From Muribaculum gordoncarteri (GTDB lineage: Bacteria > Bacteroidota > Bacteroidia > Bacteroidales > Muribaculaceae): a stretch of 64,000 nt of DNA. The first letter of the stretch is position 1; the number at the start of each line of letters is the position of its first letter. Positions 1 to 64,000 of this stretch are shown piece by piece. The notes beneath the pieces are model-generated. The model made no database searches and was not told the DNA's origin. It saw nothing but the letters and a program-made list of their open reading frames with translations. The stretch covers positions 3,038,001-3,102,000 of the forward strand of contig NZ_CP039393.1 of the NCBI RefSeq assembly GCF_004803695.1. The letters run 5' to 3'. Made by a program: the position numbers and the translations under genes.

Positions 1-294
1 TACTACCCAGTAAACCTTGAAGTTCAAGGGTATTCCTTCAACATCGGTAAGTCCCTCGGTGAGTCGGTTAAGACGCTGGGTATAGGGGTGGTCGGGTTCG
101 CACACCTTGTTGTGGGTATCCATCCAGTCGATATACTCCTTTACATAGGCAGTCATCTGTTCGTCGGTTAAAGTGGCTGCTTGAACTGCCTTTGCGGCTC
201 CGCCTACGGCTTTCTTAAGGTTGAATTGAGCAAATGCCGGGGTTGTGGCGAAAACGCACAACAATACACAAATTAATTTGCTGATAGTCTTCAT
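1..294 (-). CDS. M48-type metallopeptidase, N-terminal part only
   Basis: The reading frame is open from an ATG at 294 to the window edge, giving the first 98 residues. Residues 1-22 form a clear signal peptide (basic start, hydrophobic core, AFA before Q), so the protein is exported. The following region, with a helix rich in Lys/Ala and the stretch YTQRLNRLTEGL then FKVYWVV, resembles the pro-region and first helices of the secreted M48 peptidases common in Bacteroidales. The zinc-binding HExxH motif would lie beyond the window, so catalysis cannot be confirmed. Family assignment is by eye from the N-terminus alone. Confidence 0.65.
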   Translation of the reverse strand, partial: MKTISKLICVLLCVFATTPAFAQFNLKKAVGGAAKAVQAATLTDEQMTAYVKEYIDWMDTHNKVCEPDHPYTQRLNRLTEGLTDVEGIPLNFKVYWVV

Positions 295-380
295 AATATG
301 TTTAAATAGTTGATTTAGGAATTCAAATTGCACTGCAAAGTAAGCGAATTTCCATTACATGACAAAATTTTTAATTTCAC

Positions 381-407
381 ATATTTATTGTCGAACCGGC
401 TCTTAAA
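381..407. repeat. 27-bp repeat, copy A
   Basis: These 27 bases recur without mismatch at 33493-33519. The shared core reads TTGTCGAACCGGCTCTTAAA in the + direction. This copy starts 8 bases beyond the stop of the AraC relic (minus strand). Flanking bases differ from the other copy, so the identity is confined to this unit. Its role is unknown. Confidence 0.7.
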
Positions 408-414
408 AAGGCTG

Positions 415-800
415 TCAGCTCATCTTTTTTGCCTGCTTTCGGTATTTTGTAGGAGAGAGTCCCGTTTCTTTATTGAATATCTTATAAGTTCCGGGCTGAA
501 TGCCACCATCAGATATGTGATCTCTCCGGCATTATTTGCCGACTCCGGTTTATATTCCCAATAGTGAGGCATTGACGGCGGAATCAGCACTACATCTCCT
601 TCGACGAAAGGCATCAGGGTGTCGCCTGTCATGCGCACACCGTTGCCGCCGGTTACATAATATAGTTCCCAAGCCTCGTGCCTGTGCATCTTGGCTTCGA
701 GGCTCGGTGCAATGTGCTGGGAGATGAAAAAGAAGGAATGATCTTTCACCTCGGGCAATGTATAGGAAATTACTGCATCGTCCATTATGGCGTATGTCAT
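415..800 (-). pseudogene. AraC-family regulator relic with internal deletion
   Basis: From the ATG at 800 the frame encodes about 106 residues of an AraC-type N-terminal cupin sensing domain (MHRHEAWELYYVTGG, then VVLIPPSMPHYWEY and AFSPELI). It then runs into a short nonsense tail ending at 420. In the neighbouring frame the last codons before a stop at 415-417 read IFNKETGLSPTKYRKQAKKM, the usual end of an AraC helix-turn-helix domain. Both ends of one gene are therefore present, but most of the DNA-binding domain and linker is missing (roughly 150 codons against the usual 280-300 residues), and the join is out of frame. It starts 4 bases after the stop of the membrane protein at 805. It cannot act as a normal regulator. 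Confidence 0.85.
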
Positions 801-804
801 TAAC

Positions 805-1299
805 TTATGGGCGCTTTATTTTTGCTTTCCAGGGCTTGAATACAGAGATTATCAACACCACGGTCAGCAACAGCAACTGAACAGGCCCCCATACCGCACT
901 TGTTGCAAGGTTGGCATCGTAGGTATCTATGTTTGAGAGATACCATTCAGGCGACTGTACATTACCGTTGACAGCCGGACCCATTATTATCCATCCTATG
1001 AGTATCATGACAATTGTCAACAACCATTTGACACTCAGCCATCGTTGTCGGAAGAATCCCCATTTTGTCCAGATGCCATACACTATAGCAGTAACCAATA
1101 TTCCAATAACTCCACCGAAAATCAGCAAATCATCCAATATTTTTATTGCCAGGGAAAGTGTGGACATTCCTTCCGGCGTTGTTGGGGTTACTGCAACTCG
1201 GAGTAAATTCATAGCGACTCCGCAACCAATCCAAAGAATTGCCGCAAAAAGATGAAATGTTTTAAGCCATTTCTGGCCTGTAATACCAAGGGACTTCAT
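805..1299 (-). CDS. Four-TM integral membrane protein, DUF2269-like
   Basis: A 164-residue protein that is mostly hydrophobic, with four membrane segments: about residues 12-33, 52-75, 88-108 and 134-152. It begins with a Trp/Phe/His-rich helix (WLKTFHLFAAILWIGCG) typical of small DUF2269-type or copper-resistance-D-like membrane proteins. No catalytic residues are recognisable, and the conserved His in helix 1 is the only obvious ligand candidate. It is followed after 4 bases by the AraC relic on the same strand, suggesting the two once formed an operon. Function unknown; the family name is a by-eye match. Confidence 0.7.
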   Translation of the reverse strand: MKSLGITGQKWLKTFHLFAAILWIGCGVAMNLLRVAVTPTTPEGMSTLSLAIKILDDLLIFGGVIGILVTAIVYGIWTKWGFFRQRWLSVKWLLTIVMILIGWIIMGPAVNGNVQSPEWYLSNIDTYDANLATSAVWGPVQLLLLTVVLIISVFKPWKAKIKRP

Positions 1300-1421
1300 A
1301 TTATCGTAATTTTATTTGTGCAAATAAACAACAAATATTTGAAACAATTTAACAAATGACCGACAAACAGACGCCTTAATTTTGCATTACAAAACATAAA
1401 CATCAAAAATATACATAGAAT

Positions 1422-1686
1422 ATGGAATTTTCAGAAGTATTGGATCGTCGCCGCACCTACCGCGACTACTCCGACCGTGAAGTGAGTGATGAAATCCTCG
1501 ACAAAGTAATCTCGGCAGCTTTCAAGGCTCCGACCAACGACCATCTGCGCCAGTTCGAGTTTGTAGTGGTACGCGTTAAAACCGTTCTATAATCAACGGC
1601 AAAGTCCTCTGCTTCACCCGGTGGAACAAAGCTCGCTCAACTATTTCGCATCGGCATGGTGCGCTCTTGAAAACATGCTACTTTAG
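1422..1686 (+). pseudogene. Nitroreductase-family relic
   Basis: The ATG at 1422 opens a nitroreductase N-terminus: EVLDRRRTYRDYSDREV followed by ILDKVISAAFKAPTNDHLRQ, the FMN-phosphate-binding Arg-Arg-S/T-x-R region. It stops at 1592 after 56 residues. Further on, in another frame, NYFASAWCALENMLL ending at 1684-1686 matches the central helix of the same family. The segment between is lost, and so is the C-terminal half (normal length about 170-220 residues). Like its two neighbours it is an internally deleted remnant. A TAATTTTG box at 1377-1384 suggests it once had its own promoter. Confidence 0.8.
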
Positions 1687-1690
1687 AATC

Positions 1691-1722
1691 ATTGCACACT
1701 ATGTTGCAAGTAATTAACTTTG
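1691..1722 (+). promoter_or_regulatory. Promoter of the O-acetyltransferase
   Basis: ATTG at 1691-1694, 20 bases of spacing, then TAACTTTG at 1715-1722. This fits the Bacteroidota -33/-7 pattern. The ATG of the downstream gene lies at 1754. Confidence 0.65.
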
Positions 1723-1753
1723 CAAAATTAAATATAAGATATGGTTATTCAAT

Positions 1754-2311
1754 ATGACAGAAAAAGAAAAGATGCTGAAAGGCATGATATATGATGCCAA
1801 CAACGACCCCCGACTTATAGCCGAGAGAGCCGAATGCAAGGAATTGTGTCACGATTACAATCATCTTCGGCCAAAGGATGTCGAGGGAGGAAGAAAAATT
1901 ATCAAGGAACTGTTGGGCAGTGTAAAAGGAAACTTCTTGATAGAGCAGCCGTTCCTATGCGATTATGGCTATAACATACATATAGGTGATAATTTCTACG
2001 CCAATCATAATTTAGTGATACTTGACGGGGCTACTGTAAAATTTGGGGACAACGTGTTTGTCGCTCCTAATTGTGGCTTTTATACGGCAGGTCATCCGAT
2101 CGATGCCGCCGAGAGAAACAAGGGCCTCGAATATGCTCGTCCGATAACTGTCGGCAATGATGTGTGGATTGGTGGTAATGTGTGCGTTCTGCCGGGAGTG
2201 ACCATCGGCGATGATTGTGTAATTGGAGCCGGTAGCGTCGTGGTGAAGGACATTCCGCCTCACTCGGTAGCCGTCGGAAATCCGTGTAAAGTAATAAAGA
2301 AAATTAAATAG
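1754..2311 (+). CDS. Sugar O-acetyltransferase (maltose/galactoside acetyltransferase type)
   Basis: A 185-residue protein of normal length for the family that transfers acetyl from acetyl-CoA to a sugar hydroxyl in the cytosol. Residues 1-60 are the Mac/NodL N-terminal helical domain (EKMLKGMIYDANNDPRLIAER). The rest is a left-handed beta-helix of hexapeptide repeats (IGDNFYANHNLVILDGATVKFG, split here for length, then WIGGNVCVLPGVTIGDDCVIGAGS). The catalytic His is seen in the TAGHPID segment. It is intact although its neighbours on both sides are relics, and it has its own promoter at 1691-1722. The true acceptor sugar cannot be told from sequence. Confidence 0.88.
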   Translation: MTEKEKMLKGMIYDANNDPRLIAERAECKELCHDYNHLRPKDVEGGRKIIKELLGSVKGNFLIEQPFLCDYGYNIHIGDNFYANHNLVILDGATVKFGDNVFVAPNCGFYTAGHPIDAAERNKGLEYARPITVGNDVWIGGNVCVLPGVTIGDDCVIGAGSVVVKDIPPHSVAVGNPCKVIKKIK

Positions 2312-2437
2312 CAAATATGTTAAAGTGAAATAGCCTATATTAGCATGAGGCTCAGGGGATAGGGCCGCTTCCATGTAGGCTGACTCGGAGTGATATGTCA
2401 AAAAATAGTATATTTGCATCATGTAAAATATTATCTT

Positions 2438-2976
2438 ATGAAAGTTCTTATCGTTAACGGCAGTCCCCATATTGAGGGAGGCTGCACTGACCGCGCACTG
2501 TCTGCCGTCAGCACAGGCATTGCGTTTTCAATGACATTGTAAATGAAACCGCTCCCAAGCTTGCCGAGGCTGACGGTATTGTAATCGGAAGTCCGGTATA
2601 TTACGCCGGGTGCAACGGACAGGTGCTTTCATTCCTTGACCGCCTCTTCTACAGCACGAGTGGTGTTGTGAATAAAACCATGAAAGTGGGAGCAGCCGTT
2701 GTTTCATCCCGAAGAGCCGGCTCGACTTCAGCCTTTGACGAAATCAACAAATATTTTACCATCAGTGCCATGCCGATTGTTTCATCCACCTATTGGAATG
2801 AAGTGCACGGCTTCACCGCCACCGATGTAGAGGATGATCGTGAAGGGCTCCAGACAATGCGAAATCTCGGAAGAAATATGGCATTCCTTATAAAGGCAAT
2901 AAAGGCAGCAGCCCAAACCGACGGACTGCCGACGCAGGAAAGAGAGTCCTTAACAAGCTTCCACACCGAGCAATAA
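2438..2976 (+). pseudogene. Flavodoxin-fold NAD(P)H-dependent reductase relic
   Basis: The ATG at 2438 begins MKVLIVNGSPHIEGGCTDRAL, the FMN-binding start of the NAD(P)H-dependent oxidoreductase family, but stops at 2547. A second frame carries the rest: VFNDIVNETAPKLAEADG, IVIGSPVYYAGCNGQ, FLDRLFYS and a full C-terminus to 2976. About 30 codons are missing between them, including the CxxCxxC-like loop usual at this point, and the join is frameshifted. The C-terminal open stretch (internal ATG at 2623) lacks the FMN-binding loop, so it is unlikely to be functional by itself. Confidence 0.8.
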
Positions 2977-3135
2977 CAAACGCTCCCCGCGTTAGCGCCA
3001 AAGCTGCAGAGCAGCTTAATAATGTTAGGCCCGCGCAAGGCCGCCGTTAGGCGTCCGCAGCACGGGTATAGGGCACAGGGTACAACGCACCATAGAAAAA
3101 GGACTACGTAGTTGCCCAATAACCCACAAGCAATC

Positions 3136-3162
3136 CTGTATATGCCGTCAAGCATTACATGT
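3136..3162. repeat. 27-bp direct repeat, left copy
   Basis: Matches 3880-3906 at 26 of 27 positions (core TATATGCCGTCA, then A or G, then GCATTACATGT). The two copies flank the DUF6291-like gene. Confidence 0.75.
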
Positions 3163-3236
3163 GCGAAACTGCTTCGCGACATTATGGGGTGAAATCGGGG
3201 GGTTCGGCGCATTATTTTTGCAGGAAAAAAGTAACT

Positions 3237-3854
3237 ATGGAAAATAGAGCGAAAGTACAGAGCCGCCGAGGCAAGGGATTGAAGTTTGATCAGGAATGGA
3301 AGGATGCAGTCGACCGCCTTCCCAAGCATTACCGCGACGAGATATGCGCCGCAATCGAGGCCTATCAGCGCGACCTGATTGTAATTGAAGTTTCGGAGGG
3401 CGTTCCCCGCGCCATATTCATGCTCATCATGCCCACGATACGCCGCCGCTATCGTGCCCGTGAGCTTCGCCGCCTCGCCCGCGAGCGCAAGGCCGCATCA
3501 TCACGCCGCCAAGCGACCGAGCAAAGACCCTCCATCGTCCGCAACATCTCGGCGCAACCCAAGCCCGCAGTGCATCCCGCCCCTGTGAAGCAGCCCAAGC
3601 CCGCAATGCAGCCCAAGCCCGCAATGCAGCCCAAGTCCGCAATGCAGTCCGCTCCAGTGAAGCAGCCCAATAATCAACCTGAATCGGCATCTCCTGCTCC
3701 GGTAACGGTGCCAAGCGGCCAACAGTCCGTACCGATGGCCGAGCCCGCACCTGCCGCCGTCAATACACCTGCCGCCGGCCAACCGGGCAAAAGCACGCTT
3801 GAAAAGCTCATCGCCCACAGCTCACGCCGCCGCAACCGCCATCGCCGCCACTAA
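3237..3854 (+). CDS. Basic protein with DUF6291-like N-terminus and Pro/Lys/Gln-rich tail
   Basis: 205 residues from the ATG at 3237. This start is chosen because TATTTTTG, a -7-like box, lies at 3213-3220, and the longer frame from 3159 would begin inside a repeat. Residues 1-75 (FDQEWKDAVDRLPKHYRDEI, AAIEAYQRD, AIFMLIMPTIRRRYRARELR) resemble by eye the DUF6291 domain found in phage and plasmid replication-associated proteins. Residues 100-160 are low-complexity, with QPKPAMQ repeated three times. The C-terminus is strongly basic (SSRRRNRHRRH), suggesting nucleic-acid binding. It stands alone inside a repeat-bounded cassette, in GC-rich sequence unlike the AT-rich flanks. Function unknown; a phage-derived gene kept in the chromosome is one possibility. 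Confidence 0.6.
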   Translation: MENRAKVQSRRGKGLKFDQEWKDAVDRLPKHYRDEICAAIEAYQRDLIVIEVSEGVPRAIFMLIMPTIRRRYRARELRRLARERKAASSRRQATEQRPSIVRNISAQPKPAVHPAPVKQPKPAMQPKPAMQPKSAMQSAPVKQPNNQPESASPAPVTVPSGQQSVPMAEPAPAAVNTPAAGQPGKSTLEKLIAHSSRRRNRHRRH

Positions 3855-3879
3855 CCTAAGTGCAAAACAATACCCGGTG

Positions 3880-3906
3880 CTGTATATGCCGTCAGGCATT
3901 ACATGT
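3880..3906. repeat. 27-bp direct repeat, right copy
   Basis: Partner of 3136-3162 with one mismatch. It begins 25 bases after the DUF6291-like stop codon. Confidence 0.75.
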
Positions 3907-3975
3907 ATTTAACCGCGGGTTGCCATAGGCCCACCCGTGGGCCTCCACCCAACGGTAATCCACATGGATAGCGTT

Positions 3976-4094
3976 TTATTGGGCAGCTAACGCAGCCCTC
4001 GAGGGTGTGGGGGAGGCGCGCCATGACCTCACGCTGCACGCACCTAAAGGCGCGTTTGCATGAGGCTAACCTTATTGAGCAGCTAACGCAGCTC
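3976..4094. repeat. Pair of 23-bp direct repeats
   Basis: TTATTGGGCAGCTAACGCAG at 3976-3995 is repeated as TTATTGAGCAGCTAACGCAG at 4072-4091. The similarity runs 23 bases with two mismatches. Both contain the AGCTAACGCAGC element. The rest of 3855-4295 holds no gene: it is repeat DNA up to 4111, then an AT-rich leader with the small palindrome GGCTTTAAAAAGCC before the xylanase. Confidence 0.65.
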
Positions 4095-4256
4095 CCACGC
4101 TAACGCGGGGATTTACCGGCAGAGGGATGTGCAACCCACATTTCACTAAATTTATTTTTATTTTTTTTAGAAATGTGTTAAACCTTTTGAGCATGCATCG
4201 GTCTAACTAATGTCATGTTTGGCTTTAAAAAGCCTTTCATCCATGCCTAAAAATAA

Positions 4257-6449
<2,193 letters not shown>

Positions 6450-6472
6450 TCGACCCCACCACCACTCTATAG

Positions 6473-6504
6473 AATGGGCTGTGCCAACCTCGGCACAGCC
6501 CATT
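6473..6504 (+). terminator. Hairpin terminator after the xylanase-esterase
   Basis: A 13-bp perfect stem (AATGGGCTGTGCC at 6473-6485 pairing with 6492-6504) around a 6-base loop, 23 bases after the stop codon. Confidence 0.8.
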
Positions 6505-6525
6505 TCTCATATATGCCACCTCGCA

Positions 6526-6741
6526 TCAGATGTAGCAGCCGATTACGGTGATGATTGCGCCGGCGATTATCATGCCGAAGCCGATTGCCCTCTTCTTCAG
6601 CCACTGAGCCTTAAGCTCCTCCTTCACCATGGGCATTCTCTCGGCTGACTTGAATGCATTGCGGTACTTCATCGACCATATCATCAGCAATATGGCTCCG
6701 ATTATATCGATGGCCAGGCCGGCATAGATCACAATATCCAT
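6526..6741 (-). CDS. Small two-TM membrane protein
   Basis: 71 residues from an ATG at 6741; an upstream TTG at 6768 lies in a terminator stem and is rejected. Helix 1 is about residues 3-23 (IVIYAGLAIDIIGAILLMIW) and helix 2 about 52-70 (AIGFGMIIAGAIITVIGCYI). A charged linker with several Lys and Arg residues lies between them. Both termini probably face the same side. No family is recognised and no function can be assigned. It lies alone between two hairpin terminators. Its reality rests on coherent membrane topology and a proper start. Confidence 0.6.
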   Translation of the reverse strand: MDIVIYAGLAIDIIGAILLMIWSMKYRNAFKSAERMPMVKEELKAQWLKKRAIGFGMIIAGAIITVIGCYI

Positions 6742-6764
6742 AATAATTACGCTTTTAAATGAAA

Positions 6765-6809
6765 ACAAGCGATTTTACAAGTTTGTTTTTGGTCTTGTAA
6801 ATCGCTTGT
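6765..6809 (-). terminator. Hairpin terminator after the dipeptide epimerase
   Basis: Arms 6765-6781 and 6794-6809 (ACAAGCGATT..TACAAG against CTTGTAAATCGCTTGT, one bulged T) form a 16-bp stem 27 bases downstream of the epimerase stop. A short T-run follows in the minus direction. It could also affect the small gene that follows. Confidence 0.75.
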
Positions 6810-6835
6810 ATATCTCGGATATTGCCGATGGATTG

Positions 6836-7975
6836 CTATCCTTGCATTTGGGGAAGCACACCGATGCCGGGACGGTCGCGGGGTATTGTGACTTTTCCGT
6901 TGACGATTTTCATTCCGTCGAAGCAGTCGTTGGTTATGAGCAGGTTGCCGTCGAGGTCGGCCCAGTCGACCATTGGCGCCAGTTGTGAGGCTGCCGATAC
7001 TCCACACGAAGTTTCGGTCATGCACCCGAGCATCACCTTCATTCCCATTGCGCGAGCCAGAACGGCCATCTTGTAGGCTTCGTGCATTCCCGTGCTCTTC
7101 ATCAGCTTTATATTGATGCCGTCGTAGGCACCTGCCGCGCGAGCCACATCGGGTAGGCGCTGCAGAAACTCGTCGGCAATGATTGGCAGCGGGCTTCGCT
7201 CGCGCAGCCATGCGGTTTCATCGATCATCTCCTTAGGCATGGGCTGCTCTACGAAAAGACAGTTGCGCTCGGCAAGCCAGTTGCACATTTCAAGTGCCCG
7301 GTACTTGTCGTCCCACCCCTGATTTGCGTCGACGCATATCGGACGGTCGGTCTTTGAACGAATCACTTCAACGAGTTCACGGTCGTTGTCGAGTCCCATC
7401 TTTACCTTAAGCACATTATAGGGCGAGGCTTCATCCACTTTTTGGCGTACAACCTCGGCGGTGTCAATGCCTATGGTGAATGAGGTGTCGGGAGCCTTGT
7501 CGGGGTTAAGGCCCCATATCTTATACCACGGCTGCTGCATTATTTTGCCTGTAAGGTCGTGCAGCGCAATGTCGACCGAAGCCTTTGCCGCGCGATTGTC
7601 GGGGGCTACGGAGTCCATGTATTCATGTATCTCCTCGATTCGGAACGGGTCGGAAAATTGCGATAGGTCGAGCATCCCGAGGAACTTGGTTACGCTCTCG
7701 ACGCTTTCGCCGAGGTAGGGAGGCATCGACGCCTCACCGTAGCCGATAAGCCCGTCATACTCAATCTGCACCTGCACATCGGGAGTTGTGGTGCGGCTCG
7801 ATTTGGCCAGGTTGAAGGAGTGACGCAGTTGCAGTTCGTAAGTCTTGAATGAAAGGTTGAGCTTTCCGCTGCGCGCAGTGTGGCGTGTCGGAGTGTCAAA
7901 TGCCGACAATGATATAGGGGAAGAAGCGGCAACAAGTCCGAGCCCGGCCGCTTTCAGGAAATTCCGTCGATTCAT
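6836..7975 (-). CDS. Dipeptide epimerase (L-Ala-D/L-Glu epimerase type), Tat-exported
   Basis: 379 residues from the ATG at 7975. The twin-arginine leader MNRRNFLKAAGLGLVAA fixes this start and predicts Tat export to the periplasm. It belongs to the enolase superfamily, muconate-lactonising subgroup. The expected residues are present: K190 and K192 of the KxK motif (LKVKMG), metal ligands D216 (CVDANQGW), E243 (VEQPMP) and D268 (IADEF), and the second catalytic Lys in NIKLMK (K290/K293). The family epimerises L-Ala-D-Glu from murein peptides or related dipeptides, and specificity cannot be read directly. A -7 box TAACTTTG lies at 7997-8004. A C69 dipeptidase lies two genes away on the other strand, which fits peptide salvage. 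Confidence 0.88.
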   Translation of the reverse strand: MNRRNFLKAAGLGLVAASSPISLSAFDTPTRHTARSGKLNLSFKTYELQLRHSFNLAKSSRTTTPDVQVQIEYDGLIGYGEASMPPYLGESVESVTKFLGMLDLSQFSDPFRIEEIHEYMDSVAPDNRAAKASVDIALHDLTGKIMQQPWYKIWGLNPDKAPDTSFTIGIDTAEVVRQKVDEASPYNVLKVKMGLDNDRELVEVIRSKTDRPICVDANQGWDDKYRALEMCNWLAERNCLFVEQPMPKEMIDETAWLRERSPLPIIADEFLQRLPDVARAAGAYDGINIKLMKSTGMHEAYKMAVLARAMGMKVMLGCMTETSCGVSAASQLAPMVDWADLDGNLLITNDCFDGMKIVNGKVTIPRDRPGIGVLPQMQG

Positions 7976-7996
7976 AGCTGTAGGATTAGTTTGGCT

Positions 7997-8004
7997 CAAA
8001 GTTA
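7997..8004 (-). promoter_or_regulatory. -7 box of the epimerase promoter
   Basis: TAACTTTG on the minus strand, 21 bases upstream of the ATG at 7975. No convincing -33 element was found. The divergent gap 7976-8165 must also hold the promoter of the transferase. Confidence 0.5.
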
Positions 8005-8165
8005 CGATATTTTTGCATCTTTGCTGTGATATCGGGATAAAAATCGGGAAACTTATTGTCGGTAATGCCTGATTGATAATGTTAGAGAACGATTCAGGGG
8101 TGTTATGTGTTACATAATCGAGGCTCGCGAAATAATTGCCACGAGCCGTAAAAGAGGGATCGATT

Positions 8166-9851
8166 ATGACACGTTCAGCTGCAATATTGAGCAAAATGCT
8201 GTTCTTCGGTATGCCGGCAATAGCTATCATACCAAATCTTATATTGTGGTACACCGAGGGACTTGACTTGATTCAGGGATTGGCCAGTGTGTTGTTACCT
8301 TTCGGATTGTATTGGCTCATCATGTCGTCGGCCATCCGAATAGGACGATGCGCCATGTGGTTCACGATAGTGCTGCTGCTTGCCGCATTTGAGATGGTGC
8401 TTCTCTTCCTTTACGGCAACTCGGTGATTTCGGTAGACATGTGGATGAATCTCTTCACCACCAACTCCTCGGAGGTTGGTGAGCTGCTCAAGGGGCTATG
8501 GCCTGTCATCGGCGTGATGTGTGTGTTCAGCCTGCCGCTGATTGTTATCGGCGTGATTGCCTATATAAAGAAGTGGCGTGTGTCGGGAACATTTCTATGT
8601 GTCAACCGACGCATAGGGCTGATGATTGCTTCGAGCGGCGCTATCCTGTGTGCCGTGGGATATTTCGCCGGTTCGCCCGTCGTGCCTCACAACCAGGTGT
8701 TTCCGGTCAATGCGCTTTACAATTCATGGATTGCCACACAGCGTGCCGTGGCCACGATGAATTACGACAAGAGCTCGGGCAGCTTCGAGTACAGCGCCGA
8801 AAGCTGGCACTGCGACATAGCTCCCGAGGTGTATGTGCTCGTTGTGGGTGAAACCTCACGCGCCGACAACTGGCAGCTATTCGGATATGAGCGACAAACC
8901 ACTCCGGGCATTATGGAGGCCGACGGTCTTGTGGGTTTCAAGAAGGCGATGAGCGAGTCCAATGTCACGCATAAGAGTGTGCCGCTGCTACTGTCGCCCG
9001 TTTCGTCGGAGTCGTTTGGCGACTCGATCTATTTTGTAAAGAGCGTGATAACCGCATTCAAGGAGGCGGGATTCCGCACCGCGTTCATATCCAATCACAG
9101 GCGCAATCACTCCTTCATCGACTTCTTCGGAAGCGAGGCCGACACCTGTATATTTGTAAAGGAGCTAAACAATGACGACTCGGCTCCCGACATGGATATG
9201 CTCCCTTATGTCACCGAAGAGATGCAACGTGGTGGCCGACGACAGATGATAGTGCTCCATACCTACGGCTCTCACTTCAAATACAATGACCGATATCCGC
9301 GTTACTATGCGCGTTTCAAGCCCGACCGCATTAAGGAGGTGGGTCCCGAAGGACGGCAGAGGCTCTTGAACTCCTACGACAATACCATAGCCTATACGGC
9401 CGACTTGCTCACAATGCTGATGAACGAGATCGAGGGTGCGGGCTATCGCGGAGCGTTGCTCTACACAGCCGACCACGGCGAGGACCTGTTTGACGATGGT
9501 AGCAACAAATTTCTCCATGCGTCGCCGCGTCCCACCTACTATCAGCTCCACGTGCCCTTTATCGTGTGGCTGTCGAGCCGTTATGTCGAAGCCTATCCCC
9601 ATGTATTGGCGAGAGCCCTCGAGAATCGCGACAAAAACGTGTCGTCGAGCGCGTCATTTTTCCACACCGCGCTTGAGCTTGCCGACATACGCACTCCGTG
9701 GTTCAATCCCTCGCTGTCGGTGGTGAATACGCGCTACAATCTGCCTCAGCGGGTGTTCCTGAACGACCGCAACCGGGGCGTGTTGCTGCGTGACGCCGGA
9801 TTGAATACACGTGATTACACCCGTCTTGACTCGGCCGGCATCAAATATTGA
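8166..9851 (+). CDS. EptA-like phosphoethanolamine transferase
   Basis: 561 residues from the ATG at 8166; an upstream TTG at 8136 is less likely. The N-terminal 200 residues hold about five membrane helices. The C-terminal part is a periplasmic alkaline-phosphatase-fold domain with the nucleophile Thr230 in VVGETSRADNW, followed by the metal-binding regions ISNHRRNHSF, LHTYGSHF and YTADHGEDLFDDG. These match the EptA/CptA/OpgE group, which moves phosphoethanolamine from phosphatidylethanolamine to lipid A, LPS core or glycans. In Bacteroidales, lipid A modification is the likely job, possibly affecting cationic peptide resistance; this is inference. It is divergent from the dipeptide epimerase. 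Confidence 0.9.
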   Translation: MTRSAAILSKMLFFGMPAIAIIPNLILWYTEGLDLIQGLASVLLPFGLYWLIMSSAIRIGRCAMWFTIVLLLAAFEMVLLFLYGNSVISVDMWMNLFTTNSSEVGELLKGLWPVIGVMCVFSLPLIVIGVIAYIKKWRVSGTFLCVNRRIGLMIASSGAILCAVGYFAGSPVVPHNQVFPVNALYNSWIATQRAVATMNYDKSSGSFEYSAESWHCDIAPEVYVLVVGETSRADNWQLFGYERQTTPGIMEADGLVGFKKAMSESNVTHKSVPLLLSPVSSESFGDSIYFVKSVITAFKEAGFRTAFISNHRRNHSFIDFFGSEADTCIFVKELNNDDSAPDMDMLPYVTEEMQRGGRRQMIVLHTYGSHFKYNDRYPRYYARFKPDRIKEVGPEGRQRLLNSYDNTIAYTADLLTMLMNEIEGAGYRGALLYTADHGEDLFDDGSNKFLHASPRPTYYQLHVPFIVWLSSRYVEAYPHVLARALENRDKNVSSSASFFHTALELADIRTPWFNPSLSVVNTRYNLPQRVFLNDRNRGVLLRDAGLNTRDYTRLDSAGIKY

Positions 9852-9871
9852 CACGTTGCAGGCGCTTGTCG

Positions 9872-9903
9872 TTTGGCTGTTAGGTATAAAAGAGTTATCT
9901 TTG
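9872..9903 (+). promoter_or_regulatory. Canonical Bacteroidota promoter of the C69 dipeptidase operon
   Basis: TTTG at 9872-9875, exactly 20 bases, then TATCTTTG at 9896-9903, matching the primary sigma consensus. The ATG is at 9948. Confidence 0.85.
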
Positions 9904-9947
9904 CATATAACCCGCAAGGGAGGATTATGTAAAACGATAATTGAATT

Positions 9948-11591
9948 ATGCTTAAAAGAGTAATAGCAACAGCGGCGGTTGCAGCGGCCGCCATCGGCTC
10001 GGCACTTGCCTGTACAAGTCTTATCGCCTCCAAAGGCGCGACAGCCGACAACAGTGTCATGATAACTTACGCTGCCGATTCCCACACACTATACGGTGAA
10101 TTGTATTCACAGCCGGCCAAGGATCATCCCAAGGGAGCCATGCGCAAGGTCTACGAGTGGGACACCGGCCGTTATCTTGGCGAAATACCCGAAGTGGCTC
10201 ACACCTATGCAACCATAGGCAACATGAACGAGCACGGCCTTGCCATAAGCGAAAGCACATGGGGCGGCCGCGAGGAGCTTGTCGACACTACCGGAATCGT
10301 CGACTACGGTTCGCTCATTTACATAACGCTTCAGCGTGCCAAGACCGCACGCGAGGCCATAAAGGTGATGACCGACCTCGTGCGTGACTACGGTTACTAC
10401 AGCAGCGGCGAGTCATTCTCGATAGCCGATGGCAAAGAGGCCTGGATAATGGAGATGATAGGTAAGGGCGGTAAGAGCAAAGGTGCAGTGTGGGTTGCAC
10501 GCCGCATTCCCGACGGAATGATATCGGGACACGCCAACCATGCACGCATACACACCTTCCCCCTGAAGGACAAGGAAACACTATATTCGCCCGATGTCAT
10601 CGACTTTGCCCGCAGTCAGGGCTATTTCGACGGCAAGGACGAGGACTTCGACTTCTCCAAGGCCTACGCCATAACCGACTTCAGCGCATTGCGCGGATGT
10701 GACGCTCGAGTGTGGTCGTTCTTCGACAGGCACGCCAAGGGCATGGACAAGTATCTCCCCTGGATAATGAACGGCGAGGGCGAGCCTATGCCCCTGTGGG
10801 TTAAGCCCGACTCGGTGGTCGATGTGCGCAATATGCAGTGGGCTATGCGCGACCATTTTGAGGACACTCCCTTTGACATGACTAAGGATGTGGGTGCGGG
10901 TCCCTACAAGGTGCCTTACCGCTGGCGTCCGATGACATTCAAGGTCGACGATGTTGAATACACCAACGAACGCGCTATAGCTACGCAGCAGACCGGATTC
11001 TCATTCGTGGCTCAACTGCGTGACAATGTACCCGATGCAATGAAGGGTGTGCTGTGGTTTGGCGTGGACGATGCCAACACTTGCGTGTATGTTCCCATAT
11101 ATTGCTGCGTCACCAAGGTTCCGCACTGCTATGCTCATGGCAACGGCGACATGCTCACCCTGTCGTGGGATGCCGCATTCTGGGTTCATAACTACGTGGC
11201 CAATCAGGCTTATAACCGTTATTCGCAGATGATTCCCGACATACGCCGCGTGCAGAACGGTCTTGAGGATTCGATTGCATCGGCTGTCAAGGTCGTTGAG
11301 GCCGAGGTGATGACATTGCCCGATGTGCGCCAACGTGAGGAGCTCTCCAATTTCTCCGATTTCTGGGCCAATCACTCCACCAAGGAGTTCAAGAAGCTCG
11401 GCGACTACCTGCTTGTGAAGTATATCGACGGAAACATCAAGCGCGAAACCGAGCCCGGGGTGTTCAAGCGCACTCCCGAGGGAATGTGCGCATCGCCTGA
11501 ATATGGCGGATATTCCGAGGATTACTACCGCGCAGTCGCCAAGGATGCCGGTGAGCGATTGAAAGTCACTGATATAAAAGGAAGTAAGTAA
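9948..11591 (+). CDS. Peptidase family C69 dipeptidase (PepD/DipA type)
   Basis: 547 residues. A signal peptide ends at residue 21 (GSALA), so the mature protein begins with Cys22 (CTSLIASKGATADNSVM). In C69 enzymes this N-terminal Cys is the catalytic nucleophile freed by processing (Ntn-hydrolase fold). The motif GNMNEHGLAISESTWGGRE supports the family. It hydrolyses dipeptides, probably in the periplasm. Length is as expected. queF starts 6 bases after the stop and queC follows closely, so the promoter at 9872-9903 probably drives all three genes. That link looks positional, not functional. Confidence 0.9.
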   Translation: MLKRVIATAAVAAAAIGSALACTSLIASKGATADNSVMITYAADSHTLYGELYSQPAKDHPKGAMRKVYEWDTGRYLGEIPEVAHTYATIGNMNEHGLAISESTWGGREELVDTTGIVDYGSLIYITLQRAKTAREAIKVMTDLVRDYGYYSSGESFSIADGKEAWIMEMIGKGGKSKGAVWVARRIPDGMISGHANHARIHTFPLKDKETLYSPDVIDFARSQGYFDGKDEDFDFSKAYAITDFSALRGCDARVWSFFDRHAKGMDKYLPWIMNGEGEPMPLWVKPDSVVDVRNMQWAMRDHFEDTPFDMTKDVGAGPYKVPYRWRPMTFKVDDVEYTNERAIATQQTGFSFVAQLRDNVPDAMKGVLWFGVDDANTCVYVPIYCCVTKVPHCYAHGNGDMLTLSWDAAFWVHNYVANQAYNRYSQMIPDIRRVQNGLEDSIASAVKVVEAEVMTLPDVRQREELSNFSDFWANHSTKEFKKLGDYLLVKYIDGNIKRETEPGVFKRTPEGMCASPEYGGYSEDYYRAVAKDAGERLKVTDIKGSK

Positions 11592-11597
11592 ACCGAT

Positions 11598-12071
11598 ATG
11601 TCACGCACCGATAATGAAATGCCTGGAGTGACGCTTCTCGGCAATCAGGCTACGAAATATCCTTCGGAGTATGCTCCCGAAGTTCTTGAAACATTCATCA
11701 ACAAGCATCCCGACAATGAGTATCTTGTGACATTCACCTGCCCCGAGTTTACTTCATTGTGCCCCAAGACCGGTCAGCCCGACTTTGCGCGCATAATCAT
11801 CAACTACATCCCGCGCGAGAAGATGGTCGAGAGCAAGAGCCTGAAGCTCTATCTGTTCAGTTTCCGCAACCACGGCGATTTCCATGAGGATTGTATCAAC
11901 ATAATAATGAAGGACCTCGTGGCGCTGATGAATCCGCGTTACCTGGAAGTGATAGGGCTATTCACTCCACGTGGAGGAATATCGATATATCCTTTTGCCA
12001 ACTATGGCGACGAGGAGCATCAGGATATGGTGAAGGCACGTATGCTTGCATCGTTCCGTAACGATTTTTAG
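11598..12071 (+). CDS. queF: NADPH-dependent 7-cyano-7-deazaguanine reductase QueF
   Basis: A 157-residue unimodular (type I) QueF, which reduces preQ0 to preQ1 in queuosine synthesis in the cytosol. The active Cys55 lies in [16 protein letters not shown], numbered as in the Bacillus enzyme, with Asp62 close by. The downstream family signature [20 protein letters not shown] and the ending [14 protein letters not shown] are complete. It lies between the C69 dipeptidase (6-base gap) and queC (12-base gap). queD and queE are not in this window. Confidence 0.96.
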
Positions 12072-12083
12072 ATTTATCTCATT

Positions 12084-12749
12084 ATGAAGAAAGATGCTGT
12101 AATGGTGCTGTCGGGAGGCATGGACTCGGTGACTATGCTGCATGACTATGCCGACGACATCGCCCTTGCTGTGACATTCGGTTACGGCTCCAACCATAAC
12201 GCACGCGAAGCCGAGTGTGCCCGGTTGCATTGTAAGCTGACAGGTATAGAGCTGATTGAGATTGACCTTGCTTTCATGGGGCGTTACTTTGAAAGTTCGC
12301 TGTTGAGCGGTGCCGACGCTATTCCCGAGGGGTACTATACGGCCGACAACATGAAGTCGACGGTGGTGCCGTTTCGCAACGGCATAATGCTTGCCGTGGC
12401 TGCCGGACTTGCCGAGAGCCGAGGCTTGAAAGCGGTGATGATTGCCAATCATGCCGGCGACCATGCCATATATCCCGACTGCCGAGCCGGTTTTATCGAT
12501 GCCATGGGCAAGGCCATAGCCGAGGGCACATTTGACCGCCTTGAACTGAGAGCACCCTATACATTGCTCACAAAGAGCGACATTGCGCGTCGCGGAAAGG
12601 AGCTTGGCATAGACTATTCGACCACCTACTCCTGCTATAAGGGACGGGAACACCATTGTGGAAAGTGCGGTACATGCGTCGAGCGTCGTGAAGCTCTTGC
12701 CGATGCCGGCATTGTCGACACCACCGTCTACGACAGCGAGCTGCTGTAA
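12084..12749 (+). CDS. queC: 7-cyano-7-deazaguanine synthase QueC
   Basis: A 221-residue ATP-dependent enzyme that converts 7-carboxy-7-deazaguanine to preQ0, the substrate of the neighbouring QueF. The PP-loop VLSGGMDSVTML at residues 8-19 binds ATP. The zinc-binding cysteines are present near the end in YSCYKGREHHCGKCGTC. Length is normal. Directly behind queF, it supplies the previous step of the same pathway, so the gene order runs opposite to the chemistry. Confidence 0.96.
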   Translation: MKKDAVMVLSGGMDSVTMLHDYADDIALAVTFGYGSNHNAREAECARLHCKLTGIELIEIDLAFMGRYFESSLLSGADAIPEGYYTADNMKSTVVPFRNGIMLAVAAGLAESRGLKAVMIANHAGDHAIYPDCRAGFIDAMGKAIAEGTFDRLELRAPYTLLTKSDIARRGKELGIDYSTTYSCYKGREHHCGKCGTCVERREALADAGIVDTTVYDSELL

Positions 12750-12764
12750 CACTCACAGGAAATT

Positions 12765-13856
12765 ATGCGGTTTTCCGATTGCCGACATATAATATTGCAA
12801 AATATCCGTCATGTGATGGTTGTCGCAGCGGCGTTGTCGGCCGTTATCGGAACATTGTCGGCCGGGGCGACCAATATCGTCACCTACACACTTCTTGACA
12901 GTGTGACGACAACCGCCGACGAGCTGATAATGACATTCAGAAGGATATGCAACGAGAACGACCGAACAAACATCCTGTTTGACCTCACTTCGTCCAACGC
13001 ACCATTCACCATCTATAAAGTGGAATGGACCAACGGTGGTGTTCTCAACGAGCCGTTGGAACCGTTTTCGCTTATAGCTCAAGGTGATGATATTGAGGGT
13101 AAAAGTTCACGCTGGCACATTTCGCTTGACTTTCCCTTCAGTGACGCTTTTCACGAAGAAGATGTGCTGTTACTCACTACCGATCGCGGTGTCATATATT
13201 GCCCCACATCCAGGGCCGGTCAGTTGCAGCGTACTATAGACCTGTTGCGTTATGACTACGAGAAGGAGCTTGACAGCACAAAGCGCAGTTCACGTAACGC
13301 ATGGACAATACTCGGCATTGTCGTGTGCATGGCCGTTGCTGCAGGCGTGATTGTCGCGATCGTAGTGCGCCGACGGTTTGTCAGGAAGCGAAAGGAGATT
13401 GAGGAGCTGTCGTTGCTTGTCGTTGAGCGTTCCGACCGTAACCGTGAGTTGCAGGCAAAAATCGACACTCTCTACGGCAGCAGCCTCGATACCCTCAATA
13501 TGCTTTGCAACGAATATTTCGAGAAAAACGAATCGGATAGAGTAAAACTGTCACTCTACAATGAAGTAGAGAAACACATTCTTGCGTTACGTGACTCCAA
13601 AAGCGTGACCCAGCTGGAAGATATTGTCAACACATATCTTGACGGAATAATATTGAAGGTCAGGCAACAGATACCGTCGCTCAGTGCGGGTGACATAAAA
13701 TTCCTGACCTATCTCTATGCCGGATTTTCGCCTCGTGCCGTGTGCATATTCACCGACATAAAGATAAAGAATTTCTATAACAGGCGTAGCCGGTTGAAAG
13801 AGCGCATACTTGACTCCGGAGCACCCGACAGGTTGCTTTTCGTGTCTAAAATGTAG
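12765..13856 (+). CDS. Membrane-anchored protein with coiled coil and C-terminal HTH
   Basis: 363 residues. An N-terminal hydrophobic signal or anchor (about 17-35) precedes a roughly 130-residue extracytoplasmic region. A membrane helix follows at about 185-206 (AWTILGIVVCMAVAAGVIVA), then a charged coiled coil (RKRKEIEELSLLVVERSDRN). The final 80 residues (SLSAGDIKFLTYLYAGFSPR, then KIKNFYNRRSRLKERIL) look like the LuxR-type HTH that ends many Bacteroidales TPR/transmembrane regulators. It may sense an outside signal and bind DNA from the membrane. It starts 15 bases after queC and could be read from the same transcript. Ligand and targets unknown. Confidence 0.7.
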   Translation: MRFSDCRHIILQNIRHVMVVAAALSAVIGTLSAGATNIVTYTLLDSVTTTADELIMTFRRICNENDRTNILFDLTSSNAPFTIYKVEWTNGGVLNEPLEPFSLIAQGDDIEGKSSRWHISLDFPFSDAFHEEDVLLLTTDRGVIYCPTSRAGQLQRTIDLLRYDYEKELDSTKRSSRNAWTILGIVVCMAVAAGVIVAIVVRRRFVRKRKEIEELSLLVVERSDRNRELQAKIDTLYGSSLDTLNMLCNEYFEKNESDRVKLSLYNEVEKHILALRDSKSVTQLEDIVNTYLDGIILKVRQQIPSLSAGDIKFLTYLYAGFSPRAVCIFTDIKIKNFYNRRSRLKERILDSGAPDRLLFVSKM

Positions 13857-13959
13857 ACCATAACCCGTTGATTCATAGAATGAGGAATCGGACTTTTGTC
13901 CTCTTGTTGATTATCAAAGTTTTATGTCGTGAAATGAGGACAATTTCCAGCCTCCGATT

Positions 13960-13992
13960 ATTGCTTAGAACTGTTGATGACGCTTAATTTTG
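13960..13992 (+). promoter_or_regulatory. Promoter of the small secreted protein
   Basis: ATTG at 13960-13963, 21 bases, TAATTTTG at 13985-13992. The ATG follows at 14021. Confidence 0.65.
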
Positions 13993-14020
13993 CAGCATCA
14001 AACACAAAACAGTTCGCAAT

Positions 14021-14350
14021 ATGAAAAAATTAATTATGCTATCATTGCTCGTAATGAGCACACTCGCAGCTTCGGCTGAGATTAAGTTTCAGAGTATCGA
14101 CAACAAGGGCGCGACAAATGTTATGCTTACCGATACCGATGCCCCCGATGATGCAAAAATAACCGATGCCGTTCTTTATTGTAATGGCAAGAAGTATCGC
14201 GCCAAGAACATAAGATGCAATGTTGTGGCCGGTGTGGCTGTGTATAGGCTGCAGTTCAAGCGGCTCACGGTTTTCAGTGGTTGCAAGGTGACGGTAACCG
14301 TCAACGGCAAGAAGACGACGGTTGACATTCAGAAGCATCTTACACACTGA
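14021..14350 (+). CDS. Small secreted protein, unknown
   Basis: 109 residues with a clear signal peptide (MKKLIMLSLLVMSTLAASA before E). The mature 90 residues are rich in beta-forming stretches: ITDAVLYCNGKKYRAKNI, VAVYRLQFKRL and KVTVTVNGKKTTVDI. Three Cys are present. It may be a small Ig-like domain exported to the periplasm. No family is recognised. It has its own promoter (13960-13992) and terminator (14384-14417), and follows the membrane-anchored HTH protein, which could be its regulator; this is only positional inference. Confidence 0.65.
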   Translation: MKKLIMLSLLVMSTLAASAEIKFQSIDNKGATNVMLTDTDAPDDAKITDAVLYCNGKKYRAKNIRCNVVAGVAVYRLQFKRLTVFSGCKVTVTVNGKKTTVDIQKHLTH

Positions 14351-14383
14351 TAGGCTGTCAGGCTATTAACGGGATTATAGCAA

Positions 14384-14417
14384 CAGGGGCTGCGTCGTGA
14401 TTGCGTCGCAGCCCCTG
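14384..14417. terminator. Hairpin between convergent genes
   Basis: CAGGGGCTGCG at 14384-14394 pairs with 14407-14417. The 11-bp GC-rich stem lies between the convergent small secreted protein and the GH97 gene and may serve both. Confidence 0.75.
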
Positions 14418-14466
14418 CTTGGTTATGTTTTAGAGTCGATCCGGCTCTTAGCCTCCTGCCGGAGTC

Positions 14467-16569
14467 TTATTGTTCTATCAGCGAGATGGCAAATCCTCCG
14501 CCCGAGGCCATTTTAATGGGCAGGATGTCGCTTGATGTCACGGTGCGTGATGTTATCACGTAGGCTTCGGGATTGGTCACGCAGTCGGCATCGGGAGCGT
14601 CGGCATATATTGTTGCCTTGTACTGCTTTCCGGGAGTGAGGAAGTCGAGCTTCAGGTCGACTGTACGTGGCTGCTCGTTGGTTACGCCGCCTACAAACCA
14701 ATTGGCGCTGTTCTTGTCCTTGCGTGCGGCGATTATGAATTCGCCCGGCTCGGCATCGAGGTATCGGCTTTCGCTCCAGTTAACGGGCACATCCTTTATG
14801 AACTGGAAAGCATCCATCTTCTCGGCATAGTGCTCGGGAAGGTCGGCCGCCATCTGTAGGGGAGAGTACATCGTGACATAGAGTGCGAGCTGATTGGCCA
14901 CAGTGGCGCGTTTGTGCTCCTTGCTGCCGGGAACAAATGAGCCTATGTCCATGCGGAATATACCGGGGGTGAAGTCCATCGGGCCACCTTTGAGTCGGGT
15001 GAACGGCAGAATCGTCACGTGGCCCGGCGACATGTTGCGGTACTCGGTGCCCATTGCGCTTTCATTGCCTATGAGGTTGGGATATGTGCGGGCAAGTCCG
15101 GTGGGGCGCACGGCCTCGTGAGCGTTGACCATGATGTGCTTGTCGGCCGCTTTCTTCACGGCGTTGAGGTAGTGGTTGACCGACGACTGGCTGTAGTGAG
15201 TTTCACCCTTCGGAAGTATGTTGCCCACATATCCGCTCTTCACCGAGTTGTAGCCATACTTGTTCATGAGGTCGTAGGCTTTGTCGAGGTGACGCTCGTA
15301 GTTGGGGATGGAGCCTGAGGTTTCGTGGTGCATCATCAGCTTTATGCCCTTGGAGTGGGCGTAGTCGTTGAGGGCGGCTATGTCGAAGTCGGGGTAGGGG
15401 GTCACGAAGTCAAACACGAAGTCCTTCTCCTTTCCGAGCCAGTCCTCCCAACCTATGTTCCAACCCTCGATGAGGAGCTGGTCCATGCCGTTGTCGGCTG
15501 CAAAATCGATGTATCGTCTTACATTCTCGTTGTTGGCACCGTGATGTCCGTTGGGCTTCGCCTTTGAGTAGTCAAATGTCGCGAGATCGAAGTTTTCGGC
15601 GTTACAGTAGGCCCACGAGCTCTTGCCGGTGATCATCTCCCACCACACTCCCATGTATTTTACGGGCTTTATCCACGATGTGTCGTCGAGAGCGCAGGGC
15701 TCGTTGAGGTTGTAAATGATGTCGGAGGCAAGGATGTCGGTAGCTTTGTCCGACACCATGATTACGCGCCACGGAGTGCTGAACGGAGTGTTGATTACAC
15801 CCTTGTCGCCGTTACGGTCAGGAGTAAGCCATGAAGTGAACGTTAGGGTTGCTTCGTCGAGGTTGAGGTGCATTGCGGGATAGTCGACAAGAGCTGCCTC
15901 GTGGATGTTGATGTAGGTTCCCGAGTCGCTCTTGAGCATGATCGATGTCTGCACGCCGGTAGGAGAGAATATCGACTGCGACACGTTGCCCATGTGGTTG
16001 TCCTCGGAGTGGGCGCGAATTTCGCTAAGTCGTGATTTTATGTATTCATATTCCTGAGTGTCGTAGTCGCCGGGAATCCACCATGCTGTGTAGTCGCCAC
16101 CCATGGCCATGTCGGTTTTCTCGTCCTTGATGGTGAAATGCTTCAGCGAAGCCTGCTCGGGGAATACGTAACGGAATCCGATGCCGTCGTTGTAGGCACG
16201 GAACACTATGTTCATTTTGCGTGACTCGCCGTCGATGTGCTGCGTCATGTCGACGGTCATCGAGTTGTTGTTGTCGCGAATCTTGTCGTTCTCGCCCCAC
16301 ACGGGAGTCCATGTCGTGTCGCTTGACGCGCGATCGACCTTGTCGACTGTGAATCCGGTAGTCAACGGTGCGGCGTTCTTAAGTTCAAATCCCATTGTCG
16401 AGGGAGCCACAATCACCTCTCCCTTGTAGGTCATTGAGTAGACGGGCTGCTGATTGGCGTTAAGGTCAAATGTCACAACTGTGTTTCCATCGGGCGATGA
16501 CAATACTTCCTTGGCATTTATGCACTGCATCGAGACCAAGGCAATAAGAATCGGGTATAATCGGTTCAT
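14467..16569 (-). CDS. GH97 alpha-glucosidase (SusB-like, inverting)
   Basis: 700 residues with a signal peptide (residues 1-19). GH97 enzymes hydrolyse alpha-glucosidic links of starch-like oligosaccharides in the periplasm. The inverting subtype is supported because glutamates occur at a constant offset of 23 from Bacteroides SusB: E368 (LLIEGW), E416 (MMHHETSG), E485 (VNAHEAVRP) and E509 (MGTEY). An N-terminal beta-sandwich (about 20-280), the barrel (about 300-600) and a C-terminal beta domain follow the family order. It is monocistronic, far from the SusCDEF locus at 42115 but possibly working with it. The gap 16570-16868 before the efflux operon holds AT-rich promoter DNA only. Confidence 0.93.
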   Translation of the reverse strand: MNRLYPILIALVSMQCINAKEVLSSPDGNTVVTFDLNANQQPVYSMTYKGEVIVAPSTMGFELKNAAPLTTGFTVDKVDRASSDTTWTPVWGENDKIRDNNNSMTVDMTQHIDGESRKMNIVFRAYNDGIGFRYVFPEQASLKHFTIKDEKTDMAMGGDYTAWWIPGDYDTQEYEYIKSRLSEIRAHSEDNHMGNVSQSIFSPTGVQTSIMLKSDSGTYINIHEAALVDYPAMHLNLDEATLTFTSWLTPDRNGDKGVINTPFSTPWRVIMVSDKATDILASDIIYNLNEPCALDDTSWIKPVKYMGVWWEMITGKSSWAYCNAENFDLATFDYSKAKPNGHHGANNENVRRYIDFAADNGMDQLLIEGWNIGWEDWLGKEKDFVFDFVTPYPDFDIAALNDYAHSKGIKLMMHHETSGSIPNYERHLDKAYDLMNKYGYNSVKSGYVGNILPKGETHYSQSSVNHYLNAVKKAADKHIMVNAHEAVRPTGLARTYPNLIGNESAMGTEYRNMSPGHVTILPFTRLKGGPMDFTPGIFRMDIGSFVPGSKEHKRATVANQLALYVTMYSPLQMAADLPEHYAEKMDAFQFIKDVPVNWSESRYLDAEPGEFIIAARKDKNSANWFVGGVTNEQPRTVDLKLDFLTPGKQYKATIYADAPDADCVTNPEAYVITSRTVTSSDILPIKMASGGGFAISLIEQ

Positions 16570-16807
16570 ATCCTTGTGAATGAATAAAAATGAATTAATT
16601 ATGCTATATATTGCAACTATTTAGAATATCACTTGATACAAAAATAGTAAAAAAGTTGGAAATAAGGGAGTGTTAAGGCCATTCAATGCGTTACGTGACA
16701 ATAATATACTATAAAATGATGTTTCAATCGGAAAAATTGACCAATTATTAATGAAAATGGACGGAATTTTGAGAAGTCGATACAAACTTTTTACTGATAA
16801 ATTAGGT

Positions 16808-16815
16808 TATATTTG
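16808..16815 (+). promoter_or_regulatory. -7 box of the efflux operon
   Basis: TATATTTG at 16808-16815 matches TAnnTTTG, 53 bases before the TolC-type ATG. The upstream element is weak (CTTT about 17 bases before). Confidence 0.5.
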
Positions 16816-16868
16816 CAACGGGATTTCTCCTTAAAAATGAATTTAAAATAAAAAACGAGGGTATATTT

Positions 16869-18362
16869 ATGCGACTATCTATTTTTAGATACATTCTATG
16901 CTCCACAATCATTGCACTTCCCGCGCTATCGGCAAGTGCTCAGGAGCCGCCGTCAAGTTCATCGGTGGTGACGCTTGACTCATGTCGTGCAATGGCGGTG
17001 GCCAACAACAAGCAGATGCGCATTCAGGCCGAGCGCATCAAGGCCGCCGGGTATCAGAAGAAAGAGGCTTTTGCCGCTTATCTTCCATCGATAGACTTTG
17101 CCGGGGGATATACCTATAACCAGAAGGACATATCGATTTTTGATTCCGACCAGTTTCTCCCCGTAAAGAATTTCGACATGACCACCCAGCAGTATGAGTA
17201 CAGTCTTGTGACCAATCCTGAAACGGGAATGCCCATAAAGGGCCCCGACGGACAGTATGTGCCTTCATCGGTGGCTTATCTTCCCAAGGAGGCCATGACT
17301 TACGACATACACAATGTGTTTTTCGGAGCCGTGACATTGACGCAGCCTGTGTATATGGGCGGCAAAATAGTGGCCATGAACAAGATTACGAAGTATGCCG
17401 AGGAACTTGCCCGCTCGCTTCATGACGGCGGAGCCGAGGACATCATATATGCCGTCGACGCTGCATACTGGCAGGTGGTGTCGCTGAAGTCGAAATATGA
17501 ACTGGCCACAAGCTATGTAGCGTTGCTTGACACGCTTCACCGCAATGTCAAGGCGATGGTGGATGCCGGTGTGGCCACCAAGAGCGACTTGCTGACGGTT
17601 GATGTGAAGCTCAATGCCGCCAATGTCGACCTTGTGAAGGTTGATAACGGCCTCGTGTTGTCGCGCATGGCACTCGCCCAGTTGTGCGGACTTCCCGTAA
17701 ACACCGTGATGACCCTTGAGGATGAGAACGAGGAGCGTCCCGATGTGGAGCCCATCGCCACGATGTATGACATGAGCGAGGTGTATGCCCGCCGTCAGGA
17801 TCTTCACGCACTGGAGCTCGGAGTCAAGATAAAGGAGCAGCAAAGCAAGGTGGCGTTGTCGTCGATGCTTCCCAATGTTGCCTTGATCGGAGCCTATTCA
17901 TTCTCCAACCCCAATATGTACGACGGCTTCAAGAAGAATTTCAACGGAGCATTCTCCATAGGAGCCGTGGTGACGATACCTATATGGCACTGGGGAGGAA
18001 ATTATAATAAGTACCGGGCTGCCAAGAGCGAGGTCAATGTGATGAAGCTTCAGCTCGAGGACGCCAAGGAGATGATTGAGCTTCAGGTTAATCAGGCCGC
18101 TTTCAAGGCGCGTGAGGCCATGAAGACCTACACCATGACGAGCTCCAATCTTGAAAAAGCCAATGAGAATCTTCGTCAGGCCGAGCTTGGCTTTAAGGAG
18201 GGAATGCTCACCGTGGACAATGTGATGGAGGCCCAGACAGCATGGCTGAAGGCCAACTCCGAGAACGTGGACGCTGAAATAGATGTGAACTTGTGCAGAG
18301 TATATCTGTCGAAGGTGCTCGGAACAATGGATTATCAACAATATTACGATACAGAAAAATAG
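16869..18362 (+). CDS. TolC-family outer membrane efflux protein
   Basis: 497 residues with a signal peptide ending near residue 24 (ALSASA before Q). Two outer-membrane-efflux repeats follow: a first (about 35-250) with long helices and a YNQ/YxY aromatic beta segment, and a second ending LSKVLGTMDYQQYY. Such proteins trimerise into a channel across the outer membrane and periplasm. It is the first gene of an operon with an HlyD-type adaptor (9-base gap) and two ABC-2 permeases, so it is the exit duct of a tripartite exporter. Substrate unknown. Confidence 0.92.
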   Translation: MRLSIFRYILCSTIIALPALSASAQEPPSSSSVVTLDSCRAMAVANNKQMRIQAERIKAAGYQKKEAFAAYLPSIDFAGGYTYNQKDISIFDSDQFLPVKNFDMTTQQYEYSLVTNPETGMPIKGPDGQYVPSSVAYLPKEAMTYDIHNVFFGAVTLTQPVYMGGKIVAMNKITKYAEELARSLHDGGAEDIIYAVDAAYWQVVSLKSKYELATSYVALLDTLHRNVKAMVDAGVATKSDLLTVDVKLNAANVDLVKVDNGLVLSRMALAQLCGLPVNTVMTLEDENEERPDVEPIATMYDMSEVYARRQDLHALELGVKIKEQQSKVALSSMLPNVALIGAYSFSNPNMYDGFKKNFNGAFSIGAVVTIPIWHWGGNYNKYRAAKSEVNVMKLQLEDAKEMIELQVNQAAFKAREAMKTYTMTSSNLEKANENLRQAELGFKEGMLTVDNVMEAQTAWLKANSENVDAEIDVNLCRVYLSKVLGTMDYQQYYDTEK

Positions 18363-18371
18363 CAACTCAAT

Positions 18372-19400
18372 ATGGCAAACGTAGAACAACAACCAACCAC
18401 TCAATTGCAGACGAAGAAAGAGGGCGCTCTTGTGGGTACGCTTATAATCGTTGTCGTCGCAGTTGCATTATTGGCTCTCATAGGATTCCTATTCCTGAAG
18501 CCCAAATCGGAAATAATCGAAGGTCAGGCCGAGGCTACTTCGGTGCGTATATCGGGCAAGCTCCCGGGGCGTGTCCTTGAATTCTATGTGCAGGAGGGAC
18601 AGGATGTAAAGGCCGGTGACACTCTCGTGCACATCCACTCGTCGCTCGCCGAAGCCAAGCTCTATCAGGCCGAGGCATTGAAGGATGCCGCATCGGCTCA
18701 GAACCGCAAGATCGACGCCGGTACACGCTCGCAGATAATCCAGAGCGCCTACGACCTGTGGCAGCAGGCGATAGCCGCACGCAATATCACCGAGAAGACC
18801 TACAACCGCATGGAGTCGCTCTTTAAGCAGGATGTGGTGTCGGCCCAGAAACGCGATGAGGCCGAAGCCGCCTATAAGGCCGCCGTTGCAGGTGAAAACG
18901 CCGCCCGGAGCCAGTATCAGATGGCCAAGGAGGGTGCCCAGCGCGAGGACAAGGAGAGCGCATCGGCCATGGTCGATGTTGCCAAGGGCGGAATAATGGA
19001 GGTTGAGGCGCTGCTTCAGGACCAGTATCTGACCGCTCCCACCAACGGACAGATAGATATAATCTATCCCCACGAAGGTGAGCTTGTGGCACTCGGCGCT
19101 CCGGTGATGAACCTGTTGAAGTTGTCGGACAAGTGGGTTACGTTCAATGTGCGTGAGGAGATGCTCAAGAATCTTCCCATAGGCAAGGAGATCGACATCA
19201 TGATACCCGCGCTCGACCACAAGAAGACAAAGGCCAAGGTTTACTACGTGCGTGACATGGGTACCTATGCCGTGTGGCGTTCGACCAAAGCCACAGGCGA
19301 CTGGGACAGCCGTACATTCCAGATCAAGGCCCGTCCGGTCGAGGATATTCCCGAACTTCGTCCCGGAATGTCGATAATATATCTGCAGCCCGAGAAGTAG
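18372..19400 (+). CDS. HlyD/EmrA-family membrane fusion protein
   Basis: A 342-residue adaptor linking an inner-membrane transporter to the TolC channel. A short cytosolic tail is followed by one membrane helix at about 21-44 (GTLIIVVVAVALLALIGFLF). A biotinyl-lipoyl half (GKLPGRVLEFYVQEGQDVKAGDTL, shown by its ends LPGRV and GDTL), a coiled-coil hairpin (about 90-195) and the second lipoyl half (TAPTNGQIDIIYPHEGELV) come next, then a beta-barrel. Length and order match YhiI/EmrA-like proteins. It is encoded between the TolC homologue and two permeases. Confidence 0.92.
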   Translation: MANVEQQPTTQLQTKKEGALVGTLIIVVVAVALLALIGFLFLKPKSEIIEGQAEATSVRISGKLPGRVLEFYVQEGQDVKAGDTLVHIHSSLAEAKLYQAEALKDAASAQNRKIDAGTRSQIIQSAYDLWQQAIAARNITEKTYNRMESLFKQDVVSAQKRDEAEAAYKAAVAGENAARSQYQMAKEGAQREDKESASAMVDVAKGGIMEVEALLQDQYLTAPTNGQIDIIYPHEGELVALGAPVMNLLKLSDKWVTFNVREEMLKNLPIGKEIDIMIPALDHKKTKAKVYYVRDMGTYAVWRSTKATGDWDSRTFQIKARPVEDIPELRPGMSIIYLQPEK

Positions 19401-19439
19401 AAACAGCAATAAAATTTTCAAACCTTTAATAATTATAGT

Positions 19440-20612
19440 ATGTCCGGTTCATGGTCAATAATGAAGAGAGCGGTAGCCGAAGGAGTGCGTCAGCTTGCGC
19501 GGCGGCCCATCTACATCATAGTAATGGTGTTGGTGCCTATAGGCATGAGCTTCTTTTTCCTTGACTTGATGAACAAAGGACTTCCTTTGCAGTCGCCTAC
19601 GGCGGTCGTTGACCTCGACAACACACCGTTGTCACGCCGGGTTGTGCGCAACCTCGACACTTCGGAGCTTGTCGACATACAGTACCGTCCTTCGAGCTAC
19701 GGCGATGCCATGAAGCTGCTGAAAGAGGGTACGGTCTACGGATTTTTCATGGTTCCGCGCAATTTCCAGGCCGATGCCGAGGGAGGTCGCCCCACGACCA
19801 TAACCTATTACTGCAACATGGCCTATTTCATTCCGGGCACACTGTCGTTCAAGGGATTCAAGACTACGGCGGTGTCGACATCGGGAGCCATAGCCATGAC
19901 CACGCTCGTGAGTGCAGGTGTCGACGGCGAGCTGGTCAACAATCTGTTGCAGCCGGTGGTGACGCAGGAACACCCCATAGGCAATCCATGGCTTAACTAT
20001 TCGATATATCTGAGCAACTCGTTCCTGCCGTGTCTTCTTCAGCTGATAATATTCCAGATAACGGCGTTCTCCATACTTCAGGAGATCAAGCTCGGTACAT
20101 CAATAAAGTGGGTGAACGATGCAGGACAATCGATTGTCATAGCCCTCTTCGGCAAGCTGATGCCGCAGTTCATCATATTCACTTCGGTAGGTCTTGCCAT
20201 GCAGTCGCTCATCTACTTCTACTGGGGATTCCCGCTGAACGGTAATGTGTGGAGCATGATATGGGCAATGGTGCTGCTGGTGATTGCATCGCAGGCGTTT
20301 GCGCTGATGATAACAAGCCTGATACCCAACCTGAGGTTCGCATTGTCGATTCTGTCGCTTGTGGGCATCCTGTCGTTCTCGATAGCTGCCTTCTCATTCC
20401 CTGTCGAGAGCATGTATCCGGCCGTGGGCATATTCTCCTACATAGTTCCTATACGTTATTACTTCCTCATATATATAAATGTGGCGCTTAACGGCTATGA
20501 GGTGTACTATTGCCGATGGGACTATATCGTGCTGATACTTTTCGCGCTTGCTCCGATGGGTCTTTTGTGGAAGCTTAAGAAGAACTCGTTGAATCCCGTA
20601 TATGTTCCTTAG
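19440..20612 (+). CDS. ABC-2 type permease, first of a pair
   Basis: 390 residues with the ABC-2 (YhhJ/YadH-like) layout: an N-terminal helix (about 25-43, IYIIVMVLVPIGMSFFF), a large periplasmic domain (about 45-200), then five helices to residue 370. It would form the inner-membrane part of the exporter with the following gene. No nucleotide-binding domain is present here or in any gene of the operon. Related Bacteroidota operons often lack one too, so the energy source is open. The 39-base gap to the HlyD gene is AT-rich. Confidence 0.87.
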   Translation: MSGSWSIMKRAVAEGVRQLARRPIYIIVMVLVPIGMSFFFLDLMNKGLPLQSPTAVVDLDNTPLSRRVVRNLDTSELVDIQYRPSSYGDAMKLLKEGTVYGFFMVPRNFQADAEGGRPTTITYYCNMAYFIPGTLSFKGFKTTAVSTSGAIAMTTLVSAGVDGELVNNLLQPVVTQEHPIGNPWLNYSIYLSNSFLPCLLQLIIFQITAFSILQEIKLGTSIKWVNDAGQSIVIALFGKLMPQFIIFTSVGLAMQSLIYFYWGFPLNGNVWSMIWAMVLLVIASQAFALMITSLIPNLRFALSILSLVGILSFSIAAFSFPVESMYPAVGIFSYIVPIRYYFLIYINVALNGYEVYYCRWDYIVLILFALAPMGLLWKLKKNSLNPVYVP

Positions 20613-20616
20613 TGTT

Positions 20617-21837
20617 ATGAAAATGATTAGTGACATAAAATATTGGTTCAGGAGTCTGTTCAAGGTCTGGGTCAACGAGTACAAGCTTGTTGGCAAGGAC
20701 TTGGGCGTGATGCTGTTTTTCTTTGCGTTGCCGCTGATGTACCCCATCGTGTACACGCTCATCTACAACCCCGAGGTGGTGGAAAACGTGGCCATGGTGG
20801 TTGTCGACAACAGCCGCACCACCGAGAGTCGCGAGCTCGTGAGGATGATAAACGCGTCGCAATACACCGAGGTGGTGGACTATGCCATCGACCTTAATGA
20901 GGCCCGTAACATGATGAAGGAGCGCAAGTGCTACGGCATACTTGTGATTCCCGAGGACTATGCACGCCGTCTGGGTCGCAACGAGCAGGCTGTGCTGCCT
21001 ATATACTGCGACATGAGCCTGATGCTGCGTTACAGGAGCATAATGTTTGCAATGACCGATATATCGCTCCAGCTTGGAAGCGACATACGCACCGAGGATA
21101 TAAATGAATCGCCGGTGGCGTTCATGTCGGATGCCGTGGGCTCGACAGTTGAAACCGATGCATTCTTTGAGGGCGATACATCGCAGGGCTTTGCGTCGTT
21201 CATCATGCCCGGCGTCATAATACTTATCATACAGCAGAGTCTTATACTGGGAGTGCTGATGCTTAACGGCGGTGCCTGTGAGCGTCGCAGGCGTAACGGC
21301 GGATATGACCCGCTGACAATCGAGGCTCCCACATCGGCACGCCTTATAGGCCGTGCCATTTGCCTGATGACCATCTACATTCCCATGAGCATATATGTGC
21401 TCCATTATATACCGATGATGTTTGAGCTGCCTCATATAGGCAGCATGATCGACTATCTCGCGCTCATGTTGCCGATGTTGCTCGCCTCGATATTCCTGGC
21501 CGACATCATGCAGCCGCTTGTCACCGAGCGCGAAAGCTCAATGCTCGTGTGGGTGTTCTCGTCGGTCCTCTTCCTGTTTGTTTCGGGCCTTACGTGGCCG
21601 CGTTACGCAATGAACGACTTCTGGCTTACGATAAGCAGCCTCGTGCCGTCGTCATGGGGAGTACAGGGATTCCTTGCCATCGATGTGAACGGCTGCAAAC
21701 TGGGTGACATACCCACGATTTACCTTATGCTGTGGGCGCTGACGGTGGCTTACTTCATTATAGCGGTAATAGTAGACCGGCGATGCCGACTGCGCGACAT
21801 ACGCCGGTACTCTAAGCCCCGGTATCAGGAGCGTTGA
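20617..21837 (+). CDS. ABC-2 type permease, second of a pair
   Basis: 406 residues from the ATG at 20617; an ATG at 20602 overlapping the previous gene is possible. The layout is the same as its neighbour: helix at about 25-43 (VMLFFFALPLMYPIVYTLIY), a periplasmic domain, then helices from about 190 to 395. The two are paralogous and likely pair as a heterodimer. The 3' end overlaps the convergent phosphate transporter gene by 13 bases, which leaves no room for a terminator between them. Confidence 0.87.
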   Translation: MKMISDIKYWFRSLFKVWVNEYKLVGKDLGVMLFFFALPLMYPIVYTLIYNPEVVENVAMVVVDNSRTTESRELVRMINASQYTEVVDYAIDLNEARNMMKERKCYGILVIPEDYARRLGRNEQAVLPIYCDMSLMLRYRSIMFAMTDISLQLGSDIRTEDINESPVAFMSDAVGSTVETDAFFEGDTSQGFASFIMPGVIILIIQQSLILGVLMLNGGACERRRRNGGYDPLTIEAPTSARLIGRAICLMTIYIPMSIYVLHYIPMMFELPHIGSMIDYLALMLPMLLASIFLADIMQPLVTERESSMLVWVFSSVLFLFVSGLTWPRYAMNDFWLTISSLVPSSWGVQGFLAIDVNGCKLGDIPTIYLMLWALTVAYFIIAVIVDRRCRLRDIRRYSKPRYQER

Positions 21838-24122
21838 GGCTCCAATGCTTCGGGGTGGGTGAAGCTGCGGTAGTGGGCGAGGGGCAGATTCAGCTTGCCC
21901 GATGCTCTCAGCAGCTTGCGCAGTGACGAGATAATTTCACGCGACTCCTGCAGAACGTTAAGGTAGACATAGGCCACCGTGAGGTTGGCGGCATCGCCTT
22001 CGCGCAGATGCAGGTAGACATCCTTGGAGCGCAGCGACAGTTCATCCTTTATCCGGTCGCAGCGGCGGCGTATGCGGTCGATGGCTTCGGGTTCATCGTT
22101 CTCGATTGCCGCGATTGAGTCGTTGAACACTTCGATTATCTGCTTGCACAACGGGTTGAAACGGTCACGGAAAGAGTCGGGCAGCGGACGGAAGTTGTTG
22201 TCGACATGCTCCTTACATACTTCGGTTATGTGAAGCAGGTTGTATAGGATGGCCATCTCCATGTTGTTGGACAGGTGAAACCATGTGCTCTTCTCAATAG
22301 CCGTGTCGGGAGCGACATTACGCAGGCACAGCGTCATTTTGCGTCGCGTCGACTTCAACACATCCTTTTCGGATGACAATGACTTGGAGGTGCGTGACAG
22401 CAGCTTTGCGTTGTCGTTGACAAATCCCGATGTTATGTCGCTGTAGGTTTCCGATGCAAATTGCAGGAACGACTTCTGCTTGTCGTTGATGTAGATGCGC
22501 AGCAGTCGCCACACTTCGTTGCGGTCGGTTGTGTTCAGTATCGTCTGGAAAAGGGTGTCGTCCTTGACCTCCTTGGCTTTGTTGCGGAATCGGATGTTGC
22601 TGCGCACGAGAAGCACAAGCGCTATGATGCCTCCGGCAATCATTACGGGTACGCCTCCGAGGTGCATGAGGCACACTACGATTCCGGCTCCGATGAATGC
22701 GACACCTGCGGTTATGAACCAACCGCCGATTACCGAGATGACACCCGTTATGCGGAACACCGCGCTCTCGCGTCCCCAGGCCTTGTCGGCAAGCGAGGTA
22801 CCCATTGCCACCATGAAGGTGACGAATGTTGTAGATAGGGGAAGCTTCATCGATGTACCCCAGGCAATCAACATTCCGGCGAGCATCAGGTTTACGGCAC
22901 CGCGCACAAGGTCGAATGCTGCACCCTCCTCGGGCTGAGCCTTTGACGAGTCAAGACGGCGGCTCATGACGCGCTTCAGGCCTTGAGGCAGGCGGTCGTC
23001 GATCCATGAGAATGTGTTTATGGCACCGCGCACAAGCGAGCGTCCGAGGCGTGACGAGCCAAACATCTCGTCGCCTTGGCTTTGTGAGCTTAATCCGACG
23101 GTTGTCTGCGTCACCTGACGGGCCTTCTTGGAGGTGGCAAGCGACACTACCATTATCATTCCTGCACCCACGAGGAAGTAGAGCGGTGTATTGGCCGAGC
23201 TGTTGAGGCTGTCCATCATGAATCCGTGGAGATTGCCGCCTCCCGAGCTCATGTAGTCATTGTAGGAGTCGAGCGAGGTGAGGGGTATGCCTATGAAGTT
23301 GACAAGGTCGTTGCCGGCAAATGCCATTGCGAGGGAGAATGTGCCAACAAGCACTACCACTTTAAGTACATTTACGTGACACCAGTGCAGAATCTGCATT
23401 ATGACGGTGAAGGCGACAAATGACGCCAGGAGAATCAATGCGGTGTTGGAGTTGATCCATGTCTTCAGCTCAGGGGTCATGAACGAGAGGTCCTTGATGC
23501 CCTTCAGGAGCATGAAGTAGACGATGGCAGTGCAGGCGATGCCGCCGAATATCGCTATTTTCCATTTAAGGCGGCTCTTGTACTCAAACGTGAATACCAA
23601 TCGGGTCAAGAACTGGACTATCGTGCCGAAAATGAAGGCTATGGCAACCGACAGGAATATACCGATGATTACCGACAGCGCCTTCTCGGTGTTGAGCAGG
23701 TCGCCCATCGCGAGAGTGCTTTCGGGAGCCATGATTTTGAACAGTGCGACGACAAATGTAGCTCCAAGCAGCTCAAACACCATCGACACGGTGGTCGATG
23801 TGGGCATCCCGAGGGAGTTGAATATGTCGAGCAATATTATGTCGGTTACCATCACGGCCATGAATATGGTTATGACATCGTAGAATGACAGATTCTCAGG
23901 CCGGAATATGCCGTGACGGGCTACATCCATCATGCCGTTGCTCATGGCGGCTCCGATGAACACACCCGATGCGGCCACAATCATTACTGTCTTGAAGCTT
24001 GCGGCTTTTGAGCCGATTGATGAGGTGAGGAAATTGACAGCATCGTTGCTTACACCTACCGAAAGGTCAAATACGGCAAGTAAGAACAGGAAGATTACGA
24101 CACCTAAAAATAGCAGATCCAT
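21825..24122 (-). CDS. PiT-family inorganic phosphate transporter with PhoU-like C-terminal domain
   Basis: A 765-residue protein, longer than classical PitA (about 500). The N-terminal half has the duplicated PiT signature: GVSNDAVNFL near residue 25 and AGNDLVNFIGIPL near 265, each ending a set of membrane helices. Helices continue to about residue 530. Residues from about 540 to the end are soluble and helical, with the character of a PhoU domain (LSSEKDVLKSTRRKMTLCL and following). It imports phosphate, probably coupled to cation movement, and the tail may control it. A 13-bp inverted repeat abuts its start codon. A two-component system lies directly upstream on the same strand. Confidence 0.9.
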   Translation of the reverse strand: MDLLFLGVVIFLFLLAVFDLSVGVSNDAVNFLTSSIGSKAASFKTVMIVAASGVFIGAAMSNGMMDVARHGIFRPENLSFYDVITIFMAVMVTDIILLDIFNSLGMPTSTTVSMVFELLGATFVVALFKIMAPESTLAMGDLLNTEKALSVIIGIFLSVAIAFIFGTIVQFLTRLVFTFEYKSRLKWKIAIFGGIACTAIVYFMLLKGIKDLSFMTPELKTWINSNTALILLASFVAFTVIMQILHWCHVNVLKVVVLVGTFSLAMAFAGNDLVNFIGIPLTSLDSYNDYMSSGGGNLHGFMMDSLNSSANTPLYFLVGAGMIMVVSLATSKKARQVTQTTVGLSSQSQGDEMFGSSRLGRSLVRGAINTFSWIDDRLPQGLKRVMSRRLDSSKAQPEEGAAFDLVRGAVNLMLAGMLIAWGTSMKLPLSTTFVTFMVAMGTSLADKAWGRESAVFRITGVISVIGGWFITAGVAFIGAGIVVCLMHLGGVPVMIAGGIIALVLLVRSNIRFRNKAKEVKDDTLFQTILNTTDRNEVWRLLRIYINDKQKSFLQFASETYSDITSGFVNDNAKLLSRTSKSLSSEKDVLKSTRRKMTLCLRNVAPDTAIEKSTWFHLSNNMEMAILYNLLHITEVCKEHVDNNFRPLPDSFRDRFNPLCKQIIEVFNDSIAAIENDEPEAIDRIRRRCDRIKDELSLRSKDVYLHLREGDAANLTVAYVYLNVLQESREIISSLRKLLRASGKLNLPLAHYRSFTHPEALEPQRS

Positions 24123-24123
24123 A

Positions 24124-24177
24124 ATTTCTTGAATTTATAATGTGCATTTTGTGATTGACACACAAAATTCAAGAAAT
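24124..24177 (-). promoter_or_regulatory. Leader hairpin abutting the phosphate transporter start codon
   Basis: ATTTCTTGAATTT at 24124-24136 is the exact complement of 24165-24177, giving a perfect 13-bp stem with a 28-base loop that ends one base before the ATG (24120-24122). The ribosome entry region would be inside the stem. It could be an RNA switch or a protein operator. Confidence 0.65.
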
Positions 24178-24225
24178 CATGTTGCATAAATATGTCCGAA
24201 TTGTTGAGTTTTTGTTAACCGAATG

Positions 24226-25620
24226 CTAATGTAAGCGAAAACGGAACTGCAATCCGCCGTCATTGGTGACGCTTATGTCGGAGCCGTGGATTCCTACTGC
24301 GTTACGCACGATAGACAGTCCGAGTCCGGTGCCTCCGGCTGCGCGTGACCTGCCCTTGTCGATGCGGTAGAATCGCTCGAAGATGTGGGGCAGATGCTCG
24401 TCGGGCACTCCGCATCCGTTGTCGCTGACGGTGAAATTGCCTTCGTTGTCGGCCTTGATGACGATTTCGCTGCCGCCGCTGTAGGAGATTGCGTTGTCGA
24501 TGAGGTTGCGGAATATCGATTCAAGCAGTTGACGGTTGCCGTTGATTTTCAGCTGAGGCATGTCGACGGTTATGTTCATCGATGTGCGCAGTCGCTCCTC
24601 GGCCACTACATCGTTGACAAGTTCGACGAGGTCGACGGGTGCTTTCTCAATCATCTCCTCGCCCTCGTCCATGCGCGTTATGGCGGCGACATCCTTCAGC
24701 AGTGAGTTGAGTCGCTGTGCGTTGGCGAAGATGCGGTCGTTTAGTTCGCGCTTTTTCTCCTCCGACAACATTTCGGGATGGTCGCGCAGCAGTTCAAGGC
24801 ACACGAGAATCGAGGCGACGGGAGTCTTCAGCTCATGGTTGATATTGTTGGTAAGCTGCTTCTTAAGGCGTATCTTGTCCTTTTCCTGTCGCAATGCTTC
24901 GCGATGCTGCTCGTCACGCTGGATATATAGTCGCACGATGTGACTTGCAATGCTGCCAAGCTCGTCGTGAGGAAATGCTTCGTCATTGTATATGCGCTCA
25001 CCTTTTTCAGCTTTCTCGGCAAACAGGTTGAGGCGGCGTATGCTCAGCGATATCTTGTGTGACGCTACATAGCTTGCGAGGCTTAGTACTATTGCAAAGG
25101 CAATCATTATCCACAGGATGGAGCTGTCGGCTTTAAGCACTTCCTGAAGAGAATGGGTGTAGGGAGCGGCCGAGCGTATGACGATGCCGTCGTCGCCCCG
25201 CATCGCCGAGTAGAAGTAACTGCAGTTGTCGCTGACCGAATAGCGTGACACCGAATGTCCGATTCCCGACTTGCGGGCCTCGATAACTTCAGGACGGCTG
25301 TTGTGATCGCCCGACGGGAAGGGAGTGCTGTCGTTGTTGTCAAAGATGACATTTCCGGCGTTGTCGATTAATGATATGCGCAGATTGTCGAGCGGCGAGC
25401 CGATGTGACCGATTATACTGTCGATTGACACCCCACGGGATATGTCGTCGAGGATGCGGCGGTTGTGCATCTGCAGCTCGCAGTCGAGAAGCTGCTCCTT
25501 GAAGGCTTTTTCACGGCGGTACTGAAACACCATGAATGTACCTACAAGCAGCCAGCTCATGGTGAGCACAAGCAGCAGCACGCGTGAATGGAACGAGAAT
25601 CTAATCTTGCTTCCAGCCAT
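24226..25620 (-). CDS. Sensor histidine kinase
   Basis: 464 residues. Two membrane helices (about 12-33 and 165-186) enclose a 130-residue periplasmic sensor. A HAMP-like segment (about 187-240) leads to the dimerisation domain with phospho-acceptor His262 in NNINHELKTPVAS. The ATP-binding domain follows with N-box NLIDNAISYSGG, G1 DNGCGVPDEHLP, and GGTGLGLSIVRN. The gene overlaps the response regulator upstream by 20 bases, so the two are translated together. Neighbouring the PiT transporter, it may sense phosphate status, but nothing in the sensor domain proves that. Confidence 0.93.
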   Translation of the reverse strand: MAGSKIRFSFHSRVLLLVLTMSWLLVGTFMVFQYRREKAFKEQLLDCELQMHNRRILDDISRGVSIDSIIGHIGSPLDNLRISLIDNAGNVIFDNNDSTPFPSGDHNSRPEVIEARKSGIGHSVSRYSVSDNCSYFYSAMRGDDGIVIRSAAPYTHSLQEVLKADSSILWIMIAFAIVLSLASYVASHKISLSIRRLNLFAEKAEKGERIYNDEAFPHDELGSIASHIVRLYIQRDEQHREALRQEKDKIRLKKQLTNNINHELKTPVASILVCLELLRDHPEMLSEEKKRELNDRIFANAQRLNSLLKDVAAITRMDEGEEMIEKAPVDLVELVNDVVAEERLRTSMNITVDMPQLKINGNRQLLESIFRNLIDNAISYSGGSEIVIKADNEGNFTVSDNGCGVPDEHLPHIFERFYRIDKGRSRAAGGTGLGLSIVRNAVGIHGSDISVTNDGGLQFRFRLH

Positions 25621-26266
25621 ATCCGTAACCTGAGCGTGTGATTATGTTACCTCCGTAAGGGGCGATCTTGCCGCGAATGCGCGTGACATGGACATCGATT
25701 GAGCGGTCGACGACAATGACCTGCTCGGGCCACACTTTCTTCAGAATCTCTTCGCGCGAGAATATGCGGCCGGGATTCTCGACAAACAGGGCGAGAATCT
25801 CAAACTCCTTGCGCGGCAGCTTCACAGGCACGCCGTCGACGGTGCAGACCAAAGAGGCTCTGTCGCACACCACTCCGTGACCGGGCTTGGGCATGGTGCG
25901 TCGGAGCACGGCCTGGATGCGGGCTATCACGTTGCGTATGGAATAGGGTTTGGCGATGTAGTCGTCGCCTATGCGCAGGCCGTCGACCATGTCGTCAACG
26001 GAGTCGCGGGCGGTGAGGAATATGACCGGAATGTCGGCTGTAGAGGGATTGCGTTTAAGCAAATCGGCCAATTCAAGACCGCTCATGCCGTCCATCATGA
26101 TGTCGAGCAGCAGCAGATTGAATGACGACAGGTCGAGCCGCAACGCCTCCTCGGCACTTGATGCGGTGGTGACATCGTAACCCTCAAACTCAAGATAGGT
26201 GCGCAGACACTCGCAAAGAGTTTCTTCGTCGTCAACTATCAGTATTCTTGCACATTTAGCGTTCAT
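25601..26266 (-). CDS. OmpR/PhoB-family response regulator
   Basis: 221 residues from the ATG at 26266; a GTG at 26311 lies in a tandem repeat and is rejected. The receiver domain (residues 1-120) has acidic D12/D13, phospho-acceptor D55 (LLLLDIMMDG), T/S switch LTARDS and Lys in IAKPYS. A winged-helix DNA-binding domain (about 130-221) ends RSIDVHVTRIRGKI and ITRSGYGYGW, as in PhoB/OmpR. It is the partner of the overlapping kinase. A perfect 33-bp tandem duplication with 11-base periodicity lies 39-104 bases upstream and may be its own operator. Confidence 0.94.
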   Translation of the reverse strand: MNAKCARILIVDDEETLCECLRTYLEFEGYDVTTASSAEEALRLDLSSFNLLLLDIMMDGMSGLELADLLKRNPSTADIPVIFLTARDSVDDMVDGLRIGDDYIAKPYSIRNVIARIQAVLRRTMPKPGHGVVCDRASLVCTVDGVPVKLPRKEFEILALFVENPGRIFSREEILKKVWPEQVIVVDRSIDVHVTRIRGKIAPYGGNIITRSGYGYGWKQD

Positions 26267-26304
26267 ACGACAAATATACATCAAATTGCGAAATAATGTT
26301 CGAT

Positions 26305-26370
26305 AACGCACTAACTTAATGAAAACTTAATAAAAGCAACGCACTAACTTAATGAAAACTTAATAAAAGC
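26305..26370. repeat. Perfect 33-bp tandem duplication upstream of the response regulator
   Basis: Bases 26305-26337 and 26338-26370 are identical. Within each unit TTAATGAAAAC is followed directly by TTAATAAAAGC, so half-sites repeat every 11 bases, the spacing of OmpR/PhoB-type operators. Confidence 0.9.
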
Positions 26371-26395
26371 GGAGGCCCCCGGCGAGGGAGCCTCC
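26371..26395 (-). terminator. Terminator of the beta-galactosidase gene
   Basis: GGAGGC at 26371-26376 pairs with GCCTCC at 26390-26395. In the minus direction it is followed by a T-rich run (GCTTTTATTAAG) that belongs to the tandem repeat. Confidence 0.7.
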
Positions 26396-26441
26396 GTTGT
26401 TTAGAACGTGACGCACGGAGCGTCGATGCGATTCAATTCAA

Positions 26442-29534
<3,093 letters not shown>

Positions 29535-29559
29535 TTAATAATAATTGGATATATCTTCA

Positions 29560-29567
29560 CAAATATA
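29560..29567 (-). promoter_or_regulatory. -7 box of the beta-galactosidase promoter
   Basis: TATATTTG on the minus strand, 41 bases before the ATG. The upstream element is not clear. Confidence 0.5.
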
Positions 29568-29638
29568 GCCAAAAAAAGCGACATAAAACGTTGTGATGCG
29601 GGATATTGTTAAATAACCTGCCACAAAACATAAAAATA

Positions 29639-29672
29639 GGGCCGCCGAATCGTAATGATTCATCGGCGGCCC
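29639..29672 (-). terminator. Terminator of the SurA_N/PpiD-like gene
   Basis: GGGCCGCCGA at 29639-29648 pairs with TCGGCGGCCC at 29663-29672. The minus direction continues into TATTTTTAT, giving a classical intrinsic terminator 35 bases after the stop. Confidence 0.85.
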
Positions 29673-29706
29673 GAAAAAGGTGGGAATAATATATCAGATT
29701 ATCCTA

Positions 29707-31779
29707 TTATTCAGTGTAGAACTTGAGGGTGTTGTTCTCGACGGGGTTATTGTTCATCAAGATGCCGATTACGTTGCCAAGCACGGCCTGTGCGCCGAGC
29801 TGCTGGCTGTAGCGGGCTGCATTCTCCTCGTAGCTGTAGGGGCGTGATTCGTTGTCAACACCGTAAACCTGGTAAACGTACACACCGTTGGTGCCCTTTA
29901 CGGGACCTACGACAGCACCTTCCTTGCTGACGGGAACCTGACCGAGAAGCTCCGACTCGGTAACACCGATGCCGGGGATGAACATCTGACCGAATGTAAC
30001 ATCGGTAGAGTCAACCGAAGAGTTCATGAGAGCTGCATAGCCGGCAACATCGTTGGCCTTGCCTGCATACTCGGCAATGAGTCCGGCAGCCTTCTTGTTG
30101 TTACGTGCGCGCTCGGCGAGAGCAAGACGGATGTCCTCGTCGTCGGCAGGCAGATAACCGGGCTTGATGATGTCGTTAAGTGCGACAACGATGAGCTTGT
30201 CGTTCTGTCCGTCCTCGAGGATGGGAGAAATCTGTCCTTCCTTTGCATCCATAACCCACTTCACAGCGTTGCGGGTGTAGGGTACATTGCCAAGCATCGA
30301 GCTGTTGGCGGTGACCATTGCGGGCTGGAGGGTGTAGCCTGCCGAGAGAGCTCTTGTTACAGTGAGTGAATCGGCGCTGGTTACTCCGGCCATGAAGTTT
30401 TCAAGATCGGAGTTGAGCTTTGCGATTGTTTCGTCGGAGGGATATACCTTATAAGTTACGGTTGCGAAATCGTAGATGTTGACGGGAGCGCGCTTGGTGT
30501 TCACGCGGATGATGCGGGCGTCGGTTCCCATCGAATCGGCAATGAAGTAGTTGCTACCTGCGCTGAGGAGGCGATCCTTAACCTCGTTGTCGGGAGCTGA
30601 AGCGAGAGTCTGCCAGATATCGGCCTGTCCGCCTGCCACGCCGGGACGCTTGAGGGCTTCCTCGAAGGCGAGGCCCGAGTTGAGGGCATCAAGAAGTGAG
30701 TCGCGTGATGCGGCGTCGCCCTGGAATGCGATTACATCGACATTGATTGAGTCAACGGCGTTCTTTGAACCGATGAGCTTAACGATTGTAAACTCGTCGT
30801 TGATGAACGACAGCATCTTTACATCGCCGGGAGCCGCAGTGGTTACGAACTCACGGAGCTGCGGGTTGGTGATTGACGATGCGGCAGCCGAGTTGCGGTC
30901 AACGCCGAAGTTGGAGTCACCGTTAACTGCGTCAACGGCGGGAGTTGCGCTAAGGCGTGAGATTGTGGTGTCGACGAGCACTCGGCCCTGATTGATGTCG
31001 GCCTGTGAAGGAGCGATGTTTACAGCGATGAAGTGAGCGCGACGGGTTTCGTCGTTCACCTTGAAGCTGTTTTTCTCCTTGTTGTATTCGTCGCGGATGT
31101 CGGCGCTTGTCACCTCATACTGGTCGTTGGGGACATCGGCATAGTTCTTGTGAGCGTAGATTATGTGGCTTGTCGAAGCGTTGCTGTCGTAGAATGCTTT
31201 TGCGTCGAGGTCGTTGGCAACGATTGACGAGGCAAGAAGATACTGCAACTTCTGCTGCTTGAGCATTTCGGCCATCTGCTGTTCCTGACGGAGCCAAAGA
31301 GCCTGAATCTGCTGGGCCTGATCGGCGGGAACATTGTATTTAGTGGGGTTGAACGCTACATCGTAGAGCTGGTCGGGCGACTGGAAGCCCATCTGCTGTG
31401 CAAACTGGATCATTGCATAGTGGGCGTTGGGGCCGAGCATGGCTTTCGACAGCTCATTGTCGGTTACCTCGATTCCAAGGTCTTCGATTTCCTTGTTGAT
31501 CAGTCGCTCCTGAATCATCTGGTTGAGGACATATTGCTGCAGAGCGGCAGGGTCCATCTTTGTGTTCTGCTGCTGGTACTGCTGGTTAACTTCCTCGTAG
31601 CGGCGCTGAAATTCCTGAATGTCGATTTTTTCTTTACCTACCTTTGCGATAGTGGTGCCGGTGCCGAACAGGGTGCGTCCCGAAGTGAAGAAGTCACCGA
31701 TGATGAACGCGAGCAAAGCAGCTCCGACGACGATGAGTAGCAGTGTTGATTTACTGCGGATTTTTTCAAGTGTTGCCAT
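29707..31779 (-). CDS. PpiD/SurA_N-type periplasmic folding factor
   Basis: 690 residues. One N-terminal membrane anchor (about 12-31, LLLIVVGAALLAFIIGDFF) is followed by a SurA_N chaperone region (about 40-200: IDIQEFQRRYEEVNQQYQQQ, YVLNQMIQERLINKEIEDLG). A long periplasmic part with alternating helices follows. Homologues in Bacteroidota are annotated as peptidylprolyl isomerases. The parvulin active-site residues are not evident to me, so it may act mainly as a chaperone for outer membrane proteins leaving Sec. Its transcript starts with a strong hairpin (31823-31864). Confidence 0.8.
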   Translation of the reverse strand: MATLEKIRSKSTLLLIVVGAALLAFIIGDFFTSGRTLFGTGTTIAKVGKEKIDIQEFQRRYEEVNQQYQQQNTKMDPAALQQYVLNQMIQERLINKEIEDLGIEVTDNELSKAMLGPNAHYAMIQFAQQMGFQSPDQLYDVAFNPTKYNVPADQAQQIQALWLRQEQQMAEMLKQQKLQYLLASSIVANDLDAKAFYDSNASTSHIIYAHKNYADVPNDQYEVTSADIRDEYNKEKNSFKVNDETRRAHFIAVNIAPSQADINQGRVLVDTTISRLSATPAVDAVNGDSNFGVDRNSAAASSITNPQLREFVTTAAPGDVKMLSFINDEFTIVKLIGSKNAVDSINVDVIAFQGDAASRDSLLDALNSGLAFEEALKRPGVAGGQADIWQTLASAPDNEVKDRLLSAGSNYFIADSMGTDARIIRVNTKRAPVNIYDFATVTYKVYPSDETIAKLNSDLENFMAGVTSADSLTVTRALSAGYTLQPAMVTANSSMLGNVPYTRNAVKWVMDAKEGQISPILEDGQNDKLIVVALNDIIKPGYLPADDEDIRLALAERARNNKKAAGLIAEYAGKANDVAGYAALMNSSVDSTDVTFGQMFIPGIGVTESELLGQVPVSKEGAVVGPVKGTNGVYVYQVYGVDNESRPYSYEENAARYSQQLGAQAVLGNVIGILMNNNPVENNTLKFYTE

Positions 31780-31822
31780 TTATTGTTTTACGTTATTTTA
31801 ATTTTTCAATGATAATGACTGA

Positions 31823-31873
31823 GCGATTTTACGCCCCGGCTCTCGCCGAATAGGGTAAAATCGCACAAAGATA
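31823..31873 (-). promoter_or_regulatory. Promoter and 5'-end hairpin of the folding-factor mRNA
   Basis: A -7 box TATCTTTG lies on the minus strand at 31866-31873. Directly downstream, GCGATTTTAC (31855-31864) is complementary to 31823-31832. The loop holds a second hairpin, CGGC-GAGA-GCCG, with a GNRA tetraloop. The mRNA therefore begins with a two-tier stem about 44 bases before the ATG, which may stabilise it or regulate translation. Confidence 0.65.
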
Positions 31874-31931
31874 CTAAAATAATTCAATAGCATCGTCACT
31901 AAGTCAACATTTTATGCAATGTCGAGGATGA

Positions 31932-33218
31932 TTATAGGCCAAATTCGTTGCGTATTGCGTCAACAGCATCGAGTTTTTCCCATGTGAAGAGCTCTACCTC
32001 TATGGTTTTGGTGGGTTCATACTTTGAAATGAACGTTTTGGTCACGGTGCGGGGTTCGCGTCCCATGTGGCCGAACGAGGCGGTTTCCTGATAGATGGGG
32101 TTGCGTAGTTTCAAGCGCTTTTCGATGGCGTGGGGACGCATGTCAAACAGCTTGGACACGTGCTGCGATATCTCGGCGTCGGTCATGTCGACATTGGCTG
32201 TTCCGCGGGTGTTGACATAGAGGCTTACAGGCTGTGCCACACCGATGGCATAGGCAACCTGGACGAGAGCTTCGCGAGCCACGCCGGCGGCAACGAGATT
32301 CTTGGCGATGTGACGGGCCGCATAGGCTGCCGAACGGTCGACCTTGGAGGGGTCCTTACCCGAGAAGGCACCGCCGCCGTGGGCTCCGCGTCCGCCGTAG
32401 GTGTCGACGATTATCTTGCGTCCGGTGAGTCCGGTGTCGCCGTGGGGACCTCCGATTACGAATTTGCCGGTGGGGTTGACATGGAGTATCAGCTTGTCGT
32501 CGAAAAGAGCCTTGACGCTGTCGGGAAGCTTGGCCTTCACGCGGGGGAGAAGGATGTCGCGGACATCGGTGCGTATCTTCTCGAGCATCATTTCATCGGC
32601 TTTTTCCTGCGACTCGGCATCTTCGGCCGGGATGAACTCGTCGTGCTGTGTCGAGATGACGATAGTGTGTATGCGCACCGGAGTGCCGTCGGGCGAGTAT
32701 TCGATTGTCACCTGGCTCTTTGAGTCGGGACGGAGGTAGGGCATCAGCTCGCCTTCGCGGCGTATTGCCGAGAGCTCGCGCAGCAGTGCGTGACTGAGGT
32801 CGAGCGACAAGGGCATATAGTTGGGGGTTTCGTTGCAGGCGTAACCGAACATCATGCCTTGGTCGCCGGCTCCCTGTTCCTGCTCGTCGGCACGTTCCAC
32901 ACCTCGGTTGATGTCGGCGCTCTGCTCGTGGAGGGCCGAGAATACTCCGCAAGCGTTGCCGTCAAACTTCAGCTCGCTGCGGTCGTAGCCTATTTCGTTA
33001 ATCACTCGTCGAGTCACATCCATCAGGTCGATGTAGGCTTTGCTCTTGACTTCGCCGGCAACGACTACCTGTCCGGTGGTGACAAGAGTTTCGCAGGCCA
33101 CCTTTGAGTCGGGGTCATGAGCGAGAAATTCGTCGAGTATTGCGTCGGAGATTTGGTCGGCGACTTTGTCGGGGTGTCCTTCCGACACCGATTCCGAAGT
33201 GAAAAGATAATTGGTCAT
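31932..33218 (-). CDS. metK: S-adenosylmethionine synthetase
   Basis: 428 residues, the long form usual in Bacteroidota. It makes SAM from methionine and ATP. Signatures are complete: [20 protein letters not shown] at residues 7-26, [11 protein letters not shown] (about 118-128), and the [19 protein letters not shown] loop (about 280-298) that closes over the triphosphate. The monocistronic gene is preceded by a 180-base leader with a SAM-I-like segment and a terminator-like hairpin, suggesting feedback by its product. Confidence 0.97.
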
Positions 33219-33258
33219 AGCTTAGTATTGCAGTTTAATTTGGTTCAAAAATAAAAAT

Positions 33259-33404
33259 CCCCGTATCGACCTTGGTCGGGACGGAGTAAAAAACACTAAG
33301 CCGTTTTTATGATTTTAGAGCATTTTGCGGTTTTAGCATTTTTTACGGTGGTTGCAAGCAGCCAAATTTTTCCACCCGAATAAGGTTGTCACTAAAGGAC
33401 GGTG
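33259..33404 (-). promoter_or_regulatory. Probable SAM-responsive leader (riboswitch plus terminator) of metK
   Basis: On the minus strand the leader contains TTGCAACCACC (GCAACC at 33350-33355) followed by TGCTAAAACC (TGCTAA at 33333-33338). This resembles the GCAACC and GUGCUAA core of S-box RNAs. Nearer the gene, CCGT..GACC at 33274-33284 pairs with GGTC..ACGG at 33261-33271, and the run ATTTTTATTTTT follows, a terminator-like element. The class is not certain: the P1 stem was not resolved by eye. Confidence 0.5.
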
Positions 33405-33437
33405 CAAAGATAATACATTTTGTTGATATAATTGCAA
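33405..33437 (-). promoter_or_regulatory. metK promoter
   Basis: TATCTTTG on the minus strand at 33405-33412, with TTGC at 33434-33437 after a 21-base spacer. Predicted transcription start is near 33398, giving a leader of about 180 bases. Confidence 0.7.
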
Positions 33438-33492
33438 TGTATTGCATCAATTAACAATTGGCTGAACGTATTTGCTCAGATTCCGTTCCACA

Positions 33493-33519
33493 ATATTTAT
33501 TGTCGAACCGGCTCTTAAA
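33493..33519. repeat. 27-bp repeat, copy B
   Basis: Identical to 381-407 and in the same orientation. It lies 3' of the minus-strand HD-domain gene, just past its hairpin at 33526-33555. Confidence 0.7.
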
Positions 33520-33525
33520 CTGCAT

Positions 33526-33555
33526 CCCCAAAAGTTGGGCGTAAAACTTTTGGGG
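33526..33555 (-). terminator. Hairpin after the HD-domain gene
   Basis: CCCCAAAAGTT at 33526-33536 pairs perfectly with 33545-33555 (11 bp, 8-base loop), starting 7 bases after the stop. The following T-run is weak. Confidence 0.6.
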
Positions 33556-33561
33556 CGCAGG

Positions 33562-34116
33562 TCAGGCTTCGGTGTCGGGGATTGCAAACATTTCATGGAG
33601 CCGGTCGAATCGCGACAGGGAGTCGCTTCCATGACGCGCGATGGAGTTGCGCACGCGCGACAGCGGCTTCTTGGCCATGCTGCCGCTCTTGGAGTAGAAC
33701 TTGTCGGCGTAGCAAATCAGCTTCTCGAGCATCGACTCGGGGCAGTAGTCGCCGAGGGGCAGGTCGAGTTGTTGCTGCAGGATGTCCTCCATTGTTATGC
33801 CTGTTCCGGTGTGACGCTCGGCAACAAGCGCCCATGACTCGGGAGCTCCTTCGTCGCGAAGTAGCCGGGCGCCGATCACGCCGTGACGCATATAGTGGGC
33901 GTCGCCATGGCAGTGTATGCCGGGAGCGTTGGTGGCGAAGATGCCTATGTCGTGCAACATTGCCGCGCTCTCCACTTCCACGGGGTCGAGGTTGAGGCTG
34001 CGCTCGCGGTTTATGGCGAGTGCGAGGTCGGCCACCTGGCGAGCGTGCTTCATATATATATGTCGCAGCTCGTTGTCGTCGGGGTAGTATTTGTCGATTA
34101 TTTCCTGATAGGTCAT
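33562..34116 (-). CDS. HD-domain phosphohydrolase-like protein
   Basis: 184 residues. The HD metal site is seen as H24 (YMKHARQV), H55-D56 in AAMLHDIGIF, and the downstream HCHGDAHYMRHG and ERHTGTG histidines. This is the arrangement of small HDIG hydrolases of nucleotides or phosphate esters. The C-terminal third (ICYADKFYSKSGSMAKKPLSR) is typical of the Bacteroidota group. Substrate is not known. It lies 87 bases downstream of ilvE on the same strand and may share its transcript. Confidence 0.85.
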   Translation of the reverse strand: MTYQEIIDKYYPDDNELRHIYMKHARQVADLALAINRERSLNLDPVEVESAAMLHDIGIFATNAPGIHCHGDAHYMRHGVIGARLLRDEGAPESWALVAERHTGTGITMEDILQQQLDLPLGDYCPESMLEKLICYADKFYSKSGSMAKKPLSRVRNSIARHGSDSLSRFDRLHEMFAIPDTEA

Positions 34117-34201
34117 TGCTGTGATTAAAAAGCCGAAAGACGCTCACCCGTGATCGGGAAGCGCCTTTCGGGTATGATGTTTCGATTGTGAGTCGTCGGG
34201 A

Positions 34202-35224
34202 TTAGTCGATGACGGTGTTCCATCCGTGGATGTCCTCTTCCTCGCCGAGCTGTATTGCGCGCAGCTTGTTGTAGAGGGCTGTCACTACGGGGCCGGGCTG
34301 GCCGTCCTTGCTGACTACATATTTCACGCCGGTGTCGAGGTCGTCGATTTCGGCGACGGGCGAAGCCACGGCTGCTGTTCCGCAGGCTGCCGCCTCCTGG
34401 ATTTCGGCAAGCTCCTCAAGTGGGATGTGGCGTCGTTCAACGGTAATGCCCATGTCCTCGGCAAGCTGCATGAGGCTCTTGTTGGTTATCGAGGGCAGAA
34501 TCGATTCCGATGCGGGAGTTATATATTTGCCGTCCTTTATCGCGAAGAAGTTGGCGGGGCCGCATTCGTCGAGATATTTCTTCTCCTTGGGGTCGAGATA
34601 GAGCACGGCCGAGTAGCCGAGAGAGTGGGCGCGTTCGCCGGCTTCGAGGCTTGCGGCATAGTTTCCTCCGACTTTCCAGCGTCCTGTGCCTTTGGGGGCT
34701 ACGCGGTCAAACTCGCGCATGATACATATATTGGTGGGCTTGAATCCCTCCTTGAAGTAGGGGCCCACGGGGGTTACGAGTATAAGGAAGAGGTATTCGG
34801 TGGCGGGCTTTACGCCTACTTGTGCCGAAATGCCTATCTCAAGCGGACGGATGTAGAGCGATGCTCCGCTTCCGTAGGGTGGCACGAAGCGCTCGTTGAG
34901 CTTCACTACTTTCTTTACCATTTCGGTGAAGAGCTCTACGGGGACGGGAGCCATCATGATTCCTTTGGCCGACTCGATTATGCGCTTGGCGTTCTCCTCA
35001 AGACGGAATATGCGCACTTTGCCGTCCTTACCACGGAAGGCCTTCAGACCTTCAAATATCTCTTGTCCATAATGCAATGCGGTGGCGGCAATGTGGAGAT
35101 TGATTGTTTCGGATTGTGAAACTTCGATATCGCCCCATTTGCCGTCGCGATAGTAGCAACGTACGTTGTAATCGGTGGGGATGTAGCCGAAAGAGAGCTT
35201 TCCCCAATCTAATTCCTCGGTCAT
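34202..35224 (-). CDS. ilvE: Branched-chain amino acid aminotransferase
   Basis: 340 residues, class IV PLP fold, bacterial/eukaryotic large-type BCAT. It interconverts Leu, Ile and Val with their keto acids using 2-oxoglutarate. The PLP-binding Lys is in TGRWKVGGNYAASLEAGE, and the phosphate-binding region ITNKSLMQLAEDMGITVERR and EAAACGTAAVASPV are intact. Length is normal (about 340-355). The start ATG at 35224 is preceded by an AT-rich leader. The HD-domain gene follows 85 bases later. Confidence 0.95.
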   Translation of the reverse strand: MTEELDWGKLSFGYIPTDYNVRCYYRDGKWGDIEVSQSETINLHIAATALHYGQEIFEGLKAFRGKDGKVRIFRLEENAKRIIESAKGIMMAPVPVELFTEMVKKVVKLNERFVPPYGSGASLYIRPLEIGISAQVGVKPATEYLFLILVTPVGPYFKEGFKPTNICIMREFDRVAPKGTGRWKVGGNYAASLEAGERAHSLGYSAVLYLDPKEKKYLDECGPANFFAIKDGKYITPASESILPSITNKSLMQLAEDMGITVERRHIPLEELAEIQEAAACGTAAVASPVAEIDDLDTGVKYVVSKDGQPGPVVTALYNKLRAIQLGEEEDIHGWNTVID

Positions 35225-35340
35225 AGTTGAATTTATTTTGTCAATGCGCGAAATTAGTTATAATTATTTAATTCCGCATCCCAAAACCGATAAAATTTTA
35301 ATCGGAGTGGGTTTAATCGGGCTTGTATTGCGTGAGCGGT

Positions 35341-36324
35341 CTATCGCGACGCTGTGATGTGGGTCACCGATTCGGGCAATTTCCGCTTGGGAATATTGTA
35401 GGTGGGCTTGAGGTAGAGCTTCAGGTCGATGAAGTCGATGAGCACATCCTGAGTGAAGAGGTTGAAGGGGTTCATTGCAAAGTCTTCCTCGTCGTTGTCG
35501 TAGTAGTAGGCTGTGTATGAGCCGCCTCGATCGCCGCACGACAATATGGCCGAATGGTCGACTATAGCGGGGAATTGTCCGCGTGCCGAAACCACAGTGT
35601 CGGCGTATAGCGGCCTCAATGTGCGCCTTGCTTCGCGATAGGGGAGCTTTATGCCCACTCGCTGCAGGCCGGTGTCGATGAAGTATTCGTCCTCGTCCGA
35701 TTCAATTGATATGGGTATGTAGTATCTTTTGCCGAGCCAAATGCTTGTCCTCAATGCTTTTGAATAGCTTAAATCGACGCATTGGACATAGCCCGCAGGT
35801 AGTTTTACATATAGGTTGAGGGCTTTATTGTGATATTGATACTCAATCTTGAACTTCTGCAGGAAGTCTATACCGAGAACCGATAATCCGTTCTTTGAAG
35901 GTGCGAAATCCACGTTGTGTATTACGTTTATTATCTCATTATAGATCGTGGAGTCGTTTTCGTAGACCTTGTGGTGGAATGGTAGATCGATTTTATAGCG
36001 TGTTGCCGACAGCTGGATGTCGCCCATGCCGTCACGGCCCAATACGGGGTATATCTCTTTGCGCGGATGGTAGCCCATCTTTTCCAGGGTGGCGAGGGCC
36101 TCGGCGGTTATTGTGCTGAGGTCGCTTCCGGTGTCGATTTTGAACATCAGTCCCGGGGCTATCTCGGCCACGAATGGCGAGCCGCTAAGCGACATGGTGC
36201 CAACGATTCCGTCGGGGTTGTCGGAGCTGATGTCATTTTGTGATGTACGCGACAAGACAAACCCATAGCACAGGATGGCGCAAAGCAATACGACGATTAA
36301 TGTTATTGTAGTTTTTGATTTCAT
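35341..36324 (-). CDS. Membrane-anchored retropepsin-like aspartic protease, duplicated fold
   Basis: 327 residues from the ATG at 36324; an upstream GTG at 36339 is rejected. An N-terminal hydrophobic helix (residues 7-25) is an anchor or signal. The first half has FKIDTGSDLSTI with Asp64 and the partner motif SVLGIDFLQKFKIEY. The second half repeats the pattern with DEYFIDTGLQRVGIKL (Asp217) and NLFTQDVLIDFIDLKLYL. Two DTG motifs in one chain suggest a pepsin-like pair of lobes instead of a homodimer. It probably works in the periplasm. Substrate unknown. A -7 box TATATTTG lies at 36371-36378. Confidence 0.8.
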   Translation of the reverse strand: MKSKTTITLIVVLLCAILCYGFVLSRTSQNDISSDNPDGIVGTMSLSGSPFVAEIAPGLMFKIDTGSDLSTITAEALATLEKMGYHPRKEIYPVLGRDGMGDIQLSATRYKIDLPFHHKVYENDSTIYNEIINVIHNVDFAPSKNGLSVLGIDFLQKFKIEYQYHNKALNLYVKLPAGYVQCVDLSYSKALRTSIWLGKRYYIPISIESDEDEYFIDTGLQRVGIKLPYREARRTLRPLYADTVVSARGQFPAIVDHSAILSCGDRGGSYTAYYYDNDEEDFAMNPFNLFTQDVLIDFIDLKLYLKPTYNIPKRKLPESVTHITASR

Positions 36325-36370
36325 TCTGATAGTAAGCACCCTTGTTATGCGGGGCGGCGCTTTCGGTGTG

Positions 36371-36378
36371 CAAATATA
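36371..36378 (-). promoter_or_regulatory. -7 box of the aspartic protease promoter
   Basis: TATATTTG on the minus strand, 47 bases upstream of the ATG at 36324. Confidence 0.5.
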
Positions 36379-36483
36379 GGTCGAATAGCTTCAAAGAAAG
36401 TAAATGCGGCGCGGGAATTTAACTTTATTGTGACATTTATCGCAAATGTGTTATATAGATGTCGCAAATCGGTGACAAAAAGA

Positions 36484-36513
36484 AAGTCCCCGGCAAAAAC
36501 TTGCCGAGGACTT
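36484..36513 (-). terminator. Terminator of the tRNA-Val pair
   Basis: A 13-bp stem with one mismatch (36484-36496 with 36501-36513, 4-base loop), followed in the minus direction by TTTCTTTTTG. Confidence 0.8.
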
Positions 36514-36518
36514 GGGAG

Positions 36519-36593
36519 TGGGCGCTGAGGGATTCGAACCCCCGACCCTCTGCTTGTAAGGCAGATGCTCTGAACCAGCTGAGCTAAGCGCCC
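36519..36593 (-). tRNA. tRNA-Val (anticodon TAC), copy 2
   Basis: The minus strand folds into a complete cloverleaf: acceptor GGGCGCT/AGCGCCC with discriminator A, D arm GCTCAGCTGGTTCAGAGC, anticodon stem TCTGC/GCAGA with loop CTTACAA (anticodon TAC), and T arm with GGTTCGAATCC. No CCA is encoded. Identical to 36638-36712. Confidence 0.97.
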
Positions 36594-36637
36594 GAAAATT
36601 TTTCGGGAACTTCAACGAAGAATGGGGTTTAATATTG

Positions 36638-36712
36638 TGGGCGCTGAGGGATTCGAACCCCCGACCCTCTGCTTGTAAGGCAGATGCTCTGAACCAGCTG
36701 AGCTAAGCGCCC
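36638..36712 (-). tRNA. tRNA-Val (anticodon TAC), copy 1
   Basis: The same 75 bases as 36519-36593, with a 44-base spacer. The two are probably cotranscribed from upstream (near 36713-36770) and end at the hairpin 36484-36513. They are recent duplicates or kept identical by conversion. Confidence 0.97.
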
Positions 36713-36805
36713 TTTCTTCGTTAAAGCGATGCAAAGTTACAACGATTTTCTGAATTGGCAAATAAAAACGGCATAAAAATCACTCAAAAAATCAAATTTA
36801 TTGCG

Positions 36806-36813
36806 TAACTTTG
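36806..36813 (+). promoter_or_regulatory. -7 box of the purB promoter
   Basis: TAACTTTG at 36806-36813, 34 bases before the purB ATG, preceded by AT-rich DNA. Confidence 0.6.
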
Positions 36814-36847
36814 TGCCTATCAATCATTATACATATATTATTTTGAT

Positions 36848-38191
36848 ATGCAACTGACTCAACTTACAGCTATTTCGCCCATTGACGGCCGTTATCGCGG
36901 CAAATGCGAGCGTCTTGACGAGTATTTTTCGGAGTTTGCGCTCATTCGTTATCGAGTGCGTGTGGAAATCGAGTATTTCATCGCCTTGTGCGAAATCCCC
37001 TTGCCTCAGCTCGCGGCTGTCAATCCGGAGATATTCCCCGAGCTGCGCAGCATATATAAAAACTTCACTTTGGCCGATGCCGAGCGCATCAAGTCGATAG
37101 AATCGGTGACCAACCACGATGTCAAGGCTGTTGAATACTTCCTTAAGGAGCGTTGGGACGCTCTTGGGCTGGAGAGCTTCAAGGAGTTCATCCATTTCGG
37201 CCTCACCTCGCAGGACATCAACAACACTTCGGTGCCCCTGTCGATCAAGGAGGCTCTTGAGCATGTGTATCGTCCGCTTCTTATGGAGCTTGTGGAGCAT
37301 CTTGAGGCCCGCGCCGAAGAGTGGAAGGATCTGCCCATGCTCGCCAAGACTCACGGCCAGCCGGCTTCGCCCACTCGTCTTGGCAAGGAGATAAAGGTGT
37401 TCAGCTATCGTCTGCGCCGTCAGATAGCGCTGCTCGACGCTGTTCCCGTGAGCGGAAAGTTTGGTGGCGCCACCGGAAATTTCAACGCGCATCTCACTGC
37501 CTATCCTTCGATTGACTGGCGTGACTTTGCCGCACGTTTCCTCAACGACCGCTTAGGCATAGAGCGTGAGGAGTACACAACCCAGATTTCCAACTACGAC
37601 AACATGGCTGCCATTTTCGACGCCCTGCGCCGCATCAACACTATCATCCTCGACCTTGACAAGGACATGTGGCAGTACATATCAATGGAATATTTCAAGC
37701 AGAAGATAAAGGCAGGCGAGGTAGGTTCGTCGGCAATGCCCCATAAGGTCAACCCCATCGACTTTGAGAACTCCGAGGGTAATCTCGGCATAGCCAATGC
37801 GGTGCTTGACCACCTGGCAATGAAGCTGCCTATATCGCGTCTGCAGCGTGACCTCACCGACTCAACCGTACTGCGCAATATAGGTGTGCCTCTGGGTCAC
37901 ATGATGATTGCCCTCAGCTCTACGCTTAAGGGACTCAACAAGCTGCTCCTCAATGAAGCCGCTATAGCCCGCGACCTCGACAACATGTGGAATGTGGTAG
38001 CCGAGGGAATCCAGACGATACTCCGTCGCGAAGGTTATCCGAAGCCCTACGAAACCTTGAAGGAGCTTACCCGCGTCAACACCACGGTTACTGCCGAGAG
38101 CATCGCATCGTTTATCGACACGCTCAATGTGAACGACGCGGTCAAGGAGGAGCTTAAGCATCTTTCGCCCCACTCCTACACAGGATATTGA
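36848..38191 (+). CDS. purB: Adenylosuccinate lyase
   Basis: A 447-residue member of the fumarase/aspartase superfamily. It cleaves SAICAR and adenylosuccinate with release of fumarate in purine synthesis. The start LTAISPIDGRYRGK is characteristic of the PurB group, HFGLTSQDINNTS carries a substrate-binding loop, and the signature GSSAMPHKVNPIDFEN (about 297-312) with its flexible Ser loop is intact. Length is normal. It is monocistronic, bounded by a promoter at 36806 and a strong hairpin at 38260. Confidence 0.97.
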   Translation: MQLTQLTAISPIDGRYRGKCERLDEYFSEFALIRYRVRVEIEYFIALCEIPLPQLAAVNPEIFPELRSIYKNFTLADAERIKSIESVTNHDVKAVEYFLKERWDALGLESFKEFIHFGLTSQDINNTSVPLSIKEALEHVYRPLLMELVEHLEARAEEWKDLPMLAKTHGQPASPTRLGKEIKVFSYRLRRQIALLDAVPVSGKFGGATGNFNAHLTAYPSIDWRDFAARFLNDRLGIEREEYTTQISNYDNMAAIFDALRRINTIILDLDKDMWQYISMEYFKQKIKAGEVGSSAMPHKVNPIDFENSEGNLGIANAVLDHLAMKLPISRLQRDLTDSTVLRNIGVPLGHMMIALSSTLKGLNKLLLNEAAIARDLDNMWNVVAEGIQTILRREGYPKPYETLKELTRVNTTVTAESIASFIDTLNVNDAVKEELKHLSPHSYTGY

Positions 38192-38259
38192 TAACATCGC
38201 AACCCCTCGGCCCGGTCGCAATTGCCCCGCCGACAGGTTGTAAATACTACTGATTTACG

Positions 38260-38291
38260 CCGCCCCGTCAGGTAAACTCCTGACGGGGCGG
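38260..38291 (+). terminator. Terminator after purB
   Basis: CCGCCCCGTCAGG at 38260-38272 pairs perfectly with 38279-38291 (13 bp, 6-base loop), followed by a T-rich stretch. Confidence 0.85.
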
Positions 38292-38409
38292 TCGTTTGTT
38301 TATCTTATGAGGGATAAATATTCGGGCGTGGCAATGATTAAAAAAGGTTAAAAATGCTTCGTGGGTATGATTTCACAGTGCTTTTTGATTCAATTAACGT
38401 TATGTAAAT

Positions 38410-38441
38410 GTTGGCGCAGTCAAATAAAAAAATTAATTTTG
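38410..38441 (+). promoter_or_regulatory. Promoter of the pseudouridine synthase, with a long leader
   Basis: GTTG at 38410-38413, 20 bases, TAATTTTG at 38434-38441. The ATG is at 38685, so the leader is about 240 bases. It has no open reading frame of note and only a small CCGG-TTTGT-CCGG hairpin near 38593. The rest of 38192-38684 holds only the purB terminator. Confidence 0.65.
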
Positions 38442-38684
38442 CACAACTTAATGCACTATGACACGCAGTCGCGGGTCCTATTGCACGAGAAAAGTGTGAG
38501 GGCGTAATAATAGTAGTGACTGATTTACGATTCCAAAATGCTTATAATGAATGAGTCAACAATTTTATTAACATTTTATTAATAACAATTATCCGGTTTG
38601 TCCGGGAAATCAAACAAAACAACTAAAACGACGCCGCGAGGCAGACAACAAGCATTACTCAACCAATTTAAAAGTGACTGAATT

Positions 38685-40238
38685 ATGGACAGTGAAGAAA
38701 AGAAACCCAAACGACCGAGAATCGGCGAAAATCGCATCGCAGCATCATCGGACGGAGATGCACAACATTACGGTAAAGTAAACTATGACCAACCGAGCGA
38801 CTATCAGTCGTCGGGCGAGCATACTCAGGGAGATTACCAGCGAGAACGCAACTATCAACCCCGTCCCTACAACAACAATCGTCAGCAGGGTGGTTACGGC
38901 AACAATCGTTACAACCAGGGCGGATACCGTCAGGGCAACAACTATAACAACCGATACAATCAGGGAGGTTATCAGCCTCGTCAACAATATCAATCGCCTG
39001 CGGCATCGGAGGGCGCCGAAAGCACTACACCCGCCGAAGGCACTTCGATGAGCGAAGGTTACACTCCTTCGACTCAGCAGGAGGGCGGTTACAACAACTA
39101 TCGTCAGCAGGGCGGTTACAATAACAATCGTCAGGGCGGCTATAACAACAATCGTCAGGGCGGTTACAACAACAATCGTCAGGGTGGTTACAACAACAAC
39201 CGTCAGGGTGGCTACAACAATAATCGTCAGGGCGGTTACAACAACAATCGCCAGGGCGGCTACAACAACCGCCAGGGTGGTTACAACAACAACCGTCAGC
39301 AGGGTGGCTACAACAACAATCGCCAGCAGGGCGGCTATAACAACCGTCAGCAGGGTGGTTACAACAACAATCGCCAGCAGGGTCCCAACCGTCAGGGCGG
39401 TTACAACAACCGTCGTCAGCAGGGTCCCAACCGCCAGGGATTCAACGCACCCCGTCAGGGCAAGAGCTTCACTCCGCGTCCAAAGCGCATAGAGTACGAA
39501 ATGCCGATACCCGATCCCAACGAACAGATTCGTCTTAACAAGTTCATGGCCAATGCCGGAATATGCTCACGCCGCGAAGCCGACGAATTTATCCAGCAGG
39601 GTCTTGTAAAGGTGAACGGAGAGGTAGTAACCGAACTCGGAACCAAGATTTCGCACAGCGATGTCGTTGAATATGATGAAAAGGTGGTGACACTGGAGAG
39701 CAAGTGCTACATCCTGCTCAACAAACCCAAGGATTGCGTGACCACAAGCGACGACCCCAACGGCCGCACAACAGTGATGGACCTCGTAAAGGGTGCTTGC
39801 AACGAGCGCATCTATCCCGTAGGTCGTCTTGACCGCAACACTACCGGTGTGCTTCTTCTCACCAACGACGGCGACCTCGCCTCGAAGCTCACACATCCCA
39901 AGTATGTGAAGAAGAAAATCTATCACGTGTGGACCGACAAGGACATCTCGGAAGATGACATGCAGGCAATCGCCGACGGAATCGAGCTTGAGGACGGCCC
40001 CATCCATGCCGACGCAATAAGCTATGCCACCGAGAACGACCGCAATCAGGCCGGTATCGAGATTCACTCGGGACGCAACCGCATCGTGCGCCGCATCTTC
40101 GAGAGCCTCGGCTATCACGTGACCAAGCTTGACCGTGTTTACTTTGCCGGACTCACCAAGAAGAATCTTCCCCGCGGTCGCTGGCGTTACCTCACCCAGG
40201 AGGAGGTCAACTTCCTCAAGATGGGATCATTTGAATAA
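38685..40238 (+). CDS. RsuA/RluB-type pseudouridine synthase with long disordered N-terminus
   Basis: 517 residues. Residues 1-265 are low-complexity, made of many copies of GGYNNNRQ and GGYNNRQQ with scattered Arg and Tyr, and are probably disordered and RNA-binding. An S4 RNA-binding domain (about 282-340, IRLNKFMANAGICSRREADE) and the catalytic domain follow, with the catalytic Asp in PVGRLDRNTTGVLLLTNDG. The enzyme converts a uridine of rRNA to pseudouridine; homology is to the RsuA/RluB/RluE/RluF group and the target site is not clear. The tail is far longer than in E. coli enzymes, though Bacteroidota homologues often carry such tails. Confidence 0.9.
   Translation: MDSEEKKPKRPRIGENRIAASSDGDAQHYGKVNYDQPSDYQSSGEHTQGDYQRERNYQPRPYNNNRQQGGYGNNRYNQGGYRQGNNYNNRYNQGGYQPRQQYQSPAASEGAESTTPAEGTSMSEGYTPSTQQEGGYNNYRQQGGYNNNRQGGYNNNRQGGYNNNRQGGYNNNRQGGYNNNRQGGYNNNRQGGYNNRQGGYNNNRQQGGYNNNRQQGGYNNRQQGGYNNNRQQGPNRQGGYNNRRQQGPNRQGFNAPRQGKSFTPRPKRIEYEMPIPDPNEQIRLNKFMANAGICSRREADEFIQQGLVKVNGEVVTELGTKISHSDVVEYDEKVVTLESKCYILLNKPKDCVTTSDDPNGRTTVMDLVKGACNERIYPVGRLDRNTTGVLLLTNDGDLASKLTHPKYVKKKIYHVWTDKDISEDDMQAIADGIELEDGPIHADAISYATENDRNQAGIEIHSGRNRIVRRIFESLGYHVTKLDRVYFAGLTKKNLPRGRWRYLTQEEVNFLKMGSFE
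39098..39440 (+). repeat. Tandem 21-27-bp coding repeats
   Basis: Nearly exact units such as GGCGGTTACAACAACAATCG repeat about 14 times in frame, encoding GGYNNNRQ and shorter variants. Third-position changes (GGC/GGT, CGT/CGC, AAC/AAT) show that the array is maintained at protein level. Confidence 0.9.
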
Positions 40239-40268
40239 TCTACATTATTATATATAATATAGCTTGCA

Positions 40269-41657
40269 ATGAAACGTACAAAGATAATTGACCTGTTTCG
40301 ACCCGAACTGATAGGTCAGGAAGTGTGTGTCATGGGTTGGGTGCGCACCCGCCGAGGCAACAAGCATGTTCAGTTTGTGGCGTTGAACGACGGTTCGACA
40401 GTCAAGAACGTGCAGATAGTCTTCGACATGTCGCAGTTTACCGATGAGCAGCTCAAGCCCATCACCACAGGGTCGTCGATCAAGGTCGACGGTGTGCTGG
40501 TCGAGTCGATGGGCAAGGGACAATCGGTCGAGATTCAGGCTCGTGAGCTTGAGGTGTTCGGCACCGCCGACCCCGAGGCTTACCCGCTGCAGAAGAAGGG
40601 CCACACATTGGAGTTCCTGCGTGAAAAGGCGCATCTGCGTCCGCGCACCAACACCTTCGGCGCCATCCTGCGAGTGCGCAGTGCATTGGCATTTGCCATC
40701 CACAAGTTCTTCCAGGAAAAGGGATTCTTCTATCTCAACACTCCGCTCATCACGGCGAGTGACTGCGAGGGTGCCGGCGCTATGTTCCAGGTGACCACGC
40801 TCAATCTCAACAACCTCCCCAAAACCGAGGAGGGACAGGTTGACTACTCGCTCGACTTCTTCGGAAAGCCCACCGCACTTACCGTGTCGGGACAGCTTGA
40901 GGGTGAGCTTGGAGCCACCGCCCTTGGTGCCATATACACCTTCGGCCCCACATTCCGTGCCGAAAACTCCAACACTCCGCGTCACTTGTCGGAATTCTGG
41001 ATGATCGAGCCTGAAATGGCGTTCTACGACATCACTGACAATATGGACCTTGCCGAGGAGTTTATCAAATACTGTATCAGCTATGCTCTTGAGCATTCGC
41101 TCGACGACATCCAATTCCTGGCCGAGCACTACGACCCCGAGCTTGTAGAGCGTCTGCGCTTCGTGCTCGACAACGAGTTTGTGCGCCTCTCCTATTCCGA
41201 AGGTGTTAAGATTCTTGAGGAGTCGGGTCACAAGTTTGAGTTCCCCGTATATTGGGGCGCCGACCTTCAGAGCGAGCATGAGCGTTATCTCGTCGAGGAG
41301 CATTTCAAGCGTCCGGTGATACTTACCGACTATCCCAAGGAGATAAAGGCCTTCTACATGAAGCTCAACGACGACGGAAAGACCGTAAGGGCCATGGATG
41401 TCCTCTTCCCGAAGATCGGAGAGATTATCGGCGGCTCGGAGCGTGAGGAGAACTACGACAAGCTTCTCGGACGCATCGAGGAGCTCGACATCCCCATGAA
41501 GGACATGTGGTGGTATCTTGACACCCGTCGTTTCGGCACCGTTCCTCATGCAGGATTCGGACTCGGATTTGAGCGTCTTGTGCTCTTCGTGACCGGTATG
41601 ACCAACATTCGTGACGTCATTCCCTTCCCGCGTACACCCAACAACGCCGAGTTCTAA
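40269..41657 (+). CDS. asnS: Asparaginyl-tRNA synthetase
   Basis: A 462-residue class II synthetase that charges tRNA-Asn. The N-terminal OB-fold (about 15-100, [20 protein letters not shown]) binds the anticodon. The catalytic core has motif 2 ([21 protein letters not shown]) and motif 3 ([16 protein letters not shown], then [12 protein letters not shown]). Residues and length are those of AsnRS, not AspRS. It starts 30 bases after the pseudouridine synthase and probably shares its transcript, ending at the hairpin 41685-41719. Confidence 0.97.
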
Positions 41658-41684
41658 AACGAGGCTTGGTTTTGACATGATATC

Positions 41685-41719
41685 GCCGGTGCGGATTCAA
41701 TTTCGCACCGGCTTTTTTT
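41685..41719 (+). terminator. Intrinsic terminator after asnS
   Basis: GCCGGTGCG at 41685-41693 pairs with 41704-41712 and is followed by seven T (41713-41719). Confidence 0.9.
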
Positions 41720-41855
41720 GCGGCATTCGCAATGCTTTGTCCGAAGCGTCGGGCTAAGACAAAAAACGGCGTTAAATGTTGTGTTAAATAAGCTAAATTA
41801 TGTTAATTTTATGCTTATTTTATATGCTTTTACATTAGATATTACTTATTCTGCG

Positions 41856-42114
41856 TATTTTTGCAGCGATTCTTATAGCGATAATTGTTCAAATTGAAGC
41901 ACGACTTCAAATAGGTAATACTAAAGATAGAAAATCAGCTATTTTATGTATTGATTTTAATAGCGGCTTGCCGATGCTACCTTGTTTTTTGTGCATTGGT
42001 GTGTGGGACTCCTGTCTACTTTATGTATGTTTGCCGGTTGATTGTGCCCAATGAGCGATTTAAAGAAATTGAGATAAATAAATTTAATTAATGTAAAACT
42101 AAACAAACTCTTGC
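41856..42114 (+). promoter_or_regulatory. Promoter and long leader of the susCDEF locus
   Basis: TATTTTTG at 41856-41863 is a good -7 box. The leader to the ATG at 42115 is about 245 bases. It holds a small hairpin TTGAAG-CACGA-CTTCAA (near 41895) and no gene. The upstream part 41720-41855 is AT-rich. No regulator gene (HTCS or ECF sigma/anti-sigma) lies next to it. Confidence 0.55.
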
Positions 42115-45100
42115 ATGAAGAACATTTGTTTTCAAATGACTCGGAAGGCCTGGATTGTCGCCGTGATGGTCCTGTGTTTCTCCTTCCCGGCTCTGGCACA
42201 GACGATTACAGTAACGGGTACTGTGACCGACGCTACCGGAGAACCTCTTATCGGAGCCAGTGTGATAGCTAAAGGTACCTCAGTGGGCGCTGCTACCGAC
42301 TTCGACGGTAACTATTCCCTTTCGGTCGACCCTAAAGCCACGTTGATTGTGTCGTATGTCGGCTATGATACACAAGAAATACCTGTTGACGGTCGCACCA
42401 ACATCAATGTTGTCCTCAAGGAGAACTCGGTGATGCTTAACGAAGTTGTGGCCATCGGTTACGGTAGCGTTAAGAAGAGCGATGCCACAGGAGCAGTTTC
42501 GGCCATCAAGCCCAGTGAGGTTCAGGCCGGTCTTGCAACATCGGCTCAGGACCTTCTCGTAGGCCGCAGCCCCGGTGTTGTCGTTACCACCAACGGTGGT
42601 CAGCCTGAAGGCGGTGCAAGCATCCAGATTCGTGGTGGTGCATCACTCAGCGCAAGCAACGAGCCGTTGATTGTTATCGACGGCGTGCCCATGGACACCA
42701 AGGGCACATTGGGTTCTTCCAACCCAATGTCACTCGTAAACCCCGAGAACATCGAGTCAATGACAATTCTTAAGGATGCCTCGGCAACTGCCATCTTCGG
42801 TAGCCGTGCATCTAACGGTGTGATCATCATCACCACCAAGAAGGGATCGTCGGGCGCTCCCGTCGTGAACTTTGCTGCCAATATGTACATCAACACTCCG
42901 CGCAACTATGTCGACATGATGAATGCTTCGGAGTTCAGCTCATTTATCCTCACCCGTTACGGTGAAGGCTCAAGCCAGGTTAACGCCCTCGGCGATGCAA
43001 ACACCAACTGGCAGAAGGAAGTGCTCCGCACTACAGTGTCGAGCGACTACAACCTGAGCGTAGGCGGTACTTATAAGGTGCTTCCTTATCGTGTGTCGGT
43101 AAGCTACACCAACAACAACGGTATCGTGAATACCACCAAGATGGACCGTGCTACAGTGGGTATCAACCTTTCGCCCAAGTTCTTCGACGGCCTCCTTTCA
43201 GTTAACGCCAACGTGCGCGGCGCTTACATCAACAACCGCTTCTTCGACGGTAGTGCCCTTGGCGCATCGGTAAGCTTCAACCCCACGCTGCCCGTTTATG
43301 CTCCCGAAGGCAATGTGTTCAACAACTACACCACCTATGTGGGAACACGTGTTGCCCGTCCCACCGATGCAGGTTCAAGCATCAACACCATCCAGACACT
43401 CAACCCCGTGTCATTGATTAACGAATACAACTCTTCATCAAAGGTATATCAGAGCATAGGTAACCTTCAGCTCGACCTAGCAATGCCGTTCCTCCGCGAA
43501 CTCCACGCCAACCTCAACCTCGGTTACGACTTGAGCCGCTCCAATGTCAACAACATCTGGGCAGCCAACTCTCCTATGTCGTGGAAAAACGGTAGCGACC
43601 TGCTCCTCCCCGATCCCGACAATCCTGCGGTTATGAAGATTCAGAATGTAAAGGACGGTGAAGGCCGTTACTTCCACGAACACCAGGTGAAGGCCAACCT
43701 CCTTCTCGACTTCTACCTCAACTACAAGAAGGATTTCGACGCCATCTCATCCAACCTTGACGCTACTGCAGGTTACTCTTGGCAGTCATTCCGTTGGCAG
43801 GGCAACAGCTTCACTCAGGTAAACACCGGTGAGCACAAGGGCTTCCAGGCTTATCCCACCAACTACTACCGCAACGACCTTAAGCTCGTTTCGTTCTTCG
43901 GTCGTATCAACTACACATTCATGGACCGCTATCTCGCCACCGTGACATTGCGTCAGGACGGTACTTCACGTTTCTCCAAGAATCATCGCTGGGGTACATT
44001 CCCGTCGGTTTCTCTTGCATGGCGTATCATCGACGAAGCTTTCATGGAACCCACACGCAGCGTGCTCAGCGACCTTAAGATCCGTGCCAGCTGGGGTATC
44101 ACCGGTCAGCAGGATATAGGCGACGACTTCTTCCCCTACATGCCTATCTATACAATAGGTAACAACGGTAACTCGGCGCCCAACACCACTGCCTATCCCA
44201 ACATCATCCCCGACGGAAAGGGCGGATTCATCAACGTTATCAAGCCTAACGGTTACAACTCCGACATCAAGTGGGAGGAAACAACCACATGGAACTTCGG
44301 TATCGACTTCGGATTCCTCAACAACCGCATCGCAGGTAACCTTGAGGTCTACAAGCGTAAGACCAAGGACCTGTTGACCTGGGCCACCGTTCCTGCAGGA
44401 TCTAACCTGACCAATGCAATGAACACCAACATCGGTGACCTTGAGAACACCGGTATCGAGTTCAACATCAACACCCGTCCTATCGTGACACGTGACTTCA
44501 CATGGACATCCGACTTCAACATCTCCTGGAACAAGAACAAGATCACCAAGCTTACCGACGGTGACGATCCCGGTTACTTCATCGCTACCGGTGGCATATC
44601 GGCCGGTACAGGTACCAACATCCAGGCCCACATGGTGGGACACCCCGCTTACAGCTTCTACGTTTACCAGCAGGTTTACGATGTTAACGGCGACCCCATC
44701 GAAGGTCAGTTTGTCGACCGTAACGGTGACGGCCAGATAACCGAAGCCGACAAGTACATCTATCACAGCCGCGACCCGAAGGTGGTGTTCACTTGGAACA
44801 ACACGTTCAATTATAAGAACTGGGACTTCGGTATGGTACTCCGTGCCAACATCGGCAACTGGGTGTACAACGACTTTGAAGCAGCCAACACCTCTATCTC
44901 ATCGACCTCATCGGCACCGTTGAGCAACCTCATGAGCAATCGCTTCCTCTTCAACGACCTTGGAGTGCGCGGCGTGCAGAGCGACTACTTCGTGCGCAAT
45001 GCAAGCTTCCTCCGTTGCGACAACATCACCATTGGTTACACTTGGCCCAACCTGCTCAACGACGCACTTCGTCTGCGCCTCTACGGAGCGGTTCAGAATC

Positions 45101-45213
45101 CTTTCGTGATTACCAAGTACAACGGTCTTGATCCCGAGGTATTCGGCGGTATCGACAATGCCGTATATCCTCGTCCTGTCACCGTATCATTCGGTATAGT
45201 AGCTCAATTCTAA
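42115..45213 (+). CDS. SusC/RagA-family TonB-dependent outer membrane transporter
   Basis: 1032 residues. The signal peptide is about residues 1-29 (SFPALA before Q). A carboxypeptidase-regulatory-like domain (about 32-110, VTDATGEPLIGASVIAKGTS) is followed by the TonB plug (about 115-235, EVVAIGYGSVKKSDATGAVS and RGGASLSASNEPLIVIDGVP). A 22-strand barrel runs to the terminal Phe (SFGIVAQF). With the SusD partner it imports glycan oligomers across the outer membrane. No FecR-interacting N-terminal extension is present, so ECF control is not indicated. It is the first gene of a four-gene locus. Confidence 0.95.
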   Translation: MKNICFQMTRKAWIVAVMVLCFSFPALAQTITVTGTVTDATGEPLIGASVIAKGTSVGAATDFDGNYSLSVDPKATLIVSYVGYDTQEIPVDGRTNINVVLKENSVMLNEVVAIGYGSVKKSDATGAVSAIKPSEVQAGLATSAQDLLVGRSPGVVVTTNGGQPEGGASIQIRGGASLSASNEPLIVIDGVPMDTKGTLGSSNPMSLVNPENIESMTILKDASATAIFGSRASNGVIIITTKKGSSGAPVVNFAANMYINTPRNYVDMMNASEFSSFILTRYGEGSSQVNALGDANTNWQKEVLRTTVSSDYNLSVGGTYKVLPYRVSVSYTNNNGIVNTTKMDRATVGINLSPKFFDGLLSVNANVRGAYINNRFFDGSALGASVSFNPTLPVYAPEGNVFNNYTTYVGTRVARPTDAGSSINTIQTLNPVSLINEYNSSSKVYQSIGNLQLDLAMPFLRELHANLNLGYDLSRSNVNNIWAANSPMSWKNGSDLLLPDPDNPAVMKIQNVKDGEGRYFHEHQVKANLLLDFYLNYKKDFDAISSNLDATAGYSWQSFRWQGNSFTQVNTGEHKGFQAYPTNYYRNDLKLVSFFGRINYTFMDRYLATVTLRQDGTSRFSKNHRWGTFPSVSLAWRIIDEAFMEPTRSVLSDLKIRASWGITGQQDIGDDFFPYMPIYTIGNNGNSAPNTTAYPNIIPDGKGGFINVIKPNGYNSDIKWEETTTWNFGIDFGFLNNRIAGNLEVYKRKTKDLLTWATVPAGSNLTNAMNTNIGDLENTGIEFNINTRPIVTRDFTWTSDFNISWNKNKITKLTDGDDPGYFIATGGISAGTGTNIQAHMVGHPAYSFYVYQQVYDVNGDPIEGQFVDRNGDGQITEADKYIYHSRDPKVVFTWNNTFNYKNWDFGMVLRANIGNWVYNDFEAANTSISSTSSAPLSNLMSNRFLFNDLGVRGVQSDYFVRNASFLRCDNITIGYTWPNLLNDALRLRLYGAVQNPFVITKYNGLDPEVFGGIDNAVYPRPVTVSFGIVAQF

Positions 45214-45235
45214 TCCATTAAAACGATTATTAAAA

Positions 45236-46825
45236 ATGATTATCAACAAACTTAAATATACAGCTATCGCTTGTGTGGCTTTAGGCATGGGACTCTCTTC
45301 GTGTGTCGACGACCTCAACATCGACCCCAAGAACCCGAGTCAGCTCACTACACTTACCAGCGGTGAACAATACTATCAGGTACTGGCCCAGGTTTATGGC
45401 GGCCTTGTGCTTTCAGGCGTTAACGGAGGCTCCGACATCACTGTCGACGACGGCGGTGCCGGTGTCTACACCCGTCAGTTGTGGAATCTTCAGGAACTTT
45501 GCACCGATGAGGCTTTCGTAGGAAAGAACTGGAACGATGCCGGTCTTGACGAGCTCGACTACGCCACTTGGTCGCCCGACAACCACTGGCTCTATGAGGC
45601 AATGTCACGTTTCACATTCCAGATCAACCTTTGCAACGAGTTCCTCCGCATCATCGATGAGGCATCTGTTGTAGCCAACCCCCTTTCAGCCGACGAAATC
45701 GCCCTCATGAAGTGTGAGGCCCGCACTCTCCGTGCCCTCTCTTACTATCACATGATGGACCTCTTCGGAAAAGGCCCTTGGGTTACCGAGGAACATGCGA
45801 TAGGTACCACTCCCGAAACCATGACTCGTGCCGAGATGTTCCCTCTCGTAGTTGCCGATCTTGAGGATGCCATCAAGGGCCTTAAGCCCGCGTCGCAGAC
45901 CATCTACGGTCGTGTGTCACGCGAAGGTGCCCTGATGCTTCTCGCCAAGCTCTACCTCAATGCCGAGGTCTACACCGGAACTGCAATGTGGCAGCAGTGT
46001 GCCACTGCCTGTCAGGAAATCGTAAAGACCATTCCCGACCTTGCTCCTACCTACCGTTACCTCTTCTGCGGTAGCAACGACAAGTATGTAGCTTCACAGT
46101 CGGCCGGTGGCCCGATGGAAATTCTTTGGGGTATTCCTCAGGACAACTCCAACACCCAGACCTACGGTGGTACTACCTACCTCGGACTCGGTGCCTATAA
46201 CGCAAACATCGACAAGAACCTCCAGCAGCGTCTTGGCATCGAAGGTACAGGATGGGGTGGCCCGCGTGTTCGTCCCGAAGTGCCCAATGTCATCAGCGCA
46301 CGTGACGAGGAGCGTTACCTCTTCTGGACCGAGGGCCTTTCCAACGACCTATCCAATATCGGTGACTGGGAAATGCCCGGTGGCAGCGGCTACATGAGCA
46401 TGAAGTTCACCTATACCAACGAGAACGACTACTACAACACTTCGGGTGCCATAAAGATGAATACGTTCAATAACGCCGACTTCCCCTTGTTCCGTCTTGC
46501 CGATACATTCCTGATGCTCGCCGAGTGTCAGCTTCACGGTGTGTCATGCGACGGTCAGGCCTACTTCGACAAGGTGCGTGACCGTGCCGGAATGGAGTCA
46601 CTGCCGCTCAACGAGCAGAATCTTCTCGACGAGCGTATGCGTGAGCTTTACTGGGAAGGACATCGCCGCAGCGACCTCATTCGCTTCGGAAAGTTCACCG
46701 GCGGTTCCTACCTTTGGAGCTGGAAGGGCGGTATAGAATCGGGACAGTCGATTGCCGCTACCCGCAACCTCTATGCAATTCCTACGCAGTATGTAAATAC
46801 TCTTGGACAGAATGAAGGATATTGA
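45236..46825 (+). CDS. SusD/RagB-family glycan-binding lipoprotein
   Basis: 529 residues. The lipobox GMGLSSC places the lipidated Cys at 23, followed by VDDLNIDP. The protein has the TPR-like helical SusD fold: the SusD N-domain with QLTTLTSGEQYY, ARTLRALSYYHMMDLFG (about 161-178) and the C-terminal signature LLDERMRELYWEGHRRSDLIRFGKF, quoted in part as ERMRELYWEGHRR. It sits on the cell surface as a lid on the SusC partner encoded 23 bases upstream. Its ligand cannot be deduced directly; the SusE/SusF neighbours suggest an alpha-glucan. Confidence 0.95.
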   Translation: MIINKLKYTAIACVALGMGLSSCVDDLNIDPKNPSQLTTLTSGEQYYQVLAQVYGGLVLSGVNGGSDITVDDGGAGVYTRQLWNLQELCTDEAFVGKNWNDAGLDELDYATWSPDNHWLYEAMSRFTFQINLCNEFLRIIDEASVVANPLSADEIALMKCEARTLRALSYYHMMDLFGKGPWVTEEHAIGTTPETMTRAEMFPLVVADLEDAIKGLKPASQTIYGRVSREGALMLLAKLYLNAEVYTGTAMWQQCATACQEIVKTIPDLAPTYRYLFCGSNDKYVASQSAGGPMEILWGIPQDNSNTQTYGGTTYLGLGAYNANIDKNLQQRLGIEGTGWGGPRVRPEVPNVISARDEERYLFWTEGLSNDLSNIGDWEMPGGSGYMSMKFTYTNENDYYNTSGAIKMNTFNNADFPLFRLADTFLMLAECQLHGVSCDGQAYFDKVRDRAGMESLPLNEQNLLDERMRELYWEGHRRSDLIRFGKFTGGSYLWSWKGGIESGQSIAATRNLYAIPTQYVNTLGQNEGY

Positions 46826-46858
46826 TTTAGTTAACCTTTAACAGAATAGCTTACAGTT

Positions 46859-47803
46859 ATGAAAAAAATATTTTTGCTTTGCGCTGTATTATTGGCTGCA
46901 GTATCCTTCGTGAGCTGTGAGGATAATACCGACCCGAAGGCGAAACAACCCGTCAACAAGGACTTCCTCAATACTCCTCCGTTGGCCAATCAGACTTATG
47001 TTCTTGAAACAGCCGGTAGCGTGCAGTTTACCTGCTCTCAGCCCGACTACGATGTCGCAACTCCTCCCACCTATGCTGTTCAGGTGTCGCTCGACCCCGA
47101 GTTCAGCAAGGTGATCAGCGACTCCAAGTATCTCTATAGCGCCGAAGACGCTCTTCCTTATTCGGAAGTGGCTTACACCACCACTCACACCACTCTTGAT
47201 GTTCCCGCACGCGACATAGCCGACGGTATCAGCGCATGTCTCGGTTACACCGACATTAGCCAGTATGCCGGACGCGAAGCCTATTCAGGCCCCGTGTATG
47301 TGCGTGTACGTTCGTTCTTCCCCTCGTTGACCGGTGATTTGGCCAACCTCTACTCAATCGAGTCCAACGTAGTGACTCTTCCCAATGTGATAAGCTATCC
47401 TTCGGTTCGTCAGCCGGGATGGATCTATCTCGTAGGTCAGCCTAACGGTTGGAACGAGCCGAGCGAATCCAATGCTGCAATTTATGAAGACTGGATGCTC
47501 TATGAGCCCGACAACGGTATCGGTACTCAGATTTATGTCGGAACATTCTTTATCCCCGACGGACAGTTTACGATGCGATTCTACAAGGAGTTGACCGGAT
47601 GGGATGCCGATTCCTACGGTTCACAGAAGGATGACAATGCTGTAGACATCGAGTTTGACGGCGGCAAGTACTCAGGCAAGATTGGCGGCCCCGGTTACAA
47701 AGGTTATTATAACGTTCCCGGATGGACTGCCAACTGGGTTAAGTTTACTGTTAACCTCAAGGCCGGTAGCGTTGACTTCGAGATTGTCGACCCCGTTGAG
47801 TGA
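46859..47803 (+). CDS. SusE-type surface glycan-binding lipoprotein
   Basis: 314 residues with a lipobox ending at Cys20 (SFVSC, then EDNTDPKA). The N-terminal Ig-like SusE domain (about 35-190) has the typical FTCSQPDYDVATPPTYAVQV and VSLDPEFS pattern. A single starch-binding-type domain follows (about 200-314, GWIYLVGQPNGWNEPSE and FTMRFYKELTGWDADSYGS). It binds glycan at the cell surface next to SusC/SusD. It is encoded third in the locus, 33 bases after the SusD stop. Confidence 0.88.
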   Translation: MKKIFLLCAVLLAAVSFVSCEDNTDPKAKQPVNKDFLNTPPLANQTYVLETAGSVQFTCSQPDYDVATPPTYAVQVSLDPEFSKVISDSKYLYSAEDALPYSEVAYTTTHTTLDVPARDIADGISACLGYTDISQYAGREAYSGPVYVRVRSFFPSLTGDLANLYSIESNVVTLPNVISYPSVRQPGWIYLVGQPNGWNEPSESNAAIYEDWMLYEPDNGIGTQIYVGTFFIPDGQFTMRFYKELTGWDADSYGSQKDDNAVDIEFDGGKYSGKIGGPGYKGYYNVPGWTANWVKFTVNLKAGSVDFEIVDPVE

Positions 47804-47841
47804 TGACAAATAAGGTATGAACAAATAAATCTGACGATACA

Positions 47842-49272
47842 ATGAAATTAAAACTTAATATTGCGCTTTTTGCGGCTTTCGCCCTCGGCCTTGCCGCTTG
47901 TAGCGACGATGTATATCGCGGTATTCCGCAGGTGACTCCGCAGGAACCGGTCATGCCGGCCGACGGAATCGAGGCTACCGATGTGTTGCCCGATGGAGGA
48001 GCCATCGACCTTTCGAGTGCCGAAACATTCTCGATGGTCAACATTACAAAGCTCGAGGACTTCCCTGCAACCGACGACCTCAGCGTGGTTATGCGCGTGT
48101 CGGAATCGGCCGACATGAGCAACCCCGAGGCTATGGTGCTCAACGTTGCTGACGACAATAAGACAGCTTCGGTCGCTTCAGTGAAGCTTAACGAAGTGTT
48201 CCGCAAGATGTTTGGCAAGTCGCCCAAGGCTCGCACCATCTATGTCGACTATACGGCTTATGCTCTTAACGGCACCTCTTCGGTGCTGCTCGGCGCCATC
48301 GGTGCAAAGCAGTCGCTCGTGGTGACTCCGCTTCCCGCCGACTTCGTAATCGAGGATAACTACTATCTCGTGGGTACTGCATGTGACTGGAAGATACCTC
48401 AGGCTATCGCATTCACCCACTCCGACAAGAGCCCCTACGACGATCCCGTGTTCAAGCTTATAAACATTGAGGTTACCGCCGAGCAGGCTGCTGCTGGCTG
48501 GTGGTGGAAGATAATTCCGGCATCGACATTCGAGGCAGGCGACTGGGTTCCCGGTGACAACACTCAATATGGTCCCGCCACCAACGGTGACGAGGCTATG
48601 GAAGGCAAGCTCGTGGGCGTTGACGCTCAGGCAGGTGTAATCAAGGTGGCAGGTCACTACGACATTACCATTAACATGGAAGACCTCACCTACACAATCT
48701 CCAAGACTCCGGCCGTGATGTATGTGCCCAACCAGTTTGGATGGGACAAGCACGGTATTCTCTACTCAACCGACTATGAGAACTTCCAGGGTCTTGCCGG
48801 TATCGATCCCATCTACGGATTCAAGTTCATGACCGGCGACGGTCAGTGGATAGGAGCCGGCAAAACCGAAGGCACTCTGTCGACTTCGGGCGGCAACATC
48901 CTTGAAGGCGTGCTTACAAAGGTTGGTCTGTACTATCTCACCGTTAATATGCCCGACATGAAATTCACTCAGGAGTATATCAGCAGTCTTGCCCTTATCG
49001 GTAGCGCTACTCCTAACGGATGGTCGGAAGCCGATGCGGTAGAGATGACGCCTAACTCCGACTATGAGATATGGACAATCGATGTTCATTTGGTTCCCGG
49101 CAGCTTCAAGTTCATGACCGACCATTCATGGGCTAAGCCTAATCTCGGAGGCGATGTAAACAATCTTACATTCGGAGGCGGTGACCTCAACTTCGAGGGC
49201 GAGGAAGGTGACTACATCGTAACCCTTGACCTCAGCAAGTATCCTTACTCTTGCACAGTGGTAAAGAAATAG
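47842..49272 (+). CDS. SusF-type surface glycan-binding lipoprotein
   Basis: 476 residues with a lipobox ending at Cys20 (GLAAC, then SDDVYRG). An N-terminal SusE/F Ig domain (about 35-160) is followed by three related carbohydrate-binding modules starting near residues 170 (YYLVGTACDWKIPQAIAF), 293 (VMYVPNQFGWDKHG) and 384 (LALIGSATPNGWSEADAVEM). Aromatic and glycine patterns match SusF starch-binding domains. It is the fourth and last gene of the locus, ending at a strong terminator. SusE and SusF homologues usually indicate an alpha-glucan locus, but here no amylase is adjacent. Confidence 0.88.
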   Translation: MKLKLNIALFAAFALGLAACSDDVYRGIPQVTPQEPVMPADGIEATDVLPDGGAIDLSSAETFSMVNITKLEDFPATDDLSVVMRVSESADMSNPEAMVLNVADDNKTASVASVKLNEVFRKMFGKSPKARTIYVDYTAYALNGTSSVLLGAIGAKQSLVVTPLPADFVIEDNYYLVGTACDWKIPQAIAFTHSDKSPYDDPVFKLINIEVTAEQAAAGWWWKIIPASTFEAGDWVPGDNTQYGPATNGDEAMEGKLVGVDAQAGVIKVAGHYDITINMEDLTYTISKTPAVMYVPNQFGWDKHGILYSTDYENFQGLAGIDPIYGFKFMTGDGQWIGAGKTEGTLSTSGGNILEGVLTKVGLYYLTVNMPDMKFTQEYISSLALIGSATPNGWSEADAVEMTPNSDYEIWTIDVHLVPGSFKFMTDHSWAKPNLGGDVNNLTFGGGDLNFEGEEGDYIVTLDLSKYPYSCTVVKK

Positions 49273-49297
49273 TCTTATTGACTTTACTATATGATTT

Positions 49298-49334
49298 ACG
49301 GGGCATGTCATGCGACATGCCCCGTACTTTTTTA
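49298..49334 (+). terminator. Terminator of the susCDEF locus
   Basis: ACGGGGCATGTC at 49298-49309 pairs perfectly with 49314-49325 (12 bp, 4-base loop), followed by a run of seven T from 49328. Confidence 0.92.
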
Positions 49335-49485
49335 TCCGTTAGCTGACAAATTGTTAAATAATATCATTATGCGATAAAAACTCTGTCGTCATTATGATTT
49401 GTGAGGTCAAATGCCTATCTTTACAAATGACGGCAATGATTGAGCCGCCTGAATCAAAATTCAAGAATATATAACGATTAAGATT

Positions 49486-50043
49486 ATGAAAACATCCTAT
49501 CTTTTTCTTGCCGAAGGCTTTGAGGAAGTCGAGGCAATGACTCCGGTCGATGTTATGCGCCGTGCCGGTATGGAGGTATATACAGTATCGATAACAAAGA
49601 ATCGTGAGGTCAAGGGCGCCCACGGAGTGACGGTGTTGGCCGACAAGACGATTGATGAAATAGATGCCGACGATGCCGAGTGGCTGATAACACCGGGCGG
49701 AATGCCGGGAGCTACCAATCTTGCCGCATCGGGCAAGCTCAGCGACATGTTGACCAACCAGTACCGTAAGGACGGACGCATCGCATCTATATGCGCGTCA
49801 CCTGCAGTGGTGCTCGCTCCGCTTGGAATTGTACGCGGACAGAACGCCACCTGCTATCCCTCGTTCAAGGATGATCTTATAAAGGGCGGTGCCAACTATA
49901 TCGACGACCGTGTAGTCATAAGCGGTAATCTCATTACCTCCAACGGCCCTTCGTCGGCTCTCTTCTTTGCTCTCGCCATCGTGTCGGAAACACTCGGCGA
50001 GGATGTGTCGGCTTCGGTAGGTGCCGGCATGCTTCTTGGCTGA
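49486..50043 (+). CDS. DJ-1/PfpI-family protein (YajL-like)
   Basis: 185 residues. The family triad positions are visible: Glu15 (GFEEVEAMTPVDVMRRAG) and the reactive Cys103 at the nucleophile elbow (ASICASPAVVLAPLG). Length and ending match YajL/ThiJ proteins, which are cytosolic and linked to protection from oxidative or carbonyl damage. The exact activity is debated in the field. It stands alone and converges with folA 5 bases away. Confidence 0.92.
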   Translation: MKTSYLFLAEGFEEVEAMTPVDVMRRAGMEVYTVSITKNREVKGAHGVTVLADKTIDEIDADDAEWLITPGGMPGATNLAASGKLSDMLTNQYRKDGRIASICASPAVVLAPLGIVRGQNATCYPSFKDDLIKGGANYIDDRVVISGNLITSNGPSSALFFALAIVSETLGEDVSASVGAGMLLG

Positions 50044-50048
50044 TCGGG

Positions 50049-50546
50049 CTATTTGCGATCAAGAGTTACGAAGCGGTAATTGACTCCCGAGCGGGGATCG
50101 GTTGCCGCTTCGCTTTGTTGTGTGACATCCCATTGGGTTGCGTCGATTTCGGGGAAGCGCGTGTCGGCGTCGGGAGCGTCGGCATCGATTTGCGTCAGGT
50201 AGATGCGTGACGCATGAGGCATAGCCTGACGGTAGATTTCACCGCCGCCTATTATCATTGCCTCGTCGCTTGTCGCCGTCATGTTGATTGCCTCGTTGAG
50301 CGACGTGGCTATTTCGATTCCGGGGGCGTTATATGACGCATTGCTTGTCACCACGATGTTGCGTCGGCCGGGTAACGCTCCGTTGGGAAATGACTCGAAT
50401 GTCTTGCGCCCCATGATGATGGGCTTGCCCATCGTGACGGCTTTGAAATGCTTCATGTCGTCGCTTATGCGGTAGAGCAGGTTGCCCTTGTGGCCGAGGC
50501 CGCCGTCACGTGTCACAGCGGCTATTATTGAAATGCGTGTCGTCAT
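50049..50546 (-). CDS. folA: Dihydrofolate reductase
   Basis: 165 residues. It reduces dihydrofolate to tetrahydrofolate with NADPH. Family features are present: [20 protein letters not shown] at the N-terminus, [15 protein letters not shown] (about 39-53), and [14 protein letters not shown] (about 96-109). It restores the folate oxidised by thymidylate synthase, encoded just upstream with an ATGA overlap at 50543-50546, so the two are translationally coupled. The third member of the operon is a membrane polyferredoxin. Confidence 0.96.
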
Positions 50547-51337
50547 ACCGATACTTTTGCCTTTATGTGGGGATGCGGATCGTAGTCTTCGAGCTTGAAG
50601 TCGTCGTAGGTGAAGTCAAATATATTCTTCACATCGGGATTTATGACCATGCGGGGCAGCTTTCGCGGTTCGCGTGTCAGCTGCAGGTCGACCTGCTCGA
50701 GGTGGTCGTTGTAGATGTGTGCGTCACCAAGAGTGTGCACGAAGTCGCCCGCCTTTAGCCCCGTCACCTGCGCCATCATCATTAGCAGCAGCGCGTAGGA
50801 GGCGATGTTGAACGGCACGCCGAGGAAAATGTCGGCCGAACGCTGGTAGAGCTGCAGGCTCAGTCGTCCGTCGGCCACATAGAACTGGAAGAATGCGTGA
50901 CATGGCGGCAGATTCATGTTTTCAAGGTCGGCGACATTCCATGCGCTCACTATTATGCGTCGTGAGTCGGGATTGTTCTTGATTGTTTCCACCGCTTCGG
51001 TTATCTGGTCAATCGACCCTCCCTTGTAGTCGGGCCATGAGCGCCACTGGAAGCCGTATATGTGTCCGAGCGATCCGTCAGGGTCGGCCCATTCGTTCCA
51101 TATTCTCACTCCGTTGTCCTGCAGATACTTTACGTTAGTATCGCCTTTCAGAAACCACAATAGCTCGTATATTATGGATTTCAGGTGAAGTTTCTTGGTT
51201 GTAAGCAAGGGGAATCCCTCTTCGAGGTTGAAGCGCATCTGGTAGCCAAACACACTGCGTGTGCCTGTTCCGGTGCGGTCGCTTTTTGATACTCCGTTCT
51301 CCTTCACGTGACGGAGCAGGTCGAGATATTGTTTCAT
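50543..51337 (-). CDS. thyA: Thymidylate synthase
   Basis: 264 residues from the ATG at 51337, the same length as E. coli ThyA. A longer frame upstream would lie inside the polyferredoxin gene and is rejected. Catalytic Cys146 lies in [12 protein letters not shown]. The folate/dUMP sites [16 protein letters not shown] (about 21-36) and [14 protein letters not shown]-like [15 protein letters not shown] are intact. It methylates dUMP to dTMP, producing dihydrofolate for FolA. It overlaps its neighbours by 4 bases at both ends (51334-51337 and 50543-50546). Confidence 0.97.
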
Positions 51338-52299
51338 CGGTCGGTTGGTTGGTCGGTTGTAGTATCGGTTGAACATTCGGCCATGGGTGCCGCCTGTCCC
51401 TGTGCCGCGGGCGGTGCGGCCTTGGCATCGGTGCGTTGCAGCATCGGTATCGAGAGCTGCTTGCGCGTAGGGCGGTAAAATATGGCGTTGTCACGGCATG
51501 CCGTGAGGCAGTTGAAGCAGTTTACGCATCTCGAGCCGTCGACTGTGTGGTCGTCCATGTTTATGCATGATGCCTTGCACGCGTGTTCGCATCGACGGCA
51601 GTTGGTGCACAGGTCGGTGTCGATGTCTATGTGCCACAGCGACTGCTTGCTTATCAGTCCGAGCGTTGTCCCCACGGGGCAGATGGTGTTGCAGAACGTG
51701 CGTCCGTAGAACCATGCCGGAATCGTGATGGCCGTTATCGACACTATCGACAATATGACGCCGAAAGCCGATGCGGTGAACACGTGGACATAGGTTACAT
51801 CCCACAGTCCGGTAGCGGTGCCCGCCTTGGCAATCAGGTTGTTGATGCATCCCCACACGGGCTTAAGCAGGTCGACCACACTGCGGGTGTATATGCTGTA
51901 GGGGGCGACTACGGTGGGAAGCAGCGTCAGTCCGCCTATGAGGCAGGCTATGATTATGGCGAGGCTTGTGTAGCGCAGCGTGGTGAGCGGCGGGGAGTAG
52001 TGGTAGTCGCGTCGCGACCCCTGACGGCTGCTTCGTCCCACTCTCGCAACGATGTCCTGCAGGGTGCCGAGCGGACATATCGATGAGCAGTATATGCGTC
52101 CGAACAGCGAAGTGAACAGCCACCAGAACACGAGAATGCCGAATGAGAATCCTATCGACACCGGGATTATCTGTATCCGCTCGATCCATCCTAATGCGTT
52201 GAGAAGCAGTGCGCTGTATTCAACCCACAGCAGCGTTACCATCGCCATGATGATAACCGACACTACAACGCGGCATATTTTCAGAGTTCTGTTCTTCAT
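51334..52299 (-). CDS. Membrane polyferredoxin (NapH/NosR-like 4Fe-4S protein)
   Basis: 321 residues. About five membrane helices are present, with two cytoplasmic CxxxCP motifs after helices ([10 protein letters not shown] and FCNTICPVG) as in NapH/CcoG-like proteins. Two 4Fe-4S ferredoxin clusters follow ([16 protein letters not shown] and [16 protein letters not shown]). The tail of about 40 residues is Ala/Thr/Pro-rich. It probably carries electrons between the quinone pool or membrane and an unknown partner. It is the first gene of an overlapping operon with thyA and folA, an unexpected pairing. Confidence 0.88.
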
Positions 52300-52435
52300 C
52301 TGTGAGTCGCACGGGGCTGTGACAAAATTACAAAAATCCCATAATTAAACACCTCTTTTATCCTAAAATGTGTTTTTATTGTTCATAAATGATTTTGTAG
52401 CAAGCTCGTTTGCCGGCGTTGTGAAGAAAAATCAT

Positions 52436-52443
52436 TAACTTTG
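52436..52443 (+). promoter_or_regulatory. -7 box almost touching the exporter start codon
   Basis: TAACTTTG at 52436-52443 with TTTG at 52409-52412 (23-base spacer). The ATG begins at 52448, so transcription would start at or inside the start codon. Confidence 0.5.
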
Positions 52444-52447
52444 TGCT

Positions 52448-54277
52448 ATGAAAGAGTTTTTTGCTATCATAAAGCGCTTCGTACCGCCCTATAAGAAGTA
52501 CCTCGCACTCAACATACTGTTCAATATACTCACGGCTTTCCTGACGCTGTTCTCGTTTGCCATAGTCATTCCTATCCTTGAGATGCTCTTCGGCATCAAC
52601 GAAGGACACTATGAATACATGCCTTTCAACGATTTCGAGCACATCAACGACATCCTGATCAACAACTTCTACTACTATGTGCAGGTGATGATTGCGCGTT
52701 GGGGACAGTCGGTGGCTCTTGCCGGACTTGCCGCAATTCTTGTGGTGATGACCGCCCTGAAGACGGGTACGGCCTATCTCAGCTCCTACTTCATCGTGCC
52801 GTTGCGCTCGGGAATCGTGCGTGACATACGCAACTACATGTACGACAAGATTGTGAGGCTCCCCATGGCGTTCTTCACCGACTCCCGCAAGGGCGATGTG
52901 ATGGCGCGAATGACAGGCGATGTCGCCGAGATCGAGAACTCCGTGATGGCGTCGCTCGACATGATGTTCAAGAACCCCGTGATGATTATTGTGTGTCTTG
53001 TCATGATGGTGGCCATATCGTGGCAGCTGACCATATTTGTGCTCATCCTGCTTCCTATCGCCGGATTGGTCATGGGTCGAGTGGGCAAGAGGCTGAAGCG
53101 ACAGTCGTTTGAGGGACAGACCCAGTGGGGCGTGCTCATGTCCAATATCGAGGAAACTCTCGGCGGACTGCGCATAATCAAGGCTTTTAACGCCGAAGAG
53201 AAGGTGCAGTCGCGCTTCCATCGTGAAAATCAGGTGTTTTACCGCATAAGCAACCGCATCGCGCGCCGCCAGTCGCTCGCACACCCCATGAGCGAGTTCC
53301 TCGGCACGCTCACGATTGCCATCGTCCTGTGGTTTGGCGGCACGTTGATTCTCAGCGGCAACGCGTCAATCACTGCCCCCAAGTTCATCTACTACATGAT
53401 AATATTCTATAGCATCATAAATCCCGCCAAGGACCTGTCGAAGGCCGCTTATTCGATTCAGAAGGGTCTTGCCTCGATGGAGCGTGTCGACCGCATTCTC
53501 GATGCGCGCAATCCCATCCAGGATCCTGAGAAGCCCAAGGAGCTTGTCGACTTCAAGGGGGCTATCGACTATGAGGGCGTTACGTTCAGCTACGGCACCA
53601 ATCCCGTCATAAAGGATGTGACGCTGCATGTTCCGGCCGGTGCGACGGTGGCTCTTGTGGGGCAGAGCGGTTCGGGCAAATCCACCTTGGCCGACCTGCT
53701 GCCGCGTTTCTATGATGTGGATTCGGGCAGCGTCAAGGTCGACGGCATCGACATTCGCGACCTGCGTGTGCACGACCTGCGCGGATTGATGGGCAATGTC
53801 AATCAGGAGGCCATCCTGTTTAACGACACTTTCTACAACAACATCACCTTCGGTGTGAAGGATGTGACTCCCGAGCAGGTTATCGAAGCGGCCAAGATTG
53901 CCAATGCGCATGAATTCATCATGGAGTCGGAAAACGGTTACGACACCAACATCGGTGACCGCGGATGCCGCCTTTCGGGAGGCCAGCGTCAGCGTGTGTC
54001 AATCGCCAGGGCCATCCTCAAGAATCCGCCCATCCTCATTCTCGACGAGGCCACCTCGGCTCTCGACAGCGAGAGCGAGAAGCTTGTTCAGGAGGCTCTT
54101 GACCGACTGATGCGCGACCGCACGACCGTGGTGATAGCCCACAGGCTGTCGACCATAAAGAACGCCGACATAATATGCGTCATGCATGAAGGCAGCATCG
54201 TTGAGGCCGGTACTCACGACGAGCTTATCGAAAAGAACGGCTTCTACAAGCGTCTTGTCGACATACAGAAATTCTGA
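52448..54277 (+). CDS. MsbA-like ABC exporter (fused permease and ATPase)
   Basis: 609 residues. Six membrane helices fill residues 20-330. The ATPase domain (about 365-609) has Walker A GQSGSGKST near 402, Q-loop NQEAILFN, signature LSGGQRQR, Walker B ILILDEATSALD and switch His in VIAHRLSTIK. Half-transporters of this type work as homodimers. MsbA-like members flip lipid A-core or other lipids, and Bacteroidota homologues are usually annotated as such. The gene is monocistronic, divergent from the polyferredoxin operon. Confidence 0.92.
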   Translation: MKEFFAIIKRFVPPYKKYLALNILFNILTAFLTLFSFAIVIPILEMLFGINEGHYEYMPFNDFEHINDILINNFYYYVQVMIARWGQSVALAGLAAILVVMTALKTGTAYLSSYFIVPLRSGIVRDIRNYMYDKIVRLPMAFFTDSRKGDVMARMTGDVAEIENSVMASLDMMFKNPVMIIVCLVMMVAISWQLTIFVLILLPIAGLVMGRVGKRLKRQSFEGQTQWGVLMSNIEETLGGLRIIKAFNAEEKVQSRFHRENQVFYRISNRIARRQSLAHPMSEFLGTLTIAIVLWFGGTLILSGNASITAPKFIYYMIIFYSIINPAKDLSKAAYSIQKGLASMERVDRILDARNPIQDPEKPKELVDFKGAIDYEGVTFSYGTNPVIKDVTLHVPAGATVALVGQSGSGKSTLADLLPRFYDVDSGSVKVDGIDIRDLRVHDLRGLMGNVNQEAILFNDTFYNNITFGVKDVTPEQVIEAAKIANAHEFIMESENGYDTNIGDRGCRLSGGQRQRVSIARAILKNPPILILDEATSALDSESEKLVQEALDRLMRDRTTVVIAHRLSTIKNADIICVMHEGSIVEAGTHDELIEKNGFYKRLVDIQKF

Positions 54278-54343
54278 TTCTCGCCGAAGGCGTTGTGACG
54301 CATTTTTTTGCAGTGTGACGATAGGAATTTCGCGGTAATTATG

Positions 54344-54351
54344 TATCTTTG
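54344..54351 (+). promoter_or_regulatory. -7 box of the rpiB promoter
   Basis: TATCTTTG at 54344-54351, 37 bases before the rpiB ATG. No clear -33 element. Confidence 0.55.
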
Positions 54352-54388
54352 AATTCGTCTTAGATAAAAACCTAAATTTATAGAAACT

Positions 54389-54844
54389 ATGTCAATACTT
54401 GAACCTGGCAAGAAAATTGCCATTTGCAGCGATCACGCCGGATATGAACTTAAAAGCATTGTTGAGGGATACCTGATGTCGCAGGGCATCGAGTATGAGG
54501 ATTTCGGAACCGACAGCGATGCAAGCTGCGACTATGCCGACTATGCTCATCCTTGTGCCGAGGCTGTTGAAAGCGGACGCGATTACCCCGGAATCGGTAT
54601 ATGCGGAAGCGGCAATGGCATCAACATGACGCTCAACAAGCATCAGGGAATACGCTCGGCTCTCTGCTGGAATGTGGAGCTTGCCAAGCTTGCACGCGCC
54701 CACAACAACGCCAACGTGCTTGTGCTTCCCGCCCGTTTCATCGAGCCCGCTCTCGCGCTTGCAATTGTTGACGCATTCCTTGCAACTCCCTTCGACGGTG
54801 GTCGTCACGAGCGTCGCATCGCCAAGATTCCCGTAAAGAAATAG
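54389..54844 (+). CDS. rpiB: Ribose 5-phosphate isomerase B
   Basis: A 151-residue protein that interconverts ribose 5-phosphate and ribulose 5-phosphate. The N-terminal IAICSDHAGYELK binds phosphate, and the active Cys and loop lie in GIGICGSGNGINMTLNK (about 68-84). Length and ending (HERRIAKIP) are normal for the RpiB/LacAB family. Allose 6-phosphate activity is also known in the family. It is monocistronic; its function is unrelated to the sirtuin that follows 144 bases later. Confidence 0.95.
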   Translation: MSILEPGKKIAICSDHAGYELKSIVEGYLMSQGIEYEDFGTDSDASCDYADYAHPCAEAVESGRDYPGIGICGSGNGINMTLNKHQGIRSALCWNVELAKLARAHNNANVLVLPARFIEPALALAIVDAFLATPFDGGRHERRIAKIPVKK

Positions 54845-54988
54845 TGTCGGACATCATCGTTATTGCCGATGCAGCAACCTGCTTGACAGCCCTTGTCCGA
54901 TTACAAGTCGGTACGGGGCTGTTAATTTTAGGTGCGTGACGATAAAAATCGCTATTCAGTTGTTATTGTTATTAAATGTTTTTGCGCA

Positions 54989-55678
54989 ATGAAAAAGAAA
55001 CTGGTTATATCGACAGGTGCAGGCATGAGCGCCGAGAGTGGAATTGCTACTTTTCGCGACAGTGGCGGACTTTGGGACAAGTATCCCGTAATGGAGGTGG
55101 CGAGTGCCGACGGCTTTGCCCGCAACCCCAAGCTTGTGCATGAATTCTACAATCAGCGTCGCCGTGAGCTTGTAAATGCCAAACCTAATGCCGGACATCT
55201 CGGTCTGGTCGACCTTGAACAGTGGTATGACACCTACATAATCACCCAGAATGTCGACAACCTGCATGAGCGTGCCGGAAGCAAAAACGTGCTGCATCTG
55301 CATGGCGAATTGATGAAAGTGCGTGCCATCGACGATGAAACAAAGGTGTATGAGCTTAAGCCTGACGCACTTGCAACGACTCCCGACACCGTTATCGACG
55401 GACACCGGGTGCGCCCCCACATTGTATTCTTTCAGGAGGCCGTGCCCAACATCGAGCCGGCCATCGAGCTTGCACAGGAGGCCGATGTATTTGTGGTGAT
55501 AGGCACCTCGCTTAACGTTTATCCGGCGGCGAGTCTGCTCCATTTTGTAAGGAAAGGCGTGCCTGTTTACTATATCGACCCCAATCCGGCCGCTGTGCCT
55601 CAGGGTGTTACGGTGCTTAAAATGAAGGCGAGCGAGGGAGTGGCCAAACTTGCCGAACTGTTAAAACCTAAAAGTTAA
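54989..55678 (+). CDS. SIR2-family NAD-dependent lysine deacylase, cysteine-free
   Basis: 229 residues from the ATG at 54989; an upstream GTG at 54932 is rejected because it adds a non-homologous stretch. Family features: ISTGAGMSAESGIATFRD (NAD binding), TQNVDNLHERAGS, catalytic His105 in LHLHGEL, and VIGTSLNVYPAASLL. The Tyr54/Arg57 pair in HEFYNQRRREL matches the CobB/SIRT5 pocket that accepts succinyl or malonyl groups, so desuccinylation is plausible. The zinc-binding cysteines of most sirtuins are missing: the whole protein has no Cys. It precedes the dcw cluster by 172 bases. Confidence 0.9.
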   Translation: MKKKLVISTGAGMSAESGIATFRDSGGLWDKYPVMEVASADGFARNPKLVHEFYNQRRRELVNAKPNAGHLGLVDLEQWYDTYIITQNVDNLHERAGSKNVLHLHGELMKVRAIDDETKVYELKPDALATTPDTVIDGHRVRPHIVFFQEAVPNIEPAIELAQEADVFVVIGTSLNVYPAASLLHFVRKGVPVYYIDPNPAAVPQGVTVLKMKASEGVAKLAELLKPKS

Positions 55679-55850
55679 TTTACAATTGTAAATTCTGCGT
55701 TTTGTCGCTGTGTGCTGCCGGAATTAGTTGTAGTGCTGACTGTTAGGCCAATGTTGATAACTTTGCTAAAAATTGCTTGAAAAAAGTTTAAATTTGTGGA
55801 TGTAAATTTTGGATAAAATCGCTAACTTTACAACCTAATTGGCGCGCACT

Positions 55851-56771
55851 ATGGAACAGGAAGTTTACCACATACCGGCATTGCTTGATGAAACACTGCA
55901 AGGGCTTGATATTAAGCCCGATGGCATCTATGTGGATGTCACATTCGGTGGTGGCGGACATTCTCGTGCGATAATTCAGCGACTTAACGGGGATGGTCGC
56001 CTTTATGGATTTGATCAGGACGCCGATGCTATGAACAACGCAATCGACGACAGTCGATTTACATTTGTATACAGCAACTTCCGTTTTTTGCGTAATTTCC
56101 TCCGCTATTACGGTGTCGAGAGTGTCGACGGTATTCTTGGCGACCTCGGTGTGTCGTTTCATCATTTCGATGACCCCGAGCGTGGCTTTTCATTCCGTTG
56201 GGACGGCCCGCTCGACATGCGTATGAACCGTAACGCCACACGCACAGCCGCTTGGTACGTAGCCAATTATACCGAGCAGGAGCTTGCCGACGCCTTCTAT
56301 CTCTATGGCGAGCTGAAGACGGCACGCCGCATTGCCGCTGCAATAGTCAAGGCGCGTCAGGAGTCGCCCATAACCACTGTGGAGCAGCTCCTTGCCGTAG
56401 TGAAGCCGTTCATAAATCCGCGCAAGGAGAAGAAGGAGCTGGCTCAAGTGTTTCAGGCTCTGCGCATAGTCGTCAACGGCGAAATCGAGGCGTTGAGCGA
56501 CTTCCTGCAGCAGGCTCTCACCATGCTCAAGCCCGGCGGACGACTTGTCGTCATCACCTATCATTCGCTTGAGGACCGACTTGTAAAGAACTTCATGCGC
56601 ACCGGCAATCTTAACGGAGAGCCGGCTCAGGACTTCTTCGGCCGCAACCTGTCGCCGTTCAAGCTCCTGACATCGAAACCCATTGTGCCCTCGGAGGCCG
56701 AGGTCGAGCGGAATCCGCGAGCACGAAGCGCCAAGCTGAGAGTGGCCGAGAAACTTCCGACCGACGATTAG
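55851..56771 (+). CDS. rsmH: 16S rRNA m4C1402 methyltransferase
   Basis: 306 residues from the ATG at 55851; an in-frame TTG at 55839 is possible. It uses SAM to methylate N4 of C1402 in 16S rRNA. HIPALLDETLQGL, the SAM motif YVDVTFGGGGHSRAI, the RsmH-specific DLGVSFHHFDDPERGFSFR and VITYHSLEDRLVKN are all present. It opens the dcw cluster. In many bacteria mraZ stands directly before it, but here the upstream neighbour is the sirtuin gene and no mraZ is visible. Confidence 0.96.
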   Translation: MEQEVYHIPALLDETLQGLDIKPDGIYVDVTFGGGGHSRAIIQRLNGDGRLYGFDQDADAMNNAIDDSRFTFVYSNFRFLRNFLRYYGVESVDGILGDLGVSFHHFDDPERGFSFRWDGPLDMRMNRNATRTAAWYVANYTEQELADAFYLYGELKTARRIAAAIVKARQESPITTVEQLLAVVKPFINPRKEKKELAQVFQALRIVVNGEIEALSDFLQQALTMLKPGGRLVVITYHSLEDRLVKNFMRTGNLNGEPAQDFFGRNLSPFKLLTSKPIVPSEAEVERNPRARSAKLRVAEKLPTDD

Positions 56772-56833
56772 CCGGCATGAGATATCAATTCACATTATGC
56801 GTCAAATCAAAAAATAAATCATAATAATCACAC

Positions 56834-57184
56834 ATGGCACAGGCCGCAGGCAAAAGCAAGAAAATTAAAGACGACAATCTGTTGGTGAAGCTCATCAACG
56901 GACGGTTGCTTTCCAGTGACTTTTTCGCTCGTCACTGGAAGTCGGTTCTGTTGGCCATTCTGATGGTGCTTATCTACATCACCAACCGCTATCAGTGCCT
57001 GACCCGAATGGAGGAGATACGCCGACTCGAGCAGGAGCTTGAAGAGGTGGAAACCGAGCGCATCCGCGTCCGCAGCACTTACATGAGCCGTATACGCGAG
57101 TCGTCGATGCAGGAGATGGTCGACACCATGCACCTTAACCTGCGCATTCAGGATAAGCCCCCTTACAAATTAAGCAAACATTAA
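56834..57184 (+). CDS. FtsL-like small bitopic division protein
   Basis: 116 residues: a basic cytosolic tail (about 1-38), one membrane helix (about 40-57, SVLLAILMVLIYITNRY), then a coiled coil (MEEIRRLEQELEEVETERIR) and a short periplasmic end. This topology and its place between rsmH and ftsI identify the FtsL-type subunit that joins FtsI and FtsW in the divisome. Sequence similarity is low in this family, so the call rests on topology and position. Gaps are 62 bases before and 15 after. Confidence 0.85.
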   Translation: MAQAAGKSKKIKDDNLLVKLINGRLLSSDFFARHWKSVLLAILMVLIYITNRYQCLTRMEEIRRLEQELEEVETERIRVRSTYMSRIRESSMQEMVDTMHLNLRIQDKPPYKLSKH

Positions 57185-57199
57185 CCTCTCATCCTTGAA

Positions 57200-59278
57200 A
57201 TGAAAAAAGAGAATCGATCACATATACTGCTGCGTTACGCTCTGGTGATAGGCTGCATCCTTGTCTTCGCCTCGTTTATTGTCTATAAGGCATTTGACAC
57301 TACCGTCATATCGGCCTCGCGATGGAACGAGAAGGCGATGAAGGAGCTGTCGCGCGTCGACACTATACGCCCCGAACGCGGTAACATCCTTGCCAGCAAC
57401 GGCTCGATACTTGCCACCAACCTCTGCTACTACAATGTGCGCATCGACTTCCGCAGCGAGCGTTTCATGGAGGGCCGTTACCTGCTTGCCGTCGACAGCC
57501 TTGCCGACAGCCTCGCGTTGCACTTCCCCATACGCGACAGGGCAGGGTGGAAGAAGCGTCTTCTCTCGCCGCTCGACAAGCCGCGTGAAAAGCGCCCCCG
57601 CGCCTTCAAGATTCTCGGCAACATATCCTACGCCGATTATCAGCTGCTGCGCACATTCCCCTTCTTCAACATCCGCAACGCCAACAAGACCGGTCTGACC
57701 AAGGAGAAGGTGATGCGTCGTGTCAACCCTTACGGAGCGATGGCGCGTCGTAGTGTGGGCGGTGTGGGCATCGATTCTATAACCGGCGAAACTCACGGAA
57801 TATCGGGACTCGAACGCGCACTTGACTCCCTGCTTTACGGAAAGCCCGGCCTCGCCAAGAAGGTGCCGCTTACCAAGGACATCGTCAACTGGACCGATGT
57901 AGAGCCGGTTCCCGGCTACAACATAAAGACCACCATCGACATTAACATGCAGGACATCGTGGAGAACGAGCTCAACAATGTTCTCACCACCTGCAATGCC
58001 GACTGGGGAGTGGCAGTGCTTATGGAGGTGAGCACCGGCAACATCAAGGCCATCTCCAATCTTGAGAAGAGCCCGTCGTCCGATGAATACATCGAGGGCA
58101 TGAACCGTGCCGTGCTCGGTTATGAGCCGGGTTCGGTGGTGAAGACCCTCTCGATGATGATAGCTGTCGAGGACGGAATCGTTAAGGATGTCGAGGAGGT
58201 GATAACCACCGGTCACGGATTTGCTTATGCCGGAGGCCGCCCCATTACCGACTCCCACGGTGTGGCGTCGATGCCCGTGCGCGAGGTGATCGAGCGCTCC
58301 TCCAACATCGGTATGGCTAAAATCATCACGTCACGCTACGGCGACAATCCCGGTGCATTCTATACCCGACTTAAGAAGCTCGGATTCCTCGACCCGATGA
58401 ATACCGGAATCGCCGGTGAACGCCCTCCTCGCATCGACAGCGTTGCCAGCAACCGTGGCGGACGAATAGCCTTGTCACGCATGTGCTACGGTTACTCTAC
58501 CGAAATTCCACCGCTCTATACGCTCTCCATATATAACGCCATAGCCAACGACGGCAAGTATGTGCGTCCGCGCCTTGTGGAGCGGCTGCTTGGCGAAGGC
58601 ATCGACTCGGTGCTGCCTGTAAGCTATGTGCGTGACACAATGGCCTGCAGTCCGCGCACTGCCGAGATTATGCGCATGATGCTCACCAATGTAGTGTGGG
58701 GCGACCACGGCACCGGAAAGCTGTTGCGCAACGACAAGGTGCGCATTGCCGGAAAGACCGGTACATGCTACATCATCGAGAACGGAGCCTACAATACCGG
58801 CAAGAAGCGTCTTGCATTCTGCGGCTTCTTCCCCGCCGAAAAGCCTCTCTACTCATGCATCGTGCTCACATGCTATCCCAAGCAGAACATGTTTGGAGCG
58901 GCAAGTACGAGCGGCACAGTGTTGAAGAATATCGCGCTCAAGATGTTTTCGCGCGGAATGTTGAACAACAGTTCCGATTACCGCGAAGGCGAGCACGCTC
59001 CCACCAGGCCCACTTTCTTTGCATCGGGCGGTCAGCGCCGCATAAAGAACGTGCGCGACAATCTCGGCATGGGAAGCGTGAAATACTTCGAGCCGGGCAA
59101 CCACAAGTCGGGCGTGCCGAGCGTACTCGGTTACAATCTTCGCGATGCCATCAATGTGCTTGAGAGCGCAGGGCTGGAAGTCGACTTCAACGGCACCGGC
59201 TATGTCGTGGCACAATCGCTCTCACCGGGCAGCACGTTACGCCCCGGCTCACGTGTAAGGCTCACATTAAATCAATAA
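57200..59278 (+). CDS. ftsI: Penicillin-binding protein FtsI (division transpeptidase) with PASTA domain
   Basis: 692 residues. One N-terminal membrane helix (about 11-29), a PBP dimerisation region (about 50-230, TIRPERGNILASNGSILATN), and a transpeptidase domain (about 240-590) with Ser312-x-x-Lys (PGSVVK), S367-S-N and K519-T-G (AGKTGTCY). A single PASTA domain closes the protein (about 640-692, DAINVLESAGLEVDF), as is usual in Bacteroidota and Gram-positive PBPs but not in E. coli FtsI. It cross-links septal peptidoglycan with FtsW. Confidence 0.95.
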   Translation: MKKENRSHILLRYALVIGCILVFASFIVYKAFDTTVISASRWNEKAMKELSRVDTIRPERGNILASNGSILATNLCYYNVRIDFRSERFMEGRYLLAVDSLADSLALHFPIRDRAGWKKRLLSPLDKPREKRPRAFKILGNISYADYQLLRTFPFFNIRNANKTGLTKEKVMRRVNPYGAMARRSVGGVGIDSITGETHGISGLERALDSLLYGKPGLAKKVPLTKDIVNWTDVEPVPGYNIKTTIDINMQDIVENELNNVLTTCNADWGVAVLMEVSTGNIKAISNLEKSPSSDEYIEGMNRAVLGYEPGSVVKTLSMMIAVEDGIVKDVEEVITTGHGFAYAGGRPITDSHGVASMPVREVIERSSNIGMAKIITSRYGDNPGAFYTRLKKLGFLDPMNTGIAGERPPRIDSVASNRGGRIALSRMCYGYSTEIPPLYTLSIYNAIANDGKYVRPRLVERLLGEGIDSVLPVSYVRDTMACSPRTAEIMRMMLTNVVWGDHGTGKLLRNDKVRIAGKTGTCYIIENGAYNTGKKRLAFCGFFPAEKPLYSCIVLTCYPKQNMFGAASTSGTVLKNIALKMFSRGMLNNSSDYREGEHAPTRPTFFASGGQRRIKNVRDNLGMGSVKYFEPGNHKSGVPSVLGYNLRDAINVLESAGLEVDFNGTGYVVAQSLSPGSTLRPGSRVRLTLNQ

Positions 59279-59311
59279 TCCAACGAAACCTAATTAAACC
59301 GCATAGGCAAT

Positions 59312-60772
59312 ATGAAATCCCTCTCACAACTCCTTTCACCATTGATGGTTGAAGAAATAATCGGCAGCGATGACAAAATCATCACCGATGTAGTAAGTGA
59401 CTCACGTAAAGTTACCACAGGCTCGCTGTTTGTGGCTGTGCGCGGTACTACCGTCGACGGCCACTCGTTCATTCCTTTGCTTCAGTACAGCGGTGTAGCC
59501 GCCATTGTGTGTGAGGAGTTTCCCGAGTTCATCGAGTCGTCGATCACCTATATCAAGGTGAGCGACAGCGCCGTGGCTCTCGGATATCTTGCCTCGGAAT
59601 GGTGGGACAACCCTTCGCGCAAATTGAATCTCGTAGGCGTGACGGGTACAAACGGAAAAACCACCACCGCCACTCTTATCTATGAGATGGCACGACTCAT
59701 GGGATATAAGGCCGGACTGCTCTCGACGGTGTGCAACTATGTCGAGGACGAGGCCATACCTACCAATCAGACAACTCCCGACCCGCTTACAATAAACGCG
59801 CTGCTGCACCGCATGGTGGAAGCCGGATGCGATTACGCGTCGATGGAAGTGAGCTCACATGCCGCTCATCAGCATCGCATCGCCGGACTGCACTTCGCCG
59901 GCGGCGTGTTCTCCAACCTCACCCGCGACCACCTTGACTATCACAAGACCGTCGAGGCCTATCTTGCAGCCAAGAAGTCGTTCTTTGACGGACTGCCGTC
60001 GACGGCTTTCGCTCTCACCAACATCGACGATAAGGTGGGCGAGGTAATTGTGCAGAACACCAAGGCCCGTAAGTACACCTACTCGTTGCGCTCGCGCGCC
60101 GATTTCACCGGACGCATAATCGAGAGCCGACTCGACGGAACCACTATGTCGTTCAACGGCCGTGATGTGGAGGTGCTGTTTACTGGCAAGTTCAACGCCT
60201 ACAACCTTACGGCAGTCTACGGCGTGTCGATTCTTCTCGGTTGGCCGCTTGAGGAGGTGCTCGTAGGCATGAGCCGCCTTGTGCCCGTGGCGGGACGCTT
60301 CCAGGCTTTCCACTCGCCCAAGGGCTATACAGCGATTGTCGACTATGCCCACACTCCCGATGCCGTTGTCAACGTGCTTCAGGCTATACGCGAGGTGATA
60401 GGCAACCGTGGCTCCATCATCACCGTGGTTGGTGCCGGCGGTAACCGTGACAAGGGCAAGCGACCCATAATGGCGCGTGAGGCCGCATTGCGCAGCGACC
60501 GGCTCATCCTCACTTCCGACAATCCCCGCTTTGAGGAGCCTGGCGACATACTCCGTGACATGGAGGAGGGACTCGACATCGAGGGTCGCAAGAAGTCGCT
60601 CAGCATCGTCGACCGTCGCGAGGCCATACGCGCTGCAGCCGCTTTCGCTCAGCCGGGCGATGTGATACTTATTGCCGGAAAGGGCCATGAGGACTATCAG
60701 GAAATAAAAGGGGTGAAGCATCACTTTGACGACCGTGAAGTTGTCAAGGAGGTGTTTGCCTGTGAATCATAA
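59312..60772 (+). CDS. murE: UDP-MurNAc-Ala-Glu:meso-diaminopimelate ligase
   Basis: A 486-residue Mur ligase. The N-domain is about 1-100, the ATP P-loop [14 protein letters not shown] lies near 110, and substrate residues TTPDPLTIN and [13 protein letters not shown] follow. The C-terminal DNPR motif in [11 protein letters not shown] is the marker for meso-DAP, not lysine, so the cell wall is of the DAP type. It adds the third amino acid of the stem peptide in the cytosol. Standard place between ftsI and mraY (no murF in between, as often in Bacteroidota). Confidence 0.97.
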
Positions 60773-60791
60773 CCTCACTTAATTTAAGGAG

Positions 60792-62051
60792 ATGCTCTAC
60801 TATCTGTTTGACTATCTTGAAAAGTTTGACATTCCCGGTGCAAGGTTGATGGACTACATCACCTTCCGCTCCGGTGCCGCTCTTGTATTGTCGTTGTTTA
60901 TTGCCATCGTTTTCGGCCGTCGCATAATCGACCGTCTGCAGCTGATGCAGGTAGGCGAGATAATTCGTGACCTCGGCCTTGAAGGGCAGATGAAGAAGAC
61001 GGGAACCCCCACTATGGGAGGCGTCATCATAATAATGTCGATTCTGATTCCCTGCCTGCTCATCGGTAATCTCTCCAATGTCTACATGATATTGATGATT
61101 GTCGCTACGCTGTGGCTCGGAACTCTTGGATTCCTTGACGACTATATAAAGGTGGCGCGTCGCGACAAGGACGGCCTTAAGGGCAAATTCAAGATAGTGG
61201 GACAGGTGGGCCTCGGACTCATCGTGGGCCTCACGATGGTGTTCAGCCCCGAAGTGGTAATGCGCGAAAACATCGAGGTGGAGAATGTGGAAAATCACGA
61301 AGTGGTGATAACCTACGAGCCTGAGAATGTTAAGTCGGCGCAGACGACCATCCCCTTTGTTAAAAACAACAACTTCGACTATGCCTATCTCACGCAGTGG
61401 ATGGGCAAGTATGCCGTTACAGGCGGTTGGATTCTGTTTGTGCTCGTGACGATATTCGTTGTCACTGCGACATCCAACGGCGCCAACCTCACCGACGGCC
61501 TTGACGGCCTTGCCACAGGCACATCGGCGATTATTGGTGTGGCCCTTGCCATTATGGCCTATCTCGGCGGTAACATCATCTACTCCTCCTACCTTAATAT
61601 AATGTATATTCCGGGGTCGGAGGAGCTTGTGGTCTACATGGCCGCATTCATCGGAGCCTTGATAGGCTTCCTATGGTATAACGCCTATCCCGCCCAGGTA
61701 TTTATGGGCGATACGGGCAGCCTCACTTTGGGAGGTATAATAGCGGTCTTTGCAATTCTCATTCGCAAGGAGCTGCTGTTGCCCATCCTTTGCGCTATAT
61801 TCTTCATCGAGGATCTCTCGGTGATAATTCAGGTGGCTTACTTCAAGCTGACCAAGCGCAAATACGGTGAAGGTCGCAGGGTGTTCAAGATGACGCCTCT
61901 GCATCATCACTATCAGAAGGCCGGCAATACGGTTCCGGCGCTGATTCAGCGGCCTTTCATCCCCATTCCCGAGTCCAAGATTGTAACCCGATTCTGGATT
62001 GTGGGCATAATGCTTGCCGTTATAACTTTTGTGACATTGAAAATACGATAG
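60792..62051 (+). CDS. mraY: Phospho-MurNAc-pentapeptide translocase
   Basis: A 419-residue polytopic inner-membrane enzyme that makes lipid I. It is longer than the E. coli enzyme (360) because of a loop of about 50 residues (positions 150-210) after the fourth helix, a feature I recall from Bacteroidota MraY proteins. Signatures are intact: [38 protein letters not shown] (active-site Asp pair), [10 protein letters not shown] and MTPLHHHYQ. It starts 20 bases after murE. Confidence 0.97.
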
Positions 62052-62071
62052 AAGAACTTTAATACAAGACT

Positions 62072-63415
62072 ATGAATAAAAAGATTGTAGTTCTCGGTGG
62101 TGGTGAAAGCGGTGTCGGAGCCGCAATTCTTGCCAAGGATAAAGGAATGGATGTGTTTTTGTCGGACTACGGCAAAATCGCGCCTCACTATAAGCAACAG
62201 CTGATCGACGAGGGAATCGCCTGGGAAGAGGGCGGTCATGATGAGTCGCGCATACTTGCGGCCGATGAGGTGATCAAGAGCCCCGGAATCGCTCCCACGG
62301 CTCCCATAATGGTGAAGATTGCCGAGCGCGGCATACCGGTAATTTCGGAAATCGAGTTTGCCGGACGATACACCGATGCCAAGATGGTGTGCATAACGGG
62401 AAGTAACGGTAAGACTACCACAACGCTTCTCACCTACCACATTCTCAAGAACGCCGGTATCAATGTCGGCCTTGCGGGAAATGTGGGTAGCAGCCTCGCC
62501 CTTCAGGTGGCCCGCGAGCATCATGATGTCTACGTGATTGAGCTGAGCAGCTTCCAGCTTGAGAATATGTATGAATTCAAGGCCAATATCGCCGTGATGC
62601 TTAACATAACGCCCGACCATCTCGACCGCTACGACTATAAGATGCAGAACTATGTCAACGCCAAGTTCCGCATAATCCGAAACCTCACTCCCGAGGATGC
62701 CTTCATCTTCTGGCAGGACGACCCCGTGATTCAGGCTCAGCTGCGTCAGGTGACTACCGAGGCCCGGATGTATCCCTTCAGCGAACATCTCGAAAAGGAT
62801 GTCGACGCATATATCGACGCTGACGACGAACTGGTACTCAATACTTCCCACACTTCGTTGAAAATGCCTCGCAATCATCTTGCCTTGCACGGATTGCACA
62901 ATCTCTACAACTCCATGGCGGCAGGTCTGTCGGCCTGTCTGCTCGACATACGCAAGGAGGACATACGCCGCGCTCTTGAGGACTTTGAGGGCGTTGAGCA
63001 TCGCCTTGAATATGTAGCCACTGTCAACGGTGTGCGTTACATAAACGACTCAAAGGCTACCAATGTCAACTCATGCTGGTATGCTCTTGAAAGCATGCCC
63101 AAGGGCGTAGTGCTCATCCTTGGCGGCAAGGACAAGGGCAATGATTATACCGAGATAGAGTCTCTCGTAAAGGAGAAGGTGAAGGCCATCGTGTGCATGG
63201 GCAAGGACAATGCCAAGCTGCTCGATTTCTTCACTGGCAAGGTCGATGCCATATACGACACCCACTCACTGCAGGATGCCGTCGACACTTGTGCCGCTAT
63301 AGCCGCATCGGGCGACACGGTGCTGCTGTCGCCCTGCTGTGCAAGCTTCGACCTGTTCAGCAGCTACGAGGACCGAGGCCGTCAGTTCAAGGATGCCGTA
63401 AAACGCCTCAAATAA
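62072..63415 (+). CDS. murD: UDP-MurNAc-L-alanine:D-glutamate ligase
   Basis: A 447-residue Mur ligase adding D-Glu to UDP-MurNAc-L-Ala. The N-terminal Rossmann-like start VVLGGGESGVGAAILAKDKG binds the UDP part. The P-loop ITGSNGKTTTTLLTYH lies near 110, and ELSSFQLENM and NITPDHLDRYDY are the family's catalytic stretches. The C-domain has YINDSKATNVNSCWYAL and LILGGKDKGNDY. It follows mraY by 21 bases and precedes ftsW by 39, in normal dcw order. Confidence 0.97.
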   Translation: MNKKIVVLGGGESGVGAAILAKDKGMDVFLSDYGKIAPHYKQQLIDEGIAWEEGGHDESRILAADEVIKSPGIAPTAPIMVKIAERGIPVISEIEFAGRYTDAKMVCITGSNGKTTTTLLTYHILKNAGINVGLAGNVGSSLALQVAREHHDVYVIELSSFQLENMYEFKANIAVMLNITPDHLDRYDYKMQNYVNAKFRIIRNLTPEDAFIFWQDDPVIQAQLRQVTTEARMYPFSEHLEKDVDAYIDADDELVLNTSHTSLKMPRNHLALHGLHNLYNSMAAGLSACLLDIRKEDIRRALEDFEGVEHRLEYVATVNGVRYINDSKATNVNSCWYALESMPKGVVLILGGKDKGNDYTEIESLVKEKVKAIVCMGKDNAKLLDFFTGKVDAIYDTHSLQDAVDTCAAIAASGDTVLLSPCCASFDLFSSYEDRGRQFKDAVKRLK

Positions 63416-63454
63416 ACTATAAACCCTACTCTCTCACGCTTAACACCTTAAAAA

Positions 63455-64000
63455 ATGGAAGCCACTGAATCAGCCCCCGCATCAGGTGCTCATGTAGCCG
63501 AGGCAAAGCCTGCGATAACCTATAAACGACACGGCGACAAGTCGATATGGGGTATATTCATAACATTGTGTATCATCTCGGTAATCGAGCTCTACAGCGC
63601 ATCGAGCCGTGAGGTCGCCGCAGCCGGAGTCTACGGCCCCATAATGCGTCACTGTTTCCTGTTGGGAATGGGTGTGTGCATCGTGTTGCTGCTTGAGAGG
63701 CTGCATTACAAGGCATTTTTTGCCTGTGCATGGGTCATCGCGTTCCTGAGTATGGGCATGATGCTCTATGTCACTCTTTTCGGAGAGATTGTCAACGGTG
63801 CGCGGCGTAGTTTCAGTCTTATGGGTATAACGATTCAGCCGTCGGAGTTCATCAAGTTGTCGGCCGTGCTCGTTATCGCTCAGATAATGTCGAAGTCGCA
63901 GCGACCCAAGGCCATCGGTGTGCGCACACAGGGCGTTGTCCTGTCGGCCATCATGGTGCTGCTGTTCGGCGGATTGCTGTTCAAGCAGGGATTGACCAAT
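63455..64000 (+). CDS. ftsW: FtsW peptidoglycan polymerase, N-terminal part
   Basis: 182 codons from the ATG at 63455 to the window edge, with the frame still open. A cytosolic tail of about 28 residues is followed by the first helices of the SEDS fold (WGIFITLCIISVIELYSASS, then HCFLLGMGVCIVLLLERL). The SEDS signature NGARRSFSLMGITIQPSEFI appears at about residues 109-128. Position directly after murD in a dcw cluster distinguishes FtsW from RodA. It polymerises septal glycan with FtsI. Confidence 0.93.
   Translation, partial: MEATESAPASGAHVAEAKPAITYKRHGDKSIWGIFITLCIISVIELYSASSREVAAAGVYGPIMRHCFLLGMGVCIVLLLERLHYKAFFACAWVIAFLSMGMMLYVTLFGEIVNGARRSFSLMGITIQPSEFIKLSAVLVIAQIMSKSQRPKAIGVRTQGVVLSAIMVLLFGGLLFKQGLTN

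Follow-up and report, generated by a model that had tools for sequence, protein, structure and literature searches.

The DUF6291-domain gene described here is probably part of a dispersed, vertically inherited, phage-derived particle system of the Muribaculaceae which, judged from sequence comparison, is most likely a gene transfer agent (GTA). The gene lies in the window, by which is meant the whole stretch of 64,000 nucleotides that was analysed (positions 3,038,001-3,102,000 of contig C1, in a genome of 3.43 Mb and three contigs), and gene content was read in stretches around search matches. One exact 23-bp element appears to drive the capsid and portal genes, the 817-aa protein and terminase genes, an endolysin gene, a lipoprotein gene and 13 DUF6291 genes, all from separate loci. 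The link to scattered capsid, portal, terminase and lysis genes is invisible from the window alone, in which the following features were located.

2984-3135, no strand: repeat block B, intergenic and outside the gene unit; found at about ten other places, many without the gene
3136-3162, no strand: left copy of a 27-bp direct repeat (the start of block A); block A also occurs elsewhere
3173-3195, plus strand: 23-bp promoter element TTCGCGACATTATGGGGTGAAAT, with 20 exact copies in the genome
3213-3221, plus strand: Bacteroidota-type -7 box TATTTTTGC, 17 nt after the 23-mer, a spacing kept at 20/20 sites
3237-3854, plus strand: DUF6291-domain gene (205 aa; PF19808, E 4e-6), one of 13 dispersed co-regulated paralogues
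3282-3521, plus strand: N-terminal three-helix DUF6291 domain, residues 16-95 (AlphaFold2 blocks mostly at pLDDT 91-95)
3522-3794, plus strand: proline-rich disordered tail, residues 96-186 (low pLDDT), with 18-bp coding repeats (repeat family D1)
3795-3848, plus strand: basic C-terminal helix (predicted), residues 187-204, its K/R-rich end kept in type-A paralogues
3880-3966, no strand: repeat block A, intergenic, its first 27 bp being the right copy of the direct repeat
3967-4119, no strand: repeat block C, intergenic, related to B as an inverted and diverged copy (its reverse complement aligns with B)

The genome was scanned for the 23-mer with up to three mismatches allowed; 20 exact copies were detected, none with one to three mismatches, and none of the reversed control. 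The 23-mer was absent from 60 relatives, 13 congeners among them. Each of the 20 copies stands 17 nt before a TAnnTTTGC-type box, which is the -7 promoter element of Bacteroidota, and relative to this box the element spans -40 to -18. Thirteen sites precede DUF6291-type genes. The copy at 183.8 kb is followed by a 138-aa ORF, an SU10-type major capsid protein (SU10_MCP, PF17236, E 1e-46), a 180-aa protein and a P22-like portal (P22_portal, PF16510, E 3e-16; phrog_156, E 1e-30), that at 2728.7 kb by the 817-aa protein and a large terminase (phrog_2, E 5e-18), that at 2786.4 kb by an M15 endolysin (Pfam E 8e-20; PHROG E 4e-26), and that at 2562.7 kb by a small spanin-like lipoprotein with a C-terminal membrane segment. 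The remaining three sites are at rlmH, at one DUF6291 remnant and at a place without an intact gene. The rlmH copy (1194233-1194255 of C1) is exact, has the same spacing and lies in the promoter of this 23S rRNA methyltransferase gene, with a divergent nadC adjoining; rlmH, a housekeeping gene, seems to be tied into the regulon.

The capsid gene at 183 kb, the terminase at 2.73 Mb, the endolysin at 2.79 Mb, the lipoprotein at 2.56 Mb and the 13 DUF6291 loci are all carried on one contig, and the neighbours of the particle genes are housekeeping genes, named from their translations (moeB/thiF, polA, mannose-1-phosphate guanylyltransferase and 2-oxoacid:ferredoxin oxidoreductase genes). Elsewhere, in other genomes, the lipoprotein gene follows a portal gene and the endolysin gene follows a capsid gene, and these adjacencies link the dispersed genes back to a single ancestral set. 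The 817-aa family is related by profile to a prophage protein of phrog_32516 (hhalign E 3e-6), itself weakly similar to an internal virion protein; the 817-aa protein may be of virion type, the similarity being weak and remote. A structure model of this family, at pLDDT 33, was not used. Among the promoter-linked genes, none could be recognised as coding for a small terminase, a tape measure or a tail fibre.

The same promoter logic is found in congeners. Congener G007 carries 14 copies and G012 ten copies of CCAATTTTGCAGTA-N20(21)-TANCTTTGC (reversed control 0), and these precede nine and eight DUF6291 genes respectively, the capsid operon and the terminase operon, with the M15 endolysin gene in addition in G007. 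In G002, whose capsid contig matches Heminiphilus faecis AM35, a cultured congener with the capsid and terminase genes intact, 11/12 DUF6291 genes carry an GCCCGATT..CATAAA-type element, and the capsid and terminase promoters do likewise. The capsid and terminase of G011 share GACAATTTGTGGGTA, an element which is also present at the capsid operon of G008. These elements do not differ in position, which is about -35 to -18 relative to the -7 box, and when they are compared (for instance GACATTATGGGGTGAAAT in the present genome, G000, and GACAATTTGTGGGTAAAT in G011) they look like diverged forms of one operator. They would fit an activator overlapping the -33 region, with activator and site evolving together. 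An RNA-guided activator (TldR, dCas12f-sigma) was considered on account of the exact motif and is disfavoured: the motifs of the different species look point-mutated and keep one fixed position, so a protein operator fits better than an RNA guide. Two copies in G007 (C1:78525, locus L168, and C14:29894, locus L187) consist of the regulon promoter and the leader of the capsid operon with no capsid-like gene, and lie about 480-520 bp before ordinary host genes; these are possibly a case of promoter spread.

The reading frame of the window gene opens at 3159, and translation was taken to start at the ATG at 3237 because the -7 box lies at 3213-3221. The protein scores 27.2 bits against the Pfam family DUF6291 (PF19808), which is exactly the curated cut-off of 27.2, and the G002 paralogues match the same family at E 6e-13 to 8e-19. 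According to the predicted structure, the protein consists of only the N-domain of phage DUF6291 proteins, then the proline-rich stretch and the basic helix. The confident three-helix model had no solved-structure match at E <= 0.001, and a second structure comparison gave only Z values of about 4; on these results the fold can be called neither known nor new. A tblastn search of phage records returned no match to the window protein up to E 0.1. In viral contigs its sole relative lay at the edge of a provirus predicted in an isolate genome; this is a copy on the host chromosome, and it has the 23-mer and the upstream flank of the copy at 1.947 Mb. No papers mentioning DUF6291 were found in a literature search which covered few subscription journals.

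The 13 DUF6291 genes comprise the window gene, eight close paralogues and four genes of a second type, which are about 45% identical to the others in the N-domain. All 13 begin with the same 23-mer, and the DNA common to all units is only the 23-mer and ATGGAAA. For the nine type-A genes, compared over 70 codons of the N-domain, the median dS was about 1.1 and the median omega 0.037. The N-domain is under strong purifying selection and the paralogues are old, yet the 23-mer is invariant. The DUF6291 domain was also considered as the reader of the motif, and this is disfavoured, since two domain types of this divergence share exactly the same 23-mer. The tails vary between paralogues, those of G002 being longer and different in sequence. 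Multiple copies occur only in some members of one genus, with none or one to two weak matches in other genomes of the family, and no DUF6291 paralogues were detectable in several congeners (G004, G009) where the capsid and terminase are present. As these do without them, the paralogues are accessory.

This distribution bears on whether the DUF6291 genes could be selfish riders that captured the capsid-regulon promoter and multiplied in some species with no benefit to the particle system. Their restriction to part of one genus, the retention of capsid and terminase in congeners that lack them, the free variation of their C-terminal parts and the presence of one remnant copy are all in keeping with such an origin. 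We nevertheless regard it as unlikely, as the selection on the N-domain is strong, three different promoter motifs were recruited in different species, and signatures of transposition are absent.

Prophages of the same family encode DUF6291 proteins (PF19808; phrog_15768, phrog_16304) whose N-terminal domain is homologous to that of the window gene. Directly downstream of these genes comes either a helicase loader of DnaC type (phrog_3277) or a primase-helicase (phrog_239), and two of the proteins have C-terminal parts that match replication-initiation and primosomal families. The window paralogues differ in being stand-alone, multi-copy and promoter-linked, and in carrying proline-rich or other tails and not the phage C-terminal part. 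Since the phage genes adjoin helicase loaders in replication modules, the paralogues may act on replication. Their 13 loci are also more evenly placed than random (CV 0.48, P 0.005 from 20,000 draws, in a post hoc comparison with C1 assumed to be circular). Together, the tails, the even spacing and the prophage context suggest, as a working hypothesis, that while particles are being made the dispersed paralogues influence replication or the state of the chromosome or nucleoid. This is the least certain step of the gene transfer agent reading, and is put forward tentatively. More doubtful still is the further proposal that 10-13 evenly spread replication-type genes, under the same operator as the capsid and terminase, drive or mark chromosome-wide replication and that Bacteroidales GTA particles would sample the whole genome.

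The even spacing and the place of DUF6291 in phage replication modules could also indicate that the units are dispersed pac or ori loci of phage type, each a small-terminase-like or initiator gene with its site, so that packaging would start at points round the chromosome. The title of one publication (PMC2697382) associates run-off replication with the GTA of Bartonella, which would offer a parallel. The shortness of the DNA common to the 13 units tends to speak against this, however, and with synonymous sites near saturation a site of this kind located in the coding sequence could only be short or degenerate, which is conceivable; this explanation is improbable too.

The particle genes themselves are distributed far more widely than the paralogues. 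Among 118 genomes of the family that are at least 90% complete, the capsid gene was found in 109 and the terminase gene in 112, each in 25/26 genera and mostly once. Where both are on one contig, the distance between them ranges from 2 kb to several hundred kb and is 2-9 kb in some genera; the degree of dispersal therefore varies, and some close pairs may be prophages. The terminase ATPase motif and three acidic nuclease positions are kept in all complete sequences. Trees of ten congeners were compared for the host gene PolA, the capsid (MCP) and the terminase (TerL), and each of the three PolA splits with full support is also present, with support 100, in the MCP and TerL trees (permutation P 0.004-0.007), a congruence that consists of these three well-resolved splits, the others being poorly resolved in all three trees.

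Several individual loci show other arrangements. In two loci of other genera (L226 and L238) an 817-aa-type gene, terminase, capsid and portal form a compact set in a row, and in a further locus (L256) an 817-aa-type gene and the capsid-portal operon, with no terminase, lie between ftsZ and sugar-nucleotide genes. Two more conserved ORFs, of about 146 and 160 aa, follow the portal gene in L226 and L256. In G001 (L163) IS21-type genes stand directly after the capsid gene and in G010 (L164) the capsid frame is split; both genomes are without DUF6291 paralogues, and the capsid loci of this clade show signs of decay.

The criteria for a GTA were taken from PMC9662315, which accepts similarity as evidence of caudoviricete-derived particle proteins and also asks for particles filled mostly with random host DNA, a GTA genome that is too large to be packaged whole, and delivery to other cells; those that can be tested on sequences were applied. 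The putative particle proteins are derived from caudoviricetes, as indicated by similarity at the level of genes alone (SU10_MCP, P22_portal, terminase and endolysin), and the genome is endogenised at several loci. Inheritance is mostly vertical with host co-diversification, as seen from the three PolA splits and the presence of the two genes in 109 and 112 of the 118 genomes, with otherwise limited resolution. The loci are hundreds of kb apart, and full packaging of the GTA genome is therefore very likely impossible. In the proposed mechanism, a putative specific activator would bind the -33 region and switch on all loci together, short-tailed capsids would assemble, the terminase would package pieces of the chromosome through the portal, and the endolysin and lipoprotein would release the particles.

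The same genes might instead be a scattered prophage domesticated for some other purpose, such as a killing particle, a nanocompartment or regulated lysis, and moving no host DNA. The failure to recognise a small terminase or tail fibres among the promoter-linked genes is in keeping with such a system, but a terminase with intact ATPase and nuclease motifs is kept family-wide together with the portal, which would be costly if no DNA were packaged, and we consider this quite improbable.

The initial annotation had presented the window gene as the cargo of a repeat-bounded cassette, and much of what it described was confirmed. The outer inverted repeat (2984-2997 with 4098-4111) lies inside a 24-nt pair (2984-3007/4088-4111, 83% complementary), the inner one (3113-3122 with 3976-3985) is present as 3109-3122/3976-3989, and the two copies of the direct repeat (3136-3162 and 3880-3906) are identical at 26/27 positions. 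A single gene lies between them, its N-terminus DUF6291-like as proposed (exactly at the Pfam cut-off) and its tail, by prediction, proline-rich and disordered with a basic end; there is no transposase inside the unit, and the adjoining pseudogene is real, being a flavodoxin-type reductase gene on the left with three stops in 2437-2976. Chance does not account for the flanking repeats, which belong to a dispersed family. The boundary role given to them did not hold up. A genome search with 2940-4160 returned 60 places in two separate sets, one of flanking blocks only and one of the gene family with its promoter. Blocks A, B and C, together or singly, are found at a dozen or more gene-free places, and no flanking direct repeats above background were detected at the 12 other DUF6291 copies. 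They are general intergenic repeats unlinked to the gene, an outcome named beforehand as one that would count against the cassette.

When the gene and one 27-bp copy are omitted and the flanks joined, their alignment to gene-free repeats near 601.8 kb and 2721.1 kb runs through the junction, so the window copy sits within an older intergenic repeat. That the unit is a small MITE-like cassette moved in trans, as the repeats flanking the window copy and the gene-free matches to its joined flanks might suggest, is highly improbable, given that the repeats are widespread without the gene and missing from the other 12 copies, and that the promoter is shared by all 13 units while no terminal sequence is. 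Of the proposed undescribed mobile or domesticated element, what survives is a compact, domesticated unit that recurs around the genome; the repeat-bounded mobile cassette does not.

The repeats of about 140 bp (2984-3135 and 3967-4119) form a GC-rich intergenic family that is also present at about 786, 2745, 2752 and 2976 kb, often in pairs of inverted neighbours (B then C) with a 60-bp A block nearby; no Rfam match was found in the repeats up to E 0.1 when 1500-5000 was searched. A second pseudogene near the window gene is a truncated N-terminal fragment of the nitroreductase family at 1422-1592 (PF00881, E 3e-8, 44 residues). To the right of the repeats, 4296-6449 encodes a two-domain enzyme, a fusion of GH10 xylanase and esterase (PF00331, PF00756), and two tandem tRNA-Val (tac) genes are located at 36518-36593 and 36637-36712 on the minus strand.

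As a probable gene transfer agent, the Muribaculaceae set can be compared with several known systems. It resembles the GTA of Rhodobacter capsulatus and its relatives (RcGTA, Rhodogtaviriformidae), whose genes occupy five loci in R. capsulatus (PMC9662315), in having phage-derived head, portal, terminase and lysis genes that are endogenous, vertically inherited and placed at several loci. It differs in phylum, in its far more numerous loci (20 promoter copies), in its DUF6291 paralogue family and in being of the short-tailed SU10/P22 type, known from genes alone, whereas RcGTA is siphovirus-like. The Brachyspira GTA (VSH-1/BhGTA) is similar in that terL, single copy and conserved in the genus, stands apart from the structural genes (PMC9662315), but those form one 16.3-kb cluster and the lineage is unrelated. 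In work of 2026 on capsid-packaged DNA from human faeces, GTAs were reported for Faecalibacterium and its relatives; for Bacteroides the process reported was lateral transduction and not a GTA (PMC12946183). The Faecalibacterium agent (FpGTA) likewise belongs to a gut bacterium and has two separate operons, short-tailed-phage-like proteins and a separate lysis operon (PMC12946183); its host is a Firmicute, FpGTA I is one 10.5-kb operon, and its particles and packaged DNA have been shown, whereas for the Muribaculaceae it is the genes that are known.

The nearest phages are the temperate Bacteroides phages BF1-TP2, BS-TP4 and BKO1-TP3, with capsids 35-38% and terminases 41-43% identical; for BF1-TP2 the values are 38% for the capsid, 41% for the terminase and 34% for the portal. 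Unlike the dispersed set these are phage genomes of 64-68 kb, and the capsid, terminase and portal are side by side in BF1-TP2. No significant match to the 817-aa protein or the window gene was found in them.

In the gut of mice and other mammals, few Bacteroidota are commoner than the Muribaculaceae. No description of a GTA in the Bacteroidales or Muribaculaceae was found in the literature search, with its limited reach into subscription journals, and prophage finders would miss such an agent because its genes are scattered and linked only by the promoter. The search approach, in which an exact genome-specific promoter motif ties together lone phage-type genes, is usable for other dispersed GTAs. 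If the gene transfer agent reading is true, this would be an independent GTA lineage with a clear and testable regulon, in a phylum for which none was found described, and the function of DUF6291 would become testable. A GTA carried by nearly the whole family would then give gut communities a permanent route for exchanging genes.
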